A stretch of DNA of 64,000 bases from Verrucomicrobiaceae bacterium (GTDB lineage Bacteria > Verrucomicrobiota > Verrucomicrobiia > Verrucomicrobiales > Verrucomicrobiaceae), in assembly GCA_019694165.1 (NCBI GenBank), contig JAIBCL010000008.1, forward strand, positions 186,001 to 250,000, written 5' to 3'. Shown piece by piece: positions 1 to 64,000 of the stretch; positions within the stretch are counted from its first letter, which is position 1; every line of letters begins with the position of its first letter. Both the position numbers and the translations under genes were made by a program. The notes beneath the pieces were generated by a model, which saw only the letters and a list, made by a program, of their open reading frames with translations, had not been told where the DNA came from and did not search any database.

Positions 1-1
1 C

Positions 2-868
2 GTGATGAAAGGTGGCCGGGTGGTGCCCTGGATCATGGATCTGAATCCTGACGAGGCTGTGGCGGCCGGCTGGCTGCGCGAGGGAGGCTTGCCGGAACGA
101 CTCATGACGACGCTGCAGAATTGGAGCTTCTCGATGGCGGCGCGCATCATCGTGCTCGACCGGTTCATGGCGGAACGCCTGCGCAAGAAGGGTGTGGCGG
201 AGGATGTGATCCATGTCGATCCGCCCTGGTCGCACGACCAGATCGTGAGCTACGACGTGGAGGCGCGAAACCGCTTTCGCACCGAACACGGGCTGACGGG
301 AAAGTTTGTCGTCATGTACTCCGGCAATCACAGTCCGTGTCACCCGCTCGACACGGTGCTGGCGGCCGCCGAAGCTCTGGCCGGCGACTCGGACATTCAC
401 TTTCTGTTCGTCGGCGGCGGCAGCGAGTTCGCCAAGGTAAGAGCTTTCGCCGAGACCAGAAGGCTGGCCAACGTGACCGCCCTGCCCTACCAGCCGGTGG
501 AAGCCCTGTCCGGTTCCCTCGCCGCGGCGGACCTTCATCTGGTGGTGATGGGTGATGCGTTCGTGGGCATCGTTCATCCGTGCAAGATCTACAACATCCT
601 CTCGCTGGGCATTCCATTCCTTTTCATCGGCCCCGGCGAGAGCCATGTGGGCGATCTCACGGCGATCCTCGGTGATCCTTGTTTCTGCCTCCGGGCCCGT
701 CACGGCGACACGGAGGGCGTCGTCAGGCAGATCCGTGCGGCGAAGCAGCGTCGCGCCAAAGTTCCTGACGACAAAGCCCGCGCACTGGCAGCGGCGTTCT
801 CCCAGCAGCGCCTATGCGGCCGGCTGACAGAGTTGATTGAATTGACGGGGGCCGCGCCCCTGACATAA
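2..868 (+). CDS. Glycosyltransferase family 4 protein (5' end outside window)
   Basis: A GT4-type sugar transferase, probably adding a residue to a lipid-linked polysaccharide precursor at the inner membrane. The visible 288 residues enter at the linker typical of WbuB-like enzymes (WIMDLNPDEA near residue 10). They then run through a complete C-terminal GT-B donor domain: VVMYSGNHS at about 102, FLFVGGGSEF at about 134, and an HPCKIYNILSLGIPFLF stretch at about 192 where this family binds nucleotide sugar. The N-terminal acceptor domain is missing because the window begins inside the gene. The stop lies three bases before the next start, so it is cotranscribed with the sugar-1-phosphate transferase and O-antigen polymerase. 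Donor and acceptor cannot be deduced. Confidence 0.85.
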   Translation: MMKGGRVVPWIMDLNPDEAVAAGWLREGGLPERLMTTLQNWSFSMAARIIVLDRFMAERLRKKGVAEDVIHVDPPWSHDQIVSYDVEARNRFRTEHGLTGKFVVMYSGNHSPCHPLDTVLAAAEALAGDSDIHFLFVGGGSEFAKVRAFAETRRLANVTALPYQPVEALSGSLAAADLHLVVMGDAFVGIVHPCKIYNILSLGIPFLFIGPGESHVGDLTAILGDPCFCLRARHGDTEGVVRQIRAAKQRRAKVPDDKARALAAAFSQQRLCGRLTELIELTGAAPLT

Positions 869-871
869 AAG

Positions 872-2335
872 ATGCCCGTGAATCCGCCATATATCGTGCC
901 CAGCCCGCCCGTGCATCTCGCGCACAGCGTGGCGTGGACATTCACGGGCTTCTTCGCGGTGGCCGCGTTCATCGCCGCGCTCACGACGATGTTCATTCTG
1001 AAAACCCAGCAGAGCATCGGCATGGACCAGCCCGATGCCCGGCGCAAAATGCACGAGAAACCTATCTCCCGGCTGGGCGGCGGCGCGATCTTCCTTGCCT
1101 TGGTCGTGGGATTCCTTCTCGCACTTCAGGCCGAGGGCATCGAGTGGGGGCGCTGGTGGCCGGTGATGCTGTGCAACATGCTCGTTTTCGCCGTCGGGTT
1201 TTTCGACGATCTCAAGGCGCTCGGGGCCAAGACCAAGCTCGTGGGCCAGATCGGAGCATCGCTGATTCTATACGCGCTCGGAGTGTCCATCGACATCCTG
1301 AGCAATCCGTTTGGCGAAGGCAGCATCAACCTGGGCTGGTTGAGCCTGCCGCTGACTCTGATATGGCTGGTGGCGATACCGAACATCGTCAACCTCATCG
1401 ATGGCATGGACGGACTGGCCACGGGATTCGGGCTGTTTGTCAGCCTCACGCTGGCCTTCGTCGGCTACCTCTCGGGCCAGCCCGACGTGGTGTATGCATG
1501 TGTGGTGATGTCCGGTGCGCTGGCTGGTTTCCTGATTTTCAATTTTCCACCCGCCAAGATTTTCCTCGGCGACGGAGGGGCGTATCTCATCGGCTTCTAC
1601 ATCGCATCAGTTTCCGTGTTGAGTTCCAACAAGGGGTCGATCATCGCCGCCTTGCTGGTGATGATGGTGGCGCTCGGAGTACCCATACTCGACACGCTCT
1701 TCGCCATCATGCGCCGCGCGATCCGTGGCGTGCCGATTTTCAAGGCCGACGCCGAGCACATCCACCACCGGCTGATCTTGCTGGGTTACTCGAAAGGGCA
1801 GGCGCTCGTGGCGCTGTATGCAGTGTGTTTCGCGCTCAGCTTGGTGGGCCTGAGCATCCTGCTCACCAAAGGCCTCGCGCTGCCTGTGGCCGGCGCCGTG
1901 CTCTTCATCCTGGCCATGAGCGCGGCCAAATATCTCGGGTATGTGAGAACCTGGAAAGGCATGAGGAGGCAGATCAATGCGGCGCTGGAGCGGCGGCGTG
2001 AAATCGAGTACATCAACGCCCATGCCCGGCTGCTCGAACTGGAGGCGGAGAAATGCGCTTCGGCGGAGGAATTCGCCGCCATCCTTGGCGGCAGTCTCTC
2101 CAGACTTGGCCTCGGCGGTCTTCCCGGCGACGGGACCAAAGCGGTCGATGTAAGGCTCGCCGATGGATGCATCGTGCGACTTTATTGCTCCCTGCAGGAT
2201 CGTCACCACGCGGAGGATGCCGTCCGGATTGACGCCATCTCCCCCTGCTTGAACACTGCCTGGGAGCGCTGGAGGACTGTGCCGGGTCTGACGGTGGTCG
2301 TGCCCGAGATGCCCGCCGCCTCGTCCAGTTCCTGA
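872..2335 (+). CDS. WecA/MraY-family polyprenyl-phosphate sugar-1-phosphate transferase
   Basis: Integral membrane enzyme of the PNPT family. It transfers a HexNAc-1-phosphate from a UDP-sugar to undecaprenyl phosphate, the first step of O-antigen, capsule or teichoic-type polymer synthesis. All hallmark motifs are present: RKMHEKPISRLGGG (58-71), the aspartate pair in FFDDLKALGAK (110-120), NLIDGMDGLATG (174-185), FLGDGG (231-236) and HIHHR (296-300). About ten hydrophobic segments end near residue 370. A soluble tail of roughly 120 residues follows; it is longer than in E. coli WecA and resembles nothing I recognise. The end overlaps the next gene by one base (TGATG), indicating translational coupling. 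The sugar substrate cannot be read from the sequence. Confidence 0.9.
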   Translation: MPVNPPYIVPSPPVHLAHSVAWTFTGFFAVAAFIAALTTMFILKTQQSIGMDQPDARRKMHEKPISRLGGGAIFLALVVGFLLALQAEGIEWGRWWPVMLCNMLVFAVGFFDDLKALGAKTKLVGQIGASLILYALGVSIDILSNPFGEGSINLGWLSLPLTLIWLVAIPNIVNLIDGMDGLATGFGLFVSLTLAFVGYLSGQPDVVYACVVMSGALAGFLIFNFPPAKIFLGDGGAYLIGFYIASVSVLSSNKGSIIAALLVMMVALGVPILDTLFAIMRRAIRGVPIFKADAEHIHHRLILLGYSKGQALVALYAVCFALSLVGLSILLTKGLALPVAGAVLFILAMSAAKYLGYVRTWKGMRRQINAALERRREIEYINAHARLLELEAEKCASAEEFAAILGGSLSRLGLGGLPGDGTKAVDVRLADGCIVRLYCSLQDRHHAEDAVRIDAISPCLNTAWERWRTVPGLTVVVPEMPAASSSS

Positions 2336-4863
2336 TGACCGAAACCCGGCACAAAGCGCATCGAGAGAAACTCACTGTGGAGACAAACGAGACAAGCGAG
2401 TATGACGAACCGTCGGACGAAAGGCACGGCGAGGGCGTGTCCGCGCCCGGGCGGCGAAGGAGACGGATCAAGACCAAGGCGCGAAGTCACTTCGCCGCCG
2501 TGCAGAGACCGAGATGGGAAGCTTGGGTGCTGGCATTGATCCCGCTGCTCGTGTGTTTCCTCGGCGGGGGACGGAGCGTCTTCGCCAAAGGGGTGGCGCT
2601 TTCTTGTGCGGGGCTGTTCATGTTGATGGCCGCGCCGGGCTACCGGCTGCCGAAAGTACTGCTGGTGGCCTTTGGCGTGCTGATCGCGGCGCCTCTGCTC
2701 AGCTTCCTGCCTGCCGTCTTGCTCAGTCCGCTGCCGGAGTGGAGATCGAGCCTCGCCGAAGACTGGGGCATCGCGCTGGCGTCCTCAGCGACTCCCCAAC
2801 CCTGGGTAACCCTCGAGTCGTGGCTTCTGTTTGTCTCCGGCTTCACATGGCTGGCGTGGTGCTCATCCCGCGGCTCGACGCTGGAGGACCGCCGGATCAT
2901 CCTGCGGCTCCTGACCGTCGGACTGGCGGTCATCGCTGTCCTCACTCTCTGCCACAAGGCGAAACTCGTCGAGATTCTATGGTGGAAGTTTCCTCCGGAA
3001 CTCGGGAACACCTACGGTCCGTTCGCCAATCGCAATCACACATCGAGTTTGATGGCCATGGCCGGCATCCTCTGCGTGGCGCTGACCTATGACAGCTATC
3101 GCAACAAGCAGCGCACCTGGATGCTTTTCCTCGTACTGCTCGTGCCGTTCTTCCTGGTCATCCTCTCCAACACATCAAGAGCCGGAGTACTGCTCTTTTT
3201 CCTGGGCATCACCATCTGGCTGTGGACGGCAACGATGAGGAAAAGCGCGTTCAAGAAGACGGCTCTCATAGGTGCACTGGTGCTCGGCGGCATCTCCGTG
3301 GTGCTCGTCTTCGGCGGCACGGTGACCACCAGACTCAAGAGCAGCCTCGGAGCCGCACCGTCCGGCGAAAACGGACGCAGCGTCTTTTACTCAGATGTTA
3401 TGAAGATGACCTCGCAGTCCCCCTGGACCGGCGTGGGTCTCGGAAATTTTGTGGATGTCTATCCACACTCAGCCTCATTCCACGAACCAAGGATGCGATT
3501 CCTGCACCCGGAGAGCGACCTGTTCTGGCTCATGTCCGAAGGTGGAATGATCACGTTGATCTGTGCCGTCGCTGTGATTCTGATGATGATGTCGATGACC
3601 GGACCATGGTCAAACTCCCGGGACGACGAATCCGGCAGCCGTCAGGACCGGCGCCTGCGCCATGCAGCCTCCATCGCAGCGGCCATGTCAATCGTTCACG
3701 GGGTGGTGGACGTCCCGAACCACAGTCTCGGTTACGGACTCCTGTCGTCCATGTTGCTGGCCGTCGGACTCCGCCCTTCCCGAGTCCGCACCCCGGCGGG
3801 CCAGGCAGACAGACTGGGCTTCCGCGTCCTCGGACTCTGCATCCTCGGGGTCGGCGCGGCATTGCTAGCGATATTCTTCGGCAGGCCGCTGCTGCCTGGT
3901 AGATCGGCGGCGAAACTCTGCGCCCAGCAGGCCCGGGTACTTAGCGCCGCAAACCGTGACACCGAGGCTCTGGCACTGGCAAACCGGGCGCTGGGGATGA
4001 ATCCGCTCGACTGGACACTGTACTTCCTGCGCGCCACCCTCAGCCTCAAACTCAACCGTCCCGACCAGGATGCGCTGCTCGATTTCGGACGGGCAAGAGC
4101 CATCGAGCCGCATTACGCGATGATGTGCATCGAAGAAGCGGACGTGTGGCTGGGAAGACGTTCGCGTTTTGCCGTCCAAGCATGGAAAGAGTTTTTCCGA
4201 CGGCAACCTGACCAGACGGGATCTTACAATCTGTTGCTGGAGCGAGTCGCCAACGACCCCGATCTCCGCCGCGAAGCGCGGAAGCTGGCAACGACATCGG
4301 CGCTCAAACTCATTTGTCTGCGCTGGACGCCGGCTTCTCCCGAGTTCGACGAGCTGATCGGCGATCTGGTCAAGACTCCCAAGGGGCTGGAAGCGCTCGA
4401 GCCCGAAGGCCGCCTCGAGTTTTTCCGTCTATGGCAACAGAGGGGTGACCGGGATGCCCTCAAAGCAGGCCTCCAGAAGAACGCTTTCTGGCAGCAAGAC
4501 GGGTGGAGAGTCCTTTGTGAAGAGCTTGCAAAAGACGGCAACTACGAGGGTGCCTTTCGCATGGCCGTTCGCTTCGAACCGCCCCCCATAAGCCCCTCCG
4601 TCAGCGATCTGCATGATTTTGGTGAGCTACAGCACAACTTCGATCTCAACCCTATCGATCCCCGCCGAGGCATCGACCTGTATTTCGCCCAGAAAGACAA
4701 GGCTCTCTGGGACGCAGCGCTCGCAACCCTGGAGAAGGTCGCTGGCTTGCCAGGCGCCCCAAGCTACATCGGCTATGAAAAGGCCGTCGTTTTCGCCCAG
4801 AAGCACGACTACCGCAAGGCTTGGGAACTGATGACGAGATACTTGACCGATCGCAGCAGGTAG
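2335..4863 (+). CDS. O-antigen ligase/polymerase (Wzy/WaaL-like) with C-terminal TPR-like region
   Basis: Large membrane protein of the O-antigen ligase superfamily (842 residues). After a basic cytosolic N-terminus of about 55 residues, some ten membrane spans run to about residue 520. The family signature YGPFANRNHTSSLM lies near 223, and a long periplasmic loop with GVGLGNFVDVYPH and HPESDLFW lies near 365-400. The last 320 residues are soluble and helix-rich with repeated alanine/leucine spacing (LSAANRDTEALALANRALG), consistent with TPR-like repeats facing the periplasm. It probably polymerises or ligates the glycan made by the two upstream genes. It is last in the operon, with a terminator 30 bases downstream. 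Ligase and polymerase roles cannot be separated from sequence alone. Confidence 0.85.
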   Translation: MTETRHKAHREKLTVETNETSEYDEPSDERHGEGVSAPGRRRRRIKTKARSHFAAVQRPRWEAWVLALIPLLVCFLGGGRSVFAKGVALSCAGLFMLMAAPGYRLPKVLLVAFGVLIAAPLLSFLPAVLLSPLPEWRSSLAEDWGIALASSATPQPWVTLESWLLFVSGFTWLAWCSSRGSTLEDRRIILRLLTVGLAVIAVLTLCHKAKLVEILWWKFPPELGNTYGPFANRNHTSSLMAMAGILCVALTYDSYRNKQRTWMLFLVLLVPFFLVILSNTSRAGVLLFFLGITIWLWTATMRKSAFKKTALIGALVLGGISVVLVFGGTVTTRLKSSLGAAPSGENGRSVFYSDVMKMTSQSPWTGVGLGNFVDVYPHSASFHEPRMRFLHPESDLFWLMSEGGMITLICAVAVILMMMSMTGPWSNSRDDESGSRQDRRLRHAASIAAAMSIVHGVVDVPNHSLGYGLLSSMLLAVGLRPSRVRTPAGQADRLGFRVLGLCILGVGAALLAIFFGRPLLPGRSAAKLCAQQARVLSAANRDTEALALANRALGMNPLDWTLYFLRATLSLKLNRPDQDALLDFGRARAIEPHYAMMCIEEADVWLGRRSRFAVQAWKEFFRRQPDQTGSYNLLLERVANDPDLRREARKLATTSALKLICLRWTPASPEFDELIGDLVKTPKGLEALEPEGRLEFFRLWQQRGDRDALKAGLQKNAFWQQDGWRVLCEELAKDGNYEGAFRMAVRFEPPPISPSVSDLHDFGELQHNFDLNPIDPRRGIDLYFAQKDKALWDAALATLEKVAGLPGAPSYIGYEKAVVFAQKHDYRKAWELMTRYLTDRSR

Positions 4864-4892
4864 CTTTTCAGCCCATCTCGTCCAAAGCTCGA

Positions 4893-4940
4893 AGGCCCGC
4901 TGAAAACGAGAACATTCTCGTTTGACCCAGCGGGTCTTTT
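4893..4940 (+). terminator. Rho-independent terminator after the polysaccharide operon
   Basis: A long hairpin begins about 30 bases after the O-antigen ligase stop. The outer arms AGGCCCGCTG and CAGCGGGTCT pair over ten bases with one G-U pair. A second perfect arm pair, AAACGAGAA / TTCTCGTTT, sits inside. The structure is followed by TTTTAATTT. It separates the glycan operon from the response-regulator gene. Confidence 0.7.
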
Positions 4941-4990
4941 AATTTAGCATATCTGATAATCAGTAACGGTTCTCAATTATTGAATGACTT

Positions 4991-6364
4991 ATGGCGAAGG
5001 TAGTAATCATAGACGACGAAGCGGCGATCTTGGAACTCATGACCAAGCTCGTGCGATCCACCGGGCATCAAGTGACCGGGTGCTTGACTGGAACGGAAGG
5101 TATGGCCGCCATAAGAAGCCTGAAACCCGAGCTGGTGATCGTTGATCTGCGGATTGGAGACATCAATGGCCTTGATATCGTCAACATGTGTCGTGAGGAT
5201 TTTCCATCGACGGCAGTGATCATGGTGACCGGACACGGCAGCATTGAGACGGCAGTGGAGGCCATGCGGCTTGGGGCATTCGACTACCTCACCAAACCAT
5301 TCGACCTCGGCGACTTGGTAAAGACGGTCAACCAAGCCCTCCAACAACATCCGGCGGACGGTAATGCTCCTCTTGCTACAGCGAGCGTCGTAAGCCGCAC
5401 ATCATCGTCCTCGAAGCTGATCGGCCACAGCGGAGCAATTCAGAAAATTTTCGAAATTGTCCGAAGAGTGGCCGACAACGACAGTCCGGTACTGCTGGAA
5501 GGCGAGTTCGGCGTTGGCAAGCACATGGTAGCCCGGGCGTTGCACGAGGCCAGCCGGCGCAGCTCAGCGCCATTCAAGGAGTTGCAGTGCAGCGCCATGC
5601 CGGAGGATGTGCTGGAGGCCGAACTATTCGGCCACGGCAACAACCAGACCGGAATCTTCGCCCGTGTGAACGGAGGAACGGTCCATATTGCCGAGGTCAA
5701 TCAACTCCCCGCACGGATCCAGGCTCAGTTGAACACTTTCCTGGACGAGGTCGCATCGCGCCGGGCATCTGGGCGCAGCGGCGCGGACGGTTTCAACCCC
5801 AACTTCCGCCTCGTTGCTTCAACCACGGTTCCTCTTGACGAAAACACCAGCGCGGGTCGTTTCCGCGAAGATCTCTATTACAAGCTCTCGGTCGTGCCGG
5901 TGAAAATCCCACCGCTCCGCGACAGACGGGACGACATCAAGCCGCTGGTGGAGCACATCCTGCGCGAAATGGCGGAGCGCTCGGAGACGCCTGTAAAGTC
6001 TATCGATCCCTACGCCCTCGAGTTCCTCGAAAAGTACGCGTGGCCCGGAAACATCAGTGAATTGCGCAATGCGGTGGAACGTGCGTGCGCCTTCGCCGAG
6101 AAGGACCGCATCCTTCCCGCCGACCTGCCCCCCAAGGTAAGCCAGCAGATCGAGGTTCCGGCACCCATAGGGGGCGGAGTGACTCAACTTCCCATCGGCT
6201 CGACGCTTGATGATTTTATCAAGGGCCAGGAACGGATATTCATCAACGAGACGCTGAAATTCAACAATGGTTCGCGAGAGAAGACTGCCAGCATGCTCGG
6301 CGTAAGCATCGCCACGCTTTATCGCAAGATGGGACTAAATGTGGAAAGGCGTACCACGAGTTAA
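4991..6364 (+). CDS. NtrC-family response regulator with degenerate AAA+ domain
   Basis: Three-domain regulator of 457 residues. The receiver domain (1-120) is intact: D8/D9, phospho-acceptor D52, T80 and K102. The AAA+ domain (about 142-380) keeps a Walker A variant (GEFGVGKH, 171-178), the arginine-finger region GRFREDLYYKL and WPGNISELRNAVE. Where sigma-54 activators carry GAFTGA it reads GHGNNQTGIFARVNGGT and is about a dozen residues shorter. The Walker B aspartate is alanine (VHIAEV, A234-E235). A Fis-type helix-turn-helix ends the protein (412-450). Family knowledge says loss of GAFTGA abolishes sigma-54 contact, so it probably binds DNA and acts in a sigma-54-independent way. No histidine kinase is adjacent. 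The position just after a polysaccharide operon suggests envelope regulation, which is inference. Confidence 0.85.
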   Translation: MAKVVIIDDEAAILELMTKLVRSTGHQVTGCLTGTEGMAAIRSLKPELVIVDLRIGDINGLDIVNMCREDFPSTAVIMVTGHGSIETAVEAMRLGAFDYLTKPFDLGDLVKTVNQALQQHPADGNAPLATASVVSRTSSSSKLIGHSGAIQKIFEIVRRVADNDSPVLLEGEFGVGKHMVARALHEASRRSSAPFKELQCSAMPEDVLEAELFGHGNNQTGIFARVNGGTVHIAEVNQLPARIQAQLNTFLDEVASRRASGRSGADGFNPNFRLVASTTVPLDENTSAGRFREDLYYKLSVVPVKIPPLRDRRDDIKPLVEHILREMAERSETPVKSIDPYALEFLEKYAWPGNISELRNAVERACAFAEKDRILPADLPPKVSQQIEVPAPIGGGVTQLPIGSTLDDFIKGQERIFINETLKFNNGSREKTASMLGVSIATLYRKMGLNVERRTTS

Positions 6365-6410
6365 ACCCCGCCACCTGGCATTCTCCACAAACAAAGAGCG
6401 GAGAGTCCAG

Positions 6411-7586
6411 TCACTGTTGAAGCTGTTCGCCCCCATTCAACGGCAGGTTCTTCAGCCCGGTGTCCAGCAGATCGCGCTGCCACGGCAACAGTTCTTCGAT
6501 GCCTGTGGACGAAGCCACCACTTGTTCAAGGGTTGCCCGTGACCCCAGGAGAGAACCTTCGATGCCAAGCCTGTCTGCCTGCTCATCGCGAAATCGACAC
6601 AATTTTTCGACATGTTCTCGCGCTTCGTCCGAAAGTCGGCCACGAGCCTTGCGCAGACGTGCAGGCCAAGAGGCGGGATCTGATGCCGCAATGGCCGCCA
6701 CAACTTCGGAAAAGTCCCGCTTCCATCTAGGGCGCCACCCGGCTGGAGGAGCGATCCGCCGTCCAGCCTCAAATTCCACGGCATAGTCAAGCATCTGTTT
6801 GTTGGACATCACTCGGAAGCAGGGGATGTCCCGTTCGCTGGCGGCACTGTCGCGCCACTCCCAAAACGCTTTCAACAACGCCAACCCCTTGGGCTGCAGC
6901 CGACCGGCCCCCTGCATTCGCCAACCATCTTCGCGCGGTGAGATCGAGCGAGCGGCAACTCCGGCTTGCAGCGAACGGCAGGATTGCAAAAACCACTCGT
7001 GTCTGTTCTGCGTCCGAAGTTCCTCTCCCAAGTGGTCGGCCAGTGGCAGCAGATAGCGCACGTCGTCGACGGCATAACGGAGCATGGTCTCCGGCAGCGG
7101 CCTCCGGCTCCAGTCTTCCTTTTGCGACGCCTTCGACAGATTTCTGCCGAAAACACTCTCGACCAAAGCGGCCAGGCCGAATTTGCGGTGGCCCACGAGC
7201 CTCGCCGCGATCTGGGTGTCCCGCACCGTCTTCGGAATCCAGCCGTAGGCTTTGCGCAGCATCGTAAGGTCGTAGTCGGCACCGTGAATCCACAGCTCGC
7301 ATTCGTCCAGCAATGCGATGAGGGGTCCAACATCGGCGATGGCGAGTGGATCGACCAGGGCGTAGCGCCCGTCGAAGGCGATCTGGATCAGACAGAGCTT
7401 CTCCTGAAAATGATGCAGGCTGTCCGCTTCAGTGTCGATGCAACACCTGGCCTGCATTCCTCCGGCCAGCATCTGGCGTGCCTCCCTGACCCATTTTTCC
7501 AAGGCATCCCTGCGGTCGATGTACTCGAAATCTCTGGCATGCCCCTCCGCCGGCGTGGCAGGCCCTCGCGGCTGGTGATGACTCAT
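6411..7586 (-). CDS. rnd: Ribonuclease D
   Basis: 3'-5' exoribonuclease of the DEDDy class, which trims tRNA and other small RNA precursors. All catalytic positions are visible: D51 and E53 in IDTEAD, D106 in HGADYDLTML, and Y171/D175 in YAVDDVRYLL. A C-terminal HRDC-type helical region follows, including REHVEKLCRFRDEQADRLGIE. At 391 residues it has the usual RNase D length. The start codon overlaps the rho stop (ATGA), making it the last gene of coaE-rho-rnd. It converges on the response-regulator gene with 46 bases between the stops. Confidence 0.92.
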   Translation of the reverse strand: MSHHQPRGPATPAEGHARDFEYIDRRDALEKWVREARQMLAGGMQARCCIDTEADSLHHFQEKLCLIQIAFDGRYALVDPLAIADVGPLIALLDECELWIHGADYDLTMLRKAYGWIPKTVRDTQIAARLVGHRKFGLAALVESVFGRNLSKASQKEDWSRRPLPETMLRYAVDDVRYLLPLADHLGEELRTQNRHEWFLQSCRSLQAGVAARSISPREDGWRMQGAGRLQPKGLALLKAFWEWRDSAASERDIPCFRVMSNKQMLDYAVEFEAGRRIAPPAGWRPRWKRDFSEVVAAIAASDPASWPARLRKARGRLSDEAREHVEKLCRFRDEQADRLGIEGSLLGSRATLEQVVASSTGIEELLPWQRDLLDTGLKNLPLNGGEQLQQ

Positions 7587-9070
7587 GTTCGCAGTCCTTT
7601 GAGCAACAGTTCAGCGTTGTTTGCAGTCTTCTGAATATTGCGGATGAGAAGTTCAATCGCCTCGAAGGCGGGCACGGCGCTCATCTGCTTTCTTACGAGT
7701 GATATGCGCTTGAACTCTTCGGGATGATAAAGAAGGTCATCACGCCGGGTACCCGATTTGAGCACATGGATGGCCGGAAAGATGCGCCGTTCGGAGATCT
7801 CACGGTCAAGATTGACCTCCATGTTCCCCGTGCCCTTGAATTCCTCAAATATCACCTCGTCCATCCGGCTTTCCGTTTCGATCAGGGCCGTGGCTACGAT
7901 GGTGAGGCTTCCGCCTTCTTCGACGTTTCTTGCCGCGCCGAAGAATTTTTTCGGTTTGATCAGCGCCTTCGACTCCACACCGCCCGACATCGTACGCCCT
8001 TTGCCTCCTTGAAGCGCGTTGTAGCCGCGCGCGAGCCTGGTGATGCTGTCGAGCAGAATGACTACGTCCTTGCGCTGTTCCACCAGCCTTTTCGCCCTTT
8101 CTGCCACGAGTTCGGCCACCTGCGTATGGCGCTTCGGACTCTCATCAAACGTAGAACTATAGATTTCGCATTTTTGCACCGTCTCTTCAAAATCAGTGAC
8201 CTCTTCGGGACGCTCGTCGAGCAGCAACACGATGAGGTTGATATCCGGGTGATTCACTGTGATCGATTTTGCGATCTCCTTAAGGAGCATCGTCTTTCCC
8301 GACCGTGGTGACGCACAGATCAACGCTCGCTGGCCTTTGCCCAAAGGTGCCACGACGTCCACGACCCGGGCACTCACCGACGGATTCTTCGGCGTTTCCA
8401 TGATGATCCGCCCCGTGGGAAACGTGGCGGTCAGTTTGTCAAATGGCGTCACCGGCTTCCATTCCTCGATGCTGCAGTCCTCGACAGCCGTGATTCGGTC
8501 AATCGCGAGGAATTTTTCCTTTTCCCGTGGCGCCTTCGCAAAACCCGAAATCCGCTGTCCAGGCTGAAGTTGAAATTTCCGCACGAGAAACAGCGGCACA
8601 AACACGTCCTCCGGCAGTGGCGCAAAACTATAGCGGGCGCAACGGATCATCCCGAAATTCTCGGGGCCGATTTCGAGAATGCCGTCCACTTTCAACTTGG
8701 TCCGGTGCTGGCCCATCCACACAAGCAAATCGTAGATGAGTTGATGCTTTGACCGGCTGGCGTTTGTCCGCCAACCGACGGCGTCAGCCATTGCCTGAAG
8801 GTCCGCTGGTGATGCCGCCTGCAGTTCATCAACGGAAACCTCCTCCGGGAACGGTGGCTCAGCTTTTTGCGGTTCGCTGCCAGGCTGAGCGCCTGCGTTC
8901 CCCCCTTTGCCCACAACTGGCGTGATGGCGCAAGTTGGGCCGCCACCCGGGCCGCAGGACTCAGGCGGTGACGGTTCGCCCGCCTGCGCTGGTGAGGGAG
9001 CTGGCTCGGTGGCAGCGGCCACGCGTGCGGCTACGCCATTCGGGGCGAAATTCACTTCTGATTCAGGCAT
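7583..9070 (-). CDS. rho: Transcription termination factor Rho
   Basis: Hexameric RNA-dependent ATPase that terminates transcription. It has a Rho N-terminal helical domain ([18 protein letters not shown]), a cold-shock-like RNA-binding domain ([15 protein letters not shown] onward), then the RecA-like motor with Walker [21 protein letters not shown] and the [11 protein letters not shown] region. The N-terminus carries about 75 residues rich in Pro, Ala, Glu and Gly, an extension often seen in Rho of this and other phyla. I chose the ATG at 9070. A TTG at 9082 overlapping the coaE stop (TTGA) would add four residues. Cotranscribed between coaE and rnd, overlapping rnd by four bases. Confidence 0.95.
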
Positions 9071-9078
9071 GGTCTGGT

Positions 9079-9687
9079 TCAATTGAATGGCCGTAGAGAA
9101 CGGAGCAGGATGAGCATTTGCGTTTCGAGAACGGCCGACGAACCGTCGTTCCAGACAACCACATCCGCCTTGTTGATCTTCAATTCCAAGGGCAATTGTG
9201 CATTCAGCATTCCGTCGGCCACACTCGCGTCGATTTGTCGATGCTTTATGAGCCGGGTGCGCTGAACTGTCTCGGACGCCGCCACCACAATCACCGTGTC
9301 GGCCGGCATCGGCTGTTGAGTTTCATAGTAGAGCGGCACCTCTGCAAGGAAAACCTTGGCATCTCCCTTTTTTTGGGCGTGATCGCGTGCCATATCTAGC
9401 ATTTGGAAAATCCGGGGATGCATCACGGCCTCCAGCCTTTTCCGTGCCTCCTCAACCCGGAACACCAGATCCGCCACACTTCTCCGGGTGACACTCTGTC
9501 CTGTTACAGCGAGTTCGTTGCCGAACTCGGCCACAAGACGAGCCTGCACCTCGGGATCATTCCAAAGCCTGCCGGCAGCTTGGTCGCAAGAAAAGCTTTC
9601 TACGGCCCCGTCTAATACCTCAGCGAGCATCCGGCAAAAGGTTGATTTACCCGTCCCTGCCCCGCCTGTGACGATCCAGTTTTTCAT
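9079..9687 (-). CDS. coaE: Dephospho-CoA kinase
   Basis: Cytosolic P-loop kinase catalysing the last step of coenzyme A synthesis, phosphorylation of the 3'-hydroxyl of dephospho-CoA. The P-loop GGAGTGKSTFCRML is at residues 8-21. It is followed by the family landmarks SCDQAAGRLWNDPEV, MHPRIFQML and EVPLYYET, and an Arg-containing lid region (RTRLIKHRQIDASVADGML). Length is 202 residues, normal for CoaE. First gene of coaE-rho-rnd. A hairpin terminator lies between it and the secretin operon upstream, so it is probably transcribed from its own promoter. Confidence 0.9.
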   Translation of the reverse strand: MKNWIVTGGAGTGKSTFCRMLAEVLDGAVESFSCDQAAGRLWNDPEVQARLVAEFGNELAVTGQSVTRRSVADLVFRVEEARKRLEAVMHPRIFQMLDMARDHAQKKGDAKVFLAEVPLYYETQQPMPADTVIVVAASETVQRTRLIKHRQIDASVADGMLNAQLPLELKINKADVVVWNDGSSAVLETQMLILLRSLRPFN

Positions 9688-9740
9688 TGGCGATGACTGT
9701 ACCGTGACATTGAATTAACGCTGCCTTGATGCATCACAAA

Positions 9741-9773
9741 GAAAAGGGAGGCAGGTGCGTCCCGCCTCCCTTT
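9741..9773 (-). terminator. Terminator closing the pilus-like operon
   Basis: Perfect ten-base arms AAAGGGAGGC (9743-9752) and GCCTCCCTTT (9764-9773) enclose an eleven-base loop. Read on the minus strand the second arm runs into TTTCTTTGTG, a weak U tract. It sits 30 bases after the secretin stop and before coaE, so it separates the two minus-strand operons. Confidence 0.7.
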
Positions 9774-9802
9774 CGAAATCTGGGAAAACCCGTCAGGCAC
9801 AA

Positions 9803-12310
9803 TTACTGCACCGGCGGCAAGATCGGATTTGGCCCGGCCCCGGCAGTGTCTCCGGCGGTGCCGGCACCAACCGTTGGAGCAGGGAGCCTGATCTTGGCCC
9901 CGGATGGATCAATCAAGCTGGCGGTCACGAATATCATCAAGTTCCGCTTGTAGTGGTCTTCCGCCTTGGTCTGGAACAATCTCCCCAAGACCGGGATGTC
10001 ACCTAGCAGGGGCACCTTGTCCTGCACATTTTGCACATCCTCGCGAATCAGGCCTCCCATCACTACTGTGGCACCGTCAAACACGGTTACCGACGTCTTT
10101 AGTTTTCTAGATGAGAACACCGGCTGCTCGATCTTGTTCTCAGTAAGGACGACGGTTGTCGGATTGCCCAAGGCATCAGAAGCACCCGTCTGGATCGGGC
10201 TTCCGTAGTTGATGAAGCCTTCGAATTCGGTGACCTCCGGAGCAAGATTCAAATCAATGGTGTAACCATCGGCACCCAAGGTAGGTTCCACTTCCATCCG
10301 GACACCGACGGGGCGCATTTCGAATGCTGTTGGCGTAGTAGGTGTGACGGGGAAAGATCCCGTTCCGCCACCGGAGGTTCCAAGAACGGACGTAGTGTTC
10401 ACCCCGTTGCCAGTCGTTTGCGGAATCTGCGGCGGATCGAATTCGGTCGGATAGATGAATTCACGCACGACTTCCACGCTGGCCTGCTGGCCGCTCTTAG
10501 TGGTCACACTCGGAGCACTCATAAGATCGACCCCTTTCTTCTGGGCAAGCGCCCGGATCACCACCTGGAACTGGGGATCTGTGAACACACCCGAGAAAGC
10601 CAGGATACCCGGAGCAAGCGTCGAAGCGGGCTTCGTACCCGACAACAGCCCATCAATGGAATCAGACGTAATGGCAGCCGTTCCAGAACGGTTGCCAGCA
10701 GTGACGGGGAAGTTGCCTGTAGCGGACGTACCTGAACCGAAGGGAAAACCGCCTCCAGTTCCGTAGTCGTTTGAGGAGTTGCCAGACGTTCCACCCGAAG
10801 CGAACACCCGGTTGCTGCTGGGAATGTTAAAAGGACCAAGGAGCCAATCGAATCCGAGTTCATCCGTGTTCTTCTGCGAGACTTCCACGAACTTGGAAGT
10901 GATGTAGATCATTTTAGGCTTCTGGTCGACGATGGACTGAACGAAGGTTTCGACCTGATCCAAGTTCGGCTGGGTGTTCTTTACGATGAGTTGCGAACTC
11001 ACTTTGTTAAACACCGCCGAGGCACCTTCCGGGAACTGAATTCCTTGGTCTTTGAGAATCTCGAGGGCTGTCTTGCGAGTGAGCAGCTTTGACCCGGTGT
11101 CTGCGGCAGCACCTTTGCCCGCGGCAAATGGATCAGCCGGTGCGGCAGCGCCACCACCGCCCCCTCCACCACCATCACCTCCACCTCCCAGGCTGAGGAA
11201 ATCAGGTGGCACACGATAGATGCGGGTGAACTGCTCGCTCGTCGTCTCAGAAAGCGGCACCACGAGGACGGCAAATGGCTCGATCTTGAATTTCATCCCG
11301 GCCAGTTCGGTGATGTAGCGAAGCGCTTCCGCCATGGGCACGTCCTTGAGGTCGAGGGTGATCTGGGCGCTGACCGGGGTGTCGCCCGTTTTCATGATGA
11401 TGTTCACACCCTTACGCTCCGTGTTCCGCTCCGTAAGGTCGAGATCGCGGCTCTTCACGCGGAGGAATTCGATGGCCTCCTCGACTGTGGCACCGGTGAA
11501 CTGGACTGAAGGGAAAACGATTCGCTCCATTTTTTCCTTGATGTAGGCCGATGGCTGGGTCCCGACGCCGAGTTCAGCTTTGATGTCCAAGCCGGCAACA
11601 GGCACTTTGGTCTCCCACTCCTCGTCCACCTTGGCGATCATCTGCGCCCGCGTGTGGTCACGAGCGGAGTCATAATATGCGCTTCTGAGTTGCTCCACTT
11701 TCTCCATGCCACGGCGGGCCGAGGTATTGTATGGATCCTTGCGAAGCACATCTTGAAACTCTGCATTCGCCTTGTCGTAATCCCCCAGTTCTTTGTAACT
11801 GTTAGCTTTCTCCAGTCCGCGCTCCACTTCATGGACTTTGGTGACGTGCTCGGGCGTCAGCGCACGTGGCCAGCGGTCTGGATCGTCAAGCTGCTTGAGC
11901 AGCGTCTTGGCTCCTTTGTGTTCAGGATTGATAACAAGCGCGCCCTTGAGCAGTTCGTTCGCTTCGGGATAACGACCGTTCTTTGCACGGTCGTGGGCGA
12001 GGGCAACGCTGCAATCCGCATATTTCGCGTTGGCCACGTCACGCCACGGTTTGGTCATAGGGGCATTGGGCAGGGCTTCGATCGCCCCTTTGTACTCGCT
12101 CAACGCCGTTTCATAATCCTCCTCGGCATATGCCTTGTCACCCCGCTCAAGAGCCTGTCGCGCATCCTCTTGCCGTGCCATGCGGCGTGCAATCTCGCGT
12201 TCGGCAATGCTCGAAACTCCAGACGCCGCGAACGTAAGGGAACTACCTGCGGAGAGGGCGAGCGAAATGGAGACGACACGGTTGAGAACCAAGCGAGGGG
12301 ACAGGGTCAT
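9803..12310 (-). CDS. Amuc_1098-family type IV pilus secretin (PilQ-like)
   Basis: Outer-membrane secretin of a type IV pilus-like assembly. A signal peptide (to about residue 28) precedes a TPR-like region (about 45-220, e.g. RGDKAYAEEDYETALSEYKGAIEALP). Next come N-domains with VTVDLKD-type repeats, a glycine-rich linker (GGGGDGGGGGGGG) near residue 375, a further N-domain, and the secretin core. The core includes VMGGLIREDVQNVQDKVPLL and GDIPVLGRLF near residues 765-790, both diagnostic. At 835 residues it matches the long verrucomicrobial form rather than proteobacterial PilQ. It is the final gene of the five-gene locus and is followed by a terminator. Family identity is strong; the pore's substrate is unknown. 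Confidence 0.9.
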   Translation of the reverse strand: MTLSPRLVLNRVVSISLALSAGSSLTFAASGVSSIAEREIARRMARQEDARQALERGDKAYAEEDYETALSEYKGAIEALPNAPMTKPWRDVANAKYADCSVALAHDRAKNGRYPEANELLKGALVINPEHKGAKTLLKQLDDPDRWPRALTPEHVTKVHEVERGLEKANSYKELGDYDKANAEFQDVLRKDPYNTSARRGMEKVEQLRSAYYDSARDHTRAQMIAKVDEEWETKVPVAGLDIKAELGVGTQPSAYIKEKMERIVFPSVQFTGATVEEAIEFLRVKSRDLDLTERNTERKGVNIIMKTGDTPVSAQITLDLKDVPMAEALRYITELAGMKFKIEPFAVLVVPLSETTSEQFTRIYRVPPDFLSLGGGGDGGGGGGGGAAAPADPFAAGKGAAADTGSKLLTRKTALEILKDQGIQFPEGASAVFNKVSSQLIVKNTQPNLDQVETFVQSIVDQKPKMIYITSKFVEVSQKNTDELGFDWLLGPFNIPSSNRVFASGGTSGNSSNDYGTGGGFPFGSGTSATGNFPVTAGNRSGTAAITSDSIDGLLSGTKPASTLAPGILAFSGVFTDPQFQVVIRALAQKKGVDLMSAPSVTTKSGQQASVEVVREFIYPTEFDPPQIPQTTGNGVNTTSVLGTSGGGTGSFPVTPTTPTAFEMRPVGVRMEVEPTLGADGYTIDLNLAPEVTEFEGFINYGSPIQTGASDALGNPTTVVLTENKIEQPVFSSRKLKTSVTVFDGATVVMGGLIREDVQNVQDKVPLLGDIPVLGRLFQTKAEDHYKRNLMIFVTASLIDPSGAKIRLPAPTVGAGTAGDTAGAGPNPILPPVQ

Positions 12311-12408
12311 GGTGGTGAAAAGGGGAATTTTCGAGTGAGGATGAATAAATAGCCAGATTGCGCTGCTTTTGGCGAGAATATTTTACAGTGCAGGTGATTT
12401 TTTCAGCG

Positions 12409-13383
12409 TCATCGGCCTTTGATGACGAGCTTTTCTCCTCCGCTGCCGTCAGCCTTGAGTTCTACAATCACAGCCTGAGTTTCTTCCACATCGAGCAGTC
12501 TGAAGGTAGCGGCAACGCCCGGGACACGGAACTGATCGCCTTTTTTCACCTTGATGGTGACCACCTCCTTCTGCCAAAACTCGAACACAGCGTAGTAATC
12601 GGCGAGGTTTTTCTCCACTCCTCTCACGAGAATGATCTTTGTGTTTGTGGCACGGTCAGTGATGGTGAGTTCCGAGATGTCTTTCGGCACGGGCCCGGGC
12701 ATTTCTTTTTTCTCAAACCCCTCGGCAACGAAGCGCTCGTTAATCTGCCGGGTGACCGGGTCGGGGAAACCGAACGGCTTCGGCAGCGGTGGCTGGATGA
12801 AAGAGCTGGCCCGCCGTGGCGCGAGCAGAAGCACCTGGTAGGGGTCCTGACTGTTGTTGAGCTTGATGATGTAGTCGTCGGCCACGCGCTGTTTGAAATA
12901 CAGGTGATCCGTGAAGGGCGGGTGCTTGAGCGGGTCCATCGGGTCCGTGCCCTTGGTGAATTCCTCGACATTGGAATAGCCGTCCCCGTCGGGATCCAGC
13001 TCGCCGACGTTCGGTGAAAGGTAATTGGGAATGTGGTTCTTGATAAGAAACTCATTCGTCAGCGGCGGCCGCAACTGAGGCTGTGCCACATAAAGATCGA
13101 CGAGATTCTCCCCTTTGAGGATCACCATGATCGATTTGTTGAGGGGCACCGGCTTGTTGTTCTGCACGGGCGACACCCAATTGAAGACTTTTTTCAGCAG
13201 GTCGGAGGACGCCTGAACACTGGCGATTGGCACCGGGTCCATTTCATTTCTTGGCGCCACCTTTTTCTGCAGGAGCGTGTCATTGAAGCCCAGGGTCAGA
13301 TAGACCAGATAACCGCTCACCACCAAGGCAACCAGTGCCATGATCAGAAGCAGTGTCTTTTCAAAATTGCTTTTCTTTTGCAT
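12409..13383 (-). CDS. Amuc_1099-family pilus-system protein (PilP-like)
   Basis: Inner-membrane-anchored periplasmic protein of 324 residues. One N-terminal span (LLLIMALVALVVSGYLVYL) is followed by a periplasmic region. At about 140-160 lies a calcium-loop-like segment, LDPDGDGYSNVEEFTKGTDP, resembling thrombospondin type-3/EF-hand DxDxDG loops. The C-terminal 60 residues (VVTIKVKKGDQFRV to VIVELKADGSG) look like the small beta domain of PilP/GspC proteins. It lies between the Amuc_1100-like and secretin genes, the place pilP occupies in pilMNOPQ. The Amuc_1099 assignment rests on position and overall architecture; the PilP analogy is my inference. Confidence 0.75.
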   Translation of the reverse strand: MQKKSNFEKTLLLIMALVALVVSGYLVYLTLGFNDTLLQKKVAPRNEMDPVPIASVQASSDLLKKVFNWVSPVQNNKPVPLNKSIMVILKGENLVDLYVAQPQLRPPLTNEFLIKNHIPNYLSPNVGELDPDGDGYSNVEEFTKGTDPMDPLKHPPFTDHLYFKQRVADDYIIKLNNSQDPYQVLLLAPRRASSFIQPPLPKPFGFPDPVTRQINERFVAEGFEKKEMPGPVPKDISELTITDRATNTKIILVRGVEKNLADYYAVFEFWQKEVVTIKVKKGDQFRVPGVAATFRLLDVEETQAVIVELKADGSGGEKLVIKGR

Positions 13384-13416
13384 TGCGAGCGGCTGGCTGG
13401 ATTCGTTCAGTTCGCA

Positions 13417-14487
13417 CTACTTCTTGGGCTCGAGGAATCGCACAATGTCGATCTCCATGTAAACCTTGAGCTTCTCCTCGCCAAAAACGGCCAGGGCATC
13501 AACCGGGCCGGGCTTCACGGGTTCGATCACACGCGGCTTCTCAGGTGCGGGTGCAGGAGTCTCACCCGGCTTTGCCGTGCCACCCTCCGGAGCGGGAGGC
13601 GTCGCACCGGCCTCCCCGCCGCCGGTTGGCTCGGGTGGCGTAGGTGCAGGCGGCAGCTTTAGGCTGCCGCGCACGGGTCCTTCCTGCTTTTCGTTGTCGA
13701 TACGGAGCTGCCTCACGATGGTGAAATGGACCATCTTGGACGGACTGGCCAGGCTGTTCATCAATGTCTGGAGCGCCCCCTGATCGGTCGTCATCGTAAG
13801 CGTCACGGTACGGCGCTCCACCACCTTGGTGATCTCCTTCGGCGGAGCGGGTGCCTTTGCGGCCGCCTTGGCCCCCTTGGTCGTCCGCGTCTTCGACACC
13901 GCTTTCTTCACCTCTTTCGGAGGCTCCGGCTTCGGCGCTGGCGCATCACTCTCCACAGCCAGACTCGTGCGCTCGAAGGTGTCAATCGACGCTACTCCGC
14001 TCTCAATGAACATGTTTGTAATCGCATCCACTGCTCCAAGGTAGTCGCCGAGCTGGGTGGCCGCCTCACCAGACCGTGGCAGCGTCTTGTTGTACTTGTC
14101 GAACCCGAAGGCGAATTCCTTCGGCAGCTTGGTTTTGCCATCCGCCGCCTGACGCGTCTCGTTGATCCGTGTCTTGAGCCGGGCCTGAAACTCGGTGTCA
14201 GTCAACGGCTTCACCGGCTGCTGCAGCGCCAGCAGGACCGTGCCCAGCTTGCTGACGGCCGCCTCATATTCGGAGACCGCCTCCTCCCGGGCCAGCACAT
14301 GATCTTCGCTGGGATAGACCTTTGCTCCTTTCAGCGCCGCCACGCTGTTGCTCGCGGTCTGATACTGGTCGAGCGCCGCAGTGTAGCCGAAGTACGACAT
14401 CACCAGCCAGGCGCCAAGTCCAAGACCACCCGCCACCATCATGCCGATGATGGCCGCCAACGTTTTGTTTTCTCGCATCCAGTCCAT
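13417..14487 (-). CDS. Amuc_1100-family pilus-like protein (PilO-like)
   Basis: Homologue by position and layout of Akkermansia Amuc_1100, an outer-surface-associated protein known as a host TLR2 ligand. An MDWMRENK N-terminus leads into one membrane span (about 9-33). Then come a coiled-coil-prone region (YQTASNSVAALKG through YEAAVSKL) and a ferredoxin-like alpha/beta domain, which is split by a Lys/Ala/Pro-rich insert near residues 185-215. The tail is Pro-rich with a final strand KVYMEIDIVRFLEPKK. It has 356 residues, somewhat longer than Amuc_1100. The stop/start overlap with the PilM-like gene is one base (TAATG). By order it occupies the pilO slot; a structural comparison would be needed to confirm this. 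Confidence 0.8.
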   Translation of the reverse strand: MDWMRENKTLAAIIGMMVAGGLGLGAWLVMSYFGYTAALDQYQTASNSVAALKGAKVYPSEDHVLAREEAVSEYEAAVSKLGTVLLALQQPVKPLTDTEFQARLKTRINETRQAADGKTKLPKEFAFGFDKYNKTLPRSGEAATQLGDYLGAVDAITNMFIESGVASIDTFERTSLAVESDAPAPKPEPPKEVKKAVSKTRTTKGAKAAAKAPAPPKEITKVVERRTVTLTMTTDQGALQTLMNSLASPSKMVHFTIVRQLRIDNEKQEGPVRGSLKLPPAPTPPEPTGGGEAGATPPAPEGGTAKPGETPAPAPEKPRVIEPVKPGPVDALAVFGEEKLKVYMEIDIVRFLEPKK

Positions 14488-16280
14488 TATTTCTTCACTT
14501 CCGTTGGCTTGAACTCCATCGGCTGTTTGAGCGGCAGCCGCATGTCAAACTTGTAGGCGTAGCGGTCCTCCTCCACGCCGGTTTCCGCCTTCACGAACGT
14601 CTGCAGGTTCTCACCGATCTTGTCCGAGGCGAAAAATTCCGACTTGGCCAGCACCTTGGCCAGATCATAGACGACTTGCTGGCCGGCATCGTTCTTGCGG
14701 TAAAGCCCCTTGAGGCGCAACTCAAAAGCCGCAGGCTGTGCGGCCGCCTGAGTCTGCGGAGCCGTGCCGGGAGTAGCCGTAGCCGCAGCTGCGGCCTCTC
14801 CCTCGGGAATGCCTGATCCCTTGGCGAGTTCCGGGGTGGTAGACTTTCCACCCTTGAGCGGTTCGACGACGGTGAACCAGATGAGGTCGTTGGCAAACTT
14901 GCCGTTCAACTCGGAAAGCAGGCGCACCCAGAAGGAGCGGTCCTTGATGGCCGTCTCAAGCTGCGCCGCCTGACCCTTCAATTCATCGAGCTGGTTGTCC
15001 AAATCCCGCAAATCATCCGCATAGGCTTTGAGTTCTGTCTGTTCGGCCTCCGTGGCCGCGATGCGCTCCTGCACCTTGCGCTCGGCCGATTTGAAGTATG
15101 CGATCCCCGCACCCAGCGCACCGAAGAGGCAAAGCATTGCCATGACAAGGGCCGGTGCACGCTTCGCCGCATCCCGTTGGACGGCAACCGCATCAGGCAC
15201 GAGTTCGAGTTCGACCGGGCAACTCCCCGCCCCGCGCAGAGCCAGACCGACGAGTTCACCCAGCGCATGGGCATCAGCACCGGCGGCAGCGGCATCGACT
15301 CCGCGATCCACCTGCACTCCTCGCAGCGGATTGAACATTTCCACGGGCAGTTTCAGCTTTTCCTGGAAGAACTCCGTCACTCCCGGCAGGGCCGCTCCAC
15401 CACCAGCGAGGAAAACCCGCCTCGGCGGGCTGCCGCCCTGCTGGCTGCGGTAGTAGTTGATCGTACGCGTCACCTCGCCATGCAGACGGGTCATCGCATT
15501 GCGAATGACTTTGGAAAGCGCGGCCACCGCAGGATCGGAATGCTCCTCGACAGCGCCGCCGAATGCCACGAATCCGTGGTCGCGCTTCTGGCTCTCCGCG
15601 TCACCGAATCCCAGGCCGAACTCCTTGCCGATCGCCGTCGTCACCGTGGCGCCGCCGACGAGGATGTTGCGGGTGAAAAGCCGCTCGCCTTCGATGAACA
15701 CCAAGTTTGTCGAGCGCGCTCCGAGATCAACGATCACCGCCGCCTCATCCGCATCCGGGTAGCTGTAGCGGAAGGCGTTGAACAGCGCCATCGGCGCAAG
15801 ATCGACTCCCGCGCCCTTCATGCCGGCGGCTTCGACTTGGTCGTTCAATTCATTGAGCGAGTCGGCCTTCATCGCCACGAGCACCACTTCCGGCTCCACC
15901 GCATCTTTCTCGCCGACGAGTTCGAAGTCCCAGATCACTTCGTTGATCGGGAACGGCACGTTCTGCCGCGCTTCAAATTCGACGATCTGCTCCAGCTTGT
16001 CCCCTTGCACCGGCGGCAGTTTGACGAAACGCGTGAACACCGTGTGCCCGGCCACCGCGTACCAGACGCTCCCTTTGGAGAGCTTGAGCTTCCCGGCCAG
16101 TTCCTCGAGCGCCACCTTCAACTGGGGCAGCCGCGTGGCGTCCACCGAGGGATCGCCGGCCATCTCCGCGATCTGGTAGCGCTTCAGAATGAGATCGCCT
16201 CCCGCCGTGCGCGCGAAGACAGCCCCGCCCACGCGCTGCGAGCCGAGGTTGAGAACGATGATGTTTTTGGGATCTGCCAT
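14487..16280 (-). CDS. Amuc_1101-family PilM-like protein fused to a PilN-like part
   Basis: Residues 1-350 form an actin-like ATPase fold of the PilM type: IVLNLGSQRVGGAVF at 8-22, AVIVDLGARSTNLVFIEG at 181-198 and RRVFLAGGGAALPGV at 287-301. PilM lacks a membrane anchor, but here a clear span (375-397) follows. A coiled coil (about 398-450, alternating Glu/Gln/Leu) and a 150-residue periplasmic-type domain come next, like PilN. A single chain therefore seems to do the work of PilM plus PilN. An Ala/Thr/Gln-rich linker lies near 490-515. It is preceded 39 bases upstream by the Amuc_1102-like gene and overlaps the Amuc_1100-like gene by one base. Confidence 0.85.
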   Translation of the reverse strand: MADPKNIIVLNLGSQRVGGAVFARTAGGDLILKRYQIAEMAGDPSVDATRLPQLKVALEELAGKLKLSKGSVWYAVAGHTVFTRFVKLPPVQGDKLEQIVEFEARQNVPFPINEVIWDFELVGEKDAVEPEVVLVAMKADSLNELNDQVEAAGMKGAGVDLAPMALFNAFRYSYPDADEAAVIVDLGARSTNLVFIEGERLFTRNILVGGATVTTAIGKEFGLGFGDAESQKRDHGFVAFGGAVEEHSDPAVAALSKVIRNAMTRLHGEVTRTINYYRSQQGGSPPRRVFLAGGGAALPGVTEFFQEKLKLPVEMFNPLRGVQVDRGVDAAAAGADAHALGELVGLALRGAGSCPVELELVPDAVAVQRDAAKRAPALVMAMLCLFGALGAGIAYFKSAERKVQERIAATEAEQTELKAYADDLRDLDNQLDELKGQAAQLETAIKDRSFWVRLLSELNGKFANDLIWFTVVEPLKGGKSTTPELAKGSGIPEGEAAAAATATPGTAPQTQAAAQPAAFELRLKGLYRKNDAGQQVVYDLAKVLAKSEFFASDKIGENLQTFVKAETGVEEDRYAYKFDMRLPLKQPMEFKPTEVKK

Positions 16281-16319
16281 GCGCTGGTCTTTCGCGGAGT
16301 GATAATAGCGGCTGTCTGC

Positions 16320-16973
16320 TTACTTCTCCTTGGACTGGAGATCGTAGTCGGCCCAGAGCGGAGCAAAGGGCGTGCGGCTCTTCGGGATCACCGCGCCGTC
16401 CTGGAAGGCCCAGGTGTTCGAGTCCGGCTGGTTGTCCTTCCCGATCCACCAAGGTCTGCCTTTGTCGGAATGGAATGCCCCCTTGAGCATCTTGCCTCCG
16501 GCGTGAATCTCCAGACCCACGGCCTGCACATCCGCCTTGCCAACCAAATCCTTTTTGACCGCGCCCTTCAATGTTGCCGGAGTGACATAGGCCAGCGCAT
16601 GCACCGGCTCGCCCGGCTTCGCGTTGGGCACGTTCTCAAAGGTAAGCGTCCCCGTGAGCACAATGGGCTTGCCTTCCTTGGTCTTGCCGTTCACGGCCAC
16701 GAAGTACTTGAATTCCAGCGCCGGATACACGCCCTCTTTGCCGCCCAGTTCCGTGGCGATGTCCACATCGATCTCGGTGTCGATCTCCAGCCACTGCTTG
16801 GGCTTCCAGCGCTTCTCGGTCACGCCGCGCGGCGTGTAGTCCGGCGTGTACTGCTGGTCCACCTTCATGTTCTTCACTTTCACACGCACCTGGGTGTCGG
16901 GATCCTGCGCCTGCGCATTGAGCGCCCCAAGGGTGAACACGAGGCTCAGGACAAAAAGTAGTGTCGGTTTCAT
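16320..16973 (-). CDS. Amuc_1102-family pilus-like protein
   Basis: Secreted or periplasmic protein of 217 residues with a signal peptide (MKPTLLFVLSLVFTLGALNAQA). The mature part is beta-rich (VRVKVKNMKVDQQYTPDY; ALEFKYFVAVNGKTKEGKP) and has no enzymatic motif. It begins the five-gene pilus-like locus and lies 39 bases before the PilM-like gene. The assignment rests on its position at the head of the locus and its general layout, as in Akkermansia. Its job is unknown; a minor pilin-like or OM-associated role is possible. Confidence 0.72.
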   Translation of the reverse strand: MKPTLLFVLSLVFTLGALNAQAQDPDTQVRVKVKNMKVDQQYTPDYTPRGVTEKRWKPKQWLEIDTEIDVDIATELGGKEGVYPALEFKYFVAVNGKTKEGKPIVLTGTLTFENVPNAKPGEPVHALAYVTPATLKGAVKKDLVGKADVQAVGLEIHAGGKMLKGAFHSDKGRPWWIGKDNQPDSNTWAFQDGAVIPKSRTPFAPLWADYDLQSKEK

Positions 16974-17027
16974 GGCTGGATTGGCTTTGTGAGAATATCT
17001 CCTTTTAGCAGGACAGCGCGGCCTTCT

Positions 17028-17984
<957 letters not shown>

Positions 17985-18072
17985 TCGAGCCTTGAAAAAC
18001 GGCACCCGACTCTCCGGCGGAACACTTCGCTTGCAAGCGAAACGACGCCGCCACCCTCACATCCGCGTCAGA

Positions 18073-18639
18073 TCACGCCGCTCGGCCGAGATACGTTCCG
18101 TCCTCCGTCTTCACGCTGAGCTTGTCACCCGGGCCGATGAAAAGCGGCACCTGAACCCGGAGGCCCGTCTCCATGATCGCCTCTTTATAGACATTGTTCG
18201 CCGAATCACCTTTCACCCCCTCGGGGGACTCCGCCACGGTCATTACCACCGAGGCAGGCAGTTCGATGCCCGCCACCACGTCATCGGCCAGCAGGATCAT
18301 GTACTTCTGGCCCTCGATGAGATAGTCCTTCTCCTTCTTCACCATGTCCTCGCCAAGCAGCACGTCCTCGAACGTGGTCGGATGCATGAAGTGGTAGCCG
18401 TCCGTGTCCTTGTAGCTGTACTCATGCTGGTCGCGTGACAGGTTCACCGACTCAAGCGATTCGTTGGAGGTCATGCGCAGGTTCGTCACCTTGCCGGTCG
18501 TGATGCTGCGGATGGACATCTGAACGTACGATGCCATGCGCGGCGGCGTCTTGAGTTCAAAGTCGGAGACCACGCACACGTCATTGTTGTAGCGGACCGC
18601 ATGGCCTTTGCGGAGATTGATGACAGGGGTTGAAGGCAT
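18073..18639 (-). CDS. efp: Elongation factor P with atypical loop
   Basis: Three-domain translation factor of 188 residues that relieves ribosome stalling at proline runs. The N-terminal KOW-like domain (1-65), the OB domain with YHFMHPTTFEDVLL, and the C-terminal signature EGVKGDSANNVYKEAIMETG are complete. The tip of the beta3-beta4 loop, which in E. coli is K34 within PGKG, reads TPPRMAS here. An arginine sits at position 34, with proline and methionine replacing the flanking glycines. This suggests either an unmodified factor or a different modification from EpmA lysylation. No epmA/epmB or earP-like gene is in the window. Divergent from the FAD oxidoreductase gene. Confidence 0.9.
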   Translation of the reverse strand: MPSTPVINLRKGHAVRYNNDVCVVSDFELKTPPRMASYVQMSIRSITTGKVTNLRMTSNESLESVNLSRDQHEYSYKDTDGYHFMHPTTFEDVLLGEDMVKKEKDYLIEGQKYMILLADDVVAGIELPASVVMTVAESPEGVKGDSANNVYKEAIMETGLRVQVPLFIGPGDKLSVKTEDGTYLGRAA

Positions 18640-18799
18640 AGGGCGCGGTTCATAGGCGAGACTGGAGTGATTGCAAGGGATTCGTCGCCAGCCCGCCGCC
18701 TCATAAACATGTGGCTCCGATGCGGTGCGGCCTCGACCCGGACCACTCCATCACTCGCGCGGTTGTGTTCCGACCACAGGCATTCCATCGTCAAGGCAA

Positions 18800-20836
18800 A
18801 TGACCATCTTCCGCCTTCCCGCTGTGCTGCTGTGTTTTGTCAGTCTCGCCTTTGCCGCATCCGTCGATGCCGTGCGAAATGATGTCGAGGCGCTCGCGGA
18901 GCGGCATGTGTTGAATGATCCCGAATACTGGATCGCGAATGCCACGCCGGACGGCAAATGCGATGGCGGCAAGGTGGCGGACCTGCTGATCAAAGTGGCA
19001 TCGCTCATCAAGCCGGCGTCCGGCATTTCGCAGGCGCTTGCTTTGCTGACGCAGCAGCGCGTCATCGGCTCGCCGGATTACTGGCAAAAGAATGCCGTGC
19101 CCGGCGGCGTGTGCGTCGGGAAGAATGTCGCCATCGTCCTCAGCCGCAGCGCCGCACTGCTGCCGGTCGAGCCTCCGAAGTCGGTGGATGCGAAGCCGCT
19201 CGAGCCGACGCCTGCGGAAAAGCTGCGCACCAGCTATGATGTCATCATCGCCGGTGCGGGCACTGGCGGCGTGGGCGCTGCGGTGCAGGCCGCGCGAATG
19301 GGGCGGTCGGTTTTGCTGCTGGAGGAGACGGACTGGATCGGCGGTCAGGCGATGGCCGCTGCGGTCACATCGATGGACGAGGGCGTGACGCTGGTGCGCG
19401 AGCGCGGCCTGTATCGCGAACTATGCGGACTGATCGCCGCGCATTATCAGCCGCTCGGGATCAATCATGTGACCGCCTACTGGCACGGTCATGTGGCCGT
19501 TGAGCCACGTGTCGGCCGCCGTTTGCTGCATGTGATGCTCGGTGATGCAAAAGGCAGCGGCATCCTGGATCTCGCGTTGCAGACGCGCGTAACGAACGTT
19601 GCGAAAGAGGGCGATCGAGTGACGGGCGTGACGATCGAGAGCAATGCGACTGGAGCCAAAACCTCGCGCGAAGTGAGTTGTCAGGTGCTCATCGACGCAA
19701 CGGAATGGGGCGATGTGATTCCGCTGACGGGTGCGCGTTATCGCGTCGGCAACTGCACCAGCGACGCTATCGATTTGTCGAAGCATGTGCAGGACAACAC
19801 GTGGACCGCCGTCGTGAAGCAGTTTCCGCAGGGCGTGCCGGATGACTTGCTCATCAAGCAACCGCCGCCCGGTTACACCGACGAGGTTCACGCTGCGTTC
19901 TCGAAGTCTCTCGTCGAAGGCGAGAAGATCGATCTCAAAGCGAAGCCATGGAACTGGGCCACCTTCATCGGCTATCGAGGCATGCCAGACAGCGCCCGCG
20001 CTGCCGACAACTCGCAGATCACCCGCACGCATCTGAACTACAACAACGACTACCCGGCCACCGTTGCCGAGATGGAAGGTCCCGCGCGACGCCTTGCCAC
20101 GAATCGCGCGATGCAATTGAAGACGCTGCACTTGCTCTGGTTCATCCAGCACACGCTCGGGAAGACCGATTGGTCCGTCGCCAATGACGAAGGCTACGAC
20201 TCGCCGCATCACCGAGCGGAGGTGGATGCATGGATCGCCAAGCGGCCTGATCTCGCAGCGTATCGCACCATCCTTTATCATTTCTCGGTGATGCCCTACA
20301 CGCGCGAGAGCCGTCGCATCATCGGGCTGCACACACTGTGCGCCTCGGAGATCGAGCGCTACCCAGGCAAGCCGGTGCAGTTCGCTCACACCGTCGCGCT
20401 AGGGGATTATCCGGTGGACCTGCATGGCTCGATGTCACCCCCGTATCTGGAACTCGATCTCGAGAGCGACATCCCGCACGGCAAGTTCGGCGCGCGTGGG
20501 GTGGGTCCGTTCGCGATTCCCTTCGAGTGCTTCATCCCGGAGAAGATCGACGGCTTTTTGCCCGCTGAGAAAAACATCAGCCAGAGCCGCATGGCAAATG
20601 GTGCGACGCGTCTCCAGCCGCACACGATGCTGATGGGCCAGGCGGCGGGTGCCATCGCCGCGCTCGCGATCGAGAAACACATCCAGCCACGAGCCGTCGA
20701 TCCCGCCGACGTGCAGCGCGTGCTGCTTGATGCCGGCGACACGCTCACCATCGAGCATCCGAAGGCCCGCTGGGGCACCGATGCGTGGAAGAAGGAACAA
20801 ATCGAGACGCTAAAAGCAGGCGCTGCGGCGAAGTGA
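18800..20836 (+). CDS. Secreted FAD-dependent oxidoreductase with duplicated N-terminal module
   Basis: Exported flavoprotein of 678 residues. A signal peptide (1-20) is followed by two copies of a roughly 45-residue module (about 25-73 and 77-122). Each copy contains a [DS]P[ED]YW motif, then P-x-G-x-C and a hydrophobic helix. The FAD domain begins at 147 with the dinucleotide loop AGAGTGGVGAAVQAARMG, and continues with ETDWIGGQ and a C-terminal NISQSRMANGATRLQP/GQAAG segment. This places it in the FAD-dependent oxidoreductase group common in Verrucomicrobiota and Planctomycetota polysaccharide loci. The start was set at 18800, after AAGG and at the signal peptide. It is followed by a sulfatase gene, so it may oxidise a sugar released from a sulfated glycan; the substrate is unproven. 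Confidence 0.85.
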   Translation: MTIFRLPAVLLCFVSLAFAASVDAVRNDVEALAERHVLNDPEYWIANATPDGKCDGGKVADLLIKVASLIKPASGISQALALLTQQRVIGSPDYWQKNAVPGGVCVGKNVAIVLSRSAALLPVEPPKSVDAKPLEPTPAEKLRTSYDVIIAGAGTGGVGAAVQAARMGRSVLLLEETDWIGGQAMAAAVTSMDEGVTLVRERGLYRELCGLIAAHYQPLGINHVTAYWHGHVAVEPRVGRRLLHVMLGDAKGSGILDLALQTRVTNVAKEGDRVTGVTIESNATGAKTSREVSCQVLIDATEWGDVIPLTGARYRVGNCTSDAIDLSKHVQDNTWTAVVKQFPQGVPDDLLIKQPPPGYTDEVHAAFSKSLVEGEKIDLKAKPWNWATFIGYRGMPDSARAADNSQITRTHLNYNNDYPATVAEMEGPARRLATNRAMQLKTLHLLWFIQHTLGKTDWSVANDEGYDSPHHRAEVDAWIAKRPDLAAYRTILYHFSVMPYTRESRRIIGLHTLCASEIERYPGKPVQFAHTVALGDYPVDLHGSMSPPYLELDLESDIPHGKFGARGVGPFAIPFECFIPEKIDGFLPAEKNISQSRMANGATRLQPHTMLMGQAAGAIAALAIEKHIQPRAVDPADVQRVLLDAGDTLTIEHPKARWGTDAWKKEQIETLKAGAAAK

Positions 20837-20903
20837 GTGCCGCTTCACCGAAAGGATGCCGCCTTCCTCGCCGTCTCAACCGCCACGCCATCGTCAGCTC
20901 ATC

Positions 20904-22460
20904 ATGAAATCCTTTCTGCTCTCACTTGTTCTCGTCACCATCGGATCGCTCACCGCGGCCGAGCGGCCAAATTTCGTCGTCATCAACATCGACGACATGG
21001 GCTACGCGGATGTCGGTTGTTTTGGCTCGACCTTGAATCGCACGCCGAACATCGACCGCATGGCCGCCGAAGGCATGAAGCTGAAGAGCCACTACGCCGC
21101 GCCTGTCTGCTCGCCGTCGCGTTCGTCGCTCATGACCGGCTGCTATCCGAAGCGCGTGCTGCCGATTCCGCACGTCTTGTTTCCTGGCTCCGCCGTTGGA
21201 TTGAATCCGAAGGAGGAAACGGTCGCCGAGATTCTGAAGAGCGCGGGTTATGCGACGCAGATGGTCGGCAAATGGCATCTCGGTGATCAGCCGGGGATGT
21301 TGCCGACAGCGCAGGGCTTCGATCACTACTTCGGCATTCCTTATTCCAATGACATGGGCACGGCTGCGGAGGGATCGAAGAGCAGTCTTGGTGATCCTTT
21401 GCCCGAAGTGAAGCCCGCGCCGGGCGGGCCGGTGGCTGAAACAGGCATCACCGGCAACAACCAGCCGCCGCTGCCGCTCGTGCGTGATGGGAAAGTCGTC
21501 GAACGCGTGAAGGCCGACGGGCAGCAATCGATCACGCAGCGCTACACAGAGGAGGCGGTGAAGTTCATCCGCGAGAGCAAAGACAAATCTTTCTTCCTCT
21601 ACCTGCCGCACAATGCCGTGCATTTCCCGCTGTATCCCGGCAAGGCGTTTCACACGAAGTCGAAGAACGGAACGTATGGCGACTGGGTGGAGGAGGTGGA
21701 CTGGAGCGTCGGCCAGGTGCTCGACACGCTGCGCGAACTCAAGCTGGATGCGAAGACGATGGTCATCTTCACCAGCGACAACGGCGGCACGCCGCGCGCG
21801 GTAAATGCACCGTTGCGCGGATTCAAGGCGAGCACATGGGAAGGCGGCATGAGAGTGCCGACGATCGCGTGGTGGCCCGGTCACATCGCCGCCGGCACGC
21901 AAACGGATGAGATCACGAGCATGATGGATGTGCTGCCCACCTTCGCGTCGCTCGCCGGTGCAAAACTGCCGGAGAATAGAATCGACGGCGCAAATCTGTG
22001 GCCTCTACTTTCGAGCAAAGGCGACGCGAAAGGACCGCACGACGTCTTTTACTACTACCGCGGCTTCAAACTCGAAGCCGTCCGCTCCGGACCGTGGAAG
22101 CTGCAACTCGCAGGTGCTGACGCCAAGATGTCGGTGACCGCCAACGCCAAACAACAGGACAACGCGAAGCAGAAGAACAAAGGAAAGCAGAACGCAAAGA
22201 CGACCGCCAAGAGCACCGCCTCGGGAGAAAAAACCTCGTATCCAAAGCTCTACAACCTCGCCGACGACATTGGTGAGTCGAAGGACGTGGCGGCTGCCAA
22301 TCCGGATGTCGTGAAGCGCCTCCAGTCGCTCGCCGAACAGATGAAGGATGATCTCGGTCTCGACGGCATCGGCCCCGGCTGCCGCGAACTCGGCCGCGTG
22401 GCGAATCCTGAGCCGCTCATCCACGTCGATGGCAGCATTCGCGGCGGGTTTGCGCCATAG
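20904..22460 (+). CDS. Secreted sulfatase (arylsulfatase family)
   Basis: Type I formylglycine sulfatase of 518 residues that removes sulfate esters from carbohydrates. A signal peptide (1-19) precedes metal-binding D30/D31 (INIDDMGYADVG). The modified cysteine is C69 in CSPSRSSLMTG, an exact C-x-P-S-R sulfatase signature. GYATQMVGKWHLGD and VIFTSDNGGTPR follow as further active-site segments. Near residues 412-445 there is a Lys/Asn/Gln/Ala-rich insert not expected in the fold. The start is the ATG opening the signal peptide, 67 bases after the oxidoreductase gene, so the two are probably cotranscribed. The anaerobic or FGE maturase is not in the window. The glycan substrate cannot be named. 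Confidence 0.92.
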   Translation: MKSFLLSLVLVTIGSLTAAERPNFVVINIDDMGYADVGCFGSTLNRTPNIDRMAAEGMKLKSHYAAPVCSPSRSSLMTGCYPKRVLPIPHVLFPGSAVGLNPKEETVAEILKSAGYATQMVGKWHLGDQPGMLPTAQGFDHYFGIPYSNDMGTAAEGSKSSLGDPLPEVKPAPGGPVAETGITGNNQPPLPLVRDGKVVERVKADGQQSITQRYTEEAVKFIRESKDKSFFLYLPHNAVHFPLYPGKAFHTKSKNGTYGDWVEEVDWSVGQVLDTLRELKLDAKTMVIFTSDNGGTPRAVNAPLRGFKASTWEGGMRVPTIAWWPGHIAAGTQTDEITSMMDVLPTFASLAGAKLPENRIDGANLWPLLSSKGDAKGPHDVFYYYRGFKLEAVRSGPWKLQLAGADAKMSVTANAKQQDNAKQKNKGKQNAKTTAKSTASGEKTSYPKLYNLADDIGESKDVAAANPDVVKRLQSLAEQMKDDLGLDGIGPGCRELGRVANPEPLIHVDGSIRGGFAP

Positions 22461-22508
22461 CAGTCGCAGCAGCGCGAGTCTCCTCGCGCCGGGCGCCCCC
22501 CCAGAGAC

Positions 22509-23393
22509 TCACCGGCAAACCTTCCGCCACAGCCAGCGCAGAGGCCAGGTCAGCGCGAGAAACACGCCGCCGACCATGCCCGCGATGAGTTCCGCGGGCA
22601 GCAGCAGCACACGCAGCGGGGGACGCAGGATCGTCTTCATCGCGGGCACCTTCTCGTAGGCGACGTGGCCGGCCAGAATGCCGAGGATGCCGCCGAACTT
22701 CACGATTTTCTCGATGTGAAAGTGCCCCTCCTTGCCGGAGATGAGTGCGAGACCACGCCAGTCCAGCGGCGTCTTCATGTGTGTGTCCCACCAAAGCTCG
22801 GCACACAGCAGCAGGCCGACGAAGCCCACGAGCAAAAACGCAGTGTGCTCGAGCCACGGATGCTTTTCGATGAGGCGGATGCACCAGCCGGCGACGAGAC
22901 GCAGCGTGACGATGCCGATGGTCACCCCGAGATAGACGAGCGCGATGTTATCGCGCGCAAAGGCGACGGCGGCCACCACATTGTCGAAGCTGAGGCTCAG
23001 ATCGAGCAGCGCGATCATGGTGATGGTGCCTGCGAAGGTGTGGTGGCTCACATTGGCCGCTTCGCCCTCGTCGGCTTTCGCCTCCTTCTGCTCGGCGAAG
23101 TGGGCGCACATCAGCCAGATAAGGTACGCCGCGCCGGCAAGCATGAGCCAGTGATTGTCGATGATGATGTCGGCGACGAAGAGCGCGATGATGCGGAAGC
23201 CGTAAGCGCCGGCATAGCCGATGGTCATGGCCACCTTCCGCTTCTTCTCGTCGAGATGGGACGCCATCGCGGCGATGGCGAGCGCATTGTCGACGGACAG
23301 CAGCCCCTCGATCACAATGAGGCTCACGACCACCATGAGCGCGTCTTTGGAAAAGAGCGCGGTGCTGGCGAGGGTAAGGCAGTCTGCAATCAT
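22509..23393 (-). CDS. TerC-family integral membrane protein
   Basis: Polytopic inner-membrane protein of 294 residues, related to TerC/Alx/YkoY proteins implicated in metal-ion (manganese) efflux or in folding of exported proteins. The family signature VIEGLLSVDNALAIAAM near residue 27 contains the conserved charged pair inside the membrane. A second LLDLSLSFDNVVAAVAFA copy lies near 133, as expected for the internally repeated TerC fold. Seven to nine hydrophobic spans are visible. It lies on the minus strand, ten bases after thioredoxin reductase, suggesting an operon. It converges on the sulfatase gene. No tellurite genes are nearby. Confidence 0.85.
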   Translation of the reverse strand: MIADCLTLASTALFSKDALMVVVSLIVIEGLLSVDNALAIAAMASHLDEKKRKVAMTIGYAGAYGFRIIALFVADIIIDNHWLMLAGAAYLIWLMCAHFAEQKEAKADEGEAANVSHHTFAGTITMIALLDLSLSFDNVVAAVAFARDNIALVYLGVTIGIVTLRLVAGWCIRLIEKHPWLEHTAFLLVGFVGLLLCAELWWDTHMKTPLDWRGLALISGKEGHFHIEKIVKFGGILGILAGHVAYEKVPAMKTILRPPLRVLLLPAELIAGMVGGVFLALTWPLRWLWRKVCR

Positions 23394-23402
23394 CGAGGGG
23401 AA

Positions 23403-24335
23403 TCAATGCACGCCGATGGCGGCGAGGTAGCGCTCAGCCTCCAGCGCTGAAGCGCAGCCCTGGCCCGCAGCGGTGATGGCCTGGCGGTAAACGTGATCCG
23501 CCACGTCGCCGGCGGCGAAGAGTCCCTCCGTTTTTGTCAGCGTGCCGCGCGTCTGCACGATGTAGCCGCTCTCGTCGAGATCGACGAGGCCGCCGAGGAA
23601 CTGCGCATTCGGAATGTGCCCGATGGCGACGAAGACGCACTTCACCTCCAGCTCGCTCTCCTCGCCGCTGACGAGGTTCTTCAGCTTCACGGCCCGCATC
23701 TCGCCTTTGTCGTCGGTGAGGTATTCGGCCACGGTGCTGTTCCAGACCGGCTTGATCTTCGGATTCGCCAGCGCGCGGTCGGCCATGATTTTCGAGGCAC
23801 GAAGCTCGTCGCGGCGATGAATGAGATACACGGTCGAAGCGAACTTGGTAAGGAATGATGCCTCCTCGCACGCGGAGTCGCCGCCGCCGATCACGCACAC
23901 AGGTACGTTCCGGTAAAACGCACCGTCACATGTGGCGCAGCTCGTGAGCCCGTGACCGATGAGCTGCCTCTCATCCGGCAGTCCGAGGTGGCGCGGCGAC
24001 GCGCCCGTGGCCACGATGACCGCGCGTGCCTCGCGCACCACGCCGTCTTCGGTGGTGATCTCAAAATGACCCGCAACCGCCTTCGCCACCTTGCTCACTG
24101 ATGCATATTCGATGCGCGTGCCGAAGCGCTCGGCCTGCGCCTGCATGTTCATCATCAGCTCCGGTCCCATTATGCCCTGCGGGAAGCCGGGGAAGTTTTC
24201 CACCTCTGTCGTCGTCGTGAGCTGGCCGCCGGGCAGATTGCCGGCGAGGATCAGAGGCTTCAAGTTGGCGCGTGCAGCGTAAATCGCCGCCGTGTAGCCG
24301 GCGCAGCCGGTGCCGATGATGATGATGTTTTCCAT
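23403..24335 (-). CDS. trxB: Thioredoxin-disulfide reductase
   Basis: Cytosolic FAD/NADPH flavoenzyme of 310 residues that reduces thioredoxin. FAD-binding [16 protein letters not shown] is near residues 7-22. The redox-active pair is in SCATCDGAF near 137. The NADPH loop [10 protein letters not shown] is near 157, and the C-terminal FAD motif [19 protein letters not shown] is present. The start was set at [10 protein letters not shown], which places the first beta strand at the N-terminus; longer frames add 34 residues that fit no family member. It heads a two-gene minus-strand unit with TerC and is divergent from the palindrome-flanked ATPase gene. Confidence 0.95.
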
Positions 24336-24528
24336 GTGTGTTTGGAGAAGAAGGTGGCCCACGATGAACACGGCAATGGCCGGGTCAACCGCAGGATGGC
24401 AAATGTCGCCGGCCCGCTCCGGAAAGAGAGTGATCATCCGGTCATGCAGTCCTCACCCGCGGCCTCTTCATCGGGCCCCGGGGTTTCCGCCCGTGCGGAC
24501 AGCAGCGAAAAAGCTCAAAATCGGGATT

Positions 24529-24576
24529 GATGATTTTCTTCCTATAACGAACCTTTATCGGCATCATAGGAAGAAA
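24529..24576. repeat. Left palindromic element flanking the ATPase gene
   Basis: A 48-base element ending four bases before the ATPase start. It begins GATGATTTTCTTCC and ends TCATAGGAAGAAA. Its arms TTTCTTCCTAT and ATAGGAAGAAA are perfect inverted repeats about 20 bases apart. The right arm contains AGGAAG, correctly placed to be the ribosome binding site, so folding of the transcript would hide it. The same element, in the same orientation, occurs at 25982-26028. Confidence 0.85.
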
Positions 24577-24579
24577 CTC

Positions 24580-25986
24580 ATGTTCATCGGAAGAGACGAA
24601 GAACTGAAGACTCTGCGCCGCGCGATCACCGCGCGCGAGGCCCGCATCGCGGTTGTTTACGGACGGCGGCGCATCGGGAAGACATCGCTGATCCGCCAGG
24701 CCGTCGGCCGGGCACCGGCGCTTTTTATCGAAGGACTCGAGGGCCGCTCCACGCAGGCGCAGATCCAGAGCTTCATCACGCAGGCATCGCGGCAATTGCA
24801 CAAACGCCTGCCTGAGTGCGGCTCGTGGCAGGACGCGCTCATGGCGCTGGACGCCGCGATGGGGAAGCGGCCCATGATCATCGTGCTCGACGAGTTCCAG
24901 TGGCTGGCAAATTACCGGCAGGAGCTTGTGTCCACCTTGAAGATGGTGTGGGAGAACTACATCGCCCGTGCGCCGGGCCGCACACTCATCCTGTGCGGCT
25001 CCATCGCCTCGTTCATGACCACGAAGGTCATCCGCTCCAGCGCGTTTTACGGACGCACTGACGTGGTGGTGCATCTGCAGGGATTCCGTCTCGCCGAGAC
25101 CGCGAGGCTCCTGCGCGGGCGCGGATTTCAGGAAGTGCTCGATGCGCAATGCTTCACCGGTGGCGTGCCGAAGTATCTCGAACTGCTCGCCGCCGCGCCC
25201 TCGGTAGCGCTTGGCATGGAGAAGGAGGCGTTCCGTCCGCAAGGTTTTTTTGTCGAGGAATACGAGCGCATCTTCGTCAGCCACTTCGGCCGCAATGCCG
25301 AGTATCCGCGCCTCGTGCGCGTGCTGGCCGCCGCTCCCTACGGCCTGCACCGGCGCGAGCTGGCGGCACGCGCGGACATCGCGGAAGGCGGGATGCTCAG
25401 CCAGCGGCTCTACGACCTGGAAGCCGCCGGCTTCATTTCATCGCACACGCCTTTCGACAAGGAACCGGGATCCCGCCTCATCCGCTATTACATCAGCGAT
25501 CCGTGGATCAGCTTCCACCACGCCTTCCTGCGCACGCGGCTCAAGCAGATTCACGACGGCGGAAAAAAGAACATCTTCATCTCGCTGCGGCAGACCGGCG
25601 CCTTCCGTGCATGGATGGGCCGCGCATTCGAACTCGTCTGCCTGCGGCATCAGGACACGCTCGCGCGGTTGCTGGGCTTCGACGCCGTGGATTACGACGC
25701 CGGCCCGTGGTTTCGCTCGCCGCGCAAAGGCATCGCCGGCGTGCAGATCGACCTCGCCTACAACCGCGCGGACGGTGTGATCACGCTCTGCGAAATGAAG
25801 CGCCAGACCGCGCCGCTGGGCCGGGCGGTGATCGCGGAAGTGGAGCGGAAGGCCGCCACGCTGCGCAACGCGCATCCGCGCCGCACGATCCAGCCCGTGC
25901 TGGTCGTGTACGGCCCCGTGTCGAAGGAGGTGACGTCCGCCGGTTACTTCCAGCGTATTGTGCAGGCAGAGGAAATGTTCGGATGA
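24580..25986 (+). CDS. AAA ATPase with winged-helix and PD-(D/E)XK-like C-terminal (DUF234-type) domain
   Basis: Protein of 468 residues in the COG1672-type ATPase group. Residues 1-200 form a STAND/AAA-like ATPase: Walker A GRRRIGKTSL (28-37), Walker B MIIVLDEFQWL (99-109) and sensor-like LILCGSIASFM (136-146). A winged-helix stretch follows (about 243-288). The C-terminus (345-468) fits the DUF234 pattern: E351 in MGRAFELVC, D391 in VQIDLAY and E405-x-K407 in CEMKRQ. That is the E...D...ExK arrangement of PD-(D/E)XK nucleases. The start was chosen at 24580, behind AGGAAG inside the left palindrome. The stop codon lies within the right palindrome. Exact bracketing by a near-identical pair of elements suggests the gene and elements travel or function as a unit. 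Function is unknown. Confidence 0.85.
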   Translation: MFIGRDEELKTLRRAITAREARIAVVYGRRRIGKTSLIRQAVGRAPALFIEGLEGRSTQAQIQSFITQASRQLHKRLPECGSWQDALMALDAAMGKRPMIIVLDEFQWLANYRQELVSTLKMVWENYIARAPGRTLILCGSIASFMTTKVIRSSAFYGRTDVVVHLQGFRLAETARLLRGRGFQEVLDAQCFTGGVPKYLELLAAAPSVALGMEKEAFRPQGFFVEEYERIFVSHFGRNAEYPRLVRVLAAAPYGLHRRELAARADIAEGGMLSQRLYDLEAAGFISSHTPFDKEPGSRLIRYYISDPWISFHHAFLRTRLKQIHDGGKKNIFISLRQTGAFRAWMGRAFELVCLRHQDTLARLLGFDAVDYDAGPWFRSPRKGIAGVQIDLAYNRADGVITLCEMKRQTAPLGRAVIAEVERKAATLRNAHPRRTIQPVLVVYGPVSKEVTSAGYFQRIVQAEEMFG

Positions 25987-26028
25987 TTTTCTTCCCATGA
26001 CGTTCTTTTTCAGCGTCATAGGAAGAAA
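25982..26028. repeat. Right palindromic element flanking the ATPase gene
   Basis: A 47-base direct copy of the left element. The first 14 and last 13 bases are identical to it, while the centre differs and is one base shorter. Arms TTTTCTTCCCATGACG and CGTCATAGGAAGAAAA form a 16-base inverted repeat with one mismatch. It overlaps the last codon and stop of the ATPase gene. Central differences are concentrated in the loop, while the arms are conserved. Confidence 0.85.
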
Positions 26029-26089
26029 ATTGTTCTTGGCAAAACCCACATTCTGCCGCCGTCGATTCCGGTGCACCCGCCTCACATGC

Positions 26090-26542
26090 TCACTTCTTCT
26101 TCCCGCCGAGACCGAACATGCGCTTCAGCAGTCCGCCTTTGGCCGGCGTTTGCGCGGGAGCGTCCGCAGGCGTGGGTGCCTGCGGCTTGAGCTTCGAGAG
26201 TACGGGGGCAGAAGCAGGGGTGGCCGACTCCGTGGGGACGGCGGCTTCGATGACGGGCAGATCCTCGTTGGCAGGTGATGGTGCGGCAGTCTTTGGCGCG
26301 ACGGTCGTCTTCGCCTTCTTCAGCACGGCAGGTTCCTTGGTCGGCGGCGCAGCGGGGGCTTTCGGCACGGACGGTTCGGCAATCCAGGCGGGGTTGATCG
26401 CTCGGATTGACCCCCATTCTTCAAGGCCTGGCCGCCAGATCAGCGAATCAGCCGGCACATCGCCGCGGCGCGCCATCTGCGCGAACTCCTCCTCGGGAAA
26501 CGGCCCCTTGCTCACGCCCTGCACTTCGAAATACCAGTTCAT
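26090..26542 (-). CDS. GYF_2 (DUF4339) domain protein
   Basis: Small protein of 150 residues. The first 50 residues form a bacterial GYF_2 domain (MNWYFEVQGVSKGPFPEEEF, then MARRGDVPADSLIWRPGLEEWGSI), a module thought to bind proline-rich peptides. The remainder is a low-complexity Ala/Pro/Thr/Lys tail ending in GGLLKRMFGLGGKKK, whose short amphipathic basic end might touch a membrane. The start was set at the GYF Met; the upstream in-frame extension has no domain support. It has no signal peptide. It lies downstream of the heavy-metal-associated-domain gene on the same strand with a 189-base gap. Function is unknown. Confidence 0.75.
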   Translation of the reverse strand: MNWYFEVQGVSKGPFPEEEFAQMARRGDVPADSLIWRPGLEEWGSIRAINPAWIAEPSVPKAPAAPPTKEPAVLKKAKTTVAPKTAAPSPANEDLPVIEAAVPTESATPASAPVLSKLKPQAPTPADAPAQTPAKGGLLKRMFGLGGKKK

Positions 26543-26731
26543 CCGGCGATCATGCACTGGATGGGCGGAGAAATGCAAGCCTGCATTCTCTTCCCCAGCA
26601 GCCATGCCGTCATCTGCGCAGGAGGAACCAAACTCCGAGCGCCTTGAAGTTGGAAGACGGGCAACTTTGATGCGCGCACTATCGTCCTCGTGCTTCGAAC
26701 TGCGAAGTTCGTCGGGAGCGCTGGCCGAGCG

Positions 26732-27304
26732 CTAACCGCCCTGGTCGAACTCAAATTCCAGCACGGTACCGCGGTCGGCAATTTCACGCAATCCGGCTTC
26801 GAGCGTGGCGAGGTCCCAGCCCTGCGGCCCTTTTTTTGCAGCGTCGAGTTTCAAGGGGCGGAAGCGGATGATGAACTCGCCGGTCGGCCGGTCCACCGTT
26901 TCCACGTCGATCCACTGCTTGTTCTTGGCGAAGACGGCGTCCACCCGGGCGGCGTTCCCTTGTTTCATGTAGTCAGGAATGCGGAGCTTGAGCGCGGCCT
27001 CGTAGGGCTTGCCATGCAGACCGATCGCATCCGCCACGGACTGGGCGATCTGATGCACGGTGACGGCCTTCGGATCGAAGGTGACAAAGACCTGGCTCTC
27101 GGTGCCCTGATGCACATCGACATCGCTCACGCCTTTGACCGCATTGATCGAGCTGCCGACCATGTAAGCGCAGGAGGGGCACTCCGTGACCGAAACGAAA
27201 AACGTCAGCGTCTTCTGCTGCGGCTTTGATGCGGAGGTCTCTCCCGCGATCGACGAGGCGGTGGCAAGGCAGAAGAAAATGTACGAGGCAAGGGGCGTTC
27301 GCAT
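26732..27304 (-). CDS. Secreted heavy-metal-associated (HMA)-domain protein
   Basis: Exported protein of 190 residues. The signal peptide is MRTPLASYIFFCLATASSIAG. Residues about 30-95 match an HMA/MerP-like ferredoxin fold with a CPSC pair (VTECPSCAYMVGSSINAVKG) where metallochaperones have CxxC. The strand pattern VTFDPKAVTVHQIAQSVADAIG follows. The C-terminal 90 residues have no family I recognise. The cysteine pair suggests binding of a soft metal or a thiol role in the periplasm. The start was set at the signal peptide. No P-type ATPase or metal regulator is adjacent, so the metal cannot be inferred. Confidence 0.7.
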   Translation of the reverse strand: MRTPLASYIFFCLATASSIAGETSASKPQQKTLTFFVSVTECPSCAYMVGSSINAVKGVSDVDVHQGTESQVFVTFDPKAVTVHQIAQSVADAIGLHGKPYEAALKLRIPDYMKQGNAARVDAVFAKNKQWIDVETVDRPTGEFIIRFRPLKLDAAKKGPQGWDLATLEAGLREIADRGTVLEFEFDQGG

Positions 27305-27702
27305 GGTGGCTATCTTGTCGGGAAGGAAACTGAAAGGCGCGCGGTCGCCCGTCCTTTCATCAGCGCACAAAATGAACCCTGCCAGGACCGCGCGTCGGGG
27401 GGGGGCAAACGAAGTTGTGACTGCCAGGCGTGCGGGCACAGCTGCTGCAAAGGGCGATATGGATGCGCTCTGTGCCGTCTGTCTGTGGAGACGGCCAGGC
27501 CCTGCACTCGGAGCTGTCATCGTGTCCCCATGGACCTTCAACTCGGGTGAGCCCGGCCCGTGAGTGGCGGCTCAGGCTCGAATGCACGACAGGCACCCGG
27601 TCGTTGACGGATTTTGGCCTCCAACTCAGCCAGATAAGCAACATCGACTGCATTTTCCAAAAAAACATGCTGAATTTTTCATTCTTGATAGGATAATCAA
27701 GC
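27305..27702. other. Intergenic region of about 400 bases
   Basis: Divergent gap between the HMA-domain gene and the PEP-CTERM protein gene. It contains an eight-base G run near 27398 and an AT-rich stretch over the last 60 bases. I see no gene, terminator or convincing promoter in it. Short frames here lack start signals and domain content. Confidence 0.5.
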
Positions 27703-30345
27703 ATGAATGCCGTTTTTGATAATTTGATGCCTCGACGGGCAACGTGGCGGCTGACGCCCGCTGTCGGCGGACTTCTCCTCAGCCACGTCGTGGCGCTCAC
27801 AGGTCTGTGGGCAGCGCCAATCGAGTTCACTAACGGAACAGCTATCTATCCTTCGTCGGGTGATACGTCGGACTACGCTGGCTCGGGGGTGCTCACGGTG
27901 GTCGCCAACATATACAACTCTTCGCGAATGAGCGGGACGATCTCCGACTCAGGTGGAGTCGCGAGTCTGGTCAAGACGGGCGGCGGGCCTCCGGGGCGCG
28001 ACCTTGGCAGCACCGGGGGTGGCACGCTGACGATGACGGGTGCCAACACTTACACGGGCAGTACTACGGTGCTCAGCCGCACACTACACCTGGACTTCAC
28101 CGCTGGCGGCGCACCCACCGAGGACATTCTCTACCACGGTGTAACCGCCGGGGAGTTGATCTTGGGAACGGCTTCATTCCCCGGCAGGCCGTCGGTACCG
28201 GATCTGAGCGCCACCTATCAACAAACGGGTGGGGTTCAGCATTTCGGCGGGCTCACCCTGTCGCCGGGAGGAAACAAGATCGTGTTCACTGCGGGCTACG
28301 ATGCTTTCCTCAGCCTGGGCGAGATCACGCGCGCGCGGGCGAGCTACCTCGACGTTCCTGTCAATTCCAATCCCACGAGCACATCGGCCATCCGCACGAC
28401 GACAACAAATACGAACGGCATCCTCGGTGCTTGGGCCACGGCAGGCACGGACTGGGCGGCGAACGACGGCACGGGAAACATCGTGCCGTTTACTGGCTAC
28501 GTCGCCCCGGCGGAAGTGGGTGGCGTGCCGGTCATCAACAGTGATGCCGGGCAAAACGTGCGCATCACCACCGAGCCATCCGGCCCCGTACATCTCGCGG
28601 GACCGGGTGTCACCGACATGAACACGCTGATGATCACCGGCCCTTTTTCAGGAACGCTGGCGATCGAAGCGGGCCAAACGCTGCGCCTGGGTGATGGGGG
28701 CGGCATCTGGGTGCAGTCCACAGGCGCGGCCTGGAACATCGGTGCTCCCGGCACCGGCGGCACGCTGGTCGCGAACTCGAGCGCCGGTGAGACCGGGGAG
28801 ATCATTTTGCGTCACAATGTGATCGTCAACGCCACCATCGCTGACAACCCCGGAGGCGGGGCAACTGCACTCTCCGTGAACGGCGACTCTGTGGCGCTCA
28901 CCGCCGCCAATACCTATTCGGGCGGCACCGTCGTCAGTTCGGGCACTGTCAACGCTGCGAGCGCAACAAGTCTTGGAACCGGTCCGGTTTACATCGGCAG
29001 TGCGGCGAGGGTTGTGTTCGCTCCTGATGCGGGAGTTGTGACGAACGACTTTGATCTTTCCCCTGTCGTGCGGCCCTACGATAACGGCTACACGGAGCTG
29101 CCCGCTCCTTCTCTCTCTGGCGGCACCACGCTGGGGACATCGGCTAGCACCATCCACCTGAGTACCATCGGTGCCATCGGTGGTACGGACACCGTGATAG
29201 CCGCCAAAATCACCGGAGCGGGAGCTGCCTGGCTCACAGGCACGGTGGCTCTCGCCAATCCGCTCAACGACTATTCGGGGGGCACCCAGATCAATGGCGG
29301 ATACGTTCCGACCGTGCTCACCATCGGAGCCGAAGGGGTCATTCCGCACGGAGTCGGTAACGGCAACGTGACCATCGTTCAGTCCCGGTATCAGCACAGT
29401 GCCGTCACACTCGACATCAATGGGCACGACACCACGATTAATGGACTGAGTTCATACGCATTCACCTCTTACGAGGGAACGGGACGTGGTCCCGTCACCC
29501 TCACCAATGGTGGAGCTGCGGGCCTGGCAACTCTCACCGTTGGAGATGGCAATGGCTCGGGCACTTACTCCGGTGGCATAACTGACGGCCCCACCGCCAA
29601 GCTCGCCCTGAATAAGATCGGTTCCGGCACTCAAACCATGCGCGGGACGCTCGACTACACGGGGGGCACGACGGTGTCGGAAGGGATCCTTGCCGTCTCA
29701 GGATCCATCGCCGGCAGCGTGATGGTGAAACCCGGCGGCACCTTCTTCAGCGAGTATTCCATTGCCAATGCATCGAACATCTCGCTCCAAGGAGCAGGGA
29801 TCTCGCAGCACGCCACCTTTGCCCCTGGCGGCGGCGTTCAAAACCAGCTTCAGCTCGACAGCATAGGCGACGCTCTGTCGCCTGGTTTGGGCTACATCGC
29901 CAACACGACTTTCACGACGTCTCAGAACTGGTCCGCGTTTACTTACAAATGGGATGAGGACAGCTCCTTGGCAGGCAGCGACCAGATCACTATTGAAGGC
30001 GCGCTCGGTCTCACTGGAGGGCCCGGAAGTTACATCCTGGAAATGCACAACCTGGGAAGCACCTTTCCCTATCTCGAACCGCCCCAGGATATGCTCGCCG
30101 AAATCGTCCGGACATGGGACATCATCAAGACCACCGGCGGCATCACCGGTTTCGATGCCTCGCAATGGCTGCTCGACACGTCCGGCTTGAATCTCAATCC
30201 CAACCTGACAGGTGTCTTCACGCTCGCTCAAAACGGAGACAACCTTCAGTTGCAATACACGGCCCAGCAGGTTCCTGAACCATCAAGCGCGGCACTCGTC
30301 ACCATCTTCATCATCGGCGCGGCCATCCGGCGGAGGAAACGGTGA
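27703..30345 (+). CDS. Autotransporter-repeat surface protein with PEP-CTERM anchor
   Basis: Large exported protein of 880 residues. A long signal peptide (cleavage near WAAPIEF, about residue 39) precedes a beta-helix-type body rich in Gly, Thr, Ser and Asn. Autotransporter-associated beta strand (PATR-like) repeats include LTMTGANTYTGSTTV near 108, LTAANTYSGGTVVSSGTV near 396 and MRGTLDYTGGTTVSEGIL near 646. The end is a textbook PEP-CTERM sorting signal: VPEPSSAALV, a hydrophobic span, then RRRKR. Family knowledge says an exosortase processes such tails; no exosortase is in this window. It is flanked by unrelated genes. It is probably a cell-surface or extracellular matrix protein, with no identifiable enzyme motif. 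Confidence 0.88.
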   Translation: MNAVFDNLMPRRATWRLTPAVGGLLLSHVVALTGLWAAPIEFTNGTAIYPSSGDTSDYAGSGVLTVVANIYNSSRMSGTISDSGGVASLVKTGGGPPGRDLGSTGGGTLTMTGANTYTGSTTVLSRTLHLDFTAGGAPTEDILYHGVTAGELILGTASFPGRPSVPDLSATYQQTGGVQHFGGLTLSPGGNKIVFTAGYDAFLSLGEITRARASYLDVPVNSNPTSTSAIRTTTTNTNGILGAWATAGTDWAANDGTGNIVPFTGYVAPAEVGGVPVINSDAGQNVRITTEPSGPVHLAGPGVTDMNTLMITGPFSGTLAIEAGQTLRLGDGGGIWVQSTGAAWNIGAPGTGGTLVANSSAGETGEIILRHNVIVNATIADNPGGGATALSVNGDSVALTAANTYSGGTVVSSGTVNAASATSLGTGPVYIGSAARVVFAPDAGVVTNDFDLSPVVRPYDNGYTELPAPSLSGGTTLGTSASTIHLSTIGAIGGTDTVIAAKITGAGAAWLTGTVALANPLNDYSGGTQINGGYVPTVLTIGAEGVIPHGVGNGNVTIVQSRYQHSAVTLDINGHDTTINGLSSYAFTSYEGTGRGPVTLTNGGAAGLATLTVGDGNGSGTYSGGITDGPTAKLALNKIGSGTQTMRGTLDYTGGTTVSEGILAVSGSIAGSVMVKPGGTFFSEYSIANASNISLQGAGISQHATFAPGGGVQNQLQLDSIGDALSPGLGYIANTTFTTSQNWSAFTYKWDEDSSLAGSDQITIEGALGLTGGPGSYILEMHNLGSTFPYLEPPQDMLAEIVRTWDIIKTTGGITGFDASQWLLDTSGLNLNPNLTGVFTLAQNGDNLQLQYTAQQVPEPSSAALVTIFIIGAAIRRRKR

Positions 30346-30503
30346 GACCACTCGCTGAACAGAGACAAACTCTGCTCACCTCAATCCGTCGCCCGCCTCT
30401 CGATGAGGCAAATCCGCCGCCATGTGATCACAAGAACGGGAAGATCATTCGCGCAATCTTGAAGGCGGGGCTGCTGAGGATGCCAGCAGGCGCTGACGAA
30501 GCG

Positions 30504-31127
30504 TCAGCCCAGAGGCCAGTCCATCTCTGTCTCGCCGTGCATCACTTCCGCGAGTACGGGCGCGCTCGTGAAAGCCTCCAGTGTGGCGCGGTTCGAGATG
30601 CTTGCGGCATCCCGTACGTCACAGACGTGATTCAGGATGATGCCCGCGCATTTCAGCCCGCGTGTCTCGATGTTCCTGATGGTGAGCAGCGTGTGGTTCA
30701 GGGCGCCGAGCTTGTTGTCTGCGATGACGATGACCGGCAGCGCAAGTGTGCCGGCGAAGTCCGCGACGGTCACACCCGGGGCCAGCGGCACCTCCCAGCC
30801 GCCCGCTCCCTCGACGAGCACGGTCTCGTGCCCGGCGGCCAGCACGTCGAATGCCGAGCGCACGGCAGCGAGGTCGATCCGCCGGTTCTCCATCAATGCT
30901 GCCACGCAGGGTGCTGCGGGCACCTTGAGCCACACGGGATTGATTTGATCGAGCGTCAAGCCGGCCGCGCCGGCCTCCTGAAGCCGGACGGCATCACCCC
31001 GGTCGCCGCAACAGAATGGCTTGAATCCGGCCGCTCTTCGGCCGGCGCGCTTCAAAGCAGTGAGCAGCAGCGCGGTGACGTAGGTCTTGCCCACATCGGT
31101 GCCGGTGCCGGTGACGAACCAGTGCAT
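30504..31127 (-). CDS. bioD: Dethiobiotin synthetase
   Basis: ATP-dependent enzyme of 207 residues that closes the ureido ring of biotin by carboxylating 7,8-diaminopelargonate. The P-loop GTGTDVGKTYV (6-16), substrate lysine region FKPFCCG, the VLVEGAGGWEVPL segment and VIVIADNKLGALNHTLLT are all characteristic. Other bio genes (bioA, bioB, bioF) are not in the window, so it is an isolated biotin gene on the minus strand. It lies 30 bases downstream of the zinc-ribbon protein gene, so the two may share a transcript. Confidence 0.92.
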   Translation of the reverse strand: MHWFVTGTGTDVGKTYVTALLLTALKRAGRRAAGFKPFCCGDRGDAVRLQEAGAAGLTLDQINPVWLKVPAAPCVAALMENRRIDLAAVRSAFDVLAAGHETVLVEGAGGWEVPLAPGVTVADFAGTLALPVIVIADNKLGALNHTLLTIRNIETRGLKCAGIILNHVCDVRDAASISNRATLEAFTSAPVLAEVMHGETEMDWPLG

Positions 31128-31157
31128 GGGATCAGGATAAATTGAAGTGCGTACCGG

Positions 31158-32228
31158 TCACTGCTGATGACTCATCATGATGAAGATCACGATGAGCGCG
31201 ATGAAGACGACGATGGCCACCTTCACCCAACTGATGGGATACTCGCCGGTGATCTTGCCGGTGTGGCCGTTCACGGCCACCTGGTAGTTCTTCGAGCCGT
31301 AAGTGTAGGTCAGCAGCCACACGGGCAGCAGGATGTGCTTGAAGGTCTGCGCGGAATACTCGGGGTGGATGTCGAGGTTGCGCTGCGTATCACCCGGCAC
31401 CTGCCCGGCGCACATTTGCTCCAGCGCGGCATTCATGCGCGCGCGTGAGTCCTCGGCGGCGCGGATGAGATCGATCTGGTATTGCTCGACGATCCAGCCG
31501 GAGACGTAGCCGGGATCATACGGCACGAGATCAGTCGTCGTGGGGAAGGGCTCGAGGCCGGAGAGCAATTCCGGATGCACGCCCTTGGACGCCGGCACGA
31601 GCACGTCGTCGAAAAAGTGATCGACGACTCCCGATGCCGGCTCCCAGCGGACATGGCGCTCCTGCTCGCCCTTGCTGTTGCGCGTGTAGTAGTAAAAACC
31701 GGCCTCGGCATCCCACGGGCAGCGGGCCTGCGCGTCGAAGGTCCAGTAGGGCAGATAGATGCCTTTCAGCGTGTCGGTCAGCGCCTTGGTCTTCAACTTG
31801 TTCGGGGCGAACCAGTGGCTGCCATACCACGAGCGGATGTCCTCGCGCACCCTCGTGTCGGCGACCTTGAAAGGCAGCACGCTGCTCGGCCGGATCGGCG
31901 CACCGGAGTCTTCGACGGCCACGATCGCAGGCGAGCCGCAGAAGTCGCAGTTCTGCGCCACGCGACTTGGATCGAAAACGGAGATCGCGTTGCAGCTCTG
32001 GCAGCGCACGGTCTTCTTCTGCGCCACCCAGCCGCGCTGATCGTCGGGCATGGAGCGCAGCGCGGAGACGAGATCACTTTCCTCCACGAGCGAGCCGTCG
32101 GCCTTCAATTCCGCGGGCGACACCGTGCCGCAGTACGGGCAGACGAGTGCGTGTTTCGAAGGTGTCCAGACAGCCTCCGCTCCGCAGGCGGGGCAGGCGA
32201 ATTTGCTCAGGGCGGTGACTTCAGACAT
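31158..32228 (-). CDS. Tail-anchored double zinc-ribbon protein
   Basis: Protein of 356 residues with two N-terminal zinc ribbons: CPACG/CPYCG (about 13-34) and CQSC/CDFCG (about 75-97). A central domain of about 200 residues (LKGIYLPYWTFDAQARCPWDA, then LLSGLEPFPTTTDL) follows. A single C-terminal membrane span (VAIVVFIALIVIFIM) with a short HQQ tail ends the chain. There is no signal peptide, so it is probably tail-anchored with the ribbons in the cytosol. Similar bacterial proteins are loosely annotated as PriA-like zinc-ribbon or TFIIB-type proteins, but no helicase is present. Function is unknown. It lies between a permease gene and bioD, all on the minus strand. Confidence 0.75.
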   Translation of the reverse strand: MSEVTALSKFACPACGAEAVWTPSKHALVCPYCGTVSPAELKADGSLVEESDLVSALRSMPDDQRGWVAQKKTVRCQSCNAISVFDPSRVAQNCDFCGSPAIVAVEDSGAPIRPSSVLPFKVADTRVREDIRSWYGSHWFAPNKLKTKALTDTLKGIYLPYWTFDAQARCPWDAEAGFYYYTRNSKGEQERHVRWEPASGVVDHFFDDVLVPASKGVHPELLSGLEPFPTTTDLVPYDPGYVSGWIVEQYQIDLIRAAEDSRARMNAALEQMCAGQVPGDTQRNLDIHPEYSAQTFKHILLPVWLLTYTYGSKNYQVAVNGHTGKITGEYPISWVKVAIVVFIALIVIFIMMSHQQ

Positions 32229-32407
32229 GGGGCTTGAATGCGCGGACGTTGGAGCAGCGGACGGCGGCGTTCAAGCAGGGACGGAGTGTTCTGTGACCGG
32301 CTGCCAAGATGCACGCCAGGGTGCGACGCAATTTGTGTGCACACCTGACGAACGGGTGCCGATGAAAGCGCGGTCTGCGTCCGTCCATGCGGTGGCAGAC
32401 GAGAAAG

Positions 32408-33178
32408 CTACACGCGCTCGCCCGTGAGCTTGATGCCGATGAGCACGGCCATTGAGAGCGCGATCATGAGAAGGCTCACGGCCACACCTTGCTCCAACTC
32501 ACCCACGCTCCATGCGAGCCACACGCTCGTGGGCAGTACTTCGGTCTTCATCCGCGTCGCGCCGGCAAAGACGAGCACAGGGCCGAACTCGCCGAGGCTC
32601 CGCGCCCACGCCACGCTCGCAGCCGCAAACATGCCGCGCCGCGCCGCCGGCAGCGTGACGTGCCATGCGGCCTGAAAGTGCGTGCACCCCAGCGTGCGCG
32701 CCACATCCTCGGGCCGCGACGACAGGTGATCGAACACGCCGCGCATGGTGCGGATGGCAAACGCCGCGGCGATCACGAACTGCGCCAGCACCACGCCGGC
32801 GACGGTGTAGGTGAAGGGGACGGCCTTCTCAATGGCGTGCCCCAAACGCGTTTGGAAAAAAATGAGCAGACACAGGCCCACCACCATCGGCGGCAGCACG
32901 ATGGGAATGTCCAGCGCCGCATCCACCACCGCACGGCCTGGAAAGCGCGCGCGAGACATGAGATAGCCGACCGGCACCGCGAGCACCACCGAGGCGAGGG
33001 CGGCAAGGGTACAGGTGGCCATGCTCAGCGCCGTGGCATAGCGAATCTCGCGTGACACCAGCACGTTCCAGATATCGGCGGGCGAGGCATATGTGGCCGT
33101 CGCGCCGAGCATGAACATCCAGAACAGCAGATAGGCCGCGCAGATGAGCATAAGGGTGATCCAGAAGGCACGATGCAC
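32408..33178 (-). CDS. Molybdate/sulfate-type ABC transporter permease
   Basis: Inner-membrane permease of about 256 residues with six hydrophobic spans. It carries the binding-protein-dependent transport motif near EDVARTLGCTHFQAAWHVTLPAARRGMFAA, the EAA loop that docks on the ATPase. LDIPIVLPPMVVGLCLL and SLGEFGPVLVFAGATR resemble ModB/CysT permeases. The start is uncertain. I chose a GTG at 33178 just before the first span, because the longer frame would overlap ilvN and adds only Arg/Pro-rich sequence; ATG at 33151 and TTG at 33211 are alternatives. No ATPase or solute-binding protein gene is adjacent, so the permease is an orphan and its substrate is open. Confidence 0.75.
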   Translation of the reverse strand: MHRAFWITLMLICAAYLLFWMFMLGATATYASPADIWNVLVSREIRYATALSMATCTLAALASVVLAVPVGYLMSRARFPGRAVVDAALDIPIVLPPMVVGLCLLIFFQTRLGHAIEKAVPFTYTVAGVVLAQFVIAAAFAIRTMRGVFDHLSSRPEDVARTLGCTHFQAAWHVTLPAARRGMFAAASVAWARSLGEFGPVLVFAGATRMKTEVLPTSVWLAWSVGELEQGVAVSLLMIALSMAVLIGIKLTGERV

Positions 33179-33275
33179 GCGCGAGCGTAGCAGCGCGCCG
33201 GCACGGCTCAAGCCCGGAACGCGGGATCCCGGCGCACCGCGAGGGACTGCGCCGGCCCTCGCCGGCGGCGGTCGG

Positions 33276-33821
33276 TCATGTCTCGGCCGCGCCGCGCGCC
33301 ATGACGACCTTGCCGGTGCGGACGGTCTCGATGATCTCGAATTTGCCAAGCAGGCGCACTGCGGCATCGACCTTGTCGGTGTTCCCGGTGATCATGGCGA
33401 TGAGGCTGTCTTCCTGCAGATCGACGGTCTTCCCCGCGTAGTGCTCCACGATCTGGAGAATCTCAGTGCGCTCGTCGGGACCAGCGGCGAGTTTCACGAG
33501 CACCATCTCCTTGGCGACCGCATCGCGGTCGGTGTGCTCCTGGCAGTTCATGACATCGACGAGCTTGCTCACCTGCATGATGATCTGGTGCAAGCCCTCG
33601 GGTTGGCCGCTGATGCCAATGGTCATCCGGCTGAAGCGCGGATCACGCGTCTGCGAAACGACGAGCGATTCGATGTTGAAACCACGGCGCGAGAACACCG
33701 CGCAGATCCGGCCGAGGACGCCGGGCTGATTGTTCACATACACGCTGAGGGTGTGGATGTTGATGATGTCAGCCTGAGGCGAGGGTTTCTTTTCGGTGGT
33801 GGCGGGGATGCGTTCGCTCAT
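33276..33821 (-). CDS. ilvN: Acetolactate synthase small (regulatory) subunit
   Basis: ACT-domain regulatory subunit (181 residues) that activates acetolactate synthase and confers valine feedback inhibition. The ACT domain begins at INIHTLSVYVNNQPGVLGRI and continues through FNIESLVVSQT; the C-terminal domain has ELVLVKL-like EMVLVKLAAG and MARG near the end. Length and motifs fit IlvH/IlvN. The catalytic subunit gene lies upstream on the same strand. Unusually, it is separated from ilvN by a DNA methyltransferase gene. Start ATG at 33821, 45 bases after the methyltransferase stop. Confidence 0.93.
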   Translation of the reverse strand: MSERIPATTEKKPSPQADIINIHTLSVYVNNQPGVLGRICAVFSRRGFNIESLVVSQTRDPRFSRMTIGISGQPEGLHQIIMQVSKLVDVMNCQEHTDRDAVAKEMVLVKLAAGPDERTEILQIVEHYAGKTVDLQEDSLIAMITGNTDKVDAAVRLLGKFEIIETVRTGKVVMARGAAET

Positions 33822-33866
33822 GGGACTTGGGATTTCAGATTTCTGGATTCAAATTTCAGATGCCGC

Positions 33867-34676
33867 TCATGCGAGGACGAGTTCGTGCTGCGTGGATCGA
33901 GTGCGAAGTTCGGCGAGACGGGTCTCGATGATGGAAATGTAGCCGGCGTCTTTTTCGATGCCGATCCAGCGCCGATGCAACGATTCGGCCGCGACGGCGG
34001 TGGTGCCGGAGCCGAGGAAGGGATCGAGCACGATGTCCCCCTCGTCGGTGCTGCACGCGATGAGTTTTTCGATCAATCGCAGCGGCTTCTGGCTCGGGTG
34101 ACCACATTTTTCCTTCGAGGCACCCTTCAGGCTCGGAACACGCAGGATGTTGGTGGCGAACTTGCCCTTCTCCAGATGCGCGCGGCGTGCGTCCATGTCC
34201 TTGTATCGGTTGTCCTTCAAGTATTGCTCGATGGTCTTGGCATCGTAAGGCTCGCGCACGGCATGCTTGTTGAACTTCACATCATCGCCATTGCGCAGCA
34301 CAAGGATCATCTCGTACTGCGGCGTGAAGCTGTCACGCCGTTCGTTGTAGCCGACGGCCCGGTCCCAGATGATGAGATCGTGAAACTGATGCTTGCGGCA
34401 GAGTTGCGACATGAGGTGGATGAAGCCGTGCTCACGCTTGCCGAGCTGGCCGAAAATGAAGCACAGGCCGTCGTCGCGCAGGACTCTCATGCACTCGCCC
34501 ACCCAGCGTCCGCACCAGGCGAGATACTCTTCAACCGTTCGCCATTGCGTGTCCCAGTGCTCGTCTTCGAGCACGTTGAAGTACGGCGGATCTGCAATGA
34601 TGGACTGCACGGAAGCGCCCGGCAGCCTTGCCAGCGCATCCAGCACATCTCCGTGAGTGGGGGTGATTTGTTTCAT
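33867..34676 (-). CDS. Orphan DNA methyltransferase (N6-adenine/N4-cytosine, beta class)
   Basis: S-adenosylmethionine-dependent DNA methyltransferase of 269 residues. The catalytic DPPY motif (ADPPYFN) is at residue 29, near the N-terminus. The SAM-binding motif LDPFLGSGTTAVAAE comes near the C-terminus. This IV-before-I order is the beta class, typical of N6_N4_Mtase enzymes that modify adenine or N4 of cytosine in a short site. HPSQKPLRLIEKLI precedes motif I, as expected. No restriction endonuclease or specificity gene is nearby, so it is solitary. It sits within ilvB-ilvN with gaps of 31 and 45 bases, so it is probably cotranscribed with branched-chain amino acid synthesis. The start was placed at MKQITPTHGD. 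Confidence 0.88.
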   Translation of the reverse strand: MKQITPTHGDVLDALARLPGASVQSIIADPPYFNVLEDEHWDTQWRTVEEYLAWCGRWVGECMRVLRDDGLCFIFGQLGKREHGFIHLMSQLCRKHQFHDLIIWDRAVGYNERRDSFTPQYEMILVLRNGDDVKFNKHAVREPYDAKTIEQYLKDNRYKDMDARRAHLEKGKFATNILRVPSLKGASKEKCGHPSQKPLRLIEKLIACSTDEGDIVLDPFLGSGTTAVAAESLHRRWIGIEKDAGYISIIETRLAELRTRSTQHELVLA

Positions 34677-34707
34677 CGCGATCACGCGCCGTCGCCGAGG
34701 CGCCGGA

Positions 34708-36435
34708 TCATGTGGAGCCTGTGGGCTTTTCCATCTTGTGCTTCGGCGCCTCAACGAGCATGTCCTCGAGCGCGGCTCCGGCGGGAATCATCGGGAAGAC
34801 ATTTTCCGTCTTGATGCACTCGGCCTCGATGATGCAAGGGCCTTCGTTGTAATCGAGCGCCTGCTGGAGGATGCGCTCGATGTCGGCAGGCCGGCGGATG
34901 TGCCAGCCTTTGATGCCGTAGGCCTCTCCGAGCTTCACAAAATCGGGATTGCCGAGGAGATCGACACCGCTCTCCCGGTTGTCGAAGAACAGCTCCTGCC
35001 ACTGGCGCACCATGCCTAGGTAGCTGTTGTTCAGGACGATGATCTTGATCGGCAGCTTGTGGATGGCGGCTGTCGCGAGTTCGAAGAGAGTCATCTGGAA
35101 GCCACCGTCGCCGGAGATCGAGACGACGGTCTTGTCCGGCCGAGCAAAGGCCGCGCCGATGGCCGCCGGAAAGCCGTAGCCCATGGTGCCCGCGCCACCG
35201 GAACTGAGCCAGTGGTAGCTCGCGTCACACTTGTAGAACTGCGCCGCCCACATCTGGTGCTGACCCACGTCGGTGCTGACGATGGCCTTGCCCTTCGTGA
35301 GCTGATACAACTCGTCGATCACCTGCTGCATCCGCAGGCCGCCCTGTTTCTTGTAACCGAGCGGGAATTTCTTTTTGTAGCCGTCGATCTGCTCGAGCCA
35401 GTCCTCGGTCGGCAGCTTCTCCACCCGCGGAAGCAAGTCGGACAGCGCCGCCTTCGCATCACCGCAGATGGTGACGTCCACCTTGATCATCTTGTGGAAC
35501 TCTGCCGCGTCGATGTCGATGTGAATGAGCTTCGCATTGCGGCCAAACATATGCGGCTTGCCGATGATGCGGTCGTCGAAGCGGGAGCCGACATTCAAGA
35601 TGAGATCGGCCTCACAGATCGCCTTGTTCGCATAAGCCGTGCCGTGCATGCCGATCATGCCGAGCGAGAGCGCATGGGTCTCGGGAAAGACGCCCTTGCC
35701 AAGCAAGGTGGTAGTCACCGGCGCGCCCAGCGTCTCGGCCAGCTTGAGCAGTTCCTTGTCCGCCCGCGCGATCATGGCCCCCTGCCCCGCGAGAATCACG
35801 GGCCGGCGCGATTGTGCAATGAGCTTCGCCGCTTCATTGATGCCTCCCTGATCGATCTTGAAGGCGTCCTCCGGCCGATAACCCGGCAGGTCCATCGGCT
35901 CGTCGAAGGTGCCCGTAAAAGGAGACTGGCTGATGTCTTTCGGGATGTCGATGAGCACGGGACCAGGCCGCCCCGTCGTGGCGATGTGATAGGCCTCCTT
36001 GGCGATGCGCGGGAGCGCGTTGGTCTGCTTCACGAGGAAATTGTGCTTCACCACCGGCGAGGTGATGTTAAAAATATCCGCCTCCTGGAAAGCATCCTTC
36101 CCGAGCATCCATGTGACCTGCTGCCCGCAGAGGATGATCATCGGCACGCTGTCCATCTGCGCCGTCATGATGCCCGTGACGGTGTTTCCGGCACCGGGAC
36201 CGGAGGTGACCAGAACCACAGCCGGTTTCCCGGTCGCCCGCGCATAGCCGTCGGCCATATGCACCGCTCCCTGCTCGTGGCGGACAAGGACGAACTTCAT
36301 GTTTGTCTTCACGGTCTCCAGCGCGTCAAAGATCGGCAAGGCCGCCCCTCCCGAATAGCCGAAGACATATTCGATGCCGAGTCCGTCAAGGGTCTTGATC
36401 AGCGCCTGGGCTCCATCCATTTTTTCCTGATTCAT
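34708..36435 (-). CDS. ilvB: Acetolactate synthase large (catalytic) subunit
   Basis: Thiamine-diphosphate and FAD-dependent enzyme of 575 residues that condenses pyruvate into acetolactate, or pyruvate with 2-ketobutyrate, for valine, leucine and isoleucine synthesis. The N-terminal Pyr domain has [16 protein letters not shown] with [19 protein letters not shown] (the catalytic Glu lies just before). The C-terminal PP domain has [18 protein letters not shown] and [19 protein letters not shown]. It heads a minus-strand unit running through the methyltransferase gene to ilvN. AGGAG lies nine bases before the ATG. A 500-base divergent gap upstream could house an attenuator, but I found no leader peptide. 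Confidence 0.95.
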
Positions 36436-36939
36436 GAGGTCATTCTCCTGAAAATTGGGTTTTGAACCGCAAAGTTACATTCAAAACGAAGCTTACAACA
36501 TAAAAATGCATTGTTTTCGCGCAAAACAGCCATCAAGCAGGATACCTTCATCAGAAAAGTCGCTTCAAGAGGCCTAACTATCGAAATTGTTGCCTTCCCC
36601 CAATCCAAACACTCCGTCCAAATGGTATCGGCAGCCACGCTGCACATTCCCTTGAGTGCTGCGGAGTCGTCCAAACCAAATTCCGTGCGAGGCTGGTCCG
36701 ACAATGCAGCCCTCATTTTCTGACTCCAGCCGACTTCCTCCAAGACTCGCAGGAGTTGAATTCAACAAGCCCGCAACACCAAAGCAGCGTGCGCGCCACA
36801 TGTTGGGGGCCGTCTGCACAGACGGCGCTCCGCACACCCTCATTGGCAACTTGCCCGCACAGCACTTTCGGAATTTTCGGCTGCCCTGATTTTAGCTTTG
36901 ACAATTCGGGCACTTCTCCGACAGAATCGGGGCCTATTT
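36436..36939. other. Divergent intergenic region of about 500 bases
   Basis: Lies between ilvB (minus) and a lipoprotein gene (plus). The 100 bases next to ilvB are AT-rich and probably hold its promoter. A perfect eight-base inverted repeat, GCCGTCTG-CA-CAGACGGC, is at 36809-36826. No gene with a convincing domain or start was found on either strand, and I see no run of Ile/Val/Leu codons that would mark an attenuator leader. Confidence 0.5.
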
Positions 36940-37593
36940 ATGAAATTACTCCTGTCCCTAGCTCTCGTTTCGACTCTGGTTTCTTGCGCCGGTGTAAAGA
37001 ACCCCAGGCGTCCGTCAGCCGAAATCCCCAACCAAGGGGCTCCGGCGACCAACAAAGGACTCGGCTACGTGAGCCAAGGCGTGGGACATGTGGCGAACAC
37101 CGCACATGACGTAACGGATGATACCGTGGCTTACGGCGGAAGGGTGACGGACAGGCAGGCAAGGGCCTACACCAACATCGCCTTCCATTCTGCCCGCCGC
37201 GCCAATGATCTCGCCTTCCGCGAGAGCAATCGCTATACGGACTACGCGCTGGATACCACTGACAAGGCTGCCGATCTTGAAGTACGCGAAGTGAAGCGTT
37301 GGCCGAAGTTTGCCAGCAAATCTGCCGAGCGCGCGTTCGGCTCCGCCCGCAAGGCGTATCAGGCGTCCATGACCTCCTACGGGGATGCCGTTGACCGCAG
37401 CTACTGGTCCTTCTGGAACATTTTCAATCCGCCGGAGACCAAGTCTTGGATGGTGGGCAGCAAGAACGACTGCTTGAAGTGCTGCGGGCCCTTCGCGCCC
37501 GTGCCGGGTGGTGTGTGGACGAAGGACCTCGTCGTCGAGGAGCCTCCGCCGCCGATGGACGAGAGCAAGAGCAGCGTCCGTATCACGAAGTAG
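36940..37593 (+). CDS. Lipoprotein of unknown function
   Basis: Predicted lipoprotein of 217 residues. The signal sequence MKLLLSLALVSTLVSCAG has a good lipobox (LVSC, cysteine 16). The mature chain is helical and hydrophilic, with regularly spaced residues in the segment ARAYTNIAFHSARRANDLAF / RESNRYTDYALDTTDKAADL. A segment DCLKCCGPFAPVPGGV with three cysteines comes near the end, followed by a proline stretch (EEPPPPMDES). I recognise no family. The start was set at the lipoprotein signal. A strong terminator follows 28 bases downstream, so it is monocistronic. Confidence 0.75.
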   Translation: MKLLLSLALVSTLVSCAGVKNPRRPSAEIPNQGAPATNKGLGYVSQGVGHVANTAHDVTDDTVAYGGRVTDRQARAYTNIAFHSARRANDLAFRESNRYTDYALDTTDKAADLEVREVKRWPKFASKSAERAFGSARKAYQASMTSYGDAVDRSYWSFWNIFNPPETKSWMVGSKNDCLKCCGPFAPVPGGVWTKDLVVEEPPPPMDESKSSVRITK

Positions 37594-37621
37594 CGCGAGT
37601 TCCACTCCCTGAAATCGGAAG

Positions 37622-37652
37622 AGGCGGGCCTTTTGCGGGTCCCGCCTTTTTT
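37622..37652 (+). terminator. Rho-independent terminator after the lipoprotein gene
   Basis: AGGCGGG (37622-37628) pairs perfectly with CCCGCCT (37641-37647), and GGCC/GGGT bases extend the stem. It is followed directly by six T residues. It lies 28 bases after the lipoprotein stop. Confidence 0.8.
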
Positions 37653-37753
37653 GTTGATTGGGGAGGAGGTGCCGAAGCCCGTCTGAGCTTCGCGATCAGC
37701 CAACCATCATCAGCGCACCGGGCAAAGCAGCAGCCGGAGCATCCCGCTGCCCC

Positions 37754-38824
37754 TCATCCCACGAGCGGCAGCGTGCGTTTCTCCTGTGCGCTGCGATACG
37801 CCGTATCCACGATCTGTTGACCGATACGTGAGATGTCGATGGTGAGAGGTCCGATCAGAGGCGCTCCGGTCTCCAGCGAATGGATCAAATGCTCCACTGG
37901 ATTGCGGTTCGGCGCGTTGATGACATCCACAGGCACGTCAAAACCCTCCGGCCGCGCGCGCGTCTGCACCCGGATCACAGGCTCGTAGTCATGGCAGGAA
38001 ATGGTACCGTCGCGGCCCTTGAGCACGAAGCCACACTTCGGCTGGGGCTGGTAGGTCCAGGGGTCGGTGAAAGTGCCCCACCGCGTCTCCGTCTTGCTCA
38101 GGCCACATGTGTAGCGAATGACGGTGATGCTGTGCTCGTCCACCTCCAGAGCGCCGGACAGGTCCCATGTGCAGGTGACCTCCAGCGGCACCTTGCCACC
38201 CAGATGCCATGTGCCGAGCGTGGTGCCGTAGCCCATGTAATCAAGCAGGGAGCCACCGCCCTGCCCCTTGCTGTAAAACCAGCTCGCGGCTTTTTCCGCC
38301 GCTGTCGGTTCTTTCTCAATCTTGTCCGCACCGTGGTAGAGCGGGCCGCGGTTCCCACCCGTGTGTTGAAACTCCAGCACCTCGCCGATGACGCCTTCCT
38401 TGATCAGACGGTGCGCAGTCTGCTGCCCCGCATCCCAAACGAGCGGCCAGTTGATGGCGAGCTGCCGGCCCGTTGCTCTCATCGCCGCCACCATGGCATC
38501 CGCCTCGGCAAGCGAGCCGGCAAATGGCTTCTCCATGATGATGTGTGCGCCGAAGGGAGCCACCTTCTCCACCCACTCCCCGTGTCGCGATGCGGCCGGG
38601 CAAAGAATGACAATGTCCGGCTTCGTCGTCTCCAGGCATGTGCGGTAGTCGCCAAAGACCTGGTCCGCACGAAGCGAAAAGTTCCTGGCCGCTTCCACCA
38701 TCCGTTCTGGCTTCTCGTCGCTGATGCCGACGATCTCGGCCCGTGGATGCTCGGACGTCTGCCGGAGCAGATCGCCCATGTGGAAGTGGTCGAAATTGAT
38801 GCCTGCGATGCGCCAGCGTTTCAT
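37754..38824 (-). CDS. Gfo/Idh/MocA-family oxidoreductase
   Basis: NAD(P)-dependent dehydrogenase-like protein of 356 residues. The N-terminal Rossmann domain begins MKRWRIAGINFDHFHMGDLL. The nucleotide-binding strand is less canonical than GxGxxG, as in several subfamilies of this group. The diagnostic EKP triad occurs in HIIMEKPFAGSLAEADAMV near residue 105. The C-terminal beta domain contains QGGGSLLDYMGYG and EVTCTWD. Family members oxidise or epimerise sugars and inositols. There is no signal peptide, so it is cytosolic. The start was chosen at the Rossmann Met; the longer in-frame extension is not supported. Divergent from rlpA. The substrate is unknown, but it fits the glycan-use theme. 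Confidence 0.85.
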   Translation of the reverse strand: MKRWRIAGINFDHFHMGDLLRQTSEHPRAEIVGISDEKPERMVEAARNFSLRADQVFGDYRTCLETTKPDIVILCPAASRHGEWVEKVAPFGAHIIMEKPFAGSLAEADAMVAAMRATGRQLAINWPLVWDAGQQTAHRLIKEGVIGEVLEFQHTGGNRGPLYHGADKIEKEPTAAEKAASWFYSKGQGGGSLLDYMGYGTTLGTWHLGGKVPLEVTCTWDLSGALEVDEHSITVIRYTCGLSKTETRWGTFTDPWTYQPQPKCGFVLKGRDGTISCHDYEPVIRVQTRARPEGFDVPVDVINAPNRNPVEHLIHSLETGAPLIGPLTIDISRIGQQIVDTAYRSAQEKRTLPLVG

Positions 38825-39084
38825 GATGTAAGGCCCGAGAATAGAAGCGGCGGCAAAGGAATCAATGCTGCATTCGTTTCCCGCAGCCGCGTTCGAACCT
38901 TCCGGAACTGGCCGCTGAACGGTGCCAGGCTTCACTACCCCGAATGCCGGCGACCTTGTTGCACTCTGGCGGGCACGCATCCAGAGGCATCTTAAGCAGG
39001 GCGCGCACCACTTGACCGGACGCGCTTTCGCTGGGTCGGAATTTAGGACTTGGAGTGCCGGCACGCGTTTCCTATTCTCGACGG

Positions 39085-39498
39085 ATGATTATTGGAAAAA
39101 ACTTGGCCCGCCTTCGGTGCCCGTCGCTGATTGTACTCGCGGCGCTTATCGCCGCGTGCGCCGCGCCTCCAAAACCTCCGCCCACCGTCATCATGCCGAA
39201 GCCCACGCGCTGGAAGCCGTACCAGAGCGGCATCGCGTCGTGGTATCATGACCGCCGAACGGCCAGTGGGGAGCGCTTCATTGCTTCCGATTTCTCCGCC
39301 GCGCACCGCACGCTGCCCTTCGGCACGCTTGTACGCATCACCACTGTACGCACCGGTCGCTCCTGCGTCGTCCGCATCAACGACCGCGGCCCCTACGTGC
39401 GCGGCCGTATCATCGACGTCAGCCCCGCCGCTGCGCGGATGCTTGGACTCAATGTAAGCGGCATCGCAAAGGTGAACACTGAGATCGAGGTGAAGTAG
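39085..39498 (+). CDS. rlpA: RlpA-family septal ring lytic transglycosylase-like lipoprotein
   Basis: Short lipoprotein of 137 residues. The lipobox is in LIVLAALIAACAAP (cysteine near residue 23). A double-psi beta-barrel domain follows: GIASWYHDRRTASGERF, then AAHRTLPFGTLVRITTVRTG, RINDRGPYVRGRIIDVS and AAARMLGL. These are the defining RlpA motifs. RlpA proteins act on peptidoglycan lacking stem peptides at the division site. The C-terminal SPOR domain of the E. coli protein is absent, so septal targeting must differ. The start was set at MIIGKNLARL behind an ACGG sequence. Convergent with the chorismate-lyase-like gene. Confidence 0.9.
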   Translation: MIIGKNLARLRCPSLIVLAALIAACAAPPKPPPTVIMPKPTRWKPYQSGIASWYHDRRTASGERFIASDFSAAHRTLPFGTLVRITTVRTGRSCVVRINDRGPYVRGRIIDVSPAAARMLGLNVSGIAKVNTEIEVK

Positions 39499-39716
39499 TA
39501 TGATGGTTCGATGCCGGTGATGGCGGATGGGCGGAGAAAGCCCGTCCTCACACGCCCACTTGAACTCGAGACCAAAGCCGAAGGTTGACCGTCTCGTTCG
39601 AGGACGAGTACGTGCAGGAGGTCGCGGATAGGCACGCGGACGACTTTGCTCGTGCCACCAGCATTGCAGCACTGCCCGCCCCCACCGCGCCCCCGACAGC
39701 CGCCATCAACCGTGGA

Positions 39717-40283
39717 CTATCCACCGTCAACCACCACCCTCGGCAGAACCTCCACCACGTTGGCGAGCGCACGGCCGTCCGCGTGGCGGAGTTCGTTGCA
39801 GCGTCCGTAGAGGACCTGGCCGGCGGTGGCGCCGAGCAGTTCGGCAAGGCGTGAATCCACCGAGATGCGGAAAAATCCGCTGGGATGGCTGGTGAATGGC
39901 ACCTGCTCGCGCTCGAGAATGCCGCCCAGCGGGACATGACCTTCAAGCACCAGCCTTTGCGCCGGCTCGGGCAGCACGTCGATATGGATGCCGATGGCGC
40001 CGAACTCCACGGGCATGCCGTCGCGACGACGGTTCAGCACCGAGGCCCGCACAAGATACTCGCCCACCTTCTGTTTCGCATGCACGTCGAGATCGATCTC
40101 ACTGCGGTGGAACTCACGCAGCCGCGAGGTCATGTCACCATCATGGGCAAGGAGGCGGCGTTCATCTCCCGGAAGCTGCTCCGCCGGAATAAAGGTCACG
40201 CGGGGCCGCGCACTTCCGAGGCCGTAAAAAAAAATGAGCGGTGCCAGATGATCGGTCGCGGCGTGATCAGGTGTAACGGGCAT
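39717..40283 (-). CDS. Chorismate pyruvate-lyase (UbiC)-like protein
   Basis: Cytosolic protein of 188 residues with the chorismate-lyase-like pattern: LLAHDGDMTSRLREFH near 45, VEFGAIGIHIDV near 95, HVPLGGILEREQVPFTSHP near 118 (UbiC TPLGRYL-like) and a terminal ANVVEVLP resembling the catalytic-glutamate segment TELFLP. The family makes 4-hydroxybenzoate from chorismate, or acts on related aromatics. Divergence is large, so the activity is a guess. It starts inside the last 17 bases of the radical SAM gene, implying coupling. It converges on rlpA. No other quinone genes are near. Confidence 0.6.
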   Translation of the reverse strand: MPVTPDHAATDHLAPLIFFYGLGSARPRVTFIPAEQLPGDERRLLAHDGDMTSRLREFHRSEIDLDVHAKQKVGEYLVRASVLNRRRDGMPVEFGAIGIHIDVLPEPAQRLVLEGHVPLGGILEREQVPFTSHPSGFFRISVDSRLAELLGATAGQVLYGRCNELRHADGRALANVVEVLPRVVVDGG

Positions 40284-41607
40284 ACTGGCGGTGCTCGGGA
40301 AGGAAAAATTCATGGCAGAGGCGGTCCACCTGCAGCAGACCTTCGCGCGTGAGGCGGATCTCGTCATCGCCCAGCTTCAGGAAGCCTTCCTCCTGCATCC
40401 GGCTCAGTTGCGGGGCGAAACGCGCGAGCACATCCTCGCCAAACTTCTGCTTGTAGTAGCCCGGCCTCGAGACTCCAAGCTTGAGCTTGAGGATGAACTC
40501 GCGCACGAAGCGTTCTTCGGCGCTGGTTTGATAGGCACGGAAGATGACGGACTTCCCGGCGTCGATGGCCTGCATGTACGGCCCCACATCGGCTTGGTTC
40601 TGATAATGCACGCCGCCGAAATGACCAAAGGACGCCACACCGCAGGAGAGCAGGTCCGCACCGTCCCACAGGGAATCGCGATATACGAACCGGATGCGCT
40701 TGGGATCCTTCACCACCGTGTAGGCGCTGGTGACCGTGTAGCCGGCTTTCTCGAACTCATTGAACGCATGGTTCACCCACCGGCGCTTCGTCGGCCAGTC
40801 CGCCACGGGTGCGGTGACCTTGCCCTTGGCCTTCATCTGCTGGTAGATGCCGGTGTTGTAGGGCACTTCCATCTGGTAGATCGTGAGGGCGTCCGGCCCC
40901 AGTTCGACGGCCTTCGCCACGGCGGCCTTCCATTTCTCGTCCGTGTCATTCATCATGCCGGCGATGAGATCGATGTTGATGTGCTCGAAGCCGAGCGTGC
41001 GCGCAAAACGGAACGCGCGGTCCACCTCGCCGCTGCGATGCGCGCGGCCGTTCGATTCGAGGATATGGTCGTCAAAGTGTTCGACACCGAGACTCAGGCG
41101 CGTGACGCCGATTCCGCGGATGCACTCGAGCTTCCGTTCATTGAGCGTGCCCGGCTCGGCCTCGAAGGCCACTTCCTCGGCCTCGTCCCATGGCACCAGT
41201 TCCTTCATCCTTCCGGCCAGCTCCTCAAGCTGCGGCGTGGAGAGATACGAGGGCGTGCCGCCGCCGAAATACACGAAGTGCGCCTTGCGGCCGGCCAGAT
41301 ATGGCTTCGCCGCCAGCTCGGCCATCTCCTTCATGCCGGCGTGGATGTAGCCGCGGACTTCGGCCGCGTTCTTGTCGGTGTAAACCTTGTAGTAGCAGAA
41401 GTGGCAGCGCTTCCGGCAAAACGGGATGTGGAAGTAAACGCCGAGCGGCACATCAGCGGGCGCGGGCCTTTGCAGCACGGTCTCCACCGCCGGCACTTGG
41501 TCCGGCTTCCAAAACGAAAACGGCGGATAGTTCGAGACAAAGTAGTTTCCGGCCTCGGTGGCTTCGGACTTCGGCGGTGTTTTCGGCTGATCGGCGGCTA
41601 TGACCAT
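40267..41607 (-). CDS. Radical SAM coproporphyrinogen III oxidase-like protein (HemW/HemN family)
   Basis: Radical SAM protein of 446 residues. The iron-sulfur cluster motif CRKRCHFCYYKVYTDKN has cysteines at 64, 68 and 71 (CxxxCxxC). FVYFGGGTPSYLST and AFEAEPGTLNERKL follow, all standard for the HemN/HemW superfamily, with a HemN C-terminal region near 370-440. True HemN needs extra N-terminal cysteines and substrate residues, and HemW binds heme; neither can be settled here. The coupled downstream gene is chorismate-lyase-like, so the pair may make a specialised aromatic metabolite rather than heme. The N-terminal 25 residues are unstructured. 95 bases separate it from the upstream nadE stop. 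Confidence 0.8.
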   Translation of the reverse strand: MVIAADQPKTPPKSEATEAGNYFVSNYPPFSFWKPDQVPAVETVLQRPAPADVPLGVYFHIPFCRKRCHFCYYKVYTDKNAAEVRGYIHAGMKEMAELAAKPYLAGRKAHFVYFGGGTPSYLSTPQLEELAGRMKELVPWDEAEEVAFEAEPGTLNERKLECIRGIGVTRLSLGVEHFDDHILESNGRAHRSGEVDRAFRFARTLGFEHINIDLIAGMMNDTDEKWKAAVAKAVELGPDALTIYQMEVPYNTGIYQQMKAKGKVTAPVADWPTKRRWVNHAFNEFEKAGYTVTSAYTVVKDPKRIRFVYRDSLWDGADLLSCGVASFGHFGGVHYQNQADVGPYMQAIDAGKSVIFRAYQTSAEERFVREFILKLKLGVSRPGYYKQKFGEDVLARFAPQLSRMQEEGFLKLGDDEIRLTREGLLQVDRLCHEFFLPEHRQYARYT

Positions 41608-41702
41608 GCGGGGGGCGAGGATGAGTGGGCGGAACGCGCTTGTCTATCGGACTTAACGCCTCAAGCCGCGAATTCGTTGCGCGAGTTTCGGGCACGCACA
41701 CT

Positions 41703-43313
41703 TCACGGCGTGAAGCGCTGCACGATGGGAATCCGCCGCCCGACGCCGAATGCCTTCGTCGTCACACGCAGTCCCGGAGCTGCCTGGTGGCGCTTCCATT
41801 CGTTCAGGTCGATCTTGCGGGCGATCCAGCGCACCGTCTCTTCGGCGAAGCCGCGTTCCGCCACCTCACGCACGGAGAGGTGCTGCTCCACGAGCAGCTC
41901 GAGGATCGCGTCGAGCACGTCGTAGGGCGGCAGCGTGTCCTGATCCTTTTGATCGGGCTTCAACTCGGCGCTCGGCGGCTTCTCGATGCTGGGCCACGGG
42001 ATGATTTCCTTTTCGCGGTTGATCCAGCGCGCGACTTCATAGACGCGCATCTTCGGCAGGTCGCTGATGACCGCGAGGCCGCCGCACATGTCGCCGTAGA
42101 TCGTGCAATAGCCGACGGCCAGCTCGCTCTTGTTGCCGGTCGTGAGCAGCAGGTGGCCGAACTTGTTCGAGATCGACATCATGATCACGCCGCGAATGCG
42201 GGACTGCATGTTCTCCTCGGTCAAGTCCTCGGGCCTTCCGGCGAAGACGCCGCTCAATTGGTCCTTCAGCACGGCGAACACCGGCTCAATAGGGACCGTG
42301 TGACAGTGAATCCCGAGATTCCGCGCGAGATCGCGCGCATCATCCTTGCTGCCTTCGCTCGAATAACGGCTCGGCATCGAAACGCCGGTCACGTTTTCCG
42401 GCCCGAGCGCCTCCGCCGCGATCACCGCCGTGAGCGCGGAGTCGATGCCGCCGCTCAGACCGATCACCGCCGATTTGAAGCCGCACTTCCGGATGTAATC
42501 CCGTGTTCCAAGCACGAGCGCTTGATATATCTGCTCCGTCTCCGAAGTCGTCTCGCGCAGGTTGTCATGCGCCACTCTCTCTACGAATCCCGGCAAACGC
42601 GTGCTCACTGATCCATCTTGATTGATGACCACCGAATGCCCGTCGAAGACGAGCTGATCGTTGCCGCCAACCGCATTGCAGTAGGCGATGGGCACGCGGA
42701 GTTCGCGCGCGACGGCGCACATCATCGCCTCGCGCACGCCCGGCTTGCCCGCGTGGAACGGCGACGCGCTGAGATTGATGAGCAGGTCTATCCCCTGCCC
42801 TGCCAGAATGTCCGGCGGCGACACATGATAGAGCGGTCGCGGCAGATACTCGTCCGTCCAGATGTCCTCGCAGACCGTGATGCCGAGCCTCAGGCCGCTC
42901 ACTACCACCGGCGACACTTCATCCGCCGGTTCAAAGTAGCGCGCCTCATCGAAGACATCGTAGGTCGGCAGCAGCGACTTGTGGCGCACGGCGACGACTC
43001 CGCCTCCACGCAGCACCGCCGCGGCATTGCGGAAGGGCTTGCCCCGCTCCTTTGTGTTGTGTTCGACAAAGCCGGCGATCAGCGGCACCTCGCCGGTTTC
43101 GCGGGCGAGTTCCTGGATCACCTCCTCGCTGCGGCGCACGAAGCCCGAGCGGAAAACCAGATCGCGCGGCGGATAGCCGGTCACCGCCAGCTCGGGCGTG
43201 AGCACCAGCTCCGCACCGTCGGCTACGAGGTTCCTGTAGGCGTCGAGGATCAGGCGCTTGTTGCCTTCAAAGTCGCCCACCGTGGTATTGATCTGTGCCA
43301 GTCCGATTCGCAT
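41703..43313 (-). CDS. nadE: Glutamine-dependent NAD+ synthetase
   Basis: Two-domain enzyme of 536 residues that amidates nicotinate adenine dinucleotide to NAD+. The N-terminal nitrilase-type glutaminase has the Glu-Lys-Cys triad in TPELAVTGYPP, RHKSLLPTYDVFDE and GITVCEDIW. The C-terminal synthetase domain has the ATP pyrophosphatase loop GLSGGIDSALTA near residue 290 and LLTTGNKSELAVGYCTIYGDM near 403. The start was set at MRIGLAQINTT, the usual N-terminus of the glutaminase domain; the longer frame enters the CPBP protease gene. It lies five bases after that gene, so the two are probably cotranscribed. Confidence 0.95.
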   Translation of the reverse strand: MRIGLAQINTTVGDFEGNKRLILDAYRNLVADGAELVLTPELAVTGYPPRDLVFRSGFVRRSEEVIQELARETGEVPLIAGFVEHNTKERGKPFRNAAAVLRGGGVVAVRHKSLLPTYDVFDEARYFEPADEVSPVVVSGLRLGITVCEDIWTDEYLPRPLYHVSPPDILAGQGIDLLINLSASPFHAGKPGVREAMMCAVARELRVPIAYCNAVGGNDQLVFDGHSVVINQDGSVSTRLPGFVERVAHDNLRETTSETEQIYQALVLGTRDYIRKCGFKSAVIGLSGGIDSALTAVIAAEALGPENVTGVSMPSRYSSEGSKDDARDLARNLGIHCHTVPIEPVFAVLKDQLSGVFAGRPEDLTEENMQSRIRGVIMMSISNKFGHLLLTTGNKSELAVGYCTIYGDMCGGLAVISDLPKMRVYEVARWINREKEIIPWPSIEKPPSAELKPDQKDQDTLPPYDVLDAILELLVEQHLSVREVAERGFAEETVRWIARKIDLNEWKRHQAAPGLRVTTKAFGVGRRIPIVQRFTP

Positions 43314-43318
43314 CACGC

Positions 43319-44095
43319 TCACCAAAAGCCCCATTGCCGCGTCTGCAAGACATAGATGCCCAGGATCAGATTTCCCACGGCGTGCATCAGGACGCACGCG
43401 CCGAGGCTCCTTGTCCGCACCGCCAGCACGTATGTCAGCACTCCCCAGACAAACGCCGCGGGCCAGTCGGGCCGGTTGTGAATGAAGGTCACCGCCAGCG
43501 TGGTGACGACGAAACTGATCCAGTGATGCGCGCCGAAGGCCACCCGCCGCCACTCCGTCTGACGCAGCTCCGCCACGACGTAGCGCATCAAAAAGCCACG
43601 CCAGAAAATCTCCTCCACCAGCGGCACCACCACGACCATGCGCACGAAGCGCATCGCTACCGACGCCGCCTTGCCGGCCGGATGTGAATCGAGCAGCGTC
43701 GGATCAAAACCGTCGTACCGATCACTCCACTTCAGCCACTCCCACCATGCCGGAAAATGGAATGTCGGGGCCGTGGGATCGCCGCCCTGATGCCGGAGCA
43801 ACACAATCCCAGGCGCGATCCATGCAGTGATGCCGATCACACCGAACAAGAACGCCACACCCGGCGATCGCCACGGTGCCAGCGTGTAGTTCCTCCGCCA
43901 CCAGAGCAACAGTGCACCACACACGATCGTCTGCACCGGATACACCCAGTGCTCCGGCCCGCGCTGATACCACGGCAGCGCCGCATTCTCGATGCGAAAC
44001 CAGCCCGGCACCGCCATGAACAGCGAGAACACAACGAGCGGGGCCACATGAGCGGCGAGCGCGTTGTCTCTCAAGTTGCGAAGGCTGGCGGACAC
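43319..44095 (-). CDS. CPBP-family intramembrane glutamic protease
   Basis: Polytopic membrane protein of 258 residues with the CAAX/CPBP protease motifs: [13 protein letters not shown] (EExxxR) near 167, [12 protein letters not shown] (FxxxH) near 205 and [11 protein letters not shown] (HxxxN) near 238. Six to seven spans are predicted. The pattern [11 protein letters not shown] resembles the CAAX-related proteases that accompany exosortase/PEP-CTERM systems, and a PEP-CTERM protein is encoded at 27.7 kb. That link is inference. The start appears to be GTG at 44095. Its last codons come five bases before nadE. Confidence 0.85.
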
Positions 44096-44205
44096 GCGCC
44101 GATCTTAGCGGCACTTTCCTGTCACACACGGCAAAAGTGAGGTACCGGCCGGCCCCCTGCCTGGGGTTGCCAAACGCTCATTGCGCCCCAAAATCACCGC
44201 CACTC

Positions 44206-44874
44206 ATGAAACTCACCCTGCTCATCACCGCCCTGCTTTCCCTGAATGCCATCGCCGAGGACACCTGGACGATCCTCTTCGACGGCAAGACCCTCAGCGG
44301 CTGGGAACGCCACAGCGGCACCGCCGAATATCGCGTCGAAGAAGGTGCCATCGTCGGCAAGACCGTCGCTGGCACCGGCAACAGCTTCCTCTGCACTACG
44401 AAGAAGTACGCCGACTTCATTTTTGAAGCCGAATTCAAGGTCGATCCCTCGATGAACTCCGGCATCCAGTTCCGCAGCGCCTACTACGACAAAGACACCG
44501 AAGTCCAGATCGCCGGCAAACCGAAGAAGTTCCCCGCCGACCGCGTGCATGGCTACCAGTTTGAGATCGACCCCAGCGCGCGCGCCTACACCGGCGGCGT
44601 CTATGACGAAGCACGCCGCGGCTGGCTCTTCGATTTGAAAAACAACGAGGCCGCGCGCAAAGCCTTCAAGCAGGGCGAATGGAACAAGGCCCGCATCGAA
44701 TGCCGCGGCAGCAGCATCAAGACCTTCATCAACGGCGTCCCCGCTGCCGACTTCAGCGATGATCTCACCAAAGAAGGCGTCATCGCCCTCCAAGTCCACG
44801 GCATCGGCAAGAAAACCGAAGCCGCCGGCAAGGAAGTGAGCTGGAAGAACATCCGCATTCAGGAACTGAAGTGA
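44206..44874 (+). CDS. Secreted 3-keto-disaccharide hydrolase (DUF1080)
   Basis: Exported protein of 222 residues. A signal peptide (1-17) precedes a concanavalin-like jelly roll of the DUF1080 family: [16 protein letters not shown] at 21, [23 protein letters not shown] at 69, [28 protein letters not shown] near 107 and a final [12 protein letters not shown]. Members cleave 3-ketoglycosides after oxidation of the sugar, and are abundant in Verrucomicrobiota and Planctomycetota. The start is the Met of the signal peptide. Divergent from the CPBP protease gene. A second DUF1080 protein is encoded at 60.5 kb. It probably acts with the oxidoreductases in glycan breakdown. Confidence 0.88.
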
Positions 44875-45079
44875 GTTTGCCGCTCGTGGCCGGCAAAACG
44901 CTCGCCGGCTTTGGCTCCACCCTCCACGCCACCCCCGGCACCAGCCTGCTCTTCACCGACGCCGGGATCCCGGTCAGCATCGTTGCATGGCTAACCCTGT
45001 CACCTCGGCTCATGCAGCAGCATTACCTTTCCCTCCGCATTGGCAATCCGAATCTGCTTCTGGATGGAGCCGCGTTGGA

Positions 45080-47413
45080 ATGAAAGCCGCACTCACACTC
45101 ATCTTCTTCGCGCTCGGCTCGCTCGTTCGTGGGGTCGAGGCACCGCCGGAGGAAGATCCGACGGTGAAACAGCGCGGGCCGTTTTACTCGGGGTGCATCC
45201 GGTGGCGCAGCGATGAGGATGTGATCGGCTACAAGGGGATCGTCATCACGCTGGGCAAGAATGCGGATGCGTTTGTTTGTTACGACTCGGAGTTGGTGCG
45301 GATGTCGCTTGGCTGGGTCACGGACGGGAAGCGATTTGGGCTCACCGTGCCGCGTTTCAACTCACCGCCGCCGAAGGTGGCGGGCACGGTGATCTTTGGC
45401 ACGGCGAAGACCCCGGGCTGGGCGAGCGATGGCACCTTCGCTGACCCACGCGAGGGCAAACGCGGGCCGCTTCCGAGGGATTGGGCGCATCACAAGGGGC
45501 TGTATGTTCATGGCAAACAGGTCGTGCTGAACTATTCGGTGGGCGCGGTGGATGTGCTGGAGTTGCCGGGGTTTGAGCGCGTGGAGAAGTGGCCGGTGTT
45601 TACACGCACGATTCAAACAGCGACCGATGCGAAGGAACTCGCACTCACGGTGATGCATGTCCAAGGCGCGGTGCTGGAGCCGATGGAGTCTGGCGTGATC
45701 GTGCGCAATCCGACGAGCGGAGAGACTTTCCTCGCGGCTTGTGAAGGCGGCATCGGCGCGACGTGGGATGCGCGCGCGGGTTCGGTGACATTGAAGCTGG
45801 CGTCGGTGGTGGCGAATCAACCGATTCGGATCGACATCGCGGCGCTTGGCAAAACCAACGAGGCACCGAACGAAGCGCTCGCGCTGTCGCCGATGATCAC
45901 CGATTTGCGCCCGCTCACTCGCGGCGGTGCGCCGCTCTGGCCGCAGCCGGTGATCACGAAGGGCGAGCGTGCGAAGGACGACGCGGCCTATGTCGTGGAT
46001 CGCATCACCGAGCCTGTGAAGAATCCGTGGAAGGCCGACACCCTCTTCGGTGGCTTTGATTTCTTCGCCGATGGTCGCGCCGCCGTGTGCACCGCGCAGG
46101 GCGAGGTGTGGGTGGTGTCCGGGATTGATGACCAACTCGACAAACTCGAATGGCGACGTTTTGCCAGCGGACTCTTCCAGCCGCTCGGCCTGCGCATCGT
46201 GCGCAATGAAGTCTATGTGATGGGCCGCGATCAGATCACACGCCTGCGCGATCTGAATGGCGATGGCGAGGCCGACAGCTACGAGAACTTCAACAACGAC
46301 ACGATCCTCTCCACCAACGCCGCCGACTACAACCTTGACCTGCAGACCGACAGCGCGGGCAATTTCTATTTTGGCAAAGCGACGCCGTGGCTGCCGGACA
46401 TCACCACGCCGCATCAGGGCGTGCTCTTCAAAGTATCGCCCGATGGTTCGAAGTCCGAGATCATCGCGACCGGACTGCGTGTGCCAAACGGTGTCACCAT
46501 CGGTCCGCACGATGAGATTGCCGTGAGCGATCAGCAGGGCCACTGGCAGCCATCGAGCAAACTCGACATCATTCATCCCGGCGGTTTCTACGGCATGATG
46601 CCCTCCGCGCAGCATGAGATCGCGATGACGTGGAATGATCAAGTCATCAACGTGAACCCCAGCGACCCCGCCGTGCGCAGGCAGCTCGGCTTCATCGGTT
46701 ACGGCCCGAAGAATCCCGTGCCGAAGGGTTATGAACGACCGCTCGCGTGGTTGCCGTGGTCAGTGGACAATTCCAGCGGCGCACCCTTCTGGGCGGTGAC
46801 AGACAAGTGGGGGCCGCTCAGCCAGCAGCTCCTTTTCACCAGCTACGGACGCTGCGCGCTCTTCGCCACACTGCGCCACAAGGTCGGCGATCTCGAACAA
46901 GCCGCGATGGTGCCGATGAGCCTGCCCTTTGACACCGGCATCATGCGCGGACGAGTGCATCCGTTGGACAAGCAAGTCTATGTCGCTGGACTCCGCGGCT
47001 GGCTCACCACTGCGCAACGCGCAGGCGGACTCTTCCGCGTGCGCTACACCGGCAAGCCCGCCGATCTGCCCATCGATTTCACGGTGAAGACAAGCGGCAT
47101 CGAACTGCGCTTCTCCGATCCGCTCGATCCACAAAGCACCGCCGACCTCACCAACTTCAAAGCCGAGCGCTGGAACTACTTCTACAGCGGCAACTACTAC
47201 TCCGCCGAATACTCCGTCATCCATCCGAAAGACCCGAAGCACGACGTTCTCGCCATCCAGTCCGCCAAACTCTCCACCGACGCGCGCACCCTAACGCTCG
47301 ACATCGCCGACATGCGCAAAAGCCACCAACTCCAGCTCAATCTCAAACTTCGCTGCGCCGATGGAAGAGCGATTGAACGCGTGATGTATCTCACTGTGCC
47401 GGTGCTGGAGTGA
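45080..47413 (+). CDS. Secreted beta-propeller protein (DUF6797-type)
   Basis: Large secreted protein of 777 residues. A signal peptide (MKAALTLIFFALGSLVRG) is followed by an N-terminal beta domain (about 25-300). A six-bladed-type propeller follows (about 310-690): GGFDFFADGRAAVCTAQGEV, LNGDGEADSYENFNNDT, LQTDSAGNFYFGKATPW and TGLRVPNGVTIGPHDEIAVSD. The last 100 residues form a beta domain rich in Asp and Lys. The architecture resembles the DUF6797/PQQ-sugar-dehydrogenase-like proteins common in this phylum, which lack a heme CxxCH here. Substrate unknown. A truncated paralogue tail lies 760 bases downstream (48176-48376). The start is at 45080, the signal-peptide Met; an upstream in-frame ATG would add residues without a signal. 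Confidence 0.8.
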   Translation: MKAALTLIFFALGSLVRGVEAPPEEDPTVKQRGPFYSGCIRWRSDEDVIGYKGIVITLGKNADAFVCYDSELVRMSLGWVTDGKRFGLTVPRFNSPPPKVAGTVIFGTAKTPGWASDGTFADPREGKRGPLPRDWAHHKGLYVHGKQVVLNYSVGAVDVLELPGFERVEKWPVFTRTIQTATDAKELALTVMHVQGAVLEPMESGVIVRNPTSGETFLAACEGGIGATWDARAGSVTLKLASVVANQPIRIDIAALGKTNEAPNEALALSPMITDLRPLTRGGAPLWPQPVITKGERAKDDAAYVVDRITEPVKNPWKADTLFGGFDFFADGRAAVCTAQGEVWVVSGIDDQLDKLEWRRFASGLFQPLGLRIVRNEVYVMGRDQITRLRDLNGDGEADSYENFNNDTILSTNAADYNLDLQTDSAGNFYFGKATPWLPDITTPHQGVLFKVSPDGSKSEIIATGLRVPNGVTIGPHDEIAVSDQQGHWQPSSKLDIIHPGGFYGMMPSAQHEIAMTWNDQVINVNPSDPAVRRQLGFIGYGPKNPVPKGYERPLAWLPWSVDNSSGAPFWAVTDKWGPLSQQLLFTSYGRCALFATLRHKVGDLEQAAMVPMSLPFDTGIMRGRVHPLDKQVYVAGLRGWLTTAQRAGGLFRVRYTGKPADLPIDFTVKTSGIELRFSDPLDPQSTADLTNFKAERWNYFYSGNYYSAEYSVIHPKDPKHDVLAIQSAKLSTDARTLTLDIADMRKSHQLQLNLKLRCADGRAIERVMYLTVPVLE

Positions 47414-47451
47414 TGTGCCATCCTCGTCACTCCACCACGAGGGCGACGCGA

Positions 47452-47793
47452 TCAGCCACCCCGATTCACACGCACCAACAGGCCTTTCAACTCCGTCAAG
47501 CCTTCGAGTTGGACGTGAATGTTTGCTGCCAAAGCAGCAAAATCAGGATTGTCCGTGCAGACAATGATGCCCTCGTGGTCGGGTCTGATGCGATGGCGCC
47601 GGATGAAGTCCTTGCGATTGTGCGTGAGCACAGCCCGACCCACCTGGCAGGCGAACTCCAGCACCTCTTCATCCGGGATGCCTTCGTTGGCCTTGCCTGC
47701 ATCGCGTGTGGTCAGCACGTCATGGCCTCGCAGCCTCAGCGCCTCCACCACAGGCAGCGGGAAGTTCTCGTTGGAATACAGTCGCGCGATCAT
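47452..47793 (-). CDS. DUF5615 PIN-like toxin
   Basis: Small protein of 113 residues. It opens with MIARLYSNENFPLPVVEALR, the acidic first motif of the DUF5615/Mut7-C PIN-like family. It continues with GHDVLTTRDAGKANEG, DEEVLEFACQVGRAVLTHNRKDF and a later conserved acidic patch. The family is the toxin half of DUF433-linked toxin-antitoxin modules and is expected to be a ribonuclease. It overlaps the DUF433 gene by four bases (ATGA), as such pairs usually do. It lies on the minus strand, between a complete beta-propeller gene and the severed tail of a paralogue. Toxicity has not been shown for this copy. Confidence 0.82.
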   Translation of the reverse strand: MIARLYSNENFPLPVVEALRLRGHDVLTTRDAGKANEGIPDEEVLEFACQVGRAVLTHNRKDFIRRHRIRPDHEGIIVCTDNPDFAALAANIHVQLEGLTELKGLLVRVNRGG

Positions 47794-48125
47794 GAGTCAT
47801 CCCCGTTGGCGGCGATCTCACGGTCCATCTCGTCACGATGACTGCGGGCGTAATTCCAGGCATTGGCGAGGTCTTCGGCGGTCAGACTCGGATACGCTGC
47901 CAGCAGCTCAGCATCGGTCCTGCCGCCACGGCGCAGCGACTCCAGCAGCCACACTGGAATGCGAGTGCGCACGATCCGGGCTGATCCGCCGCAGACACGG
48001 TCATTGAAATCGATTCCAGGATGCGCATCCACCACCTCCAGCGCGACCACTGCCTGCAAACGCATCTGATCCCCTTTGGGCAGGAGCAGTGCGGCATCAC
48101 GGATGGCATCAAAACTGGCGGTCAT
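47790..48125 (-). CDS. DUF433 antitoxin
   Basis: Protein of 111 residues of the DUF433 family, the usual antitoxin paired with DUF5615. The core is VVDAHPGIDFNDRVCGGSARIVRTRIPVW followed by a helix-turn-helix-like stretch (LRRGGRTDAELLAAYPSLTAEDLANAWNYA), the DNA-binding part that would autoregulate the module. The N-terminal 40 residues contain ALLLPKGDQMRLQAVVALEV, a region seen in longer DUF433 proteins. First gene of the two-gene unit and translationally coupled to the toxin. Its 5' edge lies only 50 bases from the truncated propeller fragment. Confidence 0.82.
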   Translation of the reverse strand: MTASFDAIRDAALLLPKGDQMRLQAVVALEVVDAHPGIDFNDRVCGGSARIVRTRIPVWLLESLRRGGRTDAELLAAYPSLTAEDLANAWNYARSHRDEMDREIAANGDDS

Positions 48126-48175
48126 GGGTGGAGATTAGCACATAGACGCGAACTGGGGAAAATGTTTCATGGCAC

Positions 48176-48376
48176 CAGAAGCACGACGTCCTCACCATCC
48201 AGTCCGCCAAGCTCTCCCCCGACGCGCGCACGCTCACGCTCGACATCGCCGACATGCGCAAGAGCCAGCAACTCCAGCTCAACCTCAAGCTCCGAGCCGC
48301 CGACGGGAGAACGATTGAGCGGGTGACGTATCTCACCGTGCCGGTGCTCGCGCCGCTCAAGTCGCAGGCGAATTGA
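48176..48376 (+). pseudogene. Orphan 3' fragment of a beta-propeller paralogue
   Basis: The plus-strand frame reads KHDVLTIQSAKLSPDARTLT onward and ends LTVPVLAPLKSQAN-stop. It matches the last 58 codons of the propeller protein at 45080-47413 at about 87% of bases, mostly with silent differences. It has no start codon, signal sequence or upstream part of the gene. The homology begins abruptly at the codon for Lys in KHDVL. I read it as the surviving tail of a tandem paralogue whose front was lost when, or before, the toxin-antitoxin module settled there. Confidence 0.85.
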
Positions 48377-48471
48377 GCCTGTGGGTTCCGCGACGTGGTT
48401 GGCGGAATTGCGTGAGGCGGCAATGTTGAGCGTTGATGCGCTGTGGCTGAACTGCGGCGTTGCGCGGGATA

Positions 48472-50109
48472 CTACCCTTTTTCTCCAGGCACCTTGTCAG
48501 TGAGCTTGTTGATGGTCTCCAGCAGTTGCTTGATGATGTCCTGGGGCAGATCGGGAGCGGCGGCATCCAGAGTGGTCTCCGGTGGCACGGAGAAGGGGCG
48601 GAGTATTTCGAGAGCTTGGAGGGCAGCTTCACCTTTGAGATTTCCGATGTCAAGGCCAGCACCCAGCGTCAAGGCATCCGCGCAAGAGTCGTAGCAGGCG
48701 GCCAGACGCAGGGCGTAGCGGAAGATTTGCACCAGCACGCGCAGCAGGAAGGCGAGCATGAGAAGGATGCCGATTCGCAACACGAAGAAGTTGACCAAGC
48801 GCTGGAAGGACGGGTTCTCGAACCAGACTTTGGAATGGTCGGAATTTGGTTCGGGCCTGAGTGAGAGAAGGTCGTCTTTGGTTTTGTTGAGTTTGGATTC
48901 AGCTCTATCGAGGATATCCTTTTTCTGAGCAATCAGTTGAGCTCTGTCGGGATCAGGGTCGGGTTGCCGCACGGCTTCGTAGTCAGCGGTGGCTTTTTCC
49001 ACTGCGAGGGATTGTTCAGCAACTTGAATGGTAAGTTCCCCCACACGTTGGTCGATCAAGCTTTCGCGGTAAGAACCAAGCAGAAACAGTTGCACCCCAG
49101 TGGCGACACCTACCACGATCGCCGCGAACGCAGCCCATGAGATCAAATGGGAGCGACGTGCCCGTCTTCTCAGTGCATCAATCAGGAACTGGTTCGGGTT
49201 CGCTGGCACAAGGTTTTCGCGCTCGCGGTGACTTGCCCCCTCCCGGACCCATGCAAGAGCGCGGAGGATCAACATGCGTGCTCCGAAAAGAGGCAAGGCG
49301 AAGACCACCACGCGGGTAAGCCACTCGTCGAGATCGGGGGATTCTCCGGTTTGAAGGGCCAAGACCACGGCGACCACAAAGCAGACCAGCGCGAAGGACG
49401 CCTTAGCTTCGCGATGGAGCAGTGGTCGAAATTTGTTCCAATCGATCGACGGCGCATACAGTTTCCCGAAAACGACTAAGGTCGAGAAGATGAGAGCGAG
49501 TGCGGTGAGCGCGAGGCGCTGTGGCTCCAGTAGGCCCACGGGGGTCGTCACTCGCGCCCCGTCCATCTTCATCTCATCTCGATGGTCGTTTACCCACACG
49601 CAGGGTTCTGTCATACCCGTTTTGAGCTTGGGATAGATCAGAAGCTCGACTCCAACGCGCTTTGCAATCTCGTTGAACGGCGGGGCTTGCGGTCCCGTTT
49701 CGTCCCTGGTCTGCTTGTCCCCATTCTCCACCTCCAACTTTCCGGCGATCGCGAAGTGGGCGAAGGCACGACCCGTGAGATAGACATGCACCGTCGTAGG
49801 GGCGAAAAAGAACACAACCAGCAGCGAGGTAACCCAAGGACTCTTCCAGTTCAGCCATGGGGCATCCATCCGCCAGAGCAGGGTATGGAGAAGCATGTGG
49901 AGAGCCAACACGAAGAGAGACCCCCAGCCGAGCAACAGAAGCAGCACCTCGGACTGATGACACGTTCTTGAGTCGAAGACCAAATCAATGGGGACAAAGC
50001 GGGTAGCAGCATCGACGCCGATCCATTCACTAACGAAGCAGAGAAGTCCAATAACGAGCAACACCCCGACTTGCACCCGAGGTGAGAGGATTCGTCTGAG
50101 TGAGGTCAT
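48472..50109 (-). CDS. Large membrane protein of unknown function
   Basis: Inner-membrane protein of 545 residues with about seven hydrophobic spans: LLVIGLLCFVSEWIG, LLLLLGWGSLFVLALHML and VTSLLVVFFFAPTTVHVYL in the first third, two more near 210-255, one near 335 and one near 445. A coiled-coil-prone segment (IQVAEQSLAVEKATADYEAV, then LIAQKKDILDRAESKLNKTKDDLL) lies between the last two, about residues 365-415. I recognise no family. It is followed upstream (5' side) by a secreted protein gene on the same strand, 48 bases apart, so the two are likely an operon of two unknowns. Function is open. Confidence 0.65.
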   Translation of the reverse strand: MTSLRRILSPRVQVGVLLVIGLLCFVSEWIGVDAATRFVPIDLVFDSRTCHQSEVLLLLLGWGSLFVLALHMLLHTLLWRMDAPWLNWKSPWVTSLLVVFFFAPTTVHVYLTGRAFAHFAIAGKLEVENGDKQTRDETGPQAPPFNEIAKRVGVELLIYPKLKTGMTEPCVWVNDHRDEMKMDGARVTTPVGLLEPQRLALTALALIFSTLVVFGKLYAPSIDWNKFRPLLHREAKASFALVCFVVAVVLALQTGESPDLDEWLTRVVVFALPLFGARMLILRALAWVREGASHRERENLVPANPNQFLIDALRRRARRSHLISWAAFAAIVVGVATGVQLFLLGSYRESLIDQRVGELTIQVAEQSLAVEKATADYEAVRQPDPDPDRAQLIAQKKDILDRAESKLNKTKDDLLSLRPEPNSDHSKVWFENPSFQRLVNFFVLRIGILLMLAFLLRVLVQIFRYALRLAACYDSCADALTLGAGLDIGNLKGEAALQALEILRPFSVPPETTLDAAAPDLPQDIIKQLLETINKLTDKVPGEKG

Positions 50110-50157
50110 GGTAGTGGCGGAAGGAATCGAGACAGTGTTGAGGGCTTCTGCGCAGGG

Positions 50158-52080
50158 TCAAAAGCGGAAAGTCTTCTTGATCCAATTTCCCGCCTTCTGC
50201 ACGTTGTTCTCCACGGCTTTGCCGGCGTTCTTCACCTCGCGCCCCACGTTGGTGCCGAAGCGGCCCATCTCGCGTGCCGTGTCACTCGCAGCCTTGGACA
50301 CTGTGCGTTCCGTGTTCTTGCCCGCTCGGCCAACTTCGCGTTCGATATTCTTGCCTGCCACAGTTACTTCGCGCTCCGTGTTGCGGTAGGCGCGGGCTAC
50401 TTCCCGCCCCGCATTTTGGCCCCAGCGCCCGACTTCCGTGGCCGCCTCTCCAGCGGTTTTGGCTGCCTGCATGACTCCATTGAAGACCGCAAGGGCGATC
50501 TTGATGAATTCATTACCCTTACCGAACTCAAGTCCTCCAAGGAGGATGCTAATACTGCCGGGTTTCAAAGATGGGCGCTCGGTGCGCAACTGGGCGGCTT
50601 CCACAGCGGCCGTGCGAGCGGTGATTTCTTCCTTGGCGAGTTTCTCGAACTTCACATCGAACCCAAGGGCGAAGCCCTCCTCATCACGCCATGGGAGATT
50701 CTTGGGGATCAGCGTCGCGCAGGGCATCGGCTCCATCATTCCCTCCGGCAGCAGGCGGCGCGGGGCGGTAGTGATCAGCGGGATGGTTCCGAGGACGTCT
50801 CGTGGCACGGGGATGGTCACTTTGGCCCCCACCTTGGGCACCGCCAAAGTGATCCCGAGCAGGTTGCCCAGCTTGCACTTTCCATCCGATTCCCCTTTCA
50901 GCGTGAGTTCCGCGCCAGGGTCAAGGGTGGGGACGAGGGAGAGCGCGGACGCGGCCTCGTTCGTGGTGAGCATCGTCTTGAAGGCGGCGCTGAAGGTGCC
51001 TTTCTCTGCCTTCACATTGCAGCCGATGCTGGTGCCGATGCCGCCGCTGATGAGCGGGTCCACATGGATGTGGAGATCAGCCTGGGCGCTGGCCTCATAG
51101 GTGCAGGTGACGACCAGCCCCTTCTGGGCATCCCATTTGGCGCTGGGGGTGAGGGTAAGATCACCAGTGCCGTCGTTATTCTGTAGCCAGCAATCGATGC
51201 CGCCTTTGCCGAGGGTTTTGTCGGACCACTTCTGATAAGCGAGGCTGCCGGAGTGTTCCAAAACGGTGGCGTGGGCCTTGATCGGCTTCTTGCCGAGTTC
51301 GTTGATCATGTCTGCCAGGAAAGCTCCGCGGATGAGGAGTTGCGACATGGTCGTGGTGGCCTGCTTTTCATAGGCATCCTTGTTCTCGGACGCCTCCGCA
51401 GGCTGGTCGTAGTCCGCGCAGAGCCAAATGCCATCCTTCACGATGACAGGTGACAGGGCGGAGACTTTCTTTTCAATCTTCGCGGCTTCCGCTTTCACTG
51501 CCAGGATGACGCGCCCTTTGTGCGCCGTCTCGAGCGTGAACTTGTCGTTGTAACTCAAGGGCAGTGAAAAATCCAAGGGCAGCGGAATTTTCAAGGGGAC
51601 GTTCTCCACGTTGAAGGCGGCAGAGAGGGCTTTCTGAGCGAAGCTTTCGGGCACCGAGTCGCTCTTGTTCATCGCCCCAACGAAGTCGATGGCGAAGCTG
51701 AACACGCCGAAGAGACGCCCATCAATGTCGCGTTCGATTTGCTTCCAAGCCAGCTCACCGGCGACATTCAGGGAGATCGGCGTGGCAGCAGAGATGCCCT
51801 CGGCAGTCACCTCCATAGTTAGGGAAATGGAGGTGCCCTTGGATTGAACCGTCACCTTCTTGGCTGTGACGGCTCCTGTTCCGACGGGAATCTTGTTCCC
51901 TGCCAGGCCAGCAGTCATGCTCTGAAGGTGCGCGAGTGGCAAGAAGACGGCCGCGTCCCACTGCTCTGGCTTATCATGGAAGCGTGTTCCTGCCGACGAT
52001 GACGAGGGAGAATTTTGCGCCTGCGTAGTGACGCAAAGAATTATCAATAACGCTGAGCAGATGACGGCGGTTCGGTTCAT
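50158..52080 (-). CDS. Secreted protein of unknown function with repetitive helical tail
   Basis: Exported protein of 640 residues. The signal peptide is MNRTAVICSALLIILCVTTQAQ. The body (about 35-540) is mixed alpha/beta with segments such as PISLNVAGELAWKQIERDID, and a Lys-rich region. The last 95 residues are a degenerate helical repeat with about 11-residue spacing: VGRWGQNAGREVARAYRN, TEREVTVAGKNIEREVGRAG, KNTERTVSKAASDTAREMGR, FGTNVGREVKNAGKAVENNV. This resembles amphipathic apolipoprotein-type or late-embryogenesis repeats that wrap on lipid or coil. No enzyme motif is visible. It is cotranscribed with the membrane protein gene at 48.5-50.1 kb. Function is unknown. Confidence 0.65.
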   Translation of the reverse strand: MNRTAVICSALLIILCVTTQAQNSPSSSSAGTRFHDKPEQWDAAVFLPLAHLQSMTAGLAGNKIPVGTGAVTAKKVTVQSKGTSISLTMEVTAEGISAATPISLNVAGELAWKQIERDIDGRLFGVFSFAIDFVGAMNKSDSVPESFAQKALSAAFNVENVPLKIPLPLDFSLPLSYNDKFTLETAHKGRVILAVKAEAAKIEKKVSALSPVIVKDGIWLCADYDQPAEASENKDAYEKQATTTMSQLLIRGAFLADMINELGKKPIKAHATVLEHSGSLAYQKWSDKTLGKGGIDCWLQNNDGTGDLTLTPSAKWDAQKGLVVTCTYEASAQADLHIHVDPLISGGIGTSIGCNVKAEKGTFSAAFKTMLTTNEAASALSLVPTLDPGAELTLKGESDGKCKLGNLLGITLAVPKVGAKVTIPVPRDVLGTIPLITTAPRRLLPEGMMEPMPCATLIPKNLPWRDEEGFALGFDVKFEKLAKEEITARTAAVEAAQLRTERPSLKPGSISILLGGLEFGKGNEFIKIALAVFNGVMQAAKTAGEAATEVGRWGQNAGREVARAYRNTEREVTVAGKNIEREVGRAGKNTERTVSKAASDTAREMGRFGTNVGREVKNAGKAVENNVQKAGNWIKKTFRF

Positions 52081-52231
52081 GGCCTTTAAATAACGACGCA
52101 GAATTGCGGGATGTGCATTTTCAAATACGAAATTCTGGTTCTTCGTGAGAAGCAATCGGAAGCTGCTCGCCGTTCTCACGTTCACCACAGCGGAGCTTGC
52201 CGAATCTTCACACGGAACTTATTCTCAGCCC

Positions 52232-52459
52232 ATGAGTGATGCACCCCAACTCGACATGACCACCCTGTCGCCCTTCGTGAGCGCGGTGGAAGGGCGATTG
52301 ATGATGGCGTTGAAGTTCTTTGAGCTGGGGCGCTTGTCGCTCGGACAAGCGGCGGAGGTGGCGGGCTACTCGAAGCGGGCGTTTATCGACGTGCTGGGCC
52401 AGTATGGAATCCCGGTGGCGGACTATCCAGCGAGTGAACTTGCCAGCGAAGTCGCATGA
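52232..52459 (+). CDS. UPF0175-family antitoxin
   Basis: Small DNA-binding protein of 75 residues. LMMALKFFELGRLSLGQAAEVAGYSKRAFIDVLGQYGIPVAD is the compact helix-turn-helix core of UPF0175, usually the antitoxin partner of a DUF3368 PIN-type toxin. No DUF3368 gene follows. The next plus-strand frame (TGATG coupling at 52457-52461) stops after about 53 codons and has no PIN residues, and the neighbouring PIN gene lies on the other strand with its own antitoxin. It is probably a solitary or orphaned antitoxin. The start at 52232 is the Met before SDAPQ. Confidence 0.8.
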   Translation: MSDAPQLDMTTLSPFVSAVEGRLMMALKFFELGRLSLGQAAEVAGYSKRAFIDVLGQYGIPVADYPASELASEVA

Positions 52460-52481
52460 TGAAGATCGCTGCCGTCGTCGA

Positions 52482-52913
52482 TCACGGCGTCACACAGACG
52501 AAACCACCGAGCACCGCAAAATCCCGCGCATTGGTCGTGAGCACGGAGCTTATCTGCTCCGCGCGAAACGTCGCTGCGAGCATCGTGTCGAGGATGCGTT
52601 TACGTCCGAGGTAGTGCTGGCGCATCCAGCCGAGGAAGACGGTGATCGAGGGGCCGTCGGGACTGAGTTGATCGATCTCCGGCGAGTTCCACCACGCTTC
52701 AGCGCGGTCGAGGGCTTGCTCCATCGTGAGAGGCTGGCTGAATCGCTTCGGGTCTGTGACCACATGGATGAACTCGGCGAGCACTTGCGGTGCGAGGGCG
52801 AAGCGGTCTCCGGCTGAGCGAAACTGCTGGAGCTTCTGACGCGCAGCGGCGTGATCGGGATGCACGGCGACTTCCGCTGCCACGAGGAACCCGGTATCAA
52901 GCCCGTGCGTCAT
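52482..52913 (-). CDS. PIN-domain ribonuclease toxin (VapC family)
   Basis: PIN-domain protein of 143 residues. The acidic catalytic positions are in LDTGFLVAAEV (D6), VLAEFIHVV (E47), LDTMLAATFRAE (D109) and LTTNARDFAVL (D130). These are the conserved four-acid set of VapC-type endoribonucleases, which typically cut tRNA or rRNA. It overlaps the small antitoxin gene by 17 bases on the minus strand, and converges on the UPF0175 gene. The target RNA cannot be read from sequence. Confidence 0.85.
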   Translation of the reverse strand: MTHGLDTGFLVAAEVAVHPDHAAARQKLQQFRSAGDRFALAPQVLAEFIHVVTDPKRFSQPLTMEQALDRAEAWWNSPEIDQLSPDGPSITVFLGWMRQHYLGRKRILDTMLAATFRAEQISSVLTTNARDFAVLGGFVCVTP

Positions 52914-53115
52914 CCATCATTTCCTCCAGGAGATCGTCGTCGGGGCTGAGGGGTTGCAGCACGGTGCCCAATTGCAGCGGCGGTAGGTCTAGCGCACTGC
53001 GACGCGACTGTCGCTCACGACGCAAGCGTGTGGCCCGCACCAGATGCTCGAGGTGCGATAACTCACTCAAGCCAAGTCCAGGCACCGCAATTTCGATTTC
53101 AGCAAGGGTGCTCAT
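52897..53115 (-). CDS. Antitoxin paired with VapC-like toxin
   Basis: Acidic-ended protein of 72 residues. An N-terminal helix (LAEIEIAVPGLGLSELSHLEHLVRA) is followed by a basic stretch (TRLRRERQSRRSALDLPP) and a short acidic end (SPDDDLLEEMMDDARA). Such a shape fits VapB-type antitoxins, where the C-terminus wraps the toxin. The basic central segment could bind operator DNA. Function is inferred from its overlap with the PIN gene and its size; no domain can be named with certainty. First gene of the unit. Confidence 0.7.
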   Translation of the reverse strand: MSTLAEIEIAVPGLGLSELSHLEHLVRATRLRRERQSRRSALDLPPLQLGTVLQPLSPDDDLLEEMMDDARA

Positions 53116-53276
53116 GGCCGATGAGCATACGTGGCCAGCTCGAACTTACAACCATTCGTCATCATGCGTCGAAGCCAATTCGACTGCCACAAATGAATGA
53201 GAGCCAGCAATGCGCACCGCGTTATCAGGCGACAGCAGCGCCTGAGACTCCGTTGCCCTCCTCTTCCAGCCAAACC

Positions 53277-54308
53277 ATGAAAGCCATCCTCATCCTCCTC
53301 GCCGCCATCTCTGTTGCCGCCGCCGCGCAGGCGCAGGCACCCAAACCCGCGCAAACACCCGCCGCCAAGCCTCGGCGCGCGCCTTTGCCCGATGATGTGG
53401 AGAAGCGCACCGTGAGCATCTGGAGCGATGCCACGCGCATGGCGGCGCATTTGTATTTGCCGAAAAATCGCAAGCCCGAGGACAAGCTGCCCGCCGTCGT
53501 GCTCTGCGCGGGCACGGGCGGCACGAAGGAAAGCACGGGCACGCGCCTCGGTCCCATCCTCGCGCAGCATGGCTACATCGCGCTGGCGTTCGATTATCGC
53601 GGCTGGGGCGAGAGCGACAGCCGGCTCATGTCGGTCGAGCCGCAGTCGAAACGCGGCGAGTCGCAGGAGATGACCATCAAGGTGCGGACGCTTCGCGGGC
53701 AGATGGACTATGCGGAGCAGACCGAGGACATCCGCGCTGCCGTCAGCTATATCGTCGGCGAGCCCGGCGTGGATCCCGAGCGCGTCGCGCTGTGGGGGAC
53801 GAGCTACGGCGGCGGACTCGTCGTGTGGGCCACGGGCAATGATCCGCGCGTGAAGTGCCTCGCCGCGCAAGTCCCCGGCATGGGCGGCGGCCCTGGGCCT
53901 GCCGCGCAGAAAGCCGCCTACGACCTCGCGACGAAACAAGCGCGCGGCGAGACCGAGCCCGCACCAGTGGAAACCGGCAAGCTCACCGGCCTGCTCGCGC
54001 GCTACACGACCATGCGGCGCAATCCCGTGAAAAGCCTCGGCTACAACGCCCTCGAAGCTGCGGCGAAGATCACCGCGCCATCGCTCTTCGTCGTCGCGGA
54101 GAAAGAAGAATTTGGCGGCAACCCAGCCGTCGAGACCGCTCACAAGGATTTGGTGAAGCGCGGCGTGCCGTCGGAAATCCACGTCCTCAAGGGTGCCACG
54201 CACTACAGCGTCTATGCCGAGGCATTCGACGAAGCCACACGCGTGGAGATCGAGTGGTTCGACAAGCATCTCAAGCCACTGCGCGGAGAGGCACCGTCGC
54301 AGAAGTAA
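53277..54308 (+). CDS. Secreted alpha/beta-hydrolase (dienelactone hydrolase/acyl-peptidase-like)
   Basis: Exported serine hydrolase of 343 residues. A signal peptide (1-20) and a Pro/Ala/Gln-rich linker precede the alpha/beta fold. Strand and oxyanion segments are PAVVLCAGTGGTKEST and ALAFDYRGWGESDSR. The nucleophile elbow GTSYGGGLV (Ser near 184) is clear. The acid probably lies in LFVVAEKEEFGG and the histidine in KGATHYSVYAEA. A domain insert lies around 218-260. Fold members include prolyl peptidases, acetyl-xylan esterases and dienelactone hydrolases, so the substrate is unsettled. Start at MKAILILL. Divergent from the toxin-antitoxin unit. Confidence 0.82.
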   Translation: MKAILILLAAISVAAAAQAQAPKPAQTPAAKPRRAPLPDDVEKRTVSIWSDATRMAAHLYLPKNRKPEDKLPAVVLCAGTGGTKESTGTRLGPILAQHGYIALAFDYRGWGESDSRLMSVEPQSKRGESQEMTIKVRTLRGQMDYAEQTEDIRAAVSYIVGEPGVDPERVALWGTSYGGGLVVWATGNDPRVKCLAAQVPGMGGGPGPAAQKAAYDLATKQARGETEPAPVETGKLTGLLARYTTMRRNPVKSLGYNALEAAAKITAPSLFVVAEKEEFGGNPAVETAHKDLVKRGVPSEIHVLKGATHYSVYAEAFDEATRVEIEWFDKHLKPLRGEAPSQK

Positions 54309-54374
54309 GTATCTCCAAAACCCCAATGTAAGAGCATCCTCTCCTTCATCACGCTCGCTTTTGGCCCGTGGCCT

Positions 54375-54439
54375 ATTCTCCTGTCCTCATTCTCCTGTCA
54401 TTCCAATGCATCGTGACAAGAGAATGAGGGCAGGAGAAT
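54375..54439. repeat. 20-base inverted repeat between convergent genes
   Basis: ATTCTCCTGTCCTCATTCTC (54375-54394) and GAGAATGAGGGCAGGAGAAT (54420-54439) are inverted copies with one mismatch, separated by 25 bases. The site lies between the hydrolase stop and the sialate esterase stop. It could be a bidirectional terminator, but there is no clear T tract. It also contains a short direct repetition of TCATTCTCCTGTCATTC-type bases, so it may belong to a dispersed repeat family. Confidence 0.7.
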
Positions 54440-54465
54440 GATTCTTCATTAGGCTCGGGCTACGC

Positions 54466-56025
54466 CTATTTCGCTGGTGCAGCAGGAGCCACCACGGGCA
54501 TCACTGCGTCCGTCCACTTGTCGGTGCGGAAGGGTGAGGAGGGCAGGCCGTCGGTGCTGGAGAGATTCGGCTCGGCGAGTTCATTCCAGCCGAGGCGGAC
54601 GGCCTCCGGTTTGTCCACGCCTGCGGCGGTGACGATCACGGTGCTGCCGGCGATCTCGGCTTTGGCTTCGACGAACTTCTTGTCCGCGCCCGCGATGGTG
54701 AACCAACTCAAGGGTTTGCCATCTCGTGACTTGAGGCCGTTCGTTGCATTCTTGAAGGAAACGATGGCCTTGTTGCCTTCGACCTTGAGTGAATCAAACA
54801 GCGGGCTCGCATAGATGCCGGACTCCTTGTTGTAAGTCTTCGCCAGCGCCCAGATCGCGAGACGATGTCCGACGGTTTGTTTGTCTGGCGGATGAATGTT
54901 GGCCACGGTCGCGACGTCGGTGGTCACGGCCATGCCAGTGTTTGGCAACGAGAGCGTCGCGGTCTGCGACTCCCAGAGCGCGGGCAGTGCCTCGGGTCTG
55001 CCGTAGCGATACGGCGCGAGCTGGACCCAGTAGAATGAGAAGTCGCCTTCCTGCCACACCGTGCGCCAGCCGTTGATGAGTGCCTTCATCTTCTCGTGAT
55101 ACATCATGCCTTCGCCGTTGTTCGCCTCGCCCTGATACCACAGCGCGCCGCGGATGCCGTAAGGAACCAAGGGGTTCACCATCGCGTTGAACATCGCCAT
55201 CGGTGAGCCTCGCGAGGCTTCCATCAGAGGCTTGCCATCCGGGCCGAGCTTCGGCTGCGCCTTCATCTTCGGGCGACCGTTTTCGATCACGGGCTTTCCA
55301 TCAGCGCCGAGCACGGGAATCTGGTCCACCACGGGCGTCATCGCGGGCAACGTGGCGAGCTTGTCGGTGATGCTTTCCTTCAAAGCGGGCACGGATTGAA
55401 AACCCGCAGGCGGTGTCCACGGCTCGATGCGCGTGCCGCCCCAGTTGCAACCGATCAGGCCCACCGGCACATCAAGCGCCTTCTCGATCTCGCGGCCAAA
55501 GAAGAAGCCCACAGCGGTGAAGCTGCCGACGGTCTGCGGAGTCGTCGCTTGCCAGCCGCCTGTTGTTTTGACTTCGGTCTCCGGCGTCTTCGAGGTCACA
55601 TGCGGAATCTTGAAGTGACGGATGCGCGGGTTGTTCGCGTTCTTGATTTCGTTCTGCGCATTCGTCGAGGAGGCGACGGTCCACTCCATGTTCGACTGGC
55701 CGGAGCACATCCATACCTCGCCCACGAGCACATCGCTGATCTTCGTTTCCTGCGCGCCGGCTTTCACCACGAGATCGCTGCCCGTGCTGTTCGCCTTCAG
55801 CGGCGCAAGCTTCACCGTCCACTTGCCATCCGCACCTGCCGTGGCGGTTTGCGATTGTCCGGCAAAAGACACTGACACCGACGCGCCCGGCTCCGCCCAA
55901 CCCCACACGGGCAGGTTGATGTCGCGTTGCAGCACCGCGTGATCGGCGAAGATGCCCGCGAGCTTGAGATCAGCCGCGTGCAATGAAGGAAGAACCAGGA
56001 GGATGGAAAGGAGAGCGTGTTTCAT
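54466..56025 (-). CDS. Sialate O-acetylesterase (SGNH family), secreted
   Basis: Exported esterase of 519 residues. A signal peptide (1-17) is followed by an Ig-like N-terminal domain (about 30-90, NLPVWGWAEPGASVSVSF). The SGNH hydrolase domain then opens with the catalytic GQSNMEW near residue 108 and continues with GLIGCNWGGTRIEPW and LWYQGEANNGEG. The catalytic Asp/His lie in the later MAVTTDVATVANIHPPDKQTVGHRLAI segment. A C-terminal beta domain and a short Pro/Ala tail end the protein. The family removes O-acetyl groups from sialic acids, and some members act on acetylated plant xylan. The presence of GQSN and WYQGEAN makes the assignment robust. Confidence 0.92.
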   Translation of the reverse strand: MKHALLSILLVLPSLHAADLKLAGIFADHAVLQRDINLPVWGWAEPGASVSVSFAGQSQTATAGADGKWTVKLAPLKANSTGSDLVVKAGAQETKISDVLVGEVWMCSGQSNMEWTVASSTNAQNEIKNANNPRIRHFKIPHVTSKTPETEVKTTGGWQATTPQTVGSFTAVGFFFGREIEKALDVPVGLIGCNWGGTRIEPWTPPAGFQSVPALKESITDKLATLPAMTPVVDQIPVLGADGKPVIENGRPKMKAQPKLGPDGKPLMEASRGSPMAMFNAMVNPLVPYGIRGALWYQGEANNGEGMMYHEKMKALINGWRTVWQEGDFSFYWVQLAPYRYGRPEALPALWESQTATLSLPNTGMAVTTDVATVANIHPPDKQTVGHRLAIWALAKTYNKESGIYASPLFDSLKVEGNKAIVSFKNATNGLKSRDGKPLSWFTIAGADKKFVEAKAEIAGSTVIVTAAGVDKPEAVRLGWNELAEPNLSSTDGLPSSPFRTDKWTDAVMPVVAPAAPAK

Positions 56026-56478
56026 GGACCAGATGCTAAACGCACGTTCGGCGGCAGTTTCGCAAGATGAAATCAGCGTTCGCTTCGCAGACGGGACTGC
56101 AAGAACAAGACAGACCCGAGAAGAAATGACGAAGCGCCGAATGCCCTATAACATCCCGCGACCCACCGAGTGGACTTGCGACGCGCATCCCACCTTTGGA
56201 CTCCTGGGAACTAATTCGTCATTGGGTTTCTGGTCATTCGTCATCTGCCATGCTGGTCACGCTGCCGACGATCCGCGAGCATTGACTCCTGCCAACGATT
56301 TCATCATCACCTTTCCGGACCTGCCCCCACCCTCCACGCCCTCTCCACCAAGCAGGACGCGCCCCAAGGCAACGATGACCATCGACCTGCCGAGGAATCT
56401 TGCCGCGAACCTGATTCAGCATCGAACCGCGATGGCGGAGTGAAAGGTCGTCCTGCGTGCGAAGGTTTACTGCGCAAC
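56026..56478. other. Divergent intergenic region of about 450 bases
   Basis: Gap between the sialate esterase (minus) and DUF3604 (plus) genes. ATTCGTCAT occurs twice (56214-56222 and 56236-56244). I see no gene with domain content, no terminator and no clear promoter; the open frame across it has no signal or conserved motif. Confidence 0.5.
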
Positions 56479-59157
56479 ATGATCAGATCCCTCGCCCTCA
56501 TCTTGGTGTTCGCATCCGCGGCGTTGTCACAGGAACTCACCCCCAAGCCGCTCATCCTTCGCGAAGAAGGCGTGCAGTCGGACTTCCCTGCCCTGACGGT
56601 CGATGCGCAGGGCACGCCTTGGGTTTCTTACGTCGCGTGGGATACGAAGCAGGACACGCTGCGGATCGCGAAGGCTTCGGGAGATTCGCTCACGCATGCC
56701 ATCACGCTCAGCTCGCCAGGCATCATCCATCAGCCGGCGCTCGCGGTGGACGGCAGCGGGGCCCTGATGGTCGTGTGGTCGCAGGTGAACGACAAGGACT
56801 TGATGGACCTCAAGGCCCAGCGCGTGCGCGATGGCAAACCCGATGGCGACGTGATGACACTCGCAGCGTCCGACCGAGGCGGCAACGCGTTTGCAAGAGC
56901 GGCGACTGATCGCGCCGGGCGCGTCTGGGTGGCGTGGCAGGGAATGCGCGGCGGATTGAGCGATGTGTTTTGCCGCGTGTTCGACCCTGCGAAGAACGAA
57001 TGGTCGAAAGAGGTGCAGGTGACCGCTGATTCAGCGGGTGATTGGGAACCGTGCGCGGCTTTTGACGACAAGGACGGCGCGTGGATTTGCTACGACAGCT
57101 CGCGTGGCAACGAATTCAACATCTATGCCACGCGCGTCGGACTCGATGGTGTGGTCGGCGAGACGAAGGAGGTGATCAAGACGGATCGCTATGAAGGCCG
57201 CGTGAGCGCGATCGGCTCGGCGGATGGCAAGGGCATCTGGATCGCGTGCGAGCGAGGCCGCATGAAGTGGGGCCTCGACATCCGCGCGCACGGTCATCTC
57301 GACGGGCTGAATGCACAGAAGGACATGGTGCTCGCTTACTGGAACCTCGCGTCGGGCAAGGTCGAGGAAGCACCGAACATCCAGATGCTCCTCGAAGAGT
57401 TGCCCGGGCCGAATCCAATGCCCGCGCGGACCAATGCAAACTCGAATGCCAAAGCGAAAGCCAGGGCCAATCAGAATCCGAACGCAAAGGCCAAAGGCAA
57501 GGCCAATGCCGCGGCAGCGAACACGACGAAAGCTGCTGTTGCCCAGCCACCAAAGCCCACCGAAGCGCAGAAGACTGCGAATCAAAAAAAGATCGCTCAG
57601 AACGCACAGGACCGCGCCACCAACCTCCCGCAGGTGGGCCTCGACGGTGAGGGCCGACCGTGGATCGCCGTCCGCTACTATCGGAACTACACATGGCGCA
57701 TCGCGCTCGCGCGCTACGATCTCGCGACGCAGCAGTGGACGAAGCCGTGGGCCGTGCCGGGCAGTGTTTACACGGAGGATCGCCAGAGCCGGTGGGCTCT
57801 GGGCAAGGATGGCGCGCTCTGGTTTGCCTGGCCCACTGACCAGCGCATCAGCAAACTGCATCAGACCAGCGAAATTCACCTCGCGAAGCTCGACACCGCC
57901 GCCGCTCCCGCGCTGGTGAAGGCACCGGACGCAAAGCCCTTCGTGCCGCCGCCGGCTTACATCAATCCCGAGACGCCCGAGCGCCCGAGCGATGAGCGCC
58001 ACTCGATCACGAACAACGGAGTCACCTATTACCTCTACTGGGGCGACTACCACCGGCACACCGACATCTCGAACTGCGTCACGGCGAATGACGGCTGCGT
58101 GCTGGAGCAGTTCCGCTACGCGTGGGACATGGGCAAGCTCGACACGCTCGGCACCAGCGACCACACCGACATCGCAAAGATTTATCACCCCTACGAATGG
58201 TGGTTGAACCAGAAGATGGTGGATGTCTTCTACTCGCCCGGCTTCTTCATGAGCATGTATGCCTACGAGCGCGAGCAGGTGTGGCCGAACGGCCACCGCA
58301 ACGTGATCTTCGCCCAGCGCGGCGGCCCCATCGTTTACATCCAGCGCGAGAACTACATGAAGTCGCCCTGGCAGAATGTGTTTCCGGTCAAGCAAGACGG
58401 CCCGAAGGAAATCGCGCCGCAGGAATTGTGGGACGTGCTCAATCGCTACGGCAAACCGGTCACAGACATCAGCCACACCGGTGCCACCAGCATGGGCACG
58501 GACTGGAACACCTTCAAAAGCATCGACCACCGCGTGGAAAACCTGATCGAGATTTATCAAGGCGCGCGCGTCAGCTACGAGGGACTCAACGCACCACAGC
58601 CAACGGTCGGCCTTCGCACGGGCGAGACCTACAATCACTCATCCACCGTCCTCGGCACGCCGGTCGTCGGCCAGCCGATTCGCAGCTTCACCGAGAAGAA
58701 CAACGGCCTGTATCAAAATGCCCTCTCGCTCGGCCACAAGCTCGGCGTGTGGGCGGACAGCGATCACATCAGCACGCACACCAGCTACGGCGGCGTGTAC
58801 GTGAAGGACTTCACGCGCCAGGGCATCATCGAGGGCCTCAACGCGCGACGCACCATCGCGGCCACGGACAAGGTCTTCGTCGATTTCACATGCAGCGGTC
58901 ATCTCATGGGCACCGAGATCGAAGTTACCGGAAAGCCCGCGCTGGAATTCAAAGTCGATGGCACCGCCGACGTCACGCGCGTGACGCTCGTGCGCAACGA
59001 ACAGAACTACAAGATGTGGGAGCCAAAGTCCCGCCGCGTCGCCGAATCCTTCACGGACGAAGCCCCGAACACCGGCGAAAACCGCTACTACCTGCGCGTG
59101 GAGCAGGCGGACGGAAACATGGCGTGGAGTTCGCCGGTGTGGGTGCAGGTGAAGTGA
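56479..59157 (+). CDS. Secreted DUF3604 protein with beta-propeller N-terminus
   Basis: Exported protein of 892 residues. A signal peptide (1-18) is followed by a propeller-like N-terminal region (about 20-300, repeated VDAQGTPWVSYVAWD, TDRAGRVWVAWQG and FDDKDGAWICYDSSRG blades). A low-complexity Ala/Asn/Lys/Gln linker (about 315-385) separates it from a second set (LDGEGRPWIAVRYY). The DUF3604 domain from about 510 begins YYLYWGDYHRHTDISNC. The D-H-x-H motif, LDTLGTSDHTD, DISHTGATSMGTDW and GVWADSDHISTH point to a PHP-like metal-binding fold. Its biochemical role is not established. Start at the signal peptide. The next gene (sugar isomerase) follows 55 bases later on the same strand. Confidence 0.85.
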   Translation: MIRSLALILVFASAALSQELTPKPLILREEGVQSDFPALTVDAQGTPWVSYVAWDTKQDTLRIAKASGDSLTHAITLSSPGIIHQPALAVDGSGALMVVWSQVNDKDLMDLKAQRVRDGKPDGDVMTLAASDRGGNAFARAATDRAGRVWVAWQGMRGGLSDVFCRVFDPAKNEWSKEVQVTADSAGDWEPCAAFDDKDGAWICYDSSRGNEFNIYATRVGLDGVVGETKEVIKTDRYEGRVSAIGSADGKGIWIACERGRMKWGLDIRAHGHLDGLNAQKDMVLAYWNLASGKVEEAPNIQMLLEELPGPNPMPARTNANSNAKAKARANQNPNAKAKGKANAAAANTTKAAVAQPPKPTEAQKTANQKKIAQNAQDRATNLPQVGLDGEGRPWIAVRYYRNYTWRIALARYDLATQQWTKPWAVPGSVYTEDRQSRWALGKDGALWFAWPTDQRISKLHQTSEIHLAKLDTAAAPALVKAPDAKPFVPPPAYINPETPERPSDERHSITNNGVTYYLYWGDYHRHTDISNCVTANDGCVLEQFRYAWDMGKLDTLGTSDHTDIAKIYHPYEWWLNQKMVDVFYSPGFFMSMYAYEREQVWPNGHRNVIFAQRGGPIVYIQRENYMKSPWQNVFPVKQDGPKEIAPQELWDVLNRYGKPVTDISHTGATSMGTDWNTFKSIDHRVENLIEIYQGARVSYEGLNAPQPTVGLRTGETYNHSSTVLGTPVVGQPIRSFTEKNNGLYQNALSLGHKLGVWADSDHISTHTSYGGVYVKDFTRQGIIEGLNARRTIAATDKVFVDFTCSGHLMGTEIEVTGKPALEFKVDGTADVTRVTLVRNEQNYKMWEPKSRRVAESFTDEAPNTGENRYYLRVEQADGNMAWSSPVWVQVK

Positions 59158-59212
59158 ACGCCGCGAAAGAATGAAATGGCGCGGCACAACGGGAGGCGAC
59201 AGATTCTTCCAA

Positions 59213-60067
59213 ATGAAAAGACGTGATTTCGTTTTCAACGCCGCCGGCGCAGCCCTCGTGGCTGCCGATGCCGCCGCAGCGCCCCGGCCGTCGAAGGTCA
59301 AGTTCGGCGCGTGCGACTGGACGCTGAAACTCGCCGCTGATCCCGCATCGCTCGATCTGGCAAAGCGCATCGGCCTCGACGGCGTGCAGGTGGAGTACGG
59401 CACCGAGCCGATGAAAAACGGAAGGCTGCCATTGTTCGACGAAAAGCTGCAGGACCAGTTCCTGGAGAAATCGGAGGCGCTCGGCATCGCCATTCCATCG
59501 CTGGCGATGGGGATTCTGAACAAGGTCGGGCTGAAGAACGACGCAGCCGCCGACGTGTGGGTGATGGAAAGCGTGAGCGTGGCGAAGCGGATGAAGGCCC
59601 GCGTGGTGCTGCTGGCCTTCTTCGGCAACGGAGACCTGCGCAACGACGAGGCAGGTGTCCAAAGCGTCATCGAGAAACTGCGGAGGTTGGCGCCGCGTGC
59701 ATCCGCGGCCGGCGTGACCTACGGCGTGGAGTCGTGGCTGAAGGTTGCGGAGTTGGAGCGCATCCTCGATGCGGTGAACTCTCCCGCAATCAAGGCCTAC
59801 TACGACGTGGGCAACATGGACAAGGAGGGAGAGGACATCTCCGCTGCCATCCGCCGCCTCGGGCGCGAGCGCATCTGTGAATTTCACGCGAAGGACTACA
59901 CCGACCTCTACGGCAAAGGCAGCATCGACTTCGCCAAGGTGCGCGACGCGATGAATGCCATCGACTACTCCGGCTGGATGCACATCGAAGGCACCAAGCT
60001 GCCCAACGGCATCGAGAAGGACGTGCGCCACGACTTGGAGCACTTGCGCGGGGTGTTCGCGAAGTAG
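59213..60067 (+). CDS. Tat-exported sugar phosphate isomerase/epimerase-like protein
   Basis: TIM-barrel protein of 284 residues of the xylose-isomerase-like/AP endonuclease 2 superfamily. The twin-arginine signal MKRRDFVFNAAGAALVAAD targets it to the periplasm. Barrel motifs include KFGACDWTLK near 31, GLDGVQVEYGT near 58, VTYGVESW near 171, YYDVGNMDKEG near 197 and ICEFHAKDYTDLYG near 221, where metal ligands Glu, Asp, His and Glu are expected. Family members interconvert ketoses or act in glycoside oxidation pathways. It follows the DUF3604 gene on the plus strand. The start was set at the RR-signal Met, as the longer frame lacks a signal. Confidence 0.85.
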   Translation: MKRRDFVFNAAGAALVAADAAAAPRPSKVKFGACDWTLKLAADPASLDLAKRIGLDGVQVEYGTEPMKNGRLPLFDEKLQDQFLEKSEALGIAIPSLAMGILNKVGLKNDAAADVWVMESVSVAKRMKARVVLLAFFGNGDLRNDEAGVQSVIEKLRRLAPRASAAGVTYGVESWLKVAELERILDAVNSPAIKAYYDVGNMDKEGEDISAAIRRLGRERICEFHAKDYTDLYGKGSIDFAKVRDAMNAIDYSGWMHIEGTKLPNGIEKDVRHDLEHLRGVFAK

Positions 60068-60073
60068 CAGCTG

Positions 60074-60463
60074 TCACTTGAAGACGGCCGGCAGCAGATC
60101 GGCGACAGTCATGGCCACCAGTTCGCCGTTTTGCAGAAACCAAACGGCGGTTTCCGGCGTGGCAAATTCCGCGATGACCTGGCGGCACGCGCCGCAAGGG
60201 GGAAATTCGTGGCCGATGCACACGACCGTAAGCGTGGCAATCTTCATCGCCGCGCCTTCCTGCGCGACGGCATGGAAGACCGCGTTCCGCTCGGCGCAAA
60301 TGGTGAGGCCATAGCTGGCGTTCTCGACGTTGCAACCCGTGAAGACGCCGCCTGCCATCGTGCGCAGTGCACAGCCTACGCGGAAGCTCGAATACGGCGA
60401 ATAGGCACGCGCCGCCGCCTCGTGCGCGAGGGACAGGAGATCGGTCGCAGGCTCGATGTTCAT
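60074..60463 (-). CDS. cdd: Cytidine deaminase
   Basis: Zinc-dependent tetrameric-type enzyme of 129 residues that deaminates cytidine and deoxycytidine. The first metal ligand and proton shuttle are in GLTICAERNAVFHAV (CxE, Cys as zinc ligand). The second zinc pair is in PPCGACRQVIAEF. The substrate-contacting FTGCNVENASYG precedes them. The size is typical of the small Bacillus-type Cdd. The start was set at MNIEPATDLL; the longer frame runs through the end of the DUF1080 gene. It lies 14 bases after the DUF1080 gene on the same strand and converges on the isomerase gene with six bases between stops. Confidence 0.93.
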   Translation of the reverse strand: MNIEPATDLLSLAHEAAARAYSPYSSFRVGCALRTMAGGVFTGCNVENASYGLTICAERNAVFHAVAQEGAAMKIATLTVVCIGHEFPPCGACRQVIAEFATPETAVWFLQNGELVAMTVADLLPAVFK

Positions 60464-60477
60464 CCCGGAACGGAGGC

Positions 60478-61182
60478 TCACTTCGTCTCCCTGAACTTCA
60501 CATCCTTCCAGCGCACCGAGAAGGGTCCCGTGCCTTTCTTGATGCCATGGACTTGGAAGCCGATGAAGCCTTTGGCATCGCCTGGCTGGGTGAAGTCGGC
60601 GGTTGGCACGCTGTTGATCCAGCTCCGGTAGTGGTCGCCCTTGACCACGATGCGGTAGTGATTCCATTCACCCTTCTTGAACGCGGCCTTCGCGGCGTCA
60701 GTGCGCACGGCTTCGGTCTTTGTCAGGATGCTCCACCAAGTGCCGCGACGCGCCTCATCGTAGAAATCGCCGGCAGTGCCGTTGACGGCGATCTCGCACT
60801 GCGGGCCGAAGAGCCGGCCGTCAGGGAGCGGCTTGCCGCCCTTGCTGCCCTCGGGAGCGGGATCACCTTCCTTGGCGAGGTGGCTGCGCACCTGCACACC
60901 GGAATTCAACTCGTCATCGACCTTTACGTCGAATTCGAGTTCGAAGTCCTTGAATGGTCCTTTGACGAGGAAGCTGTTCGGGCTGCCGTCCGTCGTGGTG
61001 CCCACGAGCACACCATTCTCGACTTTGTAGGAGGCGGTGCCGCTGACGACTTTGGCATCGCCAAGCCCATCTTTGAACCAGTGCTGCCAGCCGTCTTCGG
61101 CACGGAGGGAAAACGAGAGGCCCGGTATCAGGGCAGCAGACAAGCAGACAGCAGCGAGCGAAGGTAAGTGAGCAAATTTCAT
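60478..61182 (-). CDS. Second secreted 3-keto-disaccharide hydrolase (DUF1080)
   Basis: Exported DUF1080 protein of 234 residues. A signal peptide (about 1-28, ending SLRA) is followed by a jelly-roll domain: GWQHWFKDGLGDAKV, DFELEFDVKVDDELNSGVQV near 80, PQCEIAVNGTAGDFYDEARRGTWW near 125, and VRWKDVKFRETK at the end. The region between 95 and 125 has a Gly/Pro/Lys-rich insertion. It shares layout with the protein at 44206-44874 but is clearly diverged, so it is an older paralogue. The start at 61182 begins the signal. It is cotranscribed with cdd, an unexpected pairing, and divergent from the small gene at 61359. Confidence 0.87.
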   Translation of the reverse strand: MKFAHLPSLAAVCLSAALIPGLSFSLRAEDGWQHWFKDGLGDAKVVSGTASYKVENGVLVGTTTDGSPNSFLVKGPFKDFELEFDVKVDDELNSGVQVRSHLAKEGDPAPEGSKGGKPLPDGRLFGPQCEIAVNGTAGDFYDEARRGTWWSILTKTEAVRTDAAKAAFKKGEWNHYRIVVKGDHYRSWINSVPTADFTQPGDAKGFIGFQVHGIKKGTGPFSVRWKDVKFRETK

Positions 61183-61303
61183 GACACGAGAACAACGACC
61201 TAGGTCGCGGCGTCCTTCCTTTTGAATTTTCACACCGAGTGAACCAAGTGGATTTTGGATCGGGTTTTTACGGCAAAAAAACCCGAATGAAATCGAGATC
61301 AAT

Positions 61304-61333
61304 CTTGACCACTAAAGTCAAGGCTGATAAAAA
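61304..61333 (+). promoter_or_regulatory. Candidate sigma-70 promoter and operator for the small protein gene
   Basis: TTGACC (61305-61310) and TAAAAA (61328-61333) are 17 bases apart, 25 bases before the small protein's ATG. The same stretch holds an inverted repeat CTTGAC (61304-61309) / GTCAAG (61317-61322), a possible operator. A nearby hairpin TCGGGTTTTT / AAAAACCCGA (61260-61286) may end transcription or separate the two divergent units. Confidence 0.4.
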
Positions 61334-61358
61334 CAGGATTATTATTCGGTTTTAATCG

Positions 61359-61583
61359 ATGGCCCGCCCAACCAACACCCTCGAATCGCTGAGCCTGACC
61401 ATAGCGATCACGCCGCAGATGAAGGTGTATCTCGAGGATCTCGTGATCAAAGGCACGTACGGTGCCAGCCCCGCCGAGGCGGCGAGGATGACGTTGAGCC
61501 GGGCAATCGATGACATGCTCGACAGGGGTAGCCTTGAGCGACGGAAATTCCACCTCCAAGGCAATCAAATCGTGCAGCCTTAA
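61359..61583 (+). CDS. Small RHH-like protein of unknown function
   Basis: Protein of 74 residues. A short strand (LSLTIAITPQMKVYLEDLVI) is followed by helices (SPAEAARMTLSRAIDDMLDRG), the size and order of a ribbon-helix-helix DNA-binding protein. The short tail is basic. Good start context, AT-rich upstream region with a candidate promoter, and no overlap with other genes all support coding. No partner toxin is next to it, so it is not clearly an antitoxin. Function is unknown. Confidence 0.6.
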   Translation: MARPTNTLESLSLTIAITPQMKVYLEDLVIKGTYGASPAEAARMTLSRAIDDMLDRGSLERRKFHLQGNQIVQP

Positions 61584-61640
61584 CGACAGCTCTTCCCCGT
61601 CCCATCCCCACCAACCCGACCACACTCCCCGCTCTCACCC

Positions 61641-61853
61641 ATGCCCTCGCTCCTCCTCGACGCCGACCCCGACACCGCCGTATTCACCACCCTCGTGGAC
61701 GCCAGCCTGACCGACGATGATTCCAGCCACACCGGCGGCTGGAGTTCGGAAACGCGGCTGCATGTGCTGGCCTGTGAAATCGTGCGATACATGCCCGACC
61801 TCGCCGGCCGCCTGGCCTCATCGGGCCGCTCGCGTTTTCTGGCCGCTTGCTGA
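61641..61853 (+). CDS. Possible small protein, uncertain
   Basis: A 70-residue frame (MPSLLLDADPDTAVFTTLVD onward) in the gap between the small RHH-like gene and the export lipoprotein gene. It has an ATG but no recognisable domain and no strong ribosome binding site. The composition is that of GC-rich random frames as much as a protein. Included only to account for the 400-base gap; it could equally be non-coding. Confidence 0.25.
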   Translation: MPSLLLDADPDTAVFTTLVDASLTDDDSSHTGGWSSETRLHVLACEIVRYMPDLAGRLASSGRSRFLAAC

Positions 61854-61990
61854 TTCCAGTCCTGCGGGATGCAGACGCTTCCGCTGTCCGCCCAGGCATC
61901 CGTCTCGGCACCAGCCCGCAAACGTCGTTGCACTTGTGCACGGCGGACATCCATCCCATGATGCGCGCTGATTTTTCCGTTCAGCGCCAG

Positions 61991-62665
61991 ATGCCAGACC
62001 TTCACATCCGCCCCCACCTTCTGTCCGCCCTCCTCGGCCTTGCGCTGTGCGGCTGCTCCACGATCAAACGCTCCGTCTCCGACCTTCACATGCCGAAGAT
62101 GCCGGACCTCTCCGGAGTGAAGAAAATCCTCCCCGGCTCCGATGACAGCACCTCGGCCGATGATCCGCTGGTACCCTTCGACCCAGGCATCCGGCTGGCG
62201 AAAGGGCACACGCTGCGCCTCCACATCTACGAAGGAGCAATGGATGCCCGGGAGATGTTCAACGGTCTCGCCCTCGTGGACGAGCACGGCGTGGCAAAGA
62301 TCGGCCGGATCGGCTCCGCGAAGATCGGCGGACAAACGCTCCCGGAAGCGGTGAAGATGATCGAGTCCGTCTGCCGCGTCGGCGGCCATGCTGCATCGCA
62401 GATTCATGTGCATGTCGTCTCAGTAGAAAACGTGGAGATCATCGCGGTGACCGGCAACGTGAAGTCGCCGCAGCATCTGCCGCTGTCCGCGGCGATGCGC
62501 TTCAGCAGCGCCGTGACGCAGTGCGGCGGACAGCGGGTGCCGTCGGGCATGGCCGTGTACGTCACGCGTGATGGCGTGCGGAAGTTTTTCTCCCACATCG
62601 GAACCGCCGATGCCTGGGGCACCCCCCGCGCCGGAGACATCATCTCGCTCTCGGCCGATCTCTGA
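61991..62665 (+). CDS. Polysaccharide-export-like lipoprotein (Wza/SLBB type)
   Basis: Predicted lipoprotein of 224 residues. The signal MPDLHIRPHLLSALLGLALCGC has a plausible lipobox. The mature part carries a polysaccharide export (Poly_export) type domain (LRLHIYEGAMDAREMFNGLA, then VDEHGVAKIGRIGSAKIGGQTLPEA) and an SLBB-like segment (EIIAVTGNVKSPQHLPLSAAM, near 150). These match the outer-membrane part of capsule or EPS export machinery. The other Wzx/Wzc/Wza members are not near; glycan genes at 1-5 kb may be functionally linked, which is inference. The start was set at the signal-peptide Met at 61991. Confidence 0.78.
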   Translation: MPDLHIRPHLLSALLGLALCGCSTIKRSVSDLHMPKMPDLSGVKKILPGSDDSTSADDPLVPFDPGIRLAKGHTLRLHIYEGAMDAREMFNGLALVDEHGVAKIGRIGSAKIGGQTLPEAVKMIESVCRVGGHAASQIHVHVVSVENVEIIAVTGNVKSPQHLPLSAAMRFSSAVTQCGGQRVPSGMAVYVTRDGVRKFFSHIGTADAWGTPRAGDIISLSADL

Positions 62666-62689
62666 TCTCTTCCCTCCGCCTTGCACGTC

Positions 62690-63193
62690 ATGCTAATCCC
62701 GGCCGGTGAATCATCGTCGAAAAAAAAGCAGAAGCCGGCGATCGCCGACGAAGGCATCGCCACGCTTTTCAAATCAGCGGCAGTGCTGCGCATCGGTGCG
62801 GGGGCAGTGATGGCATGGTTTCACGCATGGCCGGGGCTGGTGGGCGGGTACAAGTTTCTCTGGAAGGAGCAACCGTGGGACTGCGTGGCGGCGCTGGATG
62901 CGGCTCACGTCCCCTTCCCCCACCTCGTTGCCCCCTTGGCCGCTATCGTCGTCGCCTCCGTGGCCCTGAGCTGGATGCTTGGCTTCGTCACACGTCTGTT
63001 CTCGCTGGCGGCCATTCCGGCGGCGATCGTCGGCTTCGTCGTGGCGCAGCGTGCGGGATCGCTGCTGGCCGAGACATGCGCGCTGTACTTTTTCATCGCC
63101 GTCACGTTGTTGCTGTTCGGCTCCGGCAGCATCTCGCTCGACTGGTTTTTCAGCCGCGGCCAGAGCGGCAAGGCTCCGCCGAAAATCCGCTGA
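62690..63193 (+). CDS. DoxX-family membrane protein
   Basis: Integral membrane protein of 167 residues with four hydrophobic spans. A cytosolic Lys-rich N-terminus (SSSKKKQKPA) leads into AAVLRIGAGAVMAWFHAWPG, typical of the first DoxX helix. Spans near 82, 108 and 135 follow (VAPLAAIVVASVALSWMLGF; LFSLAAIPAAIVGFVVAQ; YFFIAVTLLLFGSGSISLDW). The last ends with the SxD found in DoxX/SURF4-like proteins. Role in the family is poorly defined (oxidoreductase-associated or quinol-related). Start ATG at 62690; a TTG at 62681 would add three residues. 14 bases separate it from ruvC, so they are likely cotranscribed. Confidence 0.75.
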   Translation: MLIPAGESSSKKKQKPAIADEGIATLFKSAAVLRIGAGAVMAWFHAWPGLVGGYKFLWKEQPWDCVAALDAAHVPFPHLVAPLAAIVVASVALSWMLGFVTRLFSLAAIPAAIVGFVVAQRAGSLLAETCALYFFIAVTLLLFGSGSISLDWFFSRGQSGKAPPKIR

Positions 63194-63207
63194 CGCGCCC
63201 TCCGCCC

Positions 63208-63765
63208 ATGCCGCGAACCGCCGCCCAACTTCCGCGCGCCGCTCCGCCGCAGACCGCGGCGGAGCGCGTCCTCGCCATCGACCCCGCACTCCGAAAAACG
63301 GGTTACGCGGTCGTCGAACGCAAAGGCAACGACATGCGCGTGCTGACCTTCGGCGTCATCCAAAACGCGCCGGGCCTGCTGCCGTCCGGCTGCCTGGTGC
63401 GCATCCGGGAACAACTGTCCGACGTCATCAAGGCGCACTCGCCCACAGTCTGCGGCATCGAGTCCACCATCTACGTGCAGAGCTTCCGCACTGCCATCGT
63501 GCTGGGGACGGCGCGCGGCGCTTGTCTCATCGCCGCGGCGGAGCACGGGCTGCCGGTTTACGAGTATGCCCCGCGCGAAGTGAAGCAGGCCGCCGTGGGC
63601 CGCGGGGCGGCGCACAAGGACCAGGTGGCCTTCATGATCCGCTCGGTGCTCCGGCTGCGCGAGACGCCGCCACCGGACGCGGCTGATGCGCTGGCCGTGG
63701 CCGTCGCCCACTTTCAAAACGCCGACGCCCACCGCATCCAGCAGCGCGAGGCGCGGCGGGTGTGA
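63208..63765 (+). CDS. ruvC: Holliday junction resolvase RuvC
   Basis: Endonuclease of 185 residues that resolves Holliday junctions with RuvAB. The four catalytic acids are visible: D25 in LAIDPALRKTGYAVV, E85 in CGIESTIYVQ, and D157/D160 in PPDAADALAVAVAHF. AAHKDQVAFMI precedes the last pair. It has a 15-residue N-terminal extension before the first strand. Its start lies 14 bases after the DoxX gene. ruvA and ruvB are not in the window. Confidence 0.93.
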   Translation: MPRTAAQLPRAAPPQTAAERVLAIDPALRKTGYAVVERKGNDMRVLTFGVIQNAPGLLPSGCLVRIREQLSDVIKAHSPTVCGIESTIYVQSFRTAIVLGTARGACLIAAAEHGLPVYEYAPREVKQAAVGRGAAHKDQVAFMIRSVLRLRETPPPDAADALAVAVAHFQNADAHRIQQREARRV

Positions 63766-63783
63766 TCGCGAAACGCCGGCCGG

Positions 63784-64000
63784 TCACCCGTTGCCCAGCA
63801 CGGACCGCAGCACTTCCACGCACCGTCTGCACTGCTCCATCGTGCCAACGGAGATGCGGACCCAGCCGGGCAGCTTGTAGGCGGCCATGGCTCGCACGAT
63901 GACGCCCTTGTCCATCATCTTGCGAAAGACTTCGTTGCCATCCCCGACCTTCACGAGCACGAAGTTCGCACAGCTCGGTATGAACTCGAGCCCCATCGCG
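63784..64000 (-). CDS. hisC: Histidinol-phosphate aminotransferase, C-terminal part (5' end outside window)
   Basis: The visible 70 or so residues are the end of a fold-type I PLP aminotransferase: FIPSCANFVLVKVGDG, FRKMMDKGVIVRAMAAYKLP and GWVRISVGTMEQCRRCVEVL. The VRISVGT segment contains the conserved arginine that binds the substrate phosphate or carboxylate in HisC. The lysine that binds PLP lies outside the window. Other PLP aminotransferases of subgroup I-beta look similar, so the histidine assignment is likely but not certain. The gene is on the minus strand and converges on ruvC. Confidence 0.75.
   Translation of the reverse strand, partial: AMGLEFIPSCANFVLVKVGDGNEVFRKMMDKGVIVRAMAAYKLPGWVRISVGTMEQCRRCVEVLRSVLGNG

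Follow-up and report, generated by a model that had tools for sequence, protein, structure and literature searches.

We find that a five-gene locus in the genome of a Verrucomicrobiaceae bacterium very probably encodes the alignment subcomplex and secretin of a Verrucomicrobiota type IVa pilus (T4aP), with its motors supplied in trans and with adhesion or polymer capture as its likely use. Though real and ancestral, the locus is no new kind of system, and it is already known from Akkermansia. The evidence comes from gene content, folds, a gene fusion, synteny and the singularity of the motors in Akkermansia, all of which are computed directly.

The five-gene locus and its conservation

The window (the whole 64,000-nucleotide stretch of DNA that was analysed) carries five co-directional open reading frames on the minus strand at 9803-16973, where the initial annotation had placed them. 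The features are as follows, in the order of transcription:

16320..16973, minus strand: Amuc_1102 (MUL2A) family protein, 217 aa, first gene of the operon (NF042424)
14487..16280, minus strand: PilM-PilN fusion (Amuc_1101/MUL2B family), 597 aa (NF045709, PilM_2)
15195..15212, minus strand: junction motif E-L-E-L-V-P, fusion codons 357-362 (alignment to the M. xanthus PilN N-terminus, IRINLLP, and conservation)
13417..14487, minus strand: PilO-like protein (Amuc_1100 family), 356 aa, single N-terminal TM (NF038287)
12409..13383, minus strand: PilP-like protein (Amuc_1099 family), 324 aa (NF042425, TSP3_bac, AlphaFold2 model)
9803..12310, minus strand: secretin (Amuc_1098 family, PilQ role), 835 aa (NF042912, Pfam Secretin)

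Family membership is defined here by the cut-off of a curated NCBIfam equivalog model, one model per protein. The scores are 130.8 bits for the Amuc_1102-like protein (NF042424, cut-off 55), 809.4 for the Amuc_1101-like protein (NF045709, cut-off 650), 293.5 for the Amuc_1100-like protein (NF038287, cut-off 180), 194.9 for the Amuc_1099-like protein (NF042425, cut-off 50) and 1069.9 for the Amuc_1098-like protein (NF042912, cut-off 750). The proposed order 1102-1101-1100-1099-1098 is therefore borne out, with every neighbour inside its Amuc family. The intergenic gaps are, in turn, 39, -1, 33 and 98 bases, and the stop of the fusion gene overlaps the start of the Amuc_1100-like gene. The locus is flanked upstream by an elongation factor P/epimerase pair and downstream by dephospho-CoA kinase, Rho and RNase D; the same coaE-rho surroundings are reported for the Amuc locus in Akkermansiaceae (PMC13174399).

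Relatives of Amuc_1101 are found in 278 of 288 sampled Verrucomicrobiota genomes, a count that is an upper bound because it includes weak scores (E 1e-4 to 1e-12) that do not necessarily represent the fused form. Among the matches listed, these relatives are mostly frames of 550-640 aa, and the nearest named ones belong to Prosthecobacter/Verrucomicrobiaceae, with about 62% identity in Amuc_1101. The five genes follow one and the same order in every untruncated locus of the named genomes (58 of 58; genome_contigs). Of 20 loci sampled from the phylum as a whole, 18 also show it in full, and the remaining two are without a detected 1098 or 1102. Because the order is kept in both sets, the locus is not a chance arrangement. 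Among the genomes that give no Amuc_1101 match is a set (f4) with sizes of 2.2-2.5 Mb, in line with the absence from Methylacidiphilales that has been published (PMC13174399). Synteny of MUL2 across Akkermansiaceae and other Verrucomicrobiales families, together with the pilus reading, is also published (PMC13174399). The suggestion of an ancestral role that is not host-specific, already in print at the family and order level (PMC13174399), thus gains support across the phylum from these three counts. As a separate observation, the 1099-1098 gap widens to about 2.6 kb in some lineages (L164, L172 and other loci), and at least three genomes with such long-gap loci (G078, G161 and G114) have a second secretin in or beside the locus.

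The PilM-PilN fusion

The sequence profiles and the predicted model show the Amuc_1101-like chain to be a genuine fusion of PilM and PilN. It runs from a PilM part (1-350) through the ELELVP motif (357-362), a TM segment (about 378-396) and a coiled coil to a PilN-like periplasmic domain (about 448-590). The PilM part matches PilM_2 (PF11104) at E 3.7e-37 and 128.5 bits (cut-off 27) and TIGR01175 at 169.8 (cut-off 133), both models spanning residues 26-350, and the chain is the product of the only PilM_2 gene in its own genome. When a profile of 20 relatives is compared with the PDB, M. xanthus PilM aligns over 1-350 (3jc8_Ma, E 6e-64) and PilN over 355-485 (3jc8_Na). A profile of residues 345-597 alone still finds M. 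xanthus PilN, at E 1.3e-12, so that the merging of PilM and PilN in one chain, as first proposed, is confirmed. That alignment begins at the PilN N-terminus, pairing IRINLLP with the family's vEINLvP, and the junction motif is close to invariant, with L360 kept in 100 of 100 sequences and P362 in 99 of 100. We take the INLLP motif to be the PilN peptide that docks into PilM; a literature search for the motif by name returned nothing. Its presence at the junction speaks for a merger of ordinary T4aP pilM and pilN genes and against a GspL.

The predicted structure of the fusion (pLDDT 87) shows a long helix followed by a b-b-a-b-b arrangement, and the region after residue 400 has the expected PilN/PilO/GspL fold. 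With the INLLP-type motif, the TM segment, the coiled coil and two abb units, the fused chain thus carries the features of a PilN. Its structural matches are GspL/XcpY (Z 7.4), PilO (7.0), EpsL (6.9), Amuc_1100 (5.8), whose structure thus appears beside that of PilO, and PilN (4.5). Since Z of 7 to 8 is modest, the PilN assignment leans mainly on the sequence profile and the junction motif. Foldseek gave no significant match for either the fusion model or the PilP-like model, and a second aligner supplied the informative rows. The Pfam PilN model (PF05137) matched 3 of 32 family members at E <=0.01; in the bacterium's own genome it misses the fused domain, its sole match there being a gene in a T2SS-like set on contig C16.

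The remaining proteins of the locus

The profile of the PilO-like protein finds the Amuc_1100 structures in the PDB (6lad/6kny/6laf, E 1e-57 to 1e-68). For the PilP-like protein the fold bears out the assignment: its AlphaFold2 model (pLDDT 92) matches PilP 2lc4 with Z 7.8, the only one of 989 rows with Z of at least 5, the next row having 4.5. The C-terminal beta domain of this protein carries an inserted beta region (about 170-258), and its N-terminus has a hydrophobic TM segment (11-29) in place of a lipobox, a feature absent from the window protein and present in 1 of 89 family members. A TSP3_bac match (E 5e-6) marks a putative calcium site, D130-x-D132-x-D134-G135 plus E141, which stands out in an alignment of 52 sequences: D130 and D134 are invariant and D132, G135 and E141 are kept in at least 90%, at a mean column identity of 27%. 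Judging from this pattern of residues, we infer that the DxDxDG site may bind calcium; against the PDB, the family profile finds only weak calcium-binding EF-hand chains. Six of the 89 family members also have a strict CxxC...CxxC zinc-ribbon-like stretch ahead of the calcium-type site (window 12409-13383; L068-L087, L103-L182).

The secretin matches Pfam Secretin at 587-800 (E 4e-34). Its N-terminal part has TPR repeats (about 166-201) and gives no Pfam match to an AMIN domain. A second, lone secretin of the Amuc_1098 family occurs in the same genome on contig C22 (L101:6996-9500, 863.8 bits) and likewise at L099:6900-9425 and L100:7836-10358; it is 35-44% identical to the window's secretin, is found in Akkermansia as well and has no adjoining pilus genes.

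The Amuc_1102-like protein begins with a hydrophobic segment and a Sec-type cleavage motif, AQA|QD, and its family profile finds the Amuc_1102 crystal structure (7dsz, E 2e-55). AxA-like cleavage sites are present in 87 of 99 family members. A reading of Amuc_1102 as a type IV pilin finds no support in its leader: a prepilin motif is found in 0 of 99 members by a simple pattern, which odd motifs could escape.

Probable motor genes in trans

Family searches find no T2SSE ATPase, A24 prepilin peptidase or N_methyl pilin in the window, so the claim that pilin, motor ATPase and prepilin peptidase are missing holds locally. It fails for the genome as a whole, where a search for PilB, PilT and PilD recovers all three along with PilC and a pilin. 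The T2SSE ATPases of this genome comprise six of full size and five of PilT size. Contig C44 carries a tandem PilB pair, PilC and a pilin-like gene, with no adjoining secretin or PilM; contig C32 carries PilT/PilU in tandem; and a single prepilin peptidase lies on C22.

The two ATPases on C44 score higher as T4aP PilB than as GspE (439 versus 393 and 505 versus 425 bits), and for the genome's own T2SS ATPase (C10) GspE scores first. By the NCBIfam models, the C44 pair falls below the PilB cut-off (598.6 and 582.5 against 675.65) and the PilT passes its own. With Walker A, Walker B and CxxC motifs intact in both, and 42% identity between them, both PilBs look active from their sequences. Two PilB paralogues in tandem (L027:9580-12948) are kept across families.

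Four complete Akkermansia genomes (G021, G033, G220 and G231) each hold exactly four T2SSE-family ATPases, two of them in a PilB tandem and two in a PilT/PilU tandem, along with a single prepilin peptidase. By elimination, these ATPases are the motors of any pilus there. The tandem PilB-PilC cluster recurs in Akkermansia and in other families; among 10 genomes examined, a pilin-like gene adjoins it in 6 and a PilT-like gene joins it in 4.

An intact tandem PilB pair is present in 14 of 16 genomes with the fusion and in 2 of 25 without a clear fusion (Fisher p 3.5e-7; p 0.009 with one genome per family), p-values that are weakened both by our having chosen the groups ourselves from one sample and by the relatedness of the genomes. 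The two exceptions with an intact pair and no clear Amuc_1101 match are G108 and G196, the latter a fragmented assembly; G046 has the fusion and no tandem pair. Two further genomes without a clear Amuc_1101 match have damaged clusters, with broken PilB/PilT genes in G121 (C1:1031404-1036489) and a stop codon in one PilB in G282 (C65:95529-99565), and this decay looks like loss of the entire pilus. Because the motors are unlinked to the locus, their partnership with it rests on elimination and co-occurrence. The bacterium's genome also holds separate T2SS-like sets with their own secretins and pseudopilins (C10, C37, C26 and C16; L028-L031).

Alternative readings of the locus

Could the same five genes encode an enzyme exporter of the T2SS kind, with the fusion as GspL, Amuc_1100 as GspM, Amuc_1099 as a membrane-anchored GspC and Amuc_1098 as GspD? 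GspL has the layout of the fusion, with an actin-like domain in the cytoplasm coupled to an abb domain in the periplasm, the periplasmic domains of XcpY and EpsL are among the fusion's top structural matches (Z 7.4 and 6.9), and the PilP-like protein shares with GspC a TM segment and the lack of a lipobox. Against these likenesses, the fusion passes the TIGR01175 cut-off for the PilM subfamily (169.8 against 133) and is matched by no GspL model, an INLLP-type PilN motif is retained at its junction, the genes and their partners follow the pilMNOPQ order of a pilus, and PilP is the best match of the PilP-like model. GspL, GspM and GspC are all absent from the NCBIfam and Pfam matches of the window proteins, with T2SSM found in 1 of 32 distant members. 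The four Akkermansia genomes have no T2SSE-family ATPase beyond the PilB and PilT/PilU pairs, and the bacterium's own genome holds GspL/GspM/GspD-like sets separately from the locus. We therefore regard an exporter as unlikely.

It is more improbable still that the locus encodes a static envelope complex without motors, which would serve as a trans-envelope scaffold for structure or signalling after the loss of its pilus function. Such a scaffold would fit the lack of motor, pilin and peptidase genes in the locus, the great abundance of the Amuc_1098-1102 proteins in the Akkermansia envelope (PMC5332112) and the re-use of PilMNO parts as a flagellar cage in Campylobacterota (PMC11870540). What speaks against it is that genomes with the fusion retain PilB and PilT/PilU tandems whose motifs are intact, and that genomes without a clear fusion tend to lack these genes or to carry broken copies. 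The complete Akkermansia genomes retain these motors although they show no further ATPase set for a pilus or a T2SS, and their only additional secretin is a lone one. Both the exporter and the scaffold are thus ranked below the type IVa pilus.

The proposed pilus machine

We infer that the parts of this pilus assemble together as one machine, in which PilMN-O-P-Q and the extra secreted Amuc_1102-type protein would form the alignment subcomplex and outer-membrane gate. Having PilM and PilN in one chain would tie the motor-contacting cytoplasmic ring covalently to the membrane and periplasmic PilN/PilO ring, and the PilN peptide at the junction probably still docks into PilM, in cis or in a neighbouring chain. 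PilP would join PilN/PilO to the TPR-secretin. Extension and retraction would be driven in trans by the tandem PilB-PilB/PilC(-pilin) cluster (C44) and the PilT/PilU pair (C32), and the one prepilin peptidase of the genome (C22) would process the pilins. A point against this reading is that the T2SS-like sets (C10, C37, C26+C16) and the second Amuc_1098-family secretin could share parts with the pilus machine.

The likely use would be to adhere to polymers such as glycans and then pull them in. By analogy with Akkermansia, whose MUL genes are reported to be necessary for mucin accumulation (PMC13174399, PMC12418764), the machine may serve polymer attachment and uptake; marine relatives are likewise reported to take up fucoidan (PMC13174399, PMC12418764). 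The same parts would also fit DNA uptake or twitching. A more tentative and rather doubtful proposal is that there was one ancestral Verrucomicrobiota pilus of distinct build, with covalent PilM-PilN, a calcium-sensing PilP, a secretin with a TPR pilotin-like part and two PilBs acting together, which would have served general polymer capture, mucin uptake in Akkermansia being one late use.

Discussion

The closest known system is Amuc_1098-1102 (MUL2) of Akkermansia muciniphila, which has the same five families, the same order and the same coaE and rho neighbours; the window locus comes from a different family of the same order, and we found nothing else distinctive about it. With the canonical T4aP pilMNOPQ of Pseudomonas, Myxococcus and Thermus it shares the M-N-O-P-Q order, the PilM, PilN and PilP folds and probably that of PilO, a secretin and motors encoded apart. 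It differs from them in that PilM and PilN are fused, the PilP-like protein has a TM segment, a calcium-type site and an inserted beta region and is not a lipoprotein, the secretin has TPRs and no AMIN match, and an extra secreted Amuc_1102 protein is present. In Campylobacterota, T4P clusters with the pilMNOPQ order also have pilM-pilN in one gene (PMC11870540); that fusion belongs to a different phylum and may stem from the same event or from a second one. The likeness to T2SS lies in the GspL-like joining of cytoplasmic and periplasmic parts and in the TM-anchored PilP/GspC-type protein. What is new here is the phylum-wide reach of the locus, the in-trans linkage to its motors, the docking motif retained at the junction, the PilP assignment with a conserved calcium-type site, and the lack of a prepilin leader in Amuc_1102.

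Amuc_1100 has been studied as a host-active probiotic protein, yet the locus that encodes it very probably forms the base of a pilus machine that almost all of the phylum retains, its free-living species among them. The original role of Amuc_1100 would then be that of a part in an envelope machine. The candidate in-trans motor genes (tandem PilB, PilC, PilT/PilU and PilD) provide a short gene list for work on whether Akkermansia and its relatives depend on a functional, retracting pilus to capture mucin and polysaccharides.

What the first reader, a model, noticed from the sequence alone, without database searches (positions are those of the whole stretch)
25614..25986. PD-(D/E)XK-like catalytic set in the C-terminus of the ATPase
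E351, D391 and E405-x-K407 are spaced as in PD-(D/E)XK nucleases and follow a winged helix. A chain with ATPase, DNA-binding and nuclease-like parts next to cognate palindromes looks like a self-contained DNA-acting machine.
Basis: inference. Interest (0 to 1): 0.6.

Follow-up and report, generated by a model that had tools for sequence, protein, structure and literature searches.

The report
ATPase–nuclease gene with private palindromes
The gene encodes a known but uncharacterised type of candidate anti-phage protein, an ATPase joined to a DNA-cutting-enzyme fold, and it and most of its relatives carry their own private mirror-image DNA sites beside the gene, which suggests each protein recognises and controls itself.

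Summary
E351, D391, E405 and K407 lie where stated, on a helix and two strands of a confidently modelled PD-(D/E)XK core (pLDDT 92.8), whose best PDB matches are mostly PD-(D/E)XK nucleases, led by EndoMS/NucS. All four residues are kept in 87 of 93 relatives. The protein matches PADLOC's uncharacterised defence candidate PDC-S27 end to end. One paper already says PDC-S27 joins an ATPase to PD-(D/E)XK, so the nuclease part is known.

Less expected are the DNA sites. Two 47/48-bp palindromes abut the start and stop codons. Their half-site occurs only at this gene in five genomes searched. Eight close copies in five gene neighbourhoods all keep them. Of 67 family copies, 58 have a strong upstream inverted repeat. 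Copies at least 60% identical mostly share its sequence; copies at 45–50% do not. This pattern fits each protein binding its own operator. I favour an autoregulated, ATPase-gated nuclease, probably for defence. A single-gene mobile element is the main rival: copies move with their palindromes, but ends and target duplications are unresolved and no genome holds near-identical duplicates. Binding, cleavage and defence are untested.

The parts
24530..24581 (.). Upstream palindrome (48-bp form; arms 24530-24545 and 24566-24581), ending at the start codon and overlapping its likely ribosome-binding site
   Evidence: (score 11, 0 of 60 shuffles reach it)
24580..25986 (+). ATPase - winged helix - PD-(D/E)XK gene (468 aa), PADLOC PDC-S27 family
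   Evidence: PF01637 ATPase_2 E 5.1e-16; PDLC04984 E 2e-92, residues 2-467
24580..25194 (+). P-loop ATPase domain (about residues 1-205): GRRRIGKT Walker A and LDEF Walker B
   Evidence: 2qen Z 21.0, 2fna Z 20.0; G28, R29, R30, R31, G33, K34, D104, E105 in 93 of 93
25300..25497 (+). Winged-helix-like unit (about residues 241-306), the inferred reader of the palindromes
   Evidence: secondary structure H241-250 H258-265 H271-282 E286-289 E302-305; weak HTH Pfam matches in up to 7 of 27 relatives
25573..25983 (+). C-terminal PD-(D/E)XK nuclease domain (residues 332-468): E351, D391, E405-x-K407, K424
   Evidence: pLDDT 92.8; EndoMS 5gke Z 10.4
25986..26030 (.). Downstream palindrome, beginning within the TGA stop codon
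   Evidence: (score 13, 0 of 60 shuffles reach it)

Best explanation
This is a single-gene, ATP-gated nuclease system of the PDC-S27 family that recognises its own private palindromes. Shown by computation: the three-part architecture, the intact nuclease catalytic set, and palindromes that occur only beside the gene, move with it and diverge with the protein. Inferred: the protein, as a dimer or higher oligomer, binds the ~47-bp palindromes through its winged helix and so keeps its own expression low (autoregulation). When a trigger such as invading DNA releases or activates the ATPase, the oligomer licenses the PD-(D/E)XK domain to cut nucleic acid, probably as anti-phage defence. The fixed spacing between half-sites points to recognition as duplex DNA rather than as a hairpin.
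For: Nuclease fold and residues. Purifying selection on the nuclease domain in two close pairs: dN 0.035-0.071 against dS 0.62-0.80. Family: PDLC04984 E 2e-92 over residues 2-467. Private sites: the full palindrome pattern has 2 matches in the 7.8-Mb own genome, both flanking the gene; the half-site with at most 1 mismatch has 18 matches in 5 genomes, all in these palindromes; a shorter palindrome pattern is in 7 of 96 relatives, all 7 carrying the gene. Family-wide: 58 of 67 copies have an upstream inverted repeat reached by at most 3 of 60 shuffles; score >=10 in 53 of 67 against 11 of 108 control genes. Extra upstream half-sites in 37 of 58 loci, 3.2 expected. Sequence of the site tracks the protein: site similarity >=8 in 100% (6 pairs), 77% (31), 77% (13), 30% (79) and 4% (187) of pairs at 90+, 70-90, 60-70, 50-60 and 45-50% identity. 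Symmetry is kept when bases change: 91.7% of cells paired, 6 of 18 pairs with changes on both sides, against 44-53% paired in slid controls. 15 of 17 close-relative palindromes are exactly 47 bp.
Against: No binding, cleavage or defence data exist here. A promoter overlap that would directly support repression was not above chance (9 of 32 loci, 11.0 expected), and no sigma-70-like promoter was found beside this gene. A downstream palindrome is not needed for autoregulation, yet all close relatives have one. The defence label rests on a PADLOC model of a candidate; this copy sits among core-type genes (trxB, a GYF-domain gene; names from my reading of the translations), not in a visible defence island. 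No single domain could be shown to set the site specificity. Helical phasing of tandem sites was suggestive but not significant.
Confidence: 0.5

Rival explanations
1. A single-gene mobile element: the palindromes are its ends, and the ATPase and PD-(D/E)XK parts act on them to excise, copy or home the gene (compare TnsA-type nucleases plus TnsC-type ATPases of Tn7, recalled).
For: Eight close copies sit in five unrelated gene neighbourhoods and the palindromes go with them. The sister genome G001 has trxB and the GYF-domain gene adjacent (82 bp) with no element, and its own copy lies elsewhere. At the G031/G047 site, genome G024 has another gene instead. In one Wolbachia phage WO a distant relative is inserted between two capsid genes that are adjacent in two other WO records. 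TnsC and MuB are among the structural neighbours of the ATPase.
Against: Homology with the element-free sites stops about 50-100 bp outside the palindromes, so no clean ends or target duplication were seen. Outside the close relatives most copies have palindromes upstream only: downstream score >=10 in 4 of 53 dereplicated copies against 10 of 108 controls. Within 13 genomes with 2-6 fetched copies the most similar pair is 54% identical (57 pairs), so no recent transposition. No solo palindromes in 96 genomes.
Confidence: 0.25
2. The palindromes are RNA-level elements (terminators, attenuators or insulators) that the protein never reads.
For: In several close relatives the downstream palindrome is followed by a short T run, and the upstream one covers the likely ribosome-binding site.
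Against: The sites occur as upstream arrays with extra half-sites in 37 of 58 loci, diverge in step with the protein and are private to the gene, which generic terminators would not be. The terminator scan does not call either palindrome.
Confidence: 0.1
3. A plasmid-partition or replication-type system, with the arrays acting as centromere- or origin-like sites.
For: Regular arrays: 36 of 55 spacings between tandem sites are 48-56 bp. The ATPase fold resembles ORC/Cdc6 as well as STAND proteins. 151 plasmid records carry relatives.
Against: Most copies examined here are on large contigs of bacterial genomes, single genes with no ParB-like or Rep partner noticed, and a nuclease domain is not part of such systems (established knowledge).
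Confidence: 0.06
4. A degenerate nuclease fold used only for DNA binding.
For: 6 of 93 relatives lack one of the four residues.
Against: 87 of 93 keep all four; dN/dS is low in this domain.
Confidence: 0.05

Closest known systems
PADLOC PDC-S27 (PDLC04984), uncharacterised single-gene phage-defence candidate
   Same: End-to-end profile match, E 2e-92. PMC12988326 (passages) describes PDC-S27 as an ATPase fused to a PD-(D/E)XK member.
   Different: The passages read say nothing of palindromes; the terms 'palindrom' and 'operator' have 0 occurrences in its main text. [quoted passage not shown]
Pfam ATPase_2 (PF01637) + DUF234 (PF03008) proteins, 'archaeal ATPase'
   Same: ATPase_2 above the gathering score; 17 of 27 aligned relatives match DUF234.
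   Different: The window protein itself does not match DUF234 even at E 10.
2qen (PABY2304) and 2fna (SSO1545), archaeal Walker-type ATPases
   Same: Whole ATPase plus winged helix aligns: Z 21.0, 294 residues, rmsd 3.4; Z 20.0, 289 residues, rmsd 3.2.
   Different: The aligned range ends at residues 315-316, so the nuclease domain has no counterpart there.
EndoMS/NucS (5gke, 2vld) and other PD-(D/E)XK nucleases (Can2, Card1, McrC, FokI, MspJI, SduA, LmuA)
   Same: C-terminal domain: Z 10.4, 108 residues, rmsd 3.3 (5gke); Z 10.3, 108 residues, rmsd 3.9 (2vld). D-to-E spacing of 14 as in EndoMS D165/E179/K181 (recalled).
   Different: About 11-12% identity; no N-terminal EndoMS domain; joined to an ATPase here.
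DUF1703 (AAA+ plus C-terminal PD-(D/E)XK), PMC1913061
   Different: A different Pfam family; no cognate palindromes are mentioned in the passages read.

Membership tests
PDC-S27 (PADLOC) | Profile match over the whole protein | tested here: met
   PDLC04984 E 2e-92, residues 2-467, profile 4-473 of 474
PDC-S27 (PADLOC) | Anti-phage activity (candidate status) | not testable with these tools
   PMC12988326 passages: validation pending for most PDCs
ATPase_2 (PF01637) | Score above Pfam gathering cut-off, with Walker A and B | tested here: met
   59.6 bits against 33.2; Walker motifs in 93 of 93
DUF234 (PF03008) | Profile match of the window protein | tested here: not met
   Not listed at E <= 10, although 17 of 27 relatives match
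PD-(D/E)XK nuclease superfamily | Common core fold | tested here: met
   Domain model pLDDT 92.8; top VIA rows are mostly PD-(D/E)XK nucleases, best Z 10.4
PD-(D/E)XK nuclease superfamily | Catalytic acidic residues and lysine on the expected elements | tested here: met
   E351 on first helix, D391 on second strand, E405-x-K407 on third strand; 87 of 93 keep all four
PD-(D/E)XK nuclease superfamily | Metal-dependent nucleic-acid cleavage | not testable with these tools
   Needs biochemistry
DNA transposon / insertion sequence | Defined ends with target-site duplication | tested here: inconclusive
   Element-free sites exist but homology stops 50-100 bp outside the palindromes
DNA transposon / insertion sequence | Several near-identical copies in one genome | tested here: not met
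   Highest within-genome identity 54% over 57 pairs in 13 genomes; draft assemblies may collapse repeats
Self-regulated transcription factor | Palindromic operators beside its own gene that diverge with the protein | tested here: met
Self-regulated transcription factor | Operator overlaps its promoter and binding changes expression | tested here: inconclusive
   Overlap 9 of 32, 11.0 expected; expression not testable here

The most novel reading that the evidence does not exclude
Each gene of this family is a self-recognising DNA element with its own orthogonal site code. The protein reads only its own palindromes, and the ATPase and nuclease together use those sites to move or copy the gene, a one-gene mobile system without a DDE, tyrosine, serine or HUH enzyme; defence would be a by-product.
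Probability: 0.18. Interest if true: 0.85.

Novelty: new variant of a known kind. Interest (0 to 1): 0.58.

Why it matters
The family is counted in the thousands (3503 in archaea and 4562 in bacteria in PMC12988326, passages), yet its function is open. If each member recognises a private ~50-bp palindrome, the sites give an immediate handle: they name the DNA each protein binds, allow direct tests of autoregulation, cleavage and movement, and offer a natural set of orthogonal protein-site pairs, up to six in one genome. The nuclease domain itself is not news.

Tried and rejected
Promoter overlap: by eye several half-sites looked like -35 boxes, but the count was not above chance (9 of 32 against 11.0 expected), so I do not claim it.

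Helical phasing: spacings cluster at 51-56, 62-63 and 72-74 bp, but on 19 independent families the test gave p 0.18-0.36 against two nulls, so it stays a hint.

Which domain sets specificity: identity in the ATPase, winged-helix and nuclease regions all correlate about equally with site similarity (0.29-0.30); unresolved.

Terminal inverted repeats as a family-wide rule: rejected, since downstream palindromes are rare outside the close relatives. One genome pattern search for another clade's palindrome found it only at its gene in G164; the pattern was too narrow for G311, so the miss there means nothing.

Papers: no description of palindromes beside these genes turned up in searches; subscription papers are mostly not held, so this is weak. 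Read: passages of PMC12988326, PMC13356809, PMC1913061 and PMC1189080; the rest only as search listings. The two papers with PDC-S27 differ on its origin (from bacteria, from archaea).

Control limits: the 108 control genes come mainly from Verrucomicrobiaceae loci, while 40 of the 67 family copies come from a wider phylum sample; shuffles do not share that limit. The palindromes aligned were found with a pattern that expects palindromes, so paired percentages lean that way.

Full report
What was claimed, and what is there. The ORF at 24580-25986 (+) encodes 468 residues. E351, D391, E405 and K407 are at the stated positions. The AlphaFold model of the whole protein has mean pLDDT 91.6: an ATPase domain, a helical region, a winged-helix-like unit at about 241-306, and a C-terminal domain with E351 on its first helix, D391 on its second strand and E405/K407 on its third. 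The C-terminal domain modelled alone has pLDDT 92.8. Its best solved neighbours by VIA-align are EndoMS 5gke (Z 10.4, 108 residues, rmsd 3.3), NucS 2vld (10.3), AF1548 1y88 (9.5), then VC1899, Can2, Cdn1, Card1, McrC and R.BspD6I2. Foldseek alone gives only one match under E 0.001 (1y88), and a sequence profile search gives only a borderline NucS match (E 0.057).

Conservation. In the first 27-member alignment E351 and D391 are invariant and E405 and K407 nearly so. In 93 family proteins from Verrucomicrobiota, other bacteria, archaea, plasmids and viruses, the counts are 93, 93, 89 and 91, with all four in 87 (near-identical copies not removed). In two close pairs the nuclease part evolves with dN 0.035-0.071 against dS 0.62-0.80, like the ATPase part.

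Family. The protein passes Pfam ATPase_2 and matches PADLOC PDC-S27 from end to end, E 2e-92. It does not match DUF234 itself, but 17 of 27 relatives do. PMC12988326 (passages) says PDC-S27 joins an ATPase domain to a PD-(D/E)XK member and that validation is pending for most such candidates. The nuclease finding is therefore a correct rediscovery.

The palindromes. A 48-bp palindrome ends at the start codon and a 47-bp one begins in the stop codon. The full pattern occurs twice in the 7.8-Mb genome, at this gene only. The half-site with at most one mismatch occurs 18 times in five genomes, always at the gene. A shorter palindrome pattern is found in 7 of 96 relatives, all of them carriers of close copies; the eighth carrier, G001, has a diverged form visible. 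Two relatives changed CTTCC to CAGCC on one arm with GGCTG on the other. On 14 of 17 palindromes, 91.7% of cells pair and 6 of 18 pairs changed on both sides.

Not only this gene. I fetched 40 further copies from the phylum (41 of 240 genomes have a match) and examined 67 copies in all. 58 have an upstream inverted repeat that at most 3 of 60 shuffles reach; after removing 6 near-identical partners, 54 of 61. Score 10 or more: 53 of 67 against 11 of 108 control genes. Among 26 plasmid and viral copies, 15 pass the same test, 13 of 23 after removing duplicates; halobacterial copies L173 and L175 do not pass. Extra upstream half-sites are present in 37 of 58 loci (3.2 expected) and downstream ones in 14 of 58 (1.95 expected). 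The spacer between half-sites holds a run of five or more A or T in 26 of 58 (4.3 expected).

Sites track proteins. Among 58 copies, pairs at 60% identity or more usually share the site (77-100% with similarity 8 or more); pairs at 50-60% do so in 30%; pairs at 45-50% in 4%, which is close to background. Paralogues within one genome are 54% identical at most (57 pairs, 13 genomes) and have different sites. This is what one expects if each protein reads its own site, and it is hard to explain by generic terminators.

Movement. The eight close copies lie in five neighbourhoods: the window; G047 and G031; G014; G001, G057 and G045 (shared downstream gene); G056. In G001, of the same genus, trxB and the GYF-domain gene are adjacent with 82 bp between them. 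At the G031/G047 site, G024 has a different gene. The palindromes accompany the gene in all five neighbourhoods, but the flanks are too diverged to fix the ends, and no target duplication could be read.

Mechanism. The steps shown are architecture, catalytic set, private sites and co-divergence. Inferred are binding by the winged helix, autoregulation, ATP gating and a defence role. I put the nuclease fold at about 0.95, cognate binding of the palindromes at about 0.85, autoregulation at about 0.55 and defence at about 0.45 (my judgement). The mobile-element reading is the main rival at 0.25.

Noticed in passing
L178 (Wolbachia phage WO MN180249.1) 2840-4540, with L183 and L184: A distant relative (27.8% identical) sits between a head-tail/minor-capsid gene and the next head gene; WOVitA1 (HQ906662) and KX522565 lack it there but keep one related ACCGCC...GGCGGT palindrome at the junction, while the occupied phage has two upstream of the ATPase. 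Either a pre-existing target or a scar.
   Followed up: partly
L132, L136, L155, L020, L022-L024 upstream regions: Strikingly regular tandem arrays of the palindrome, 51 or 54 bp apart, up to five or more copies in a row.
   Followed up: partly
G311 (L132, L136, L137, L139, L140, L155), G219, G164: Single genomes carry five or six highly divergent copies, most with a different palindrome of their own.
   Followed up: partly
L180 (G024) 1150-2030: The site that holds the element in G031 and G047 holds an exonuclease-like gene in G024, suggesting an exchange hotspot; the gene name is from my reading of the sequence only.
   Followed up: no
G088 contig C106:12541-13566: Pieces of one family member in different frames with a TAG, apparently a broken copy.
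   Followed up: no
window 27703-30345: Large repetitive ORF (880 aa) ending in VPEPSS...RRRKR, which looks like a PEP-CTERM-type sorting tail (recalled motif).
   Followed up: no
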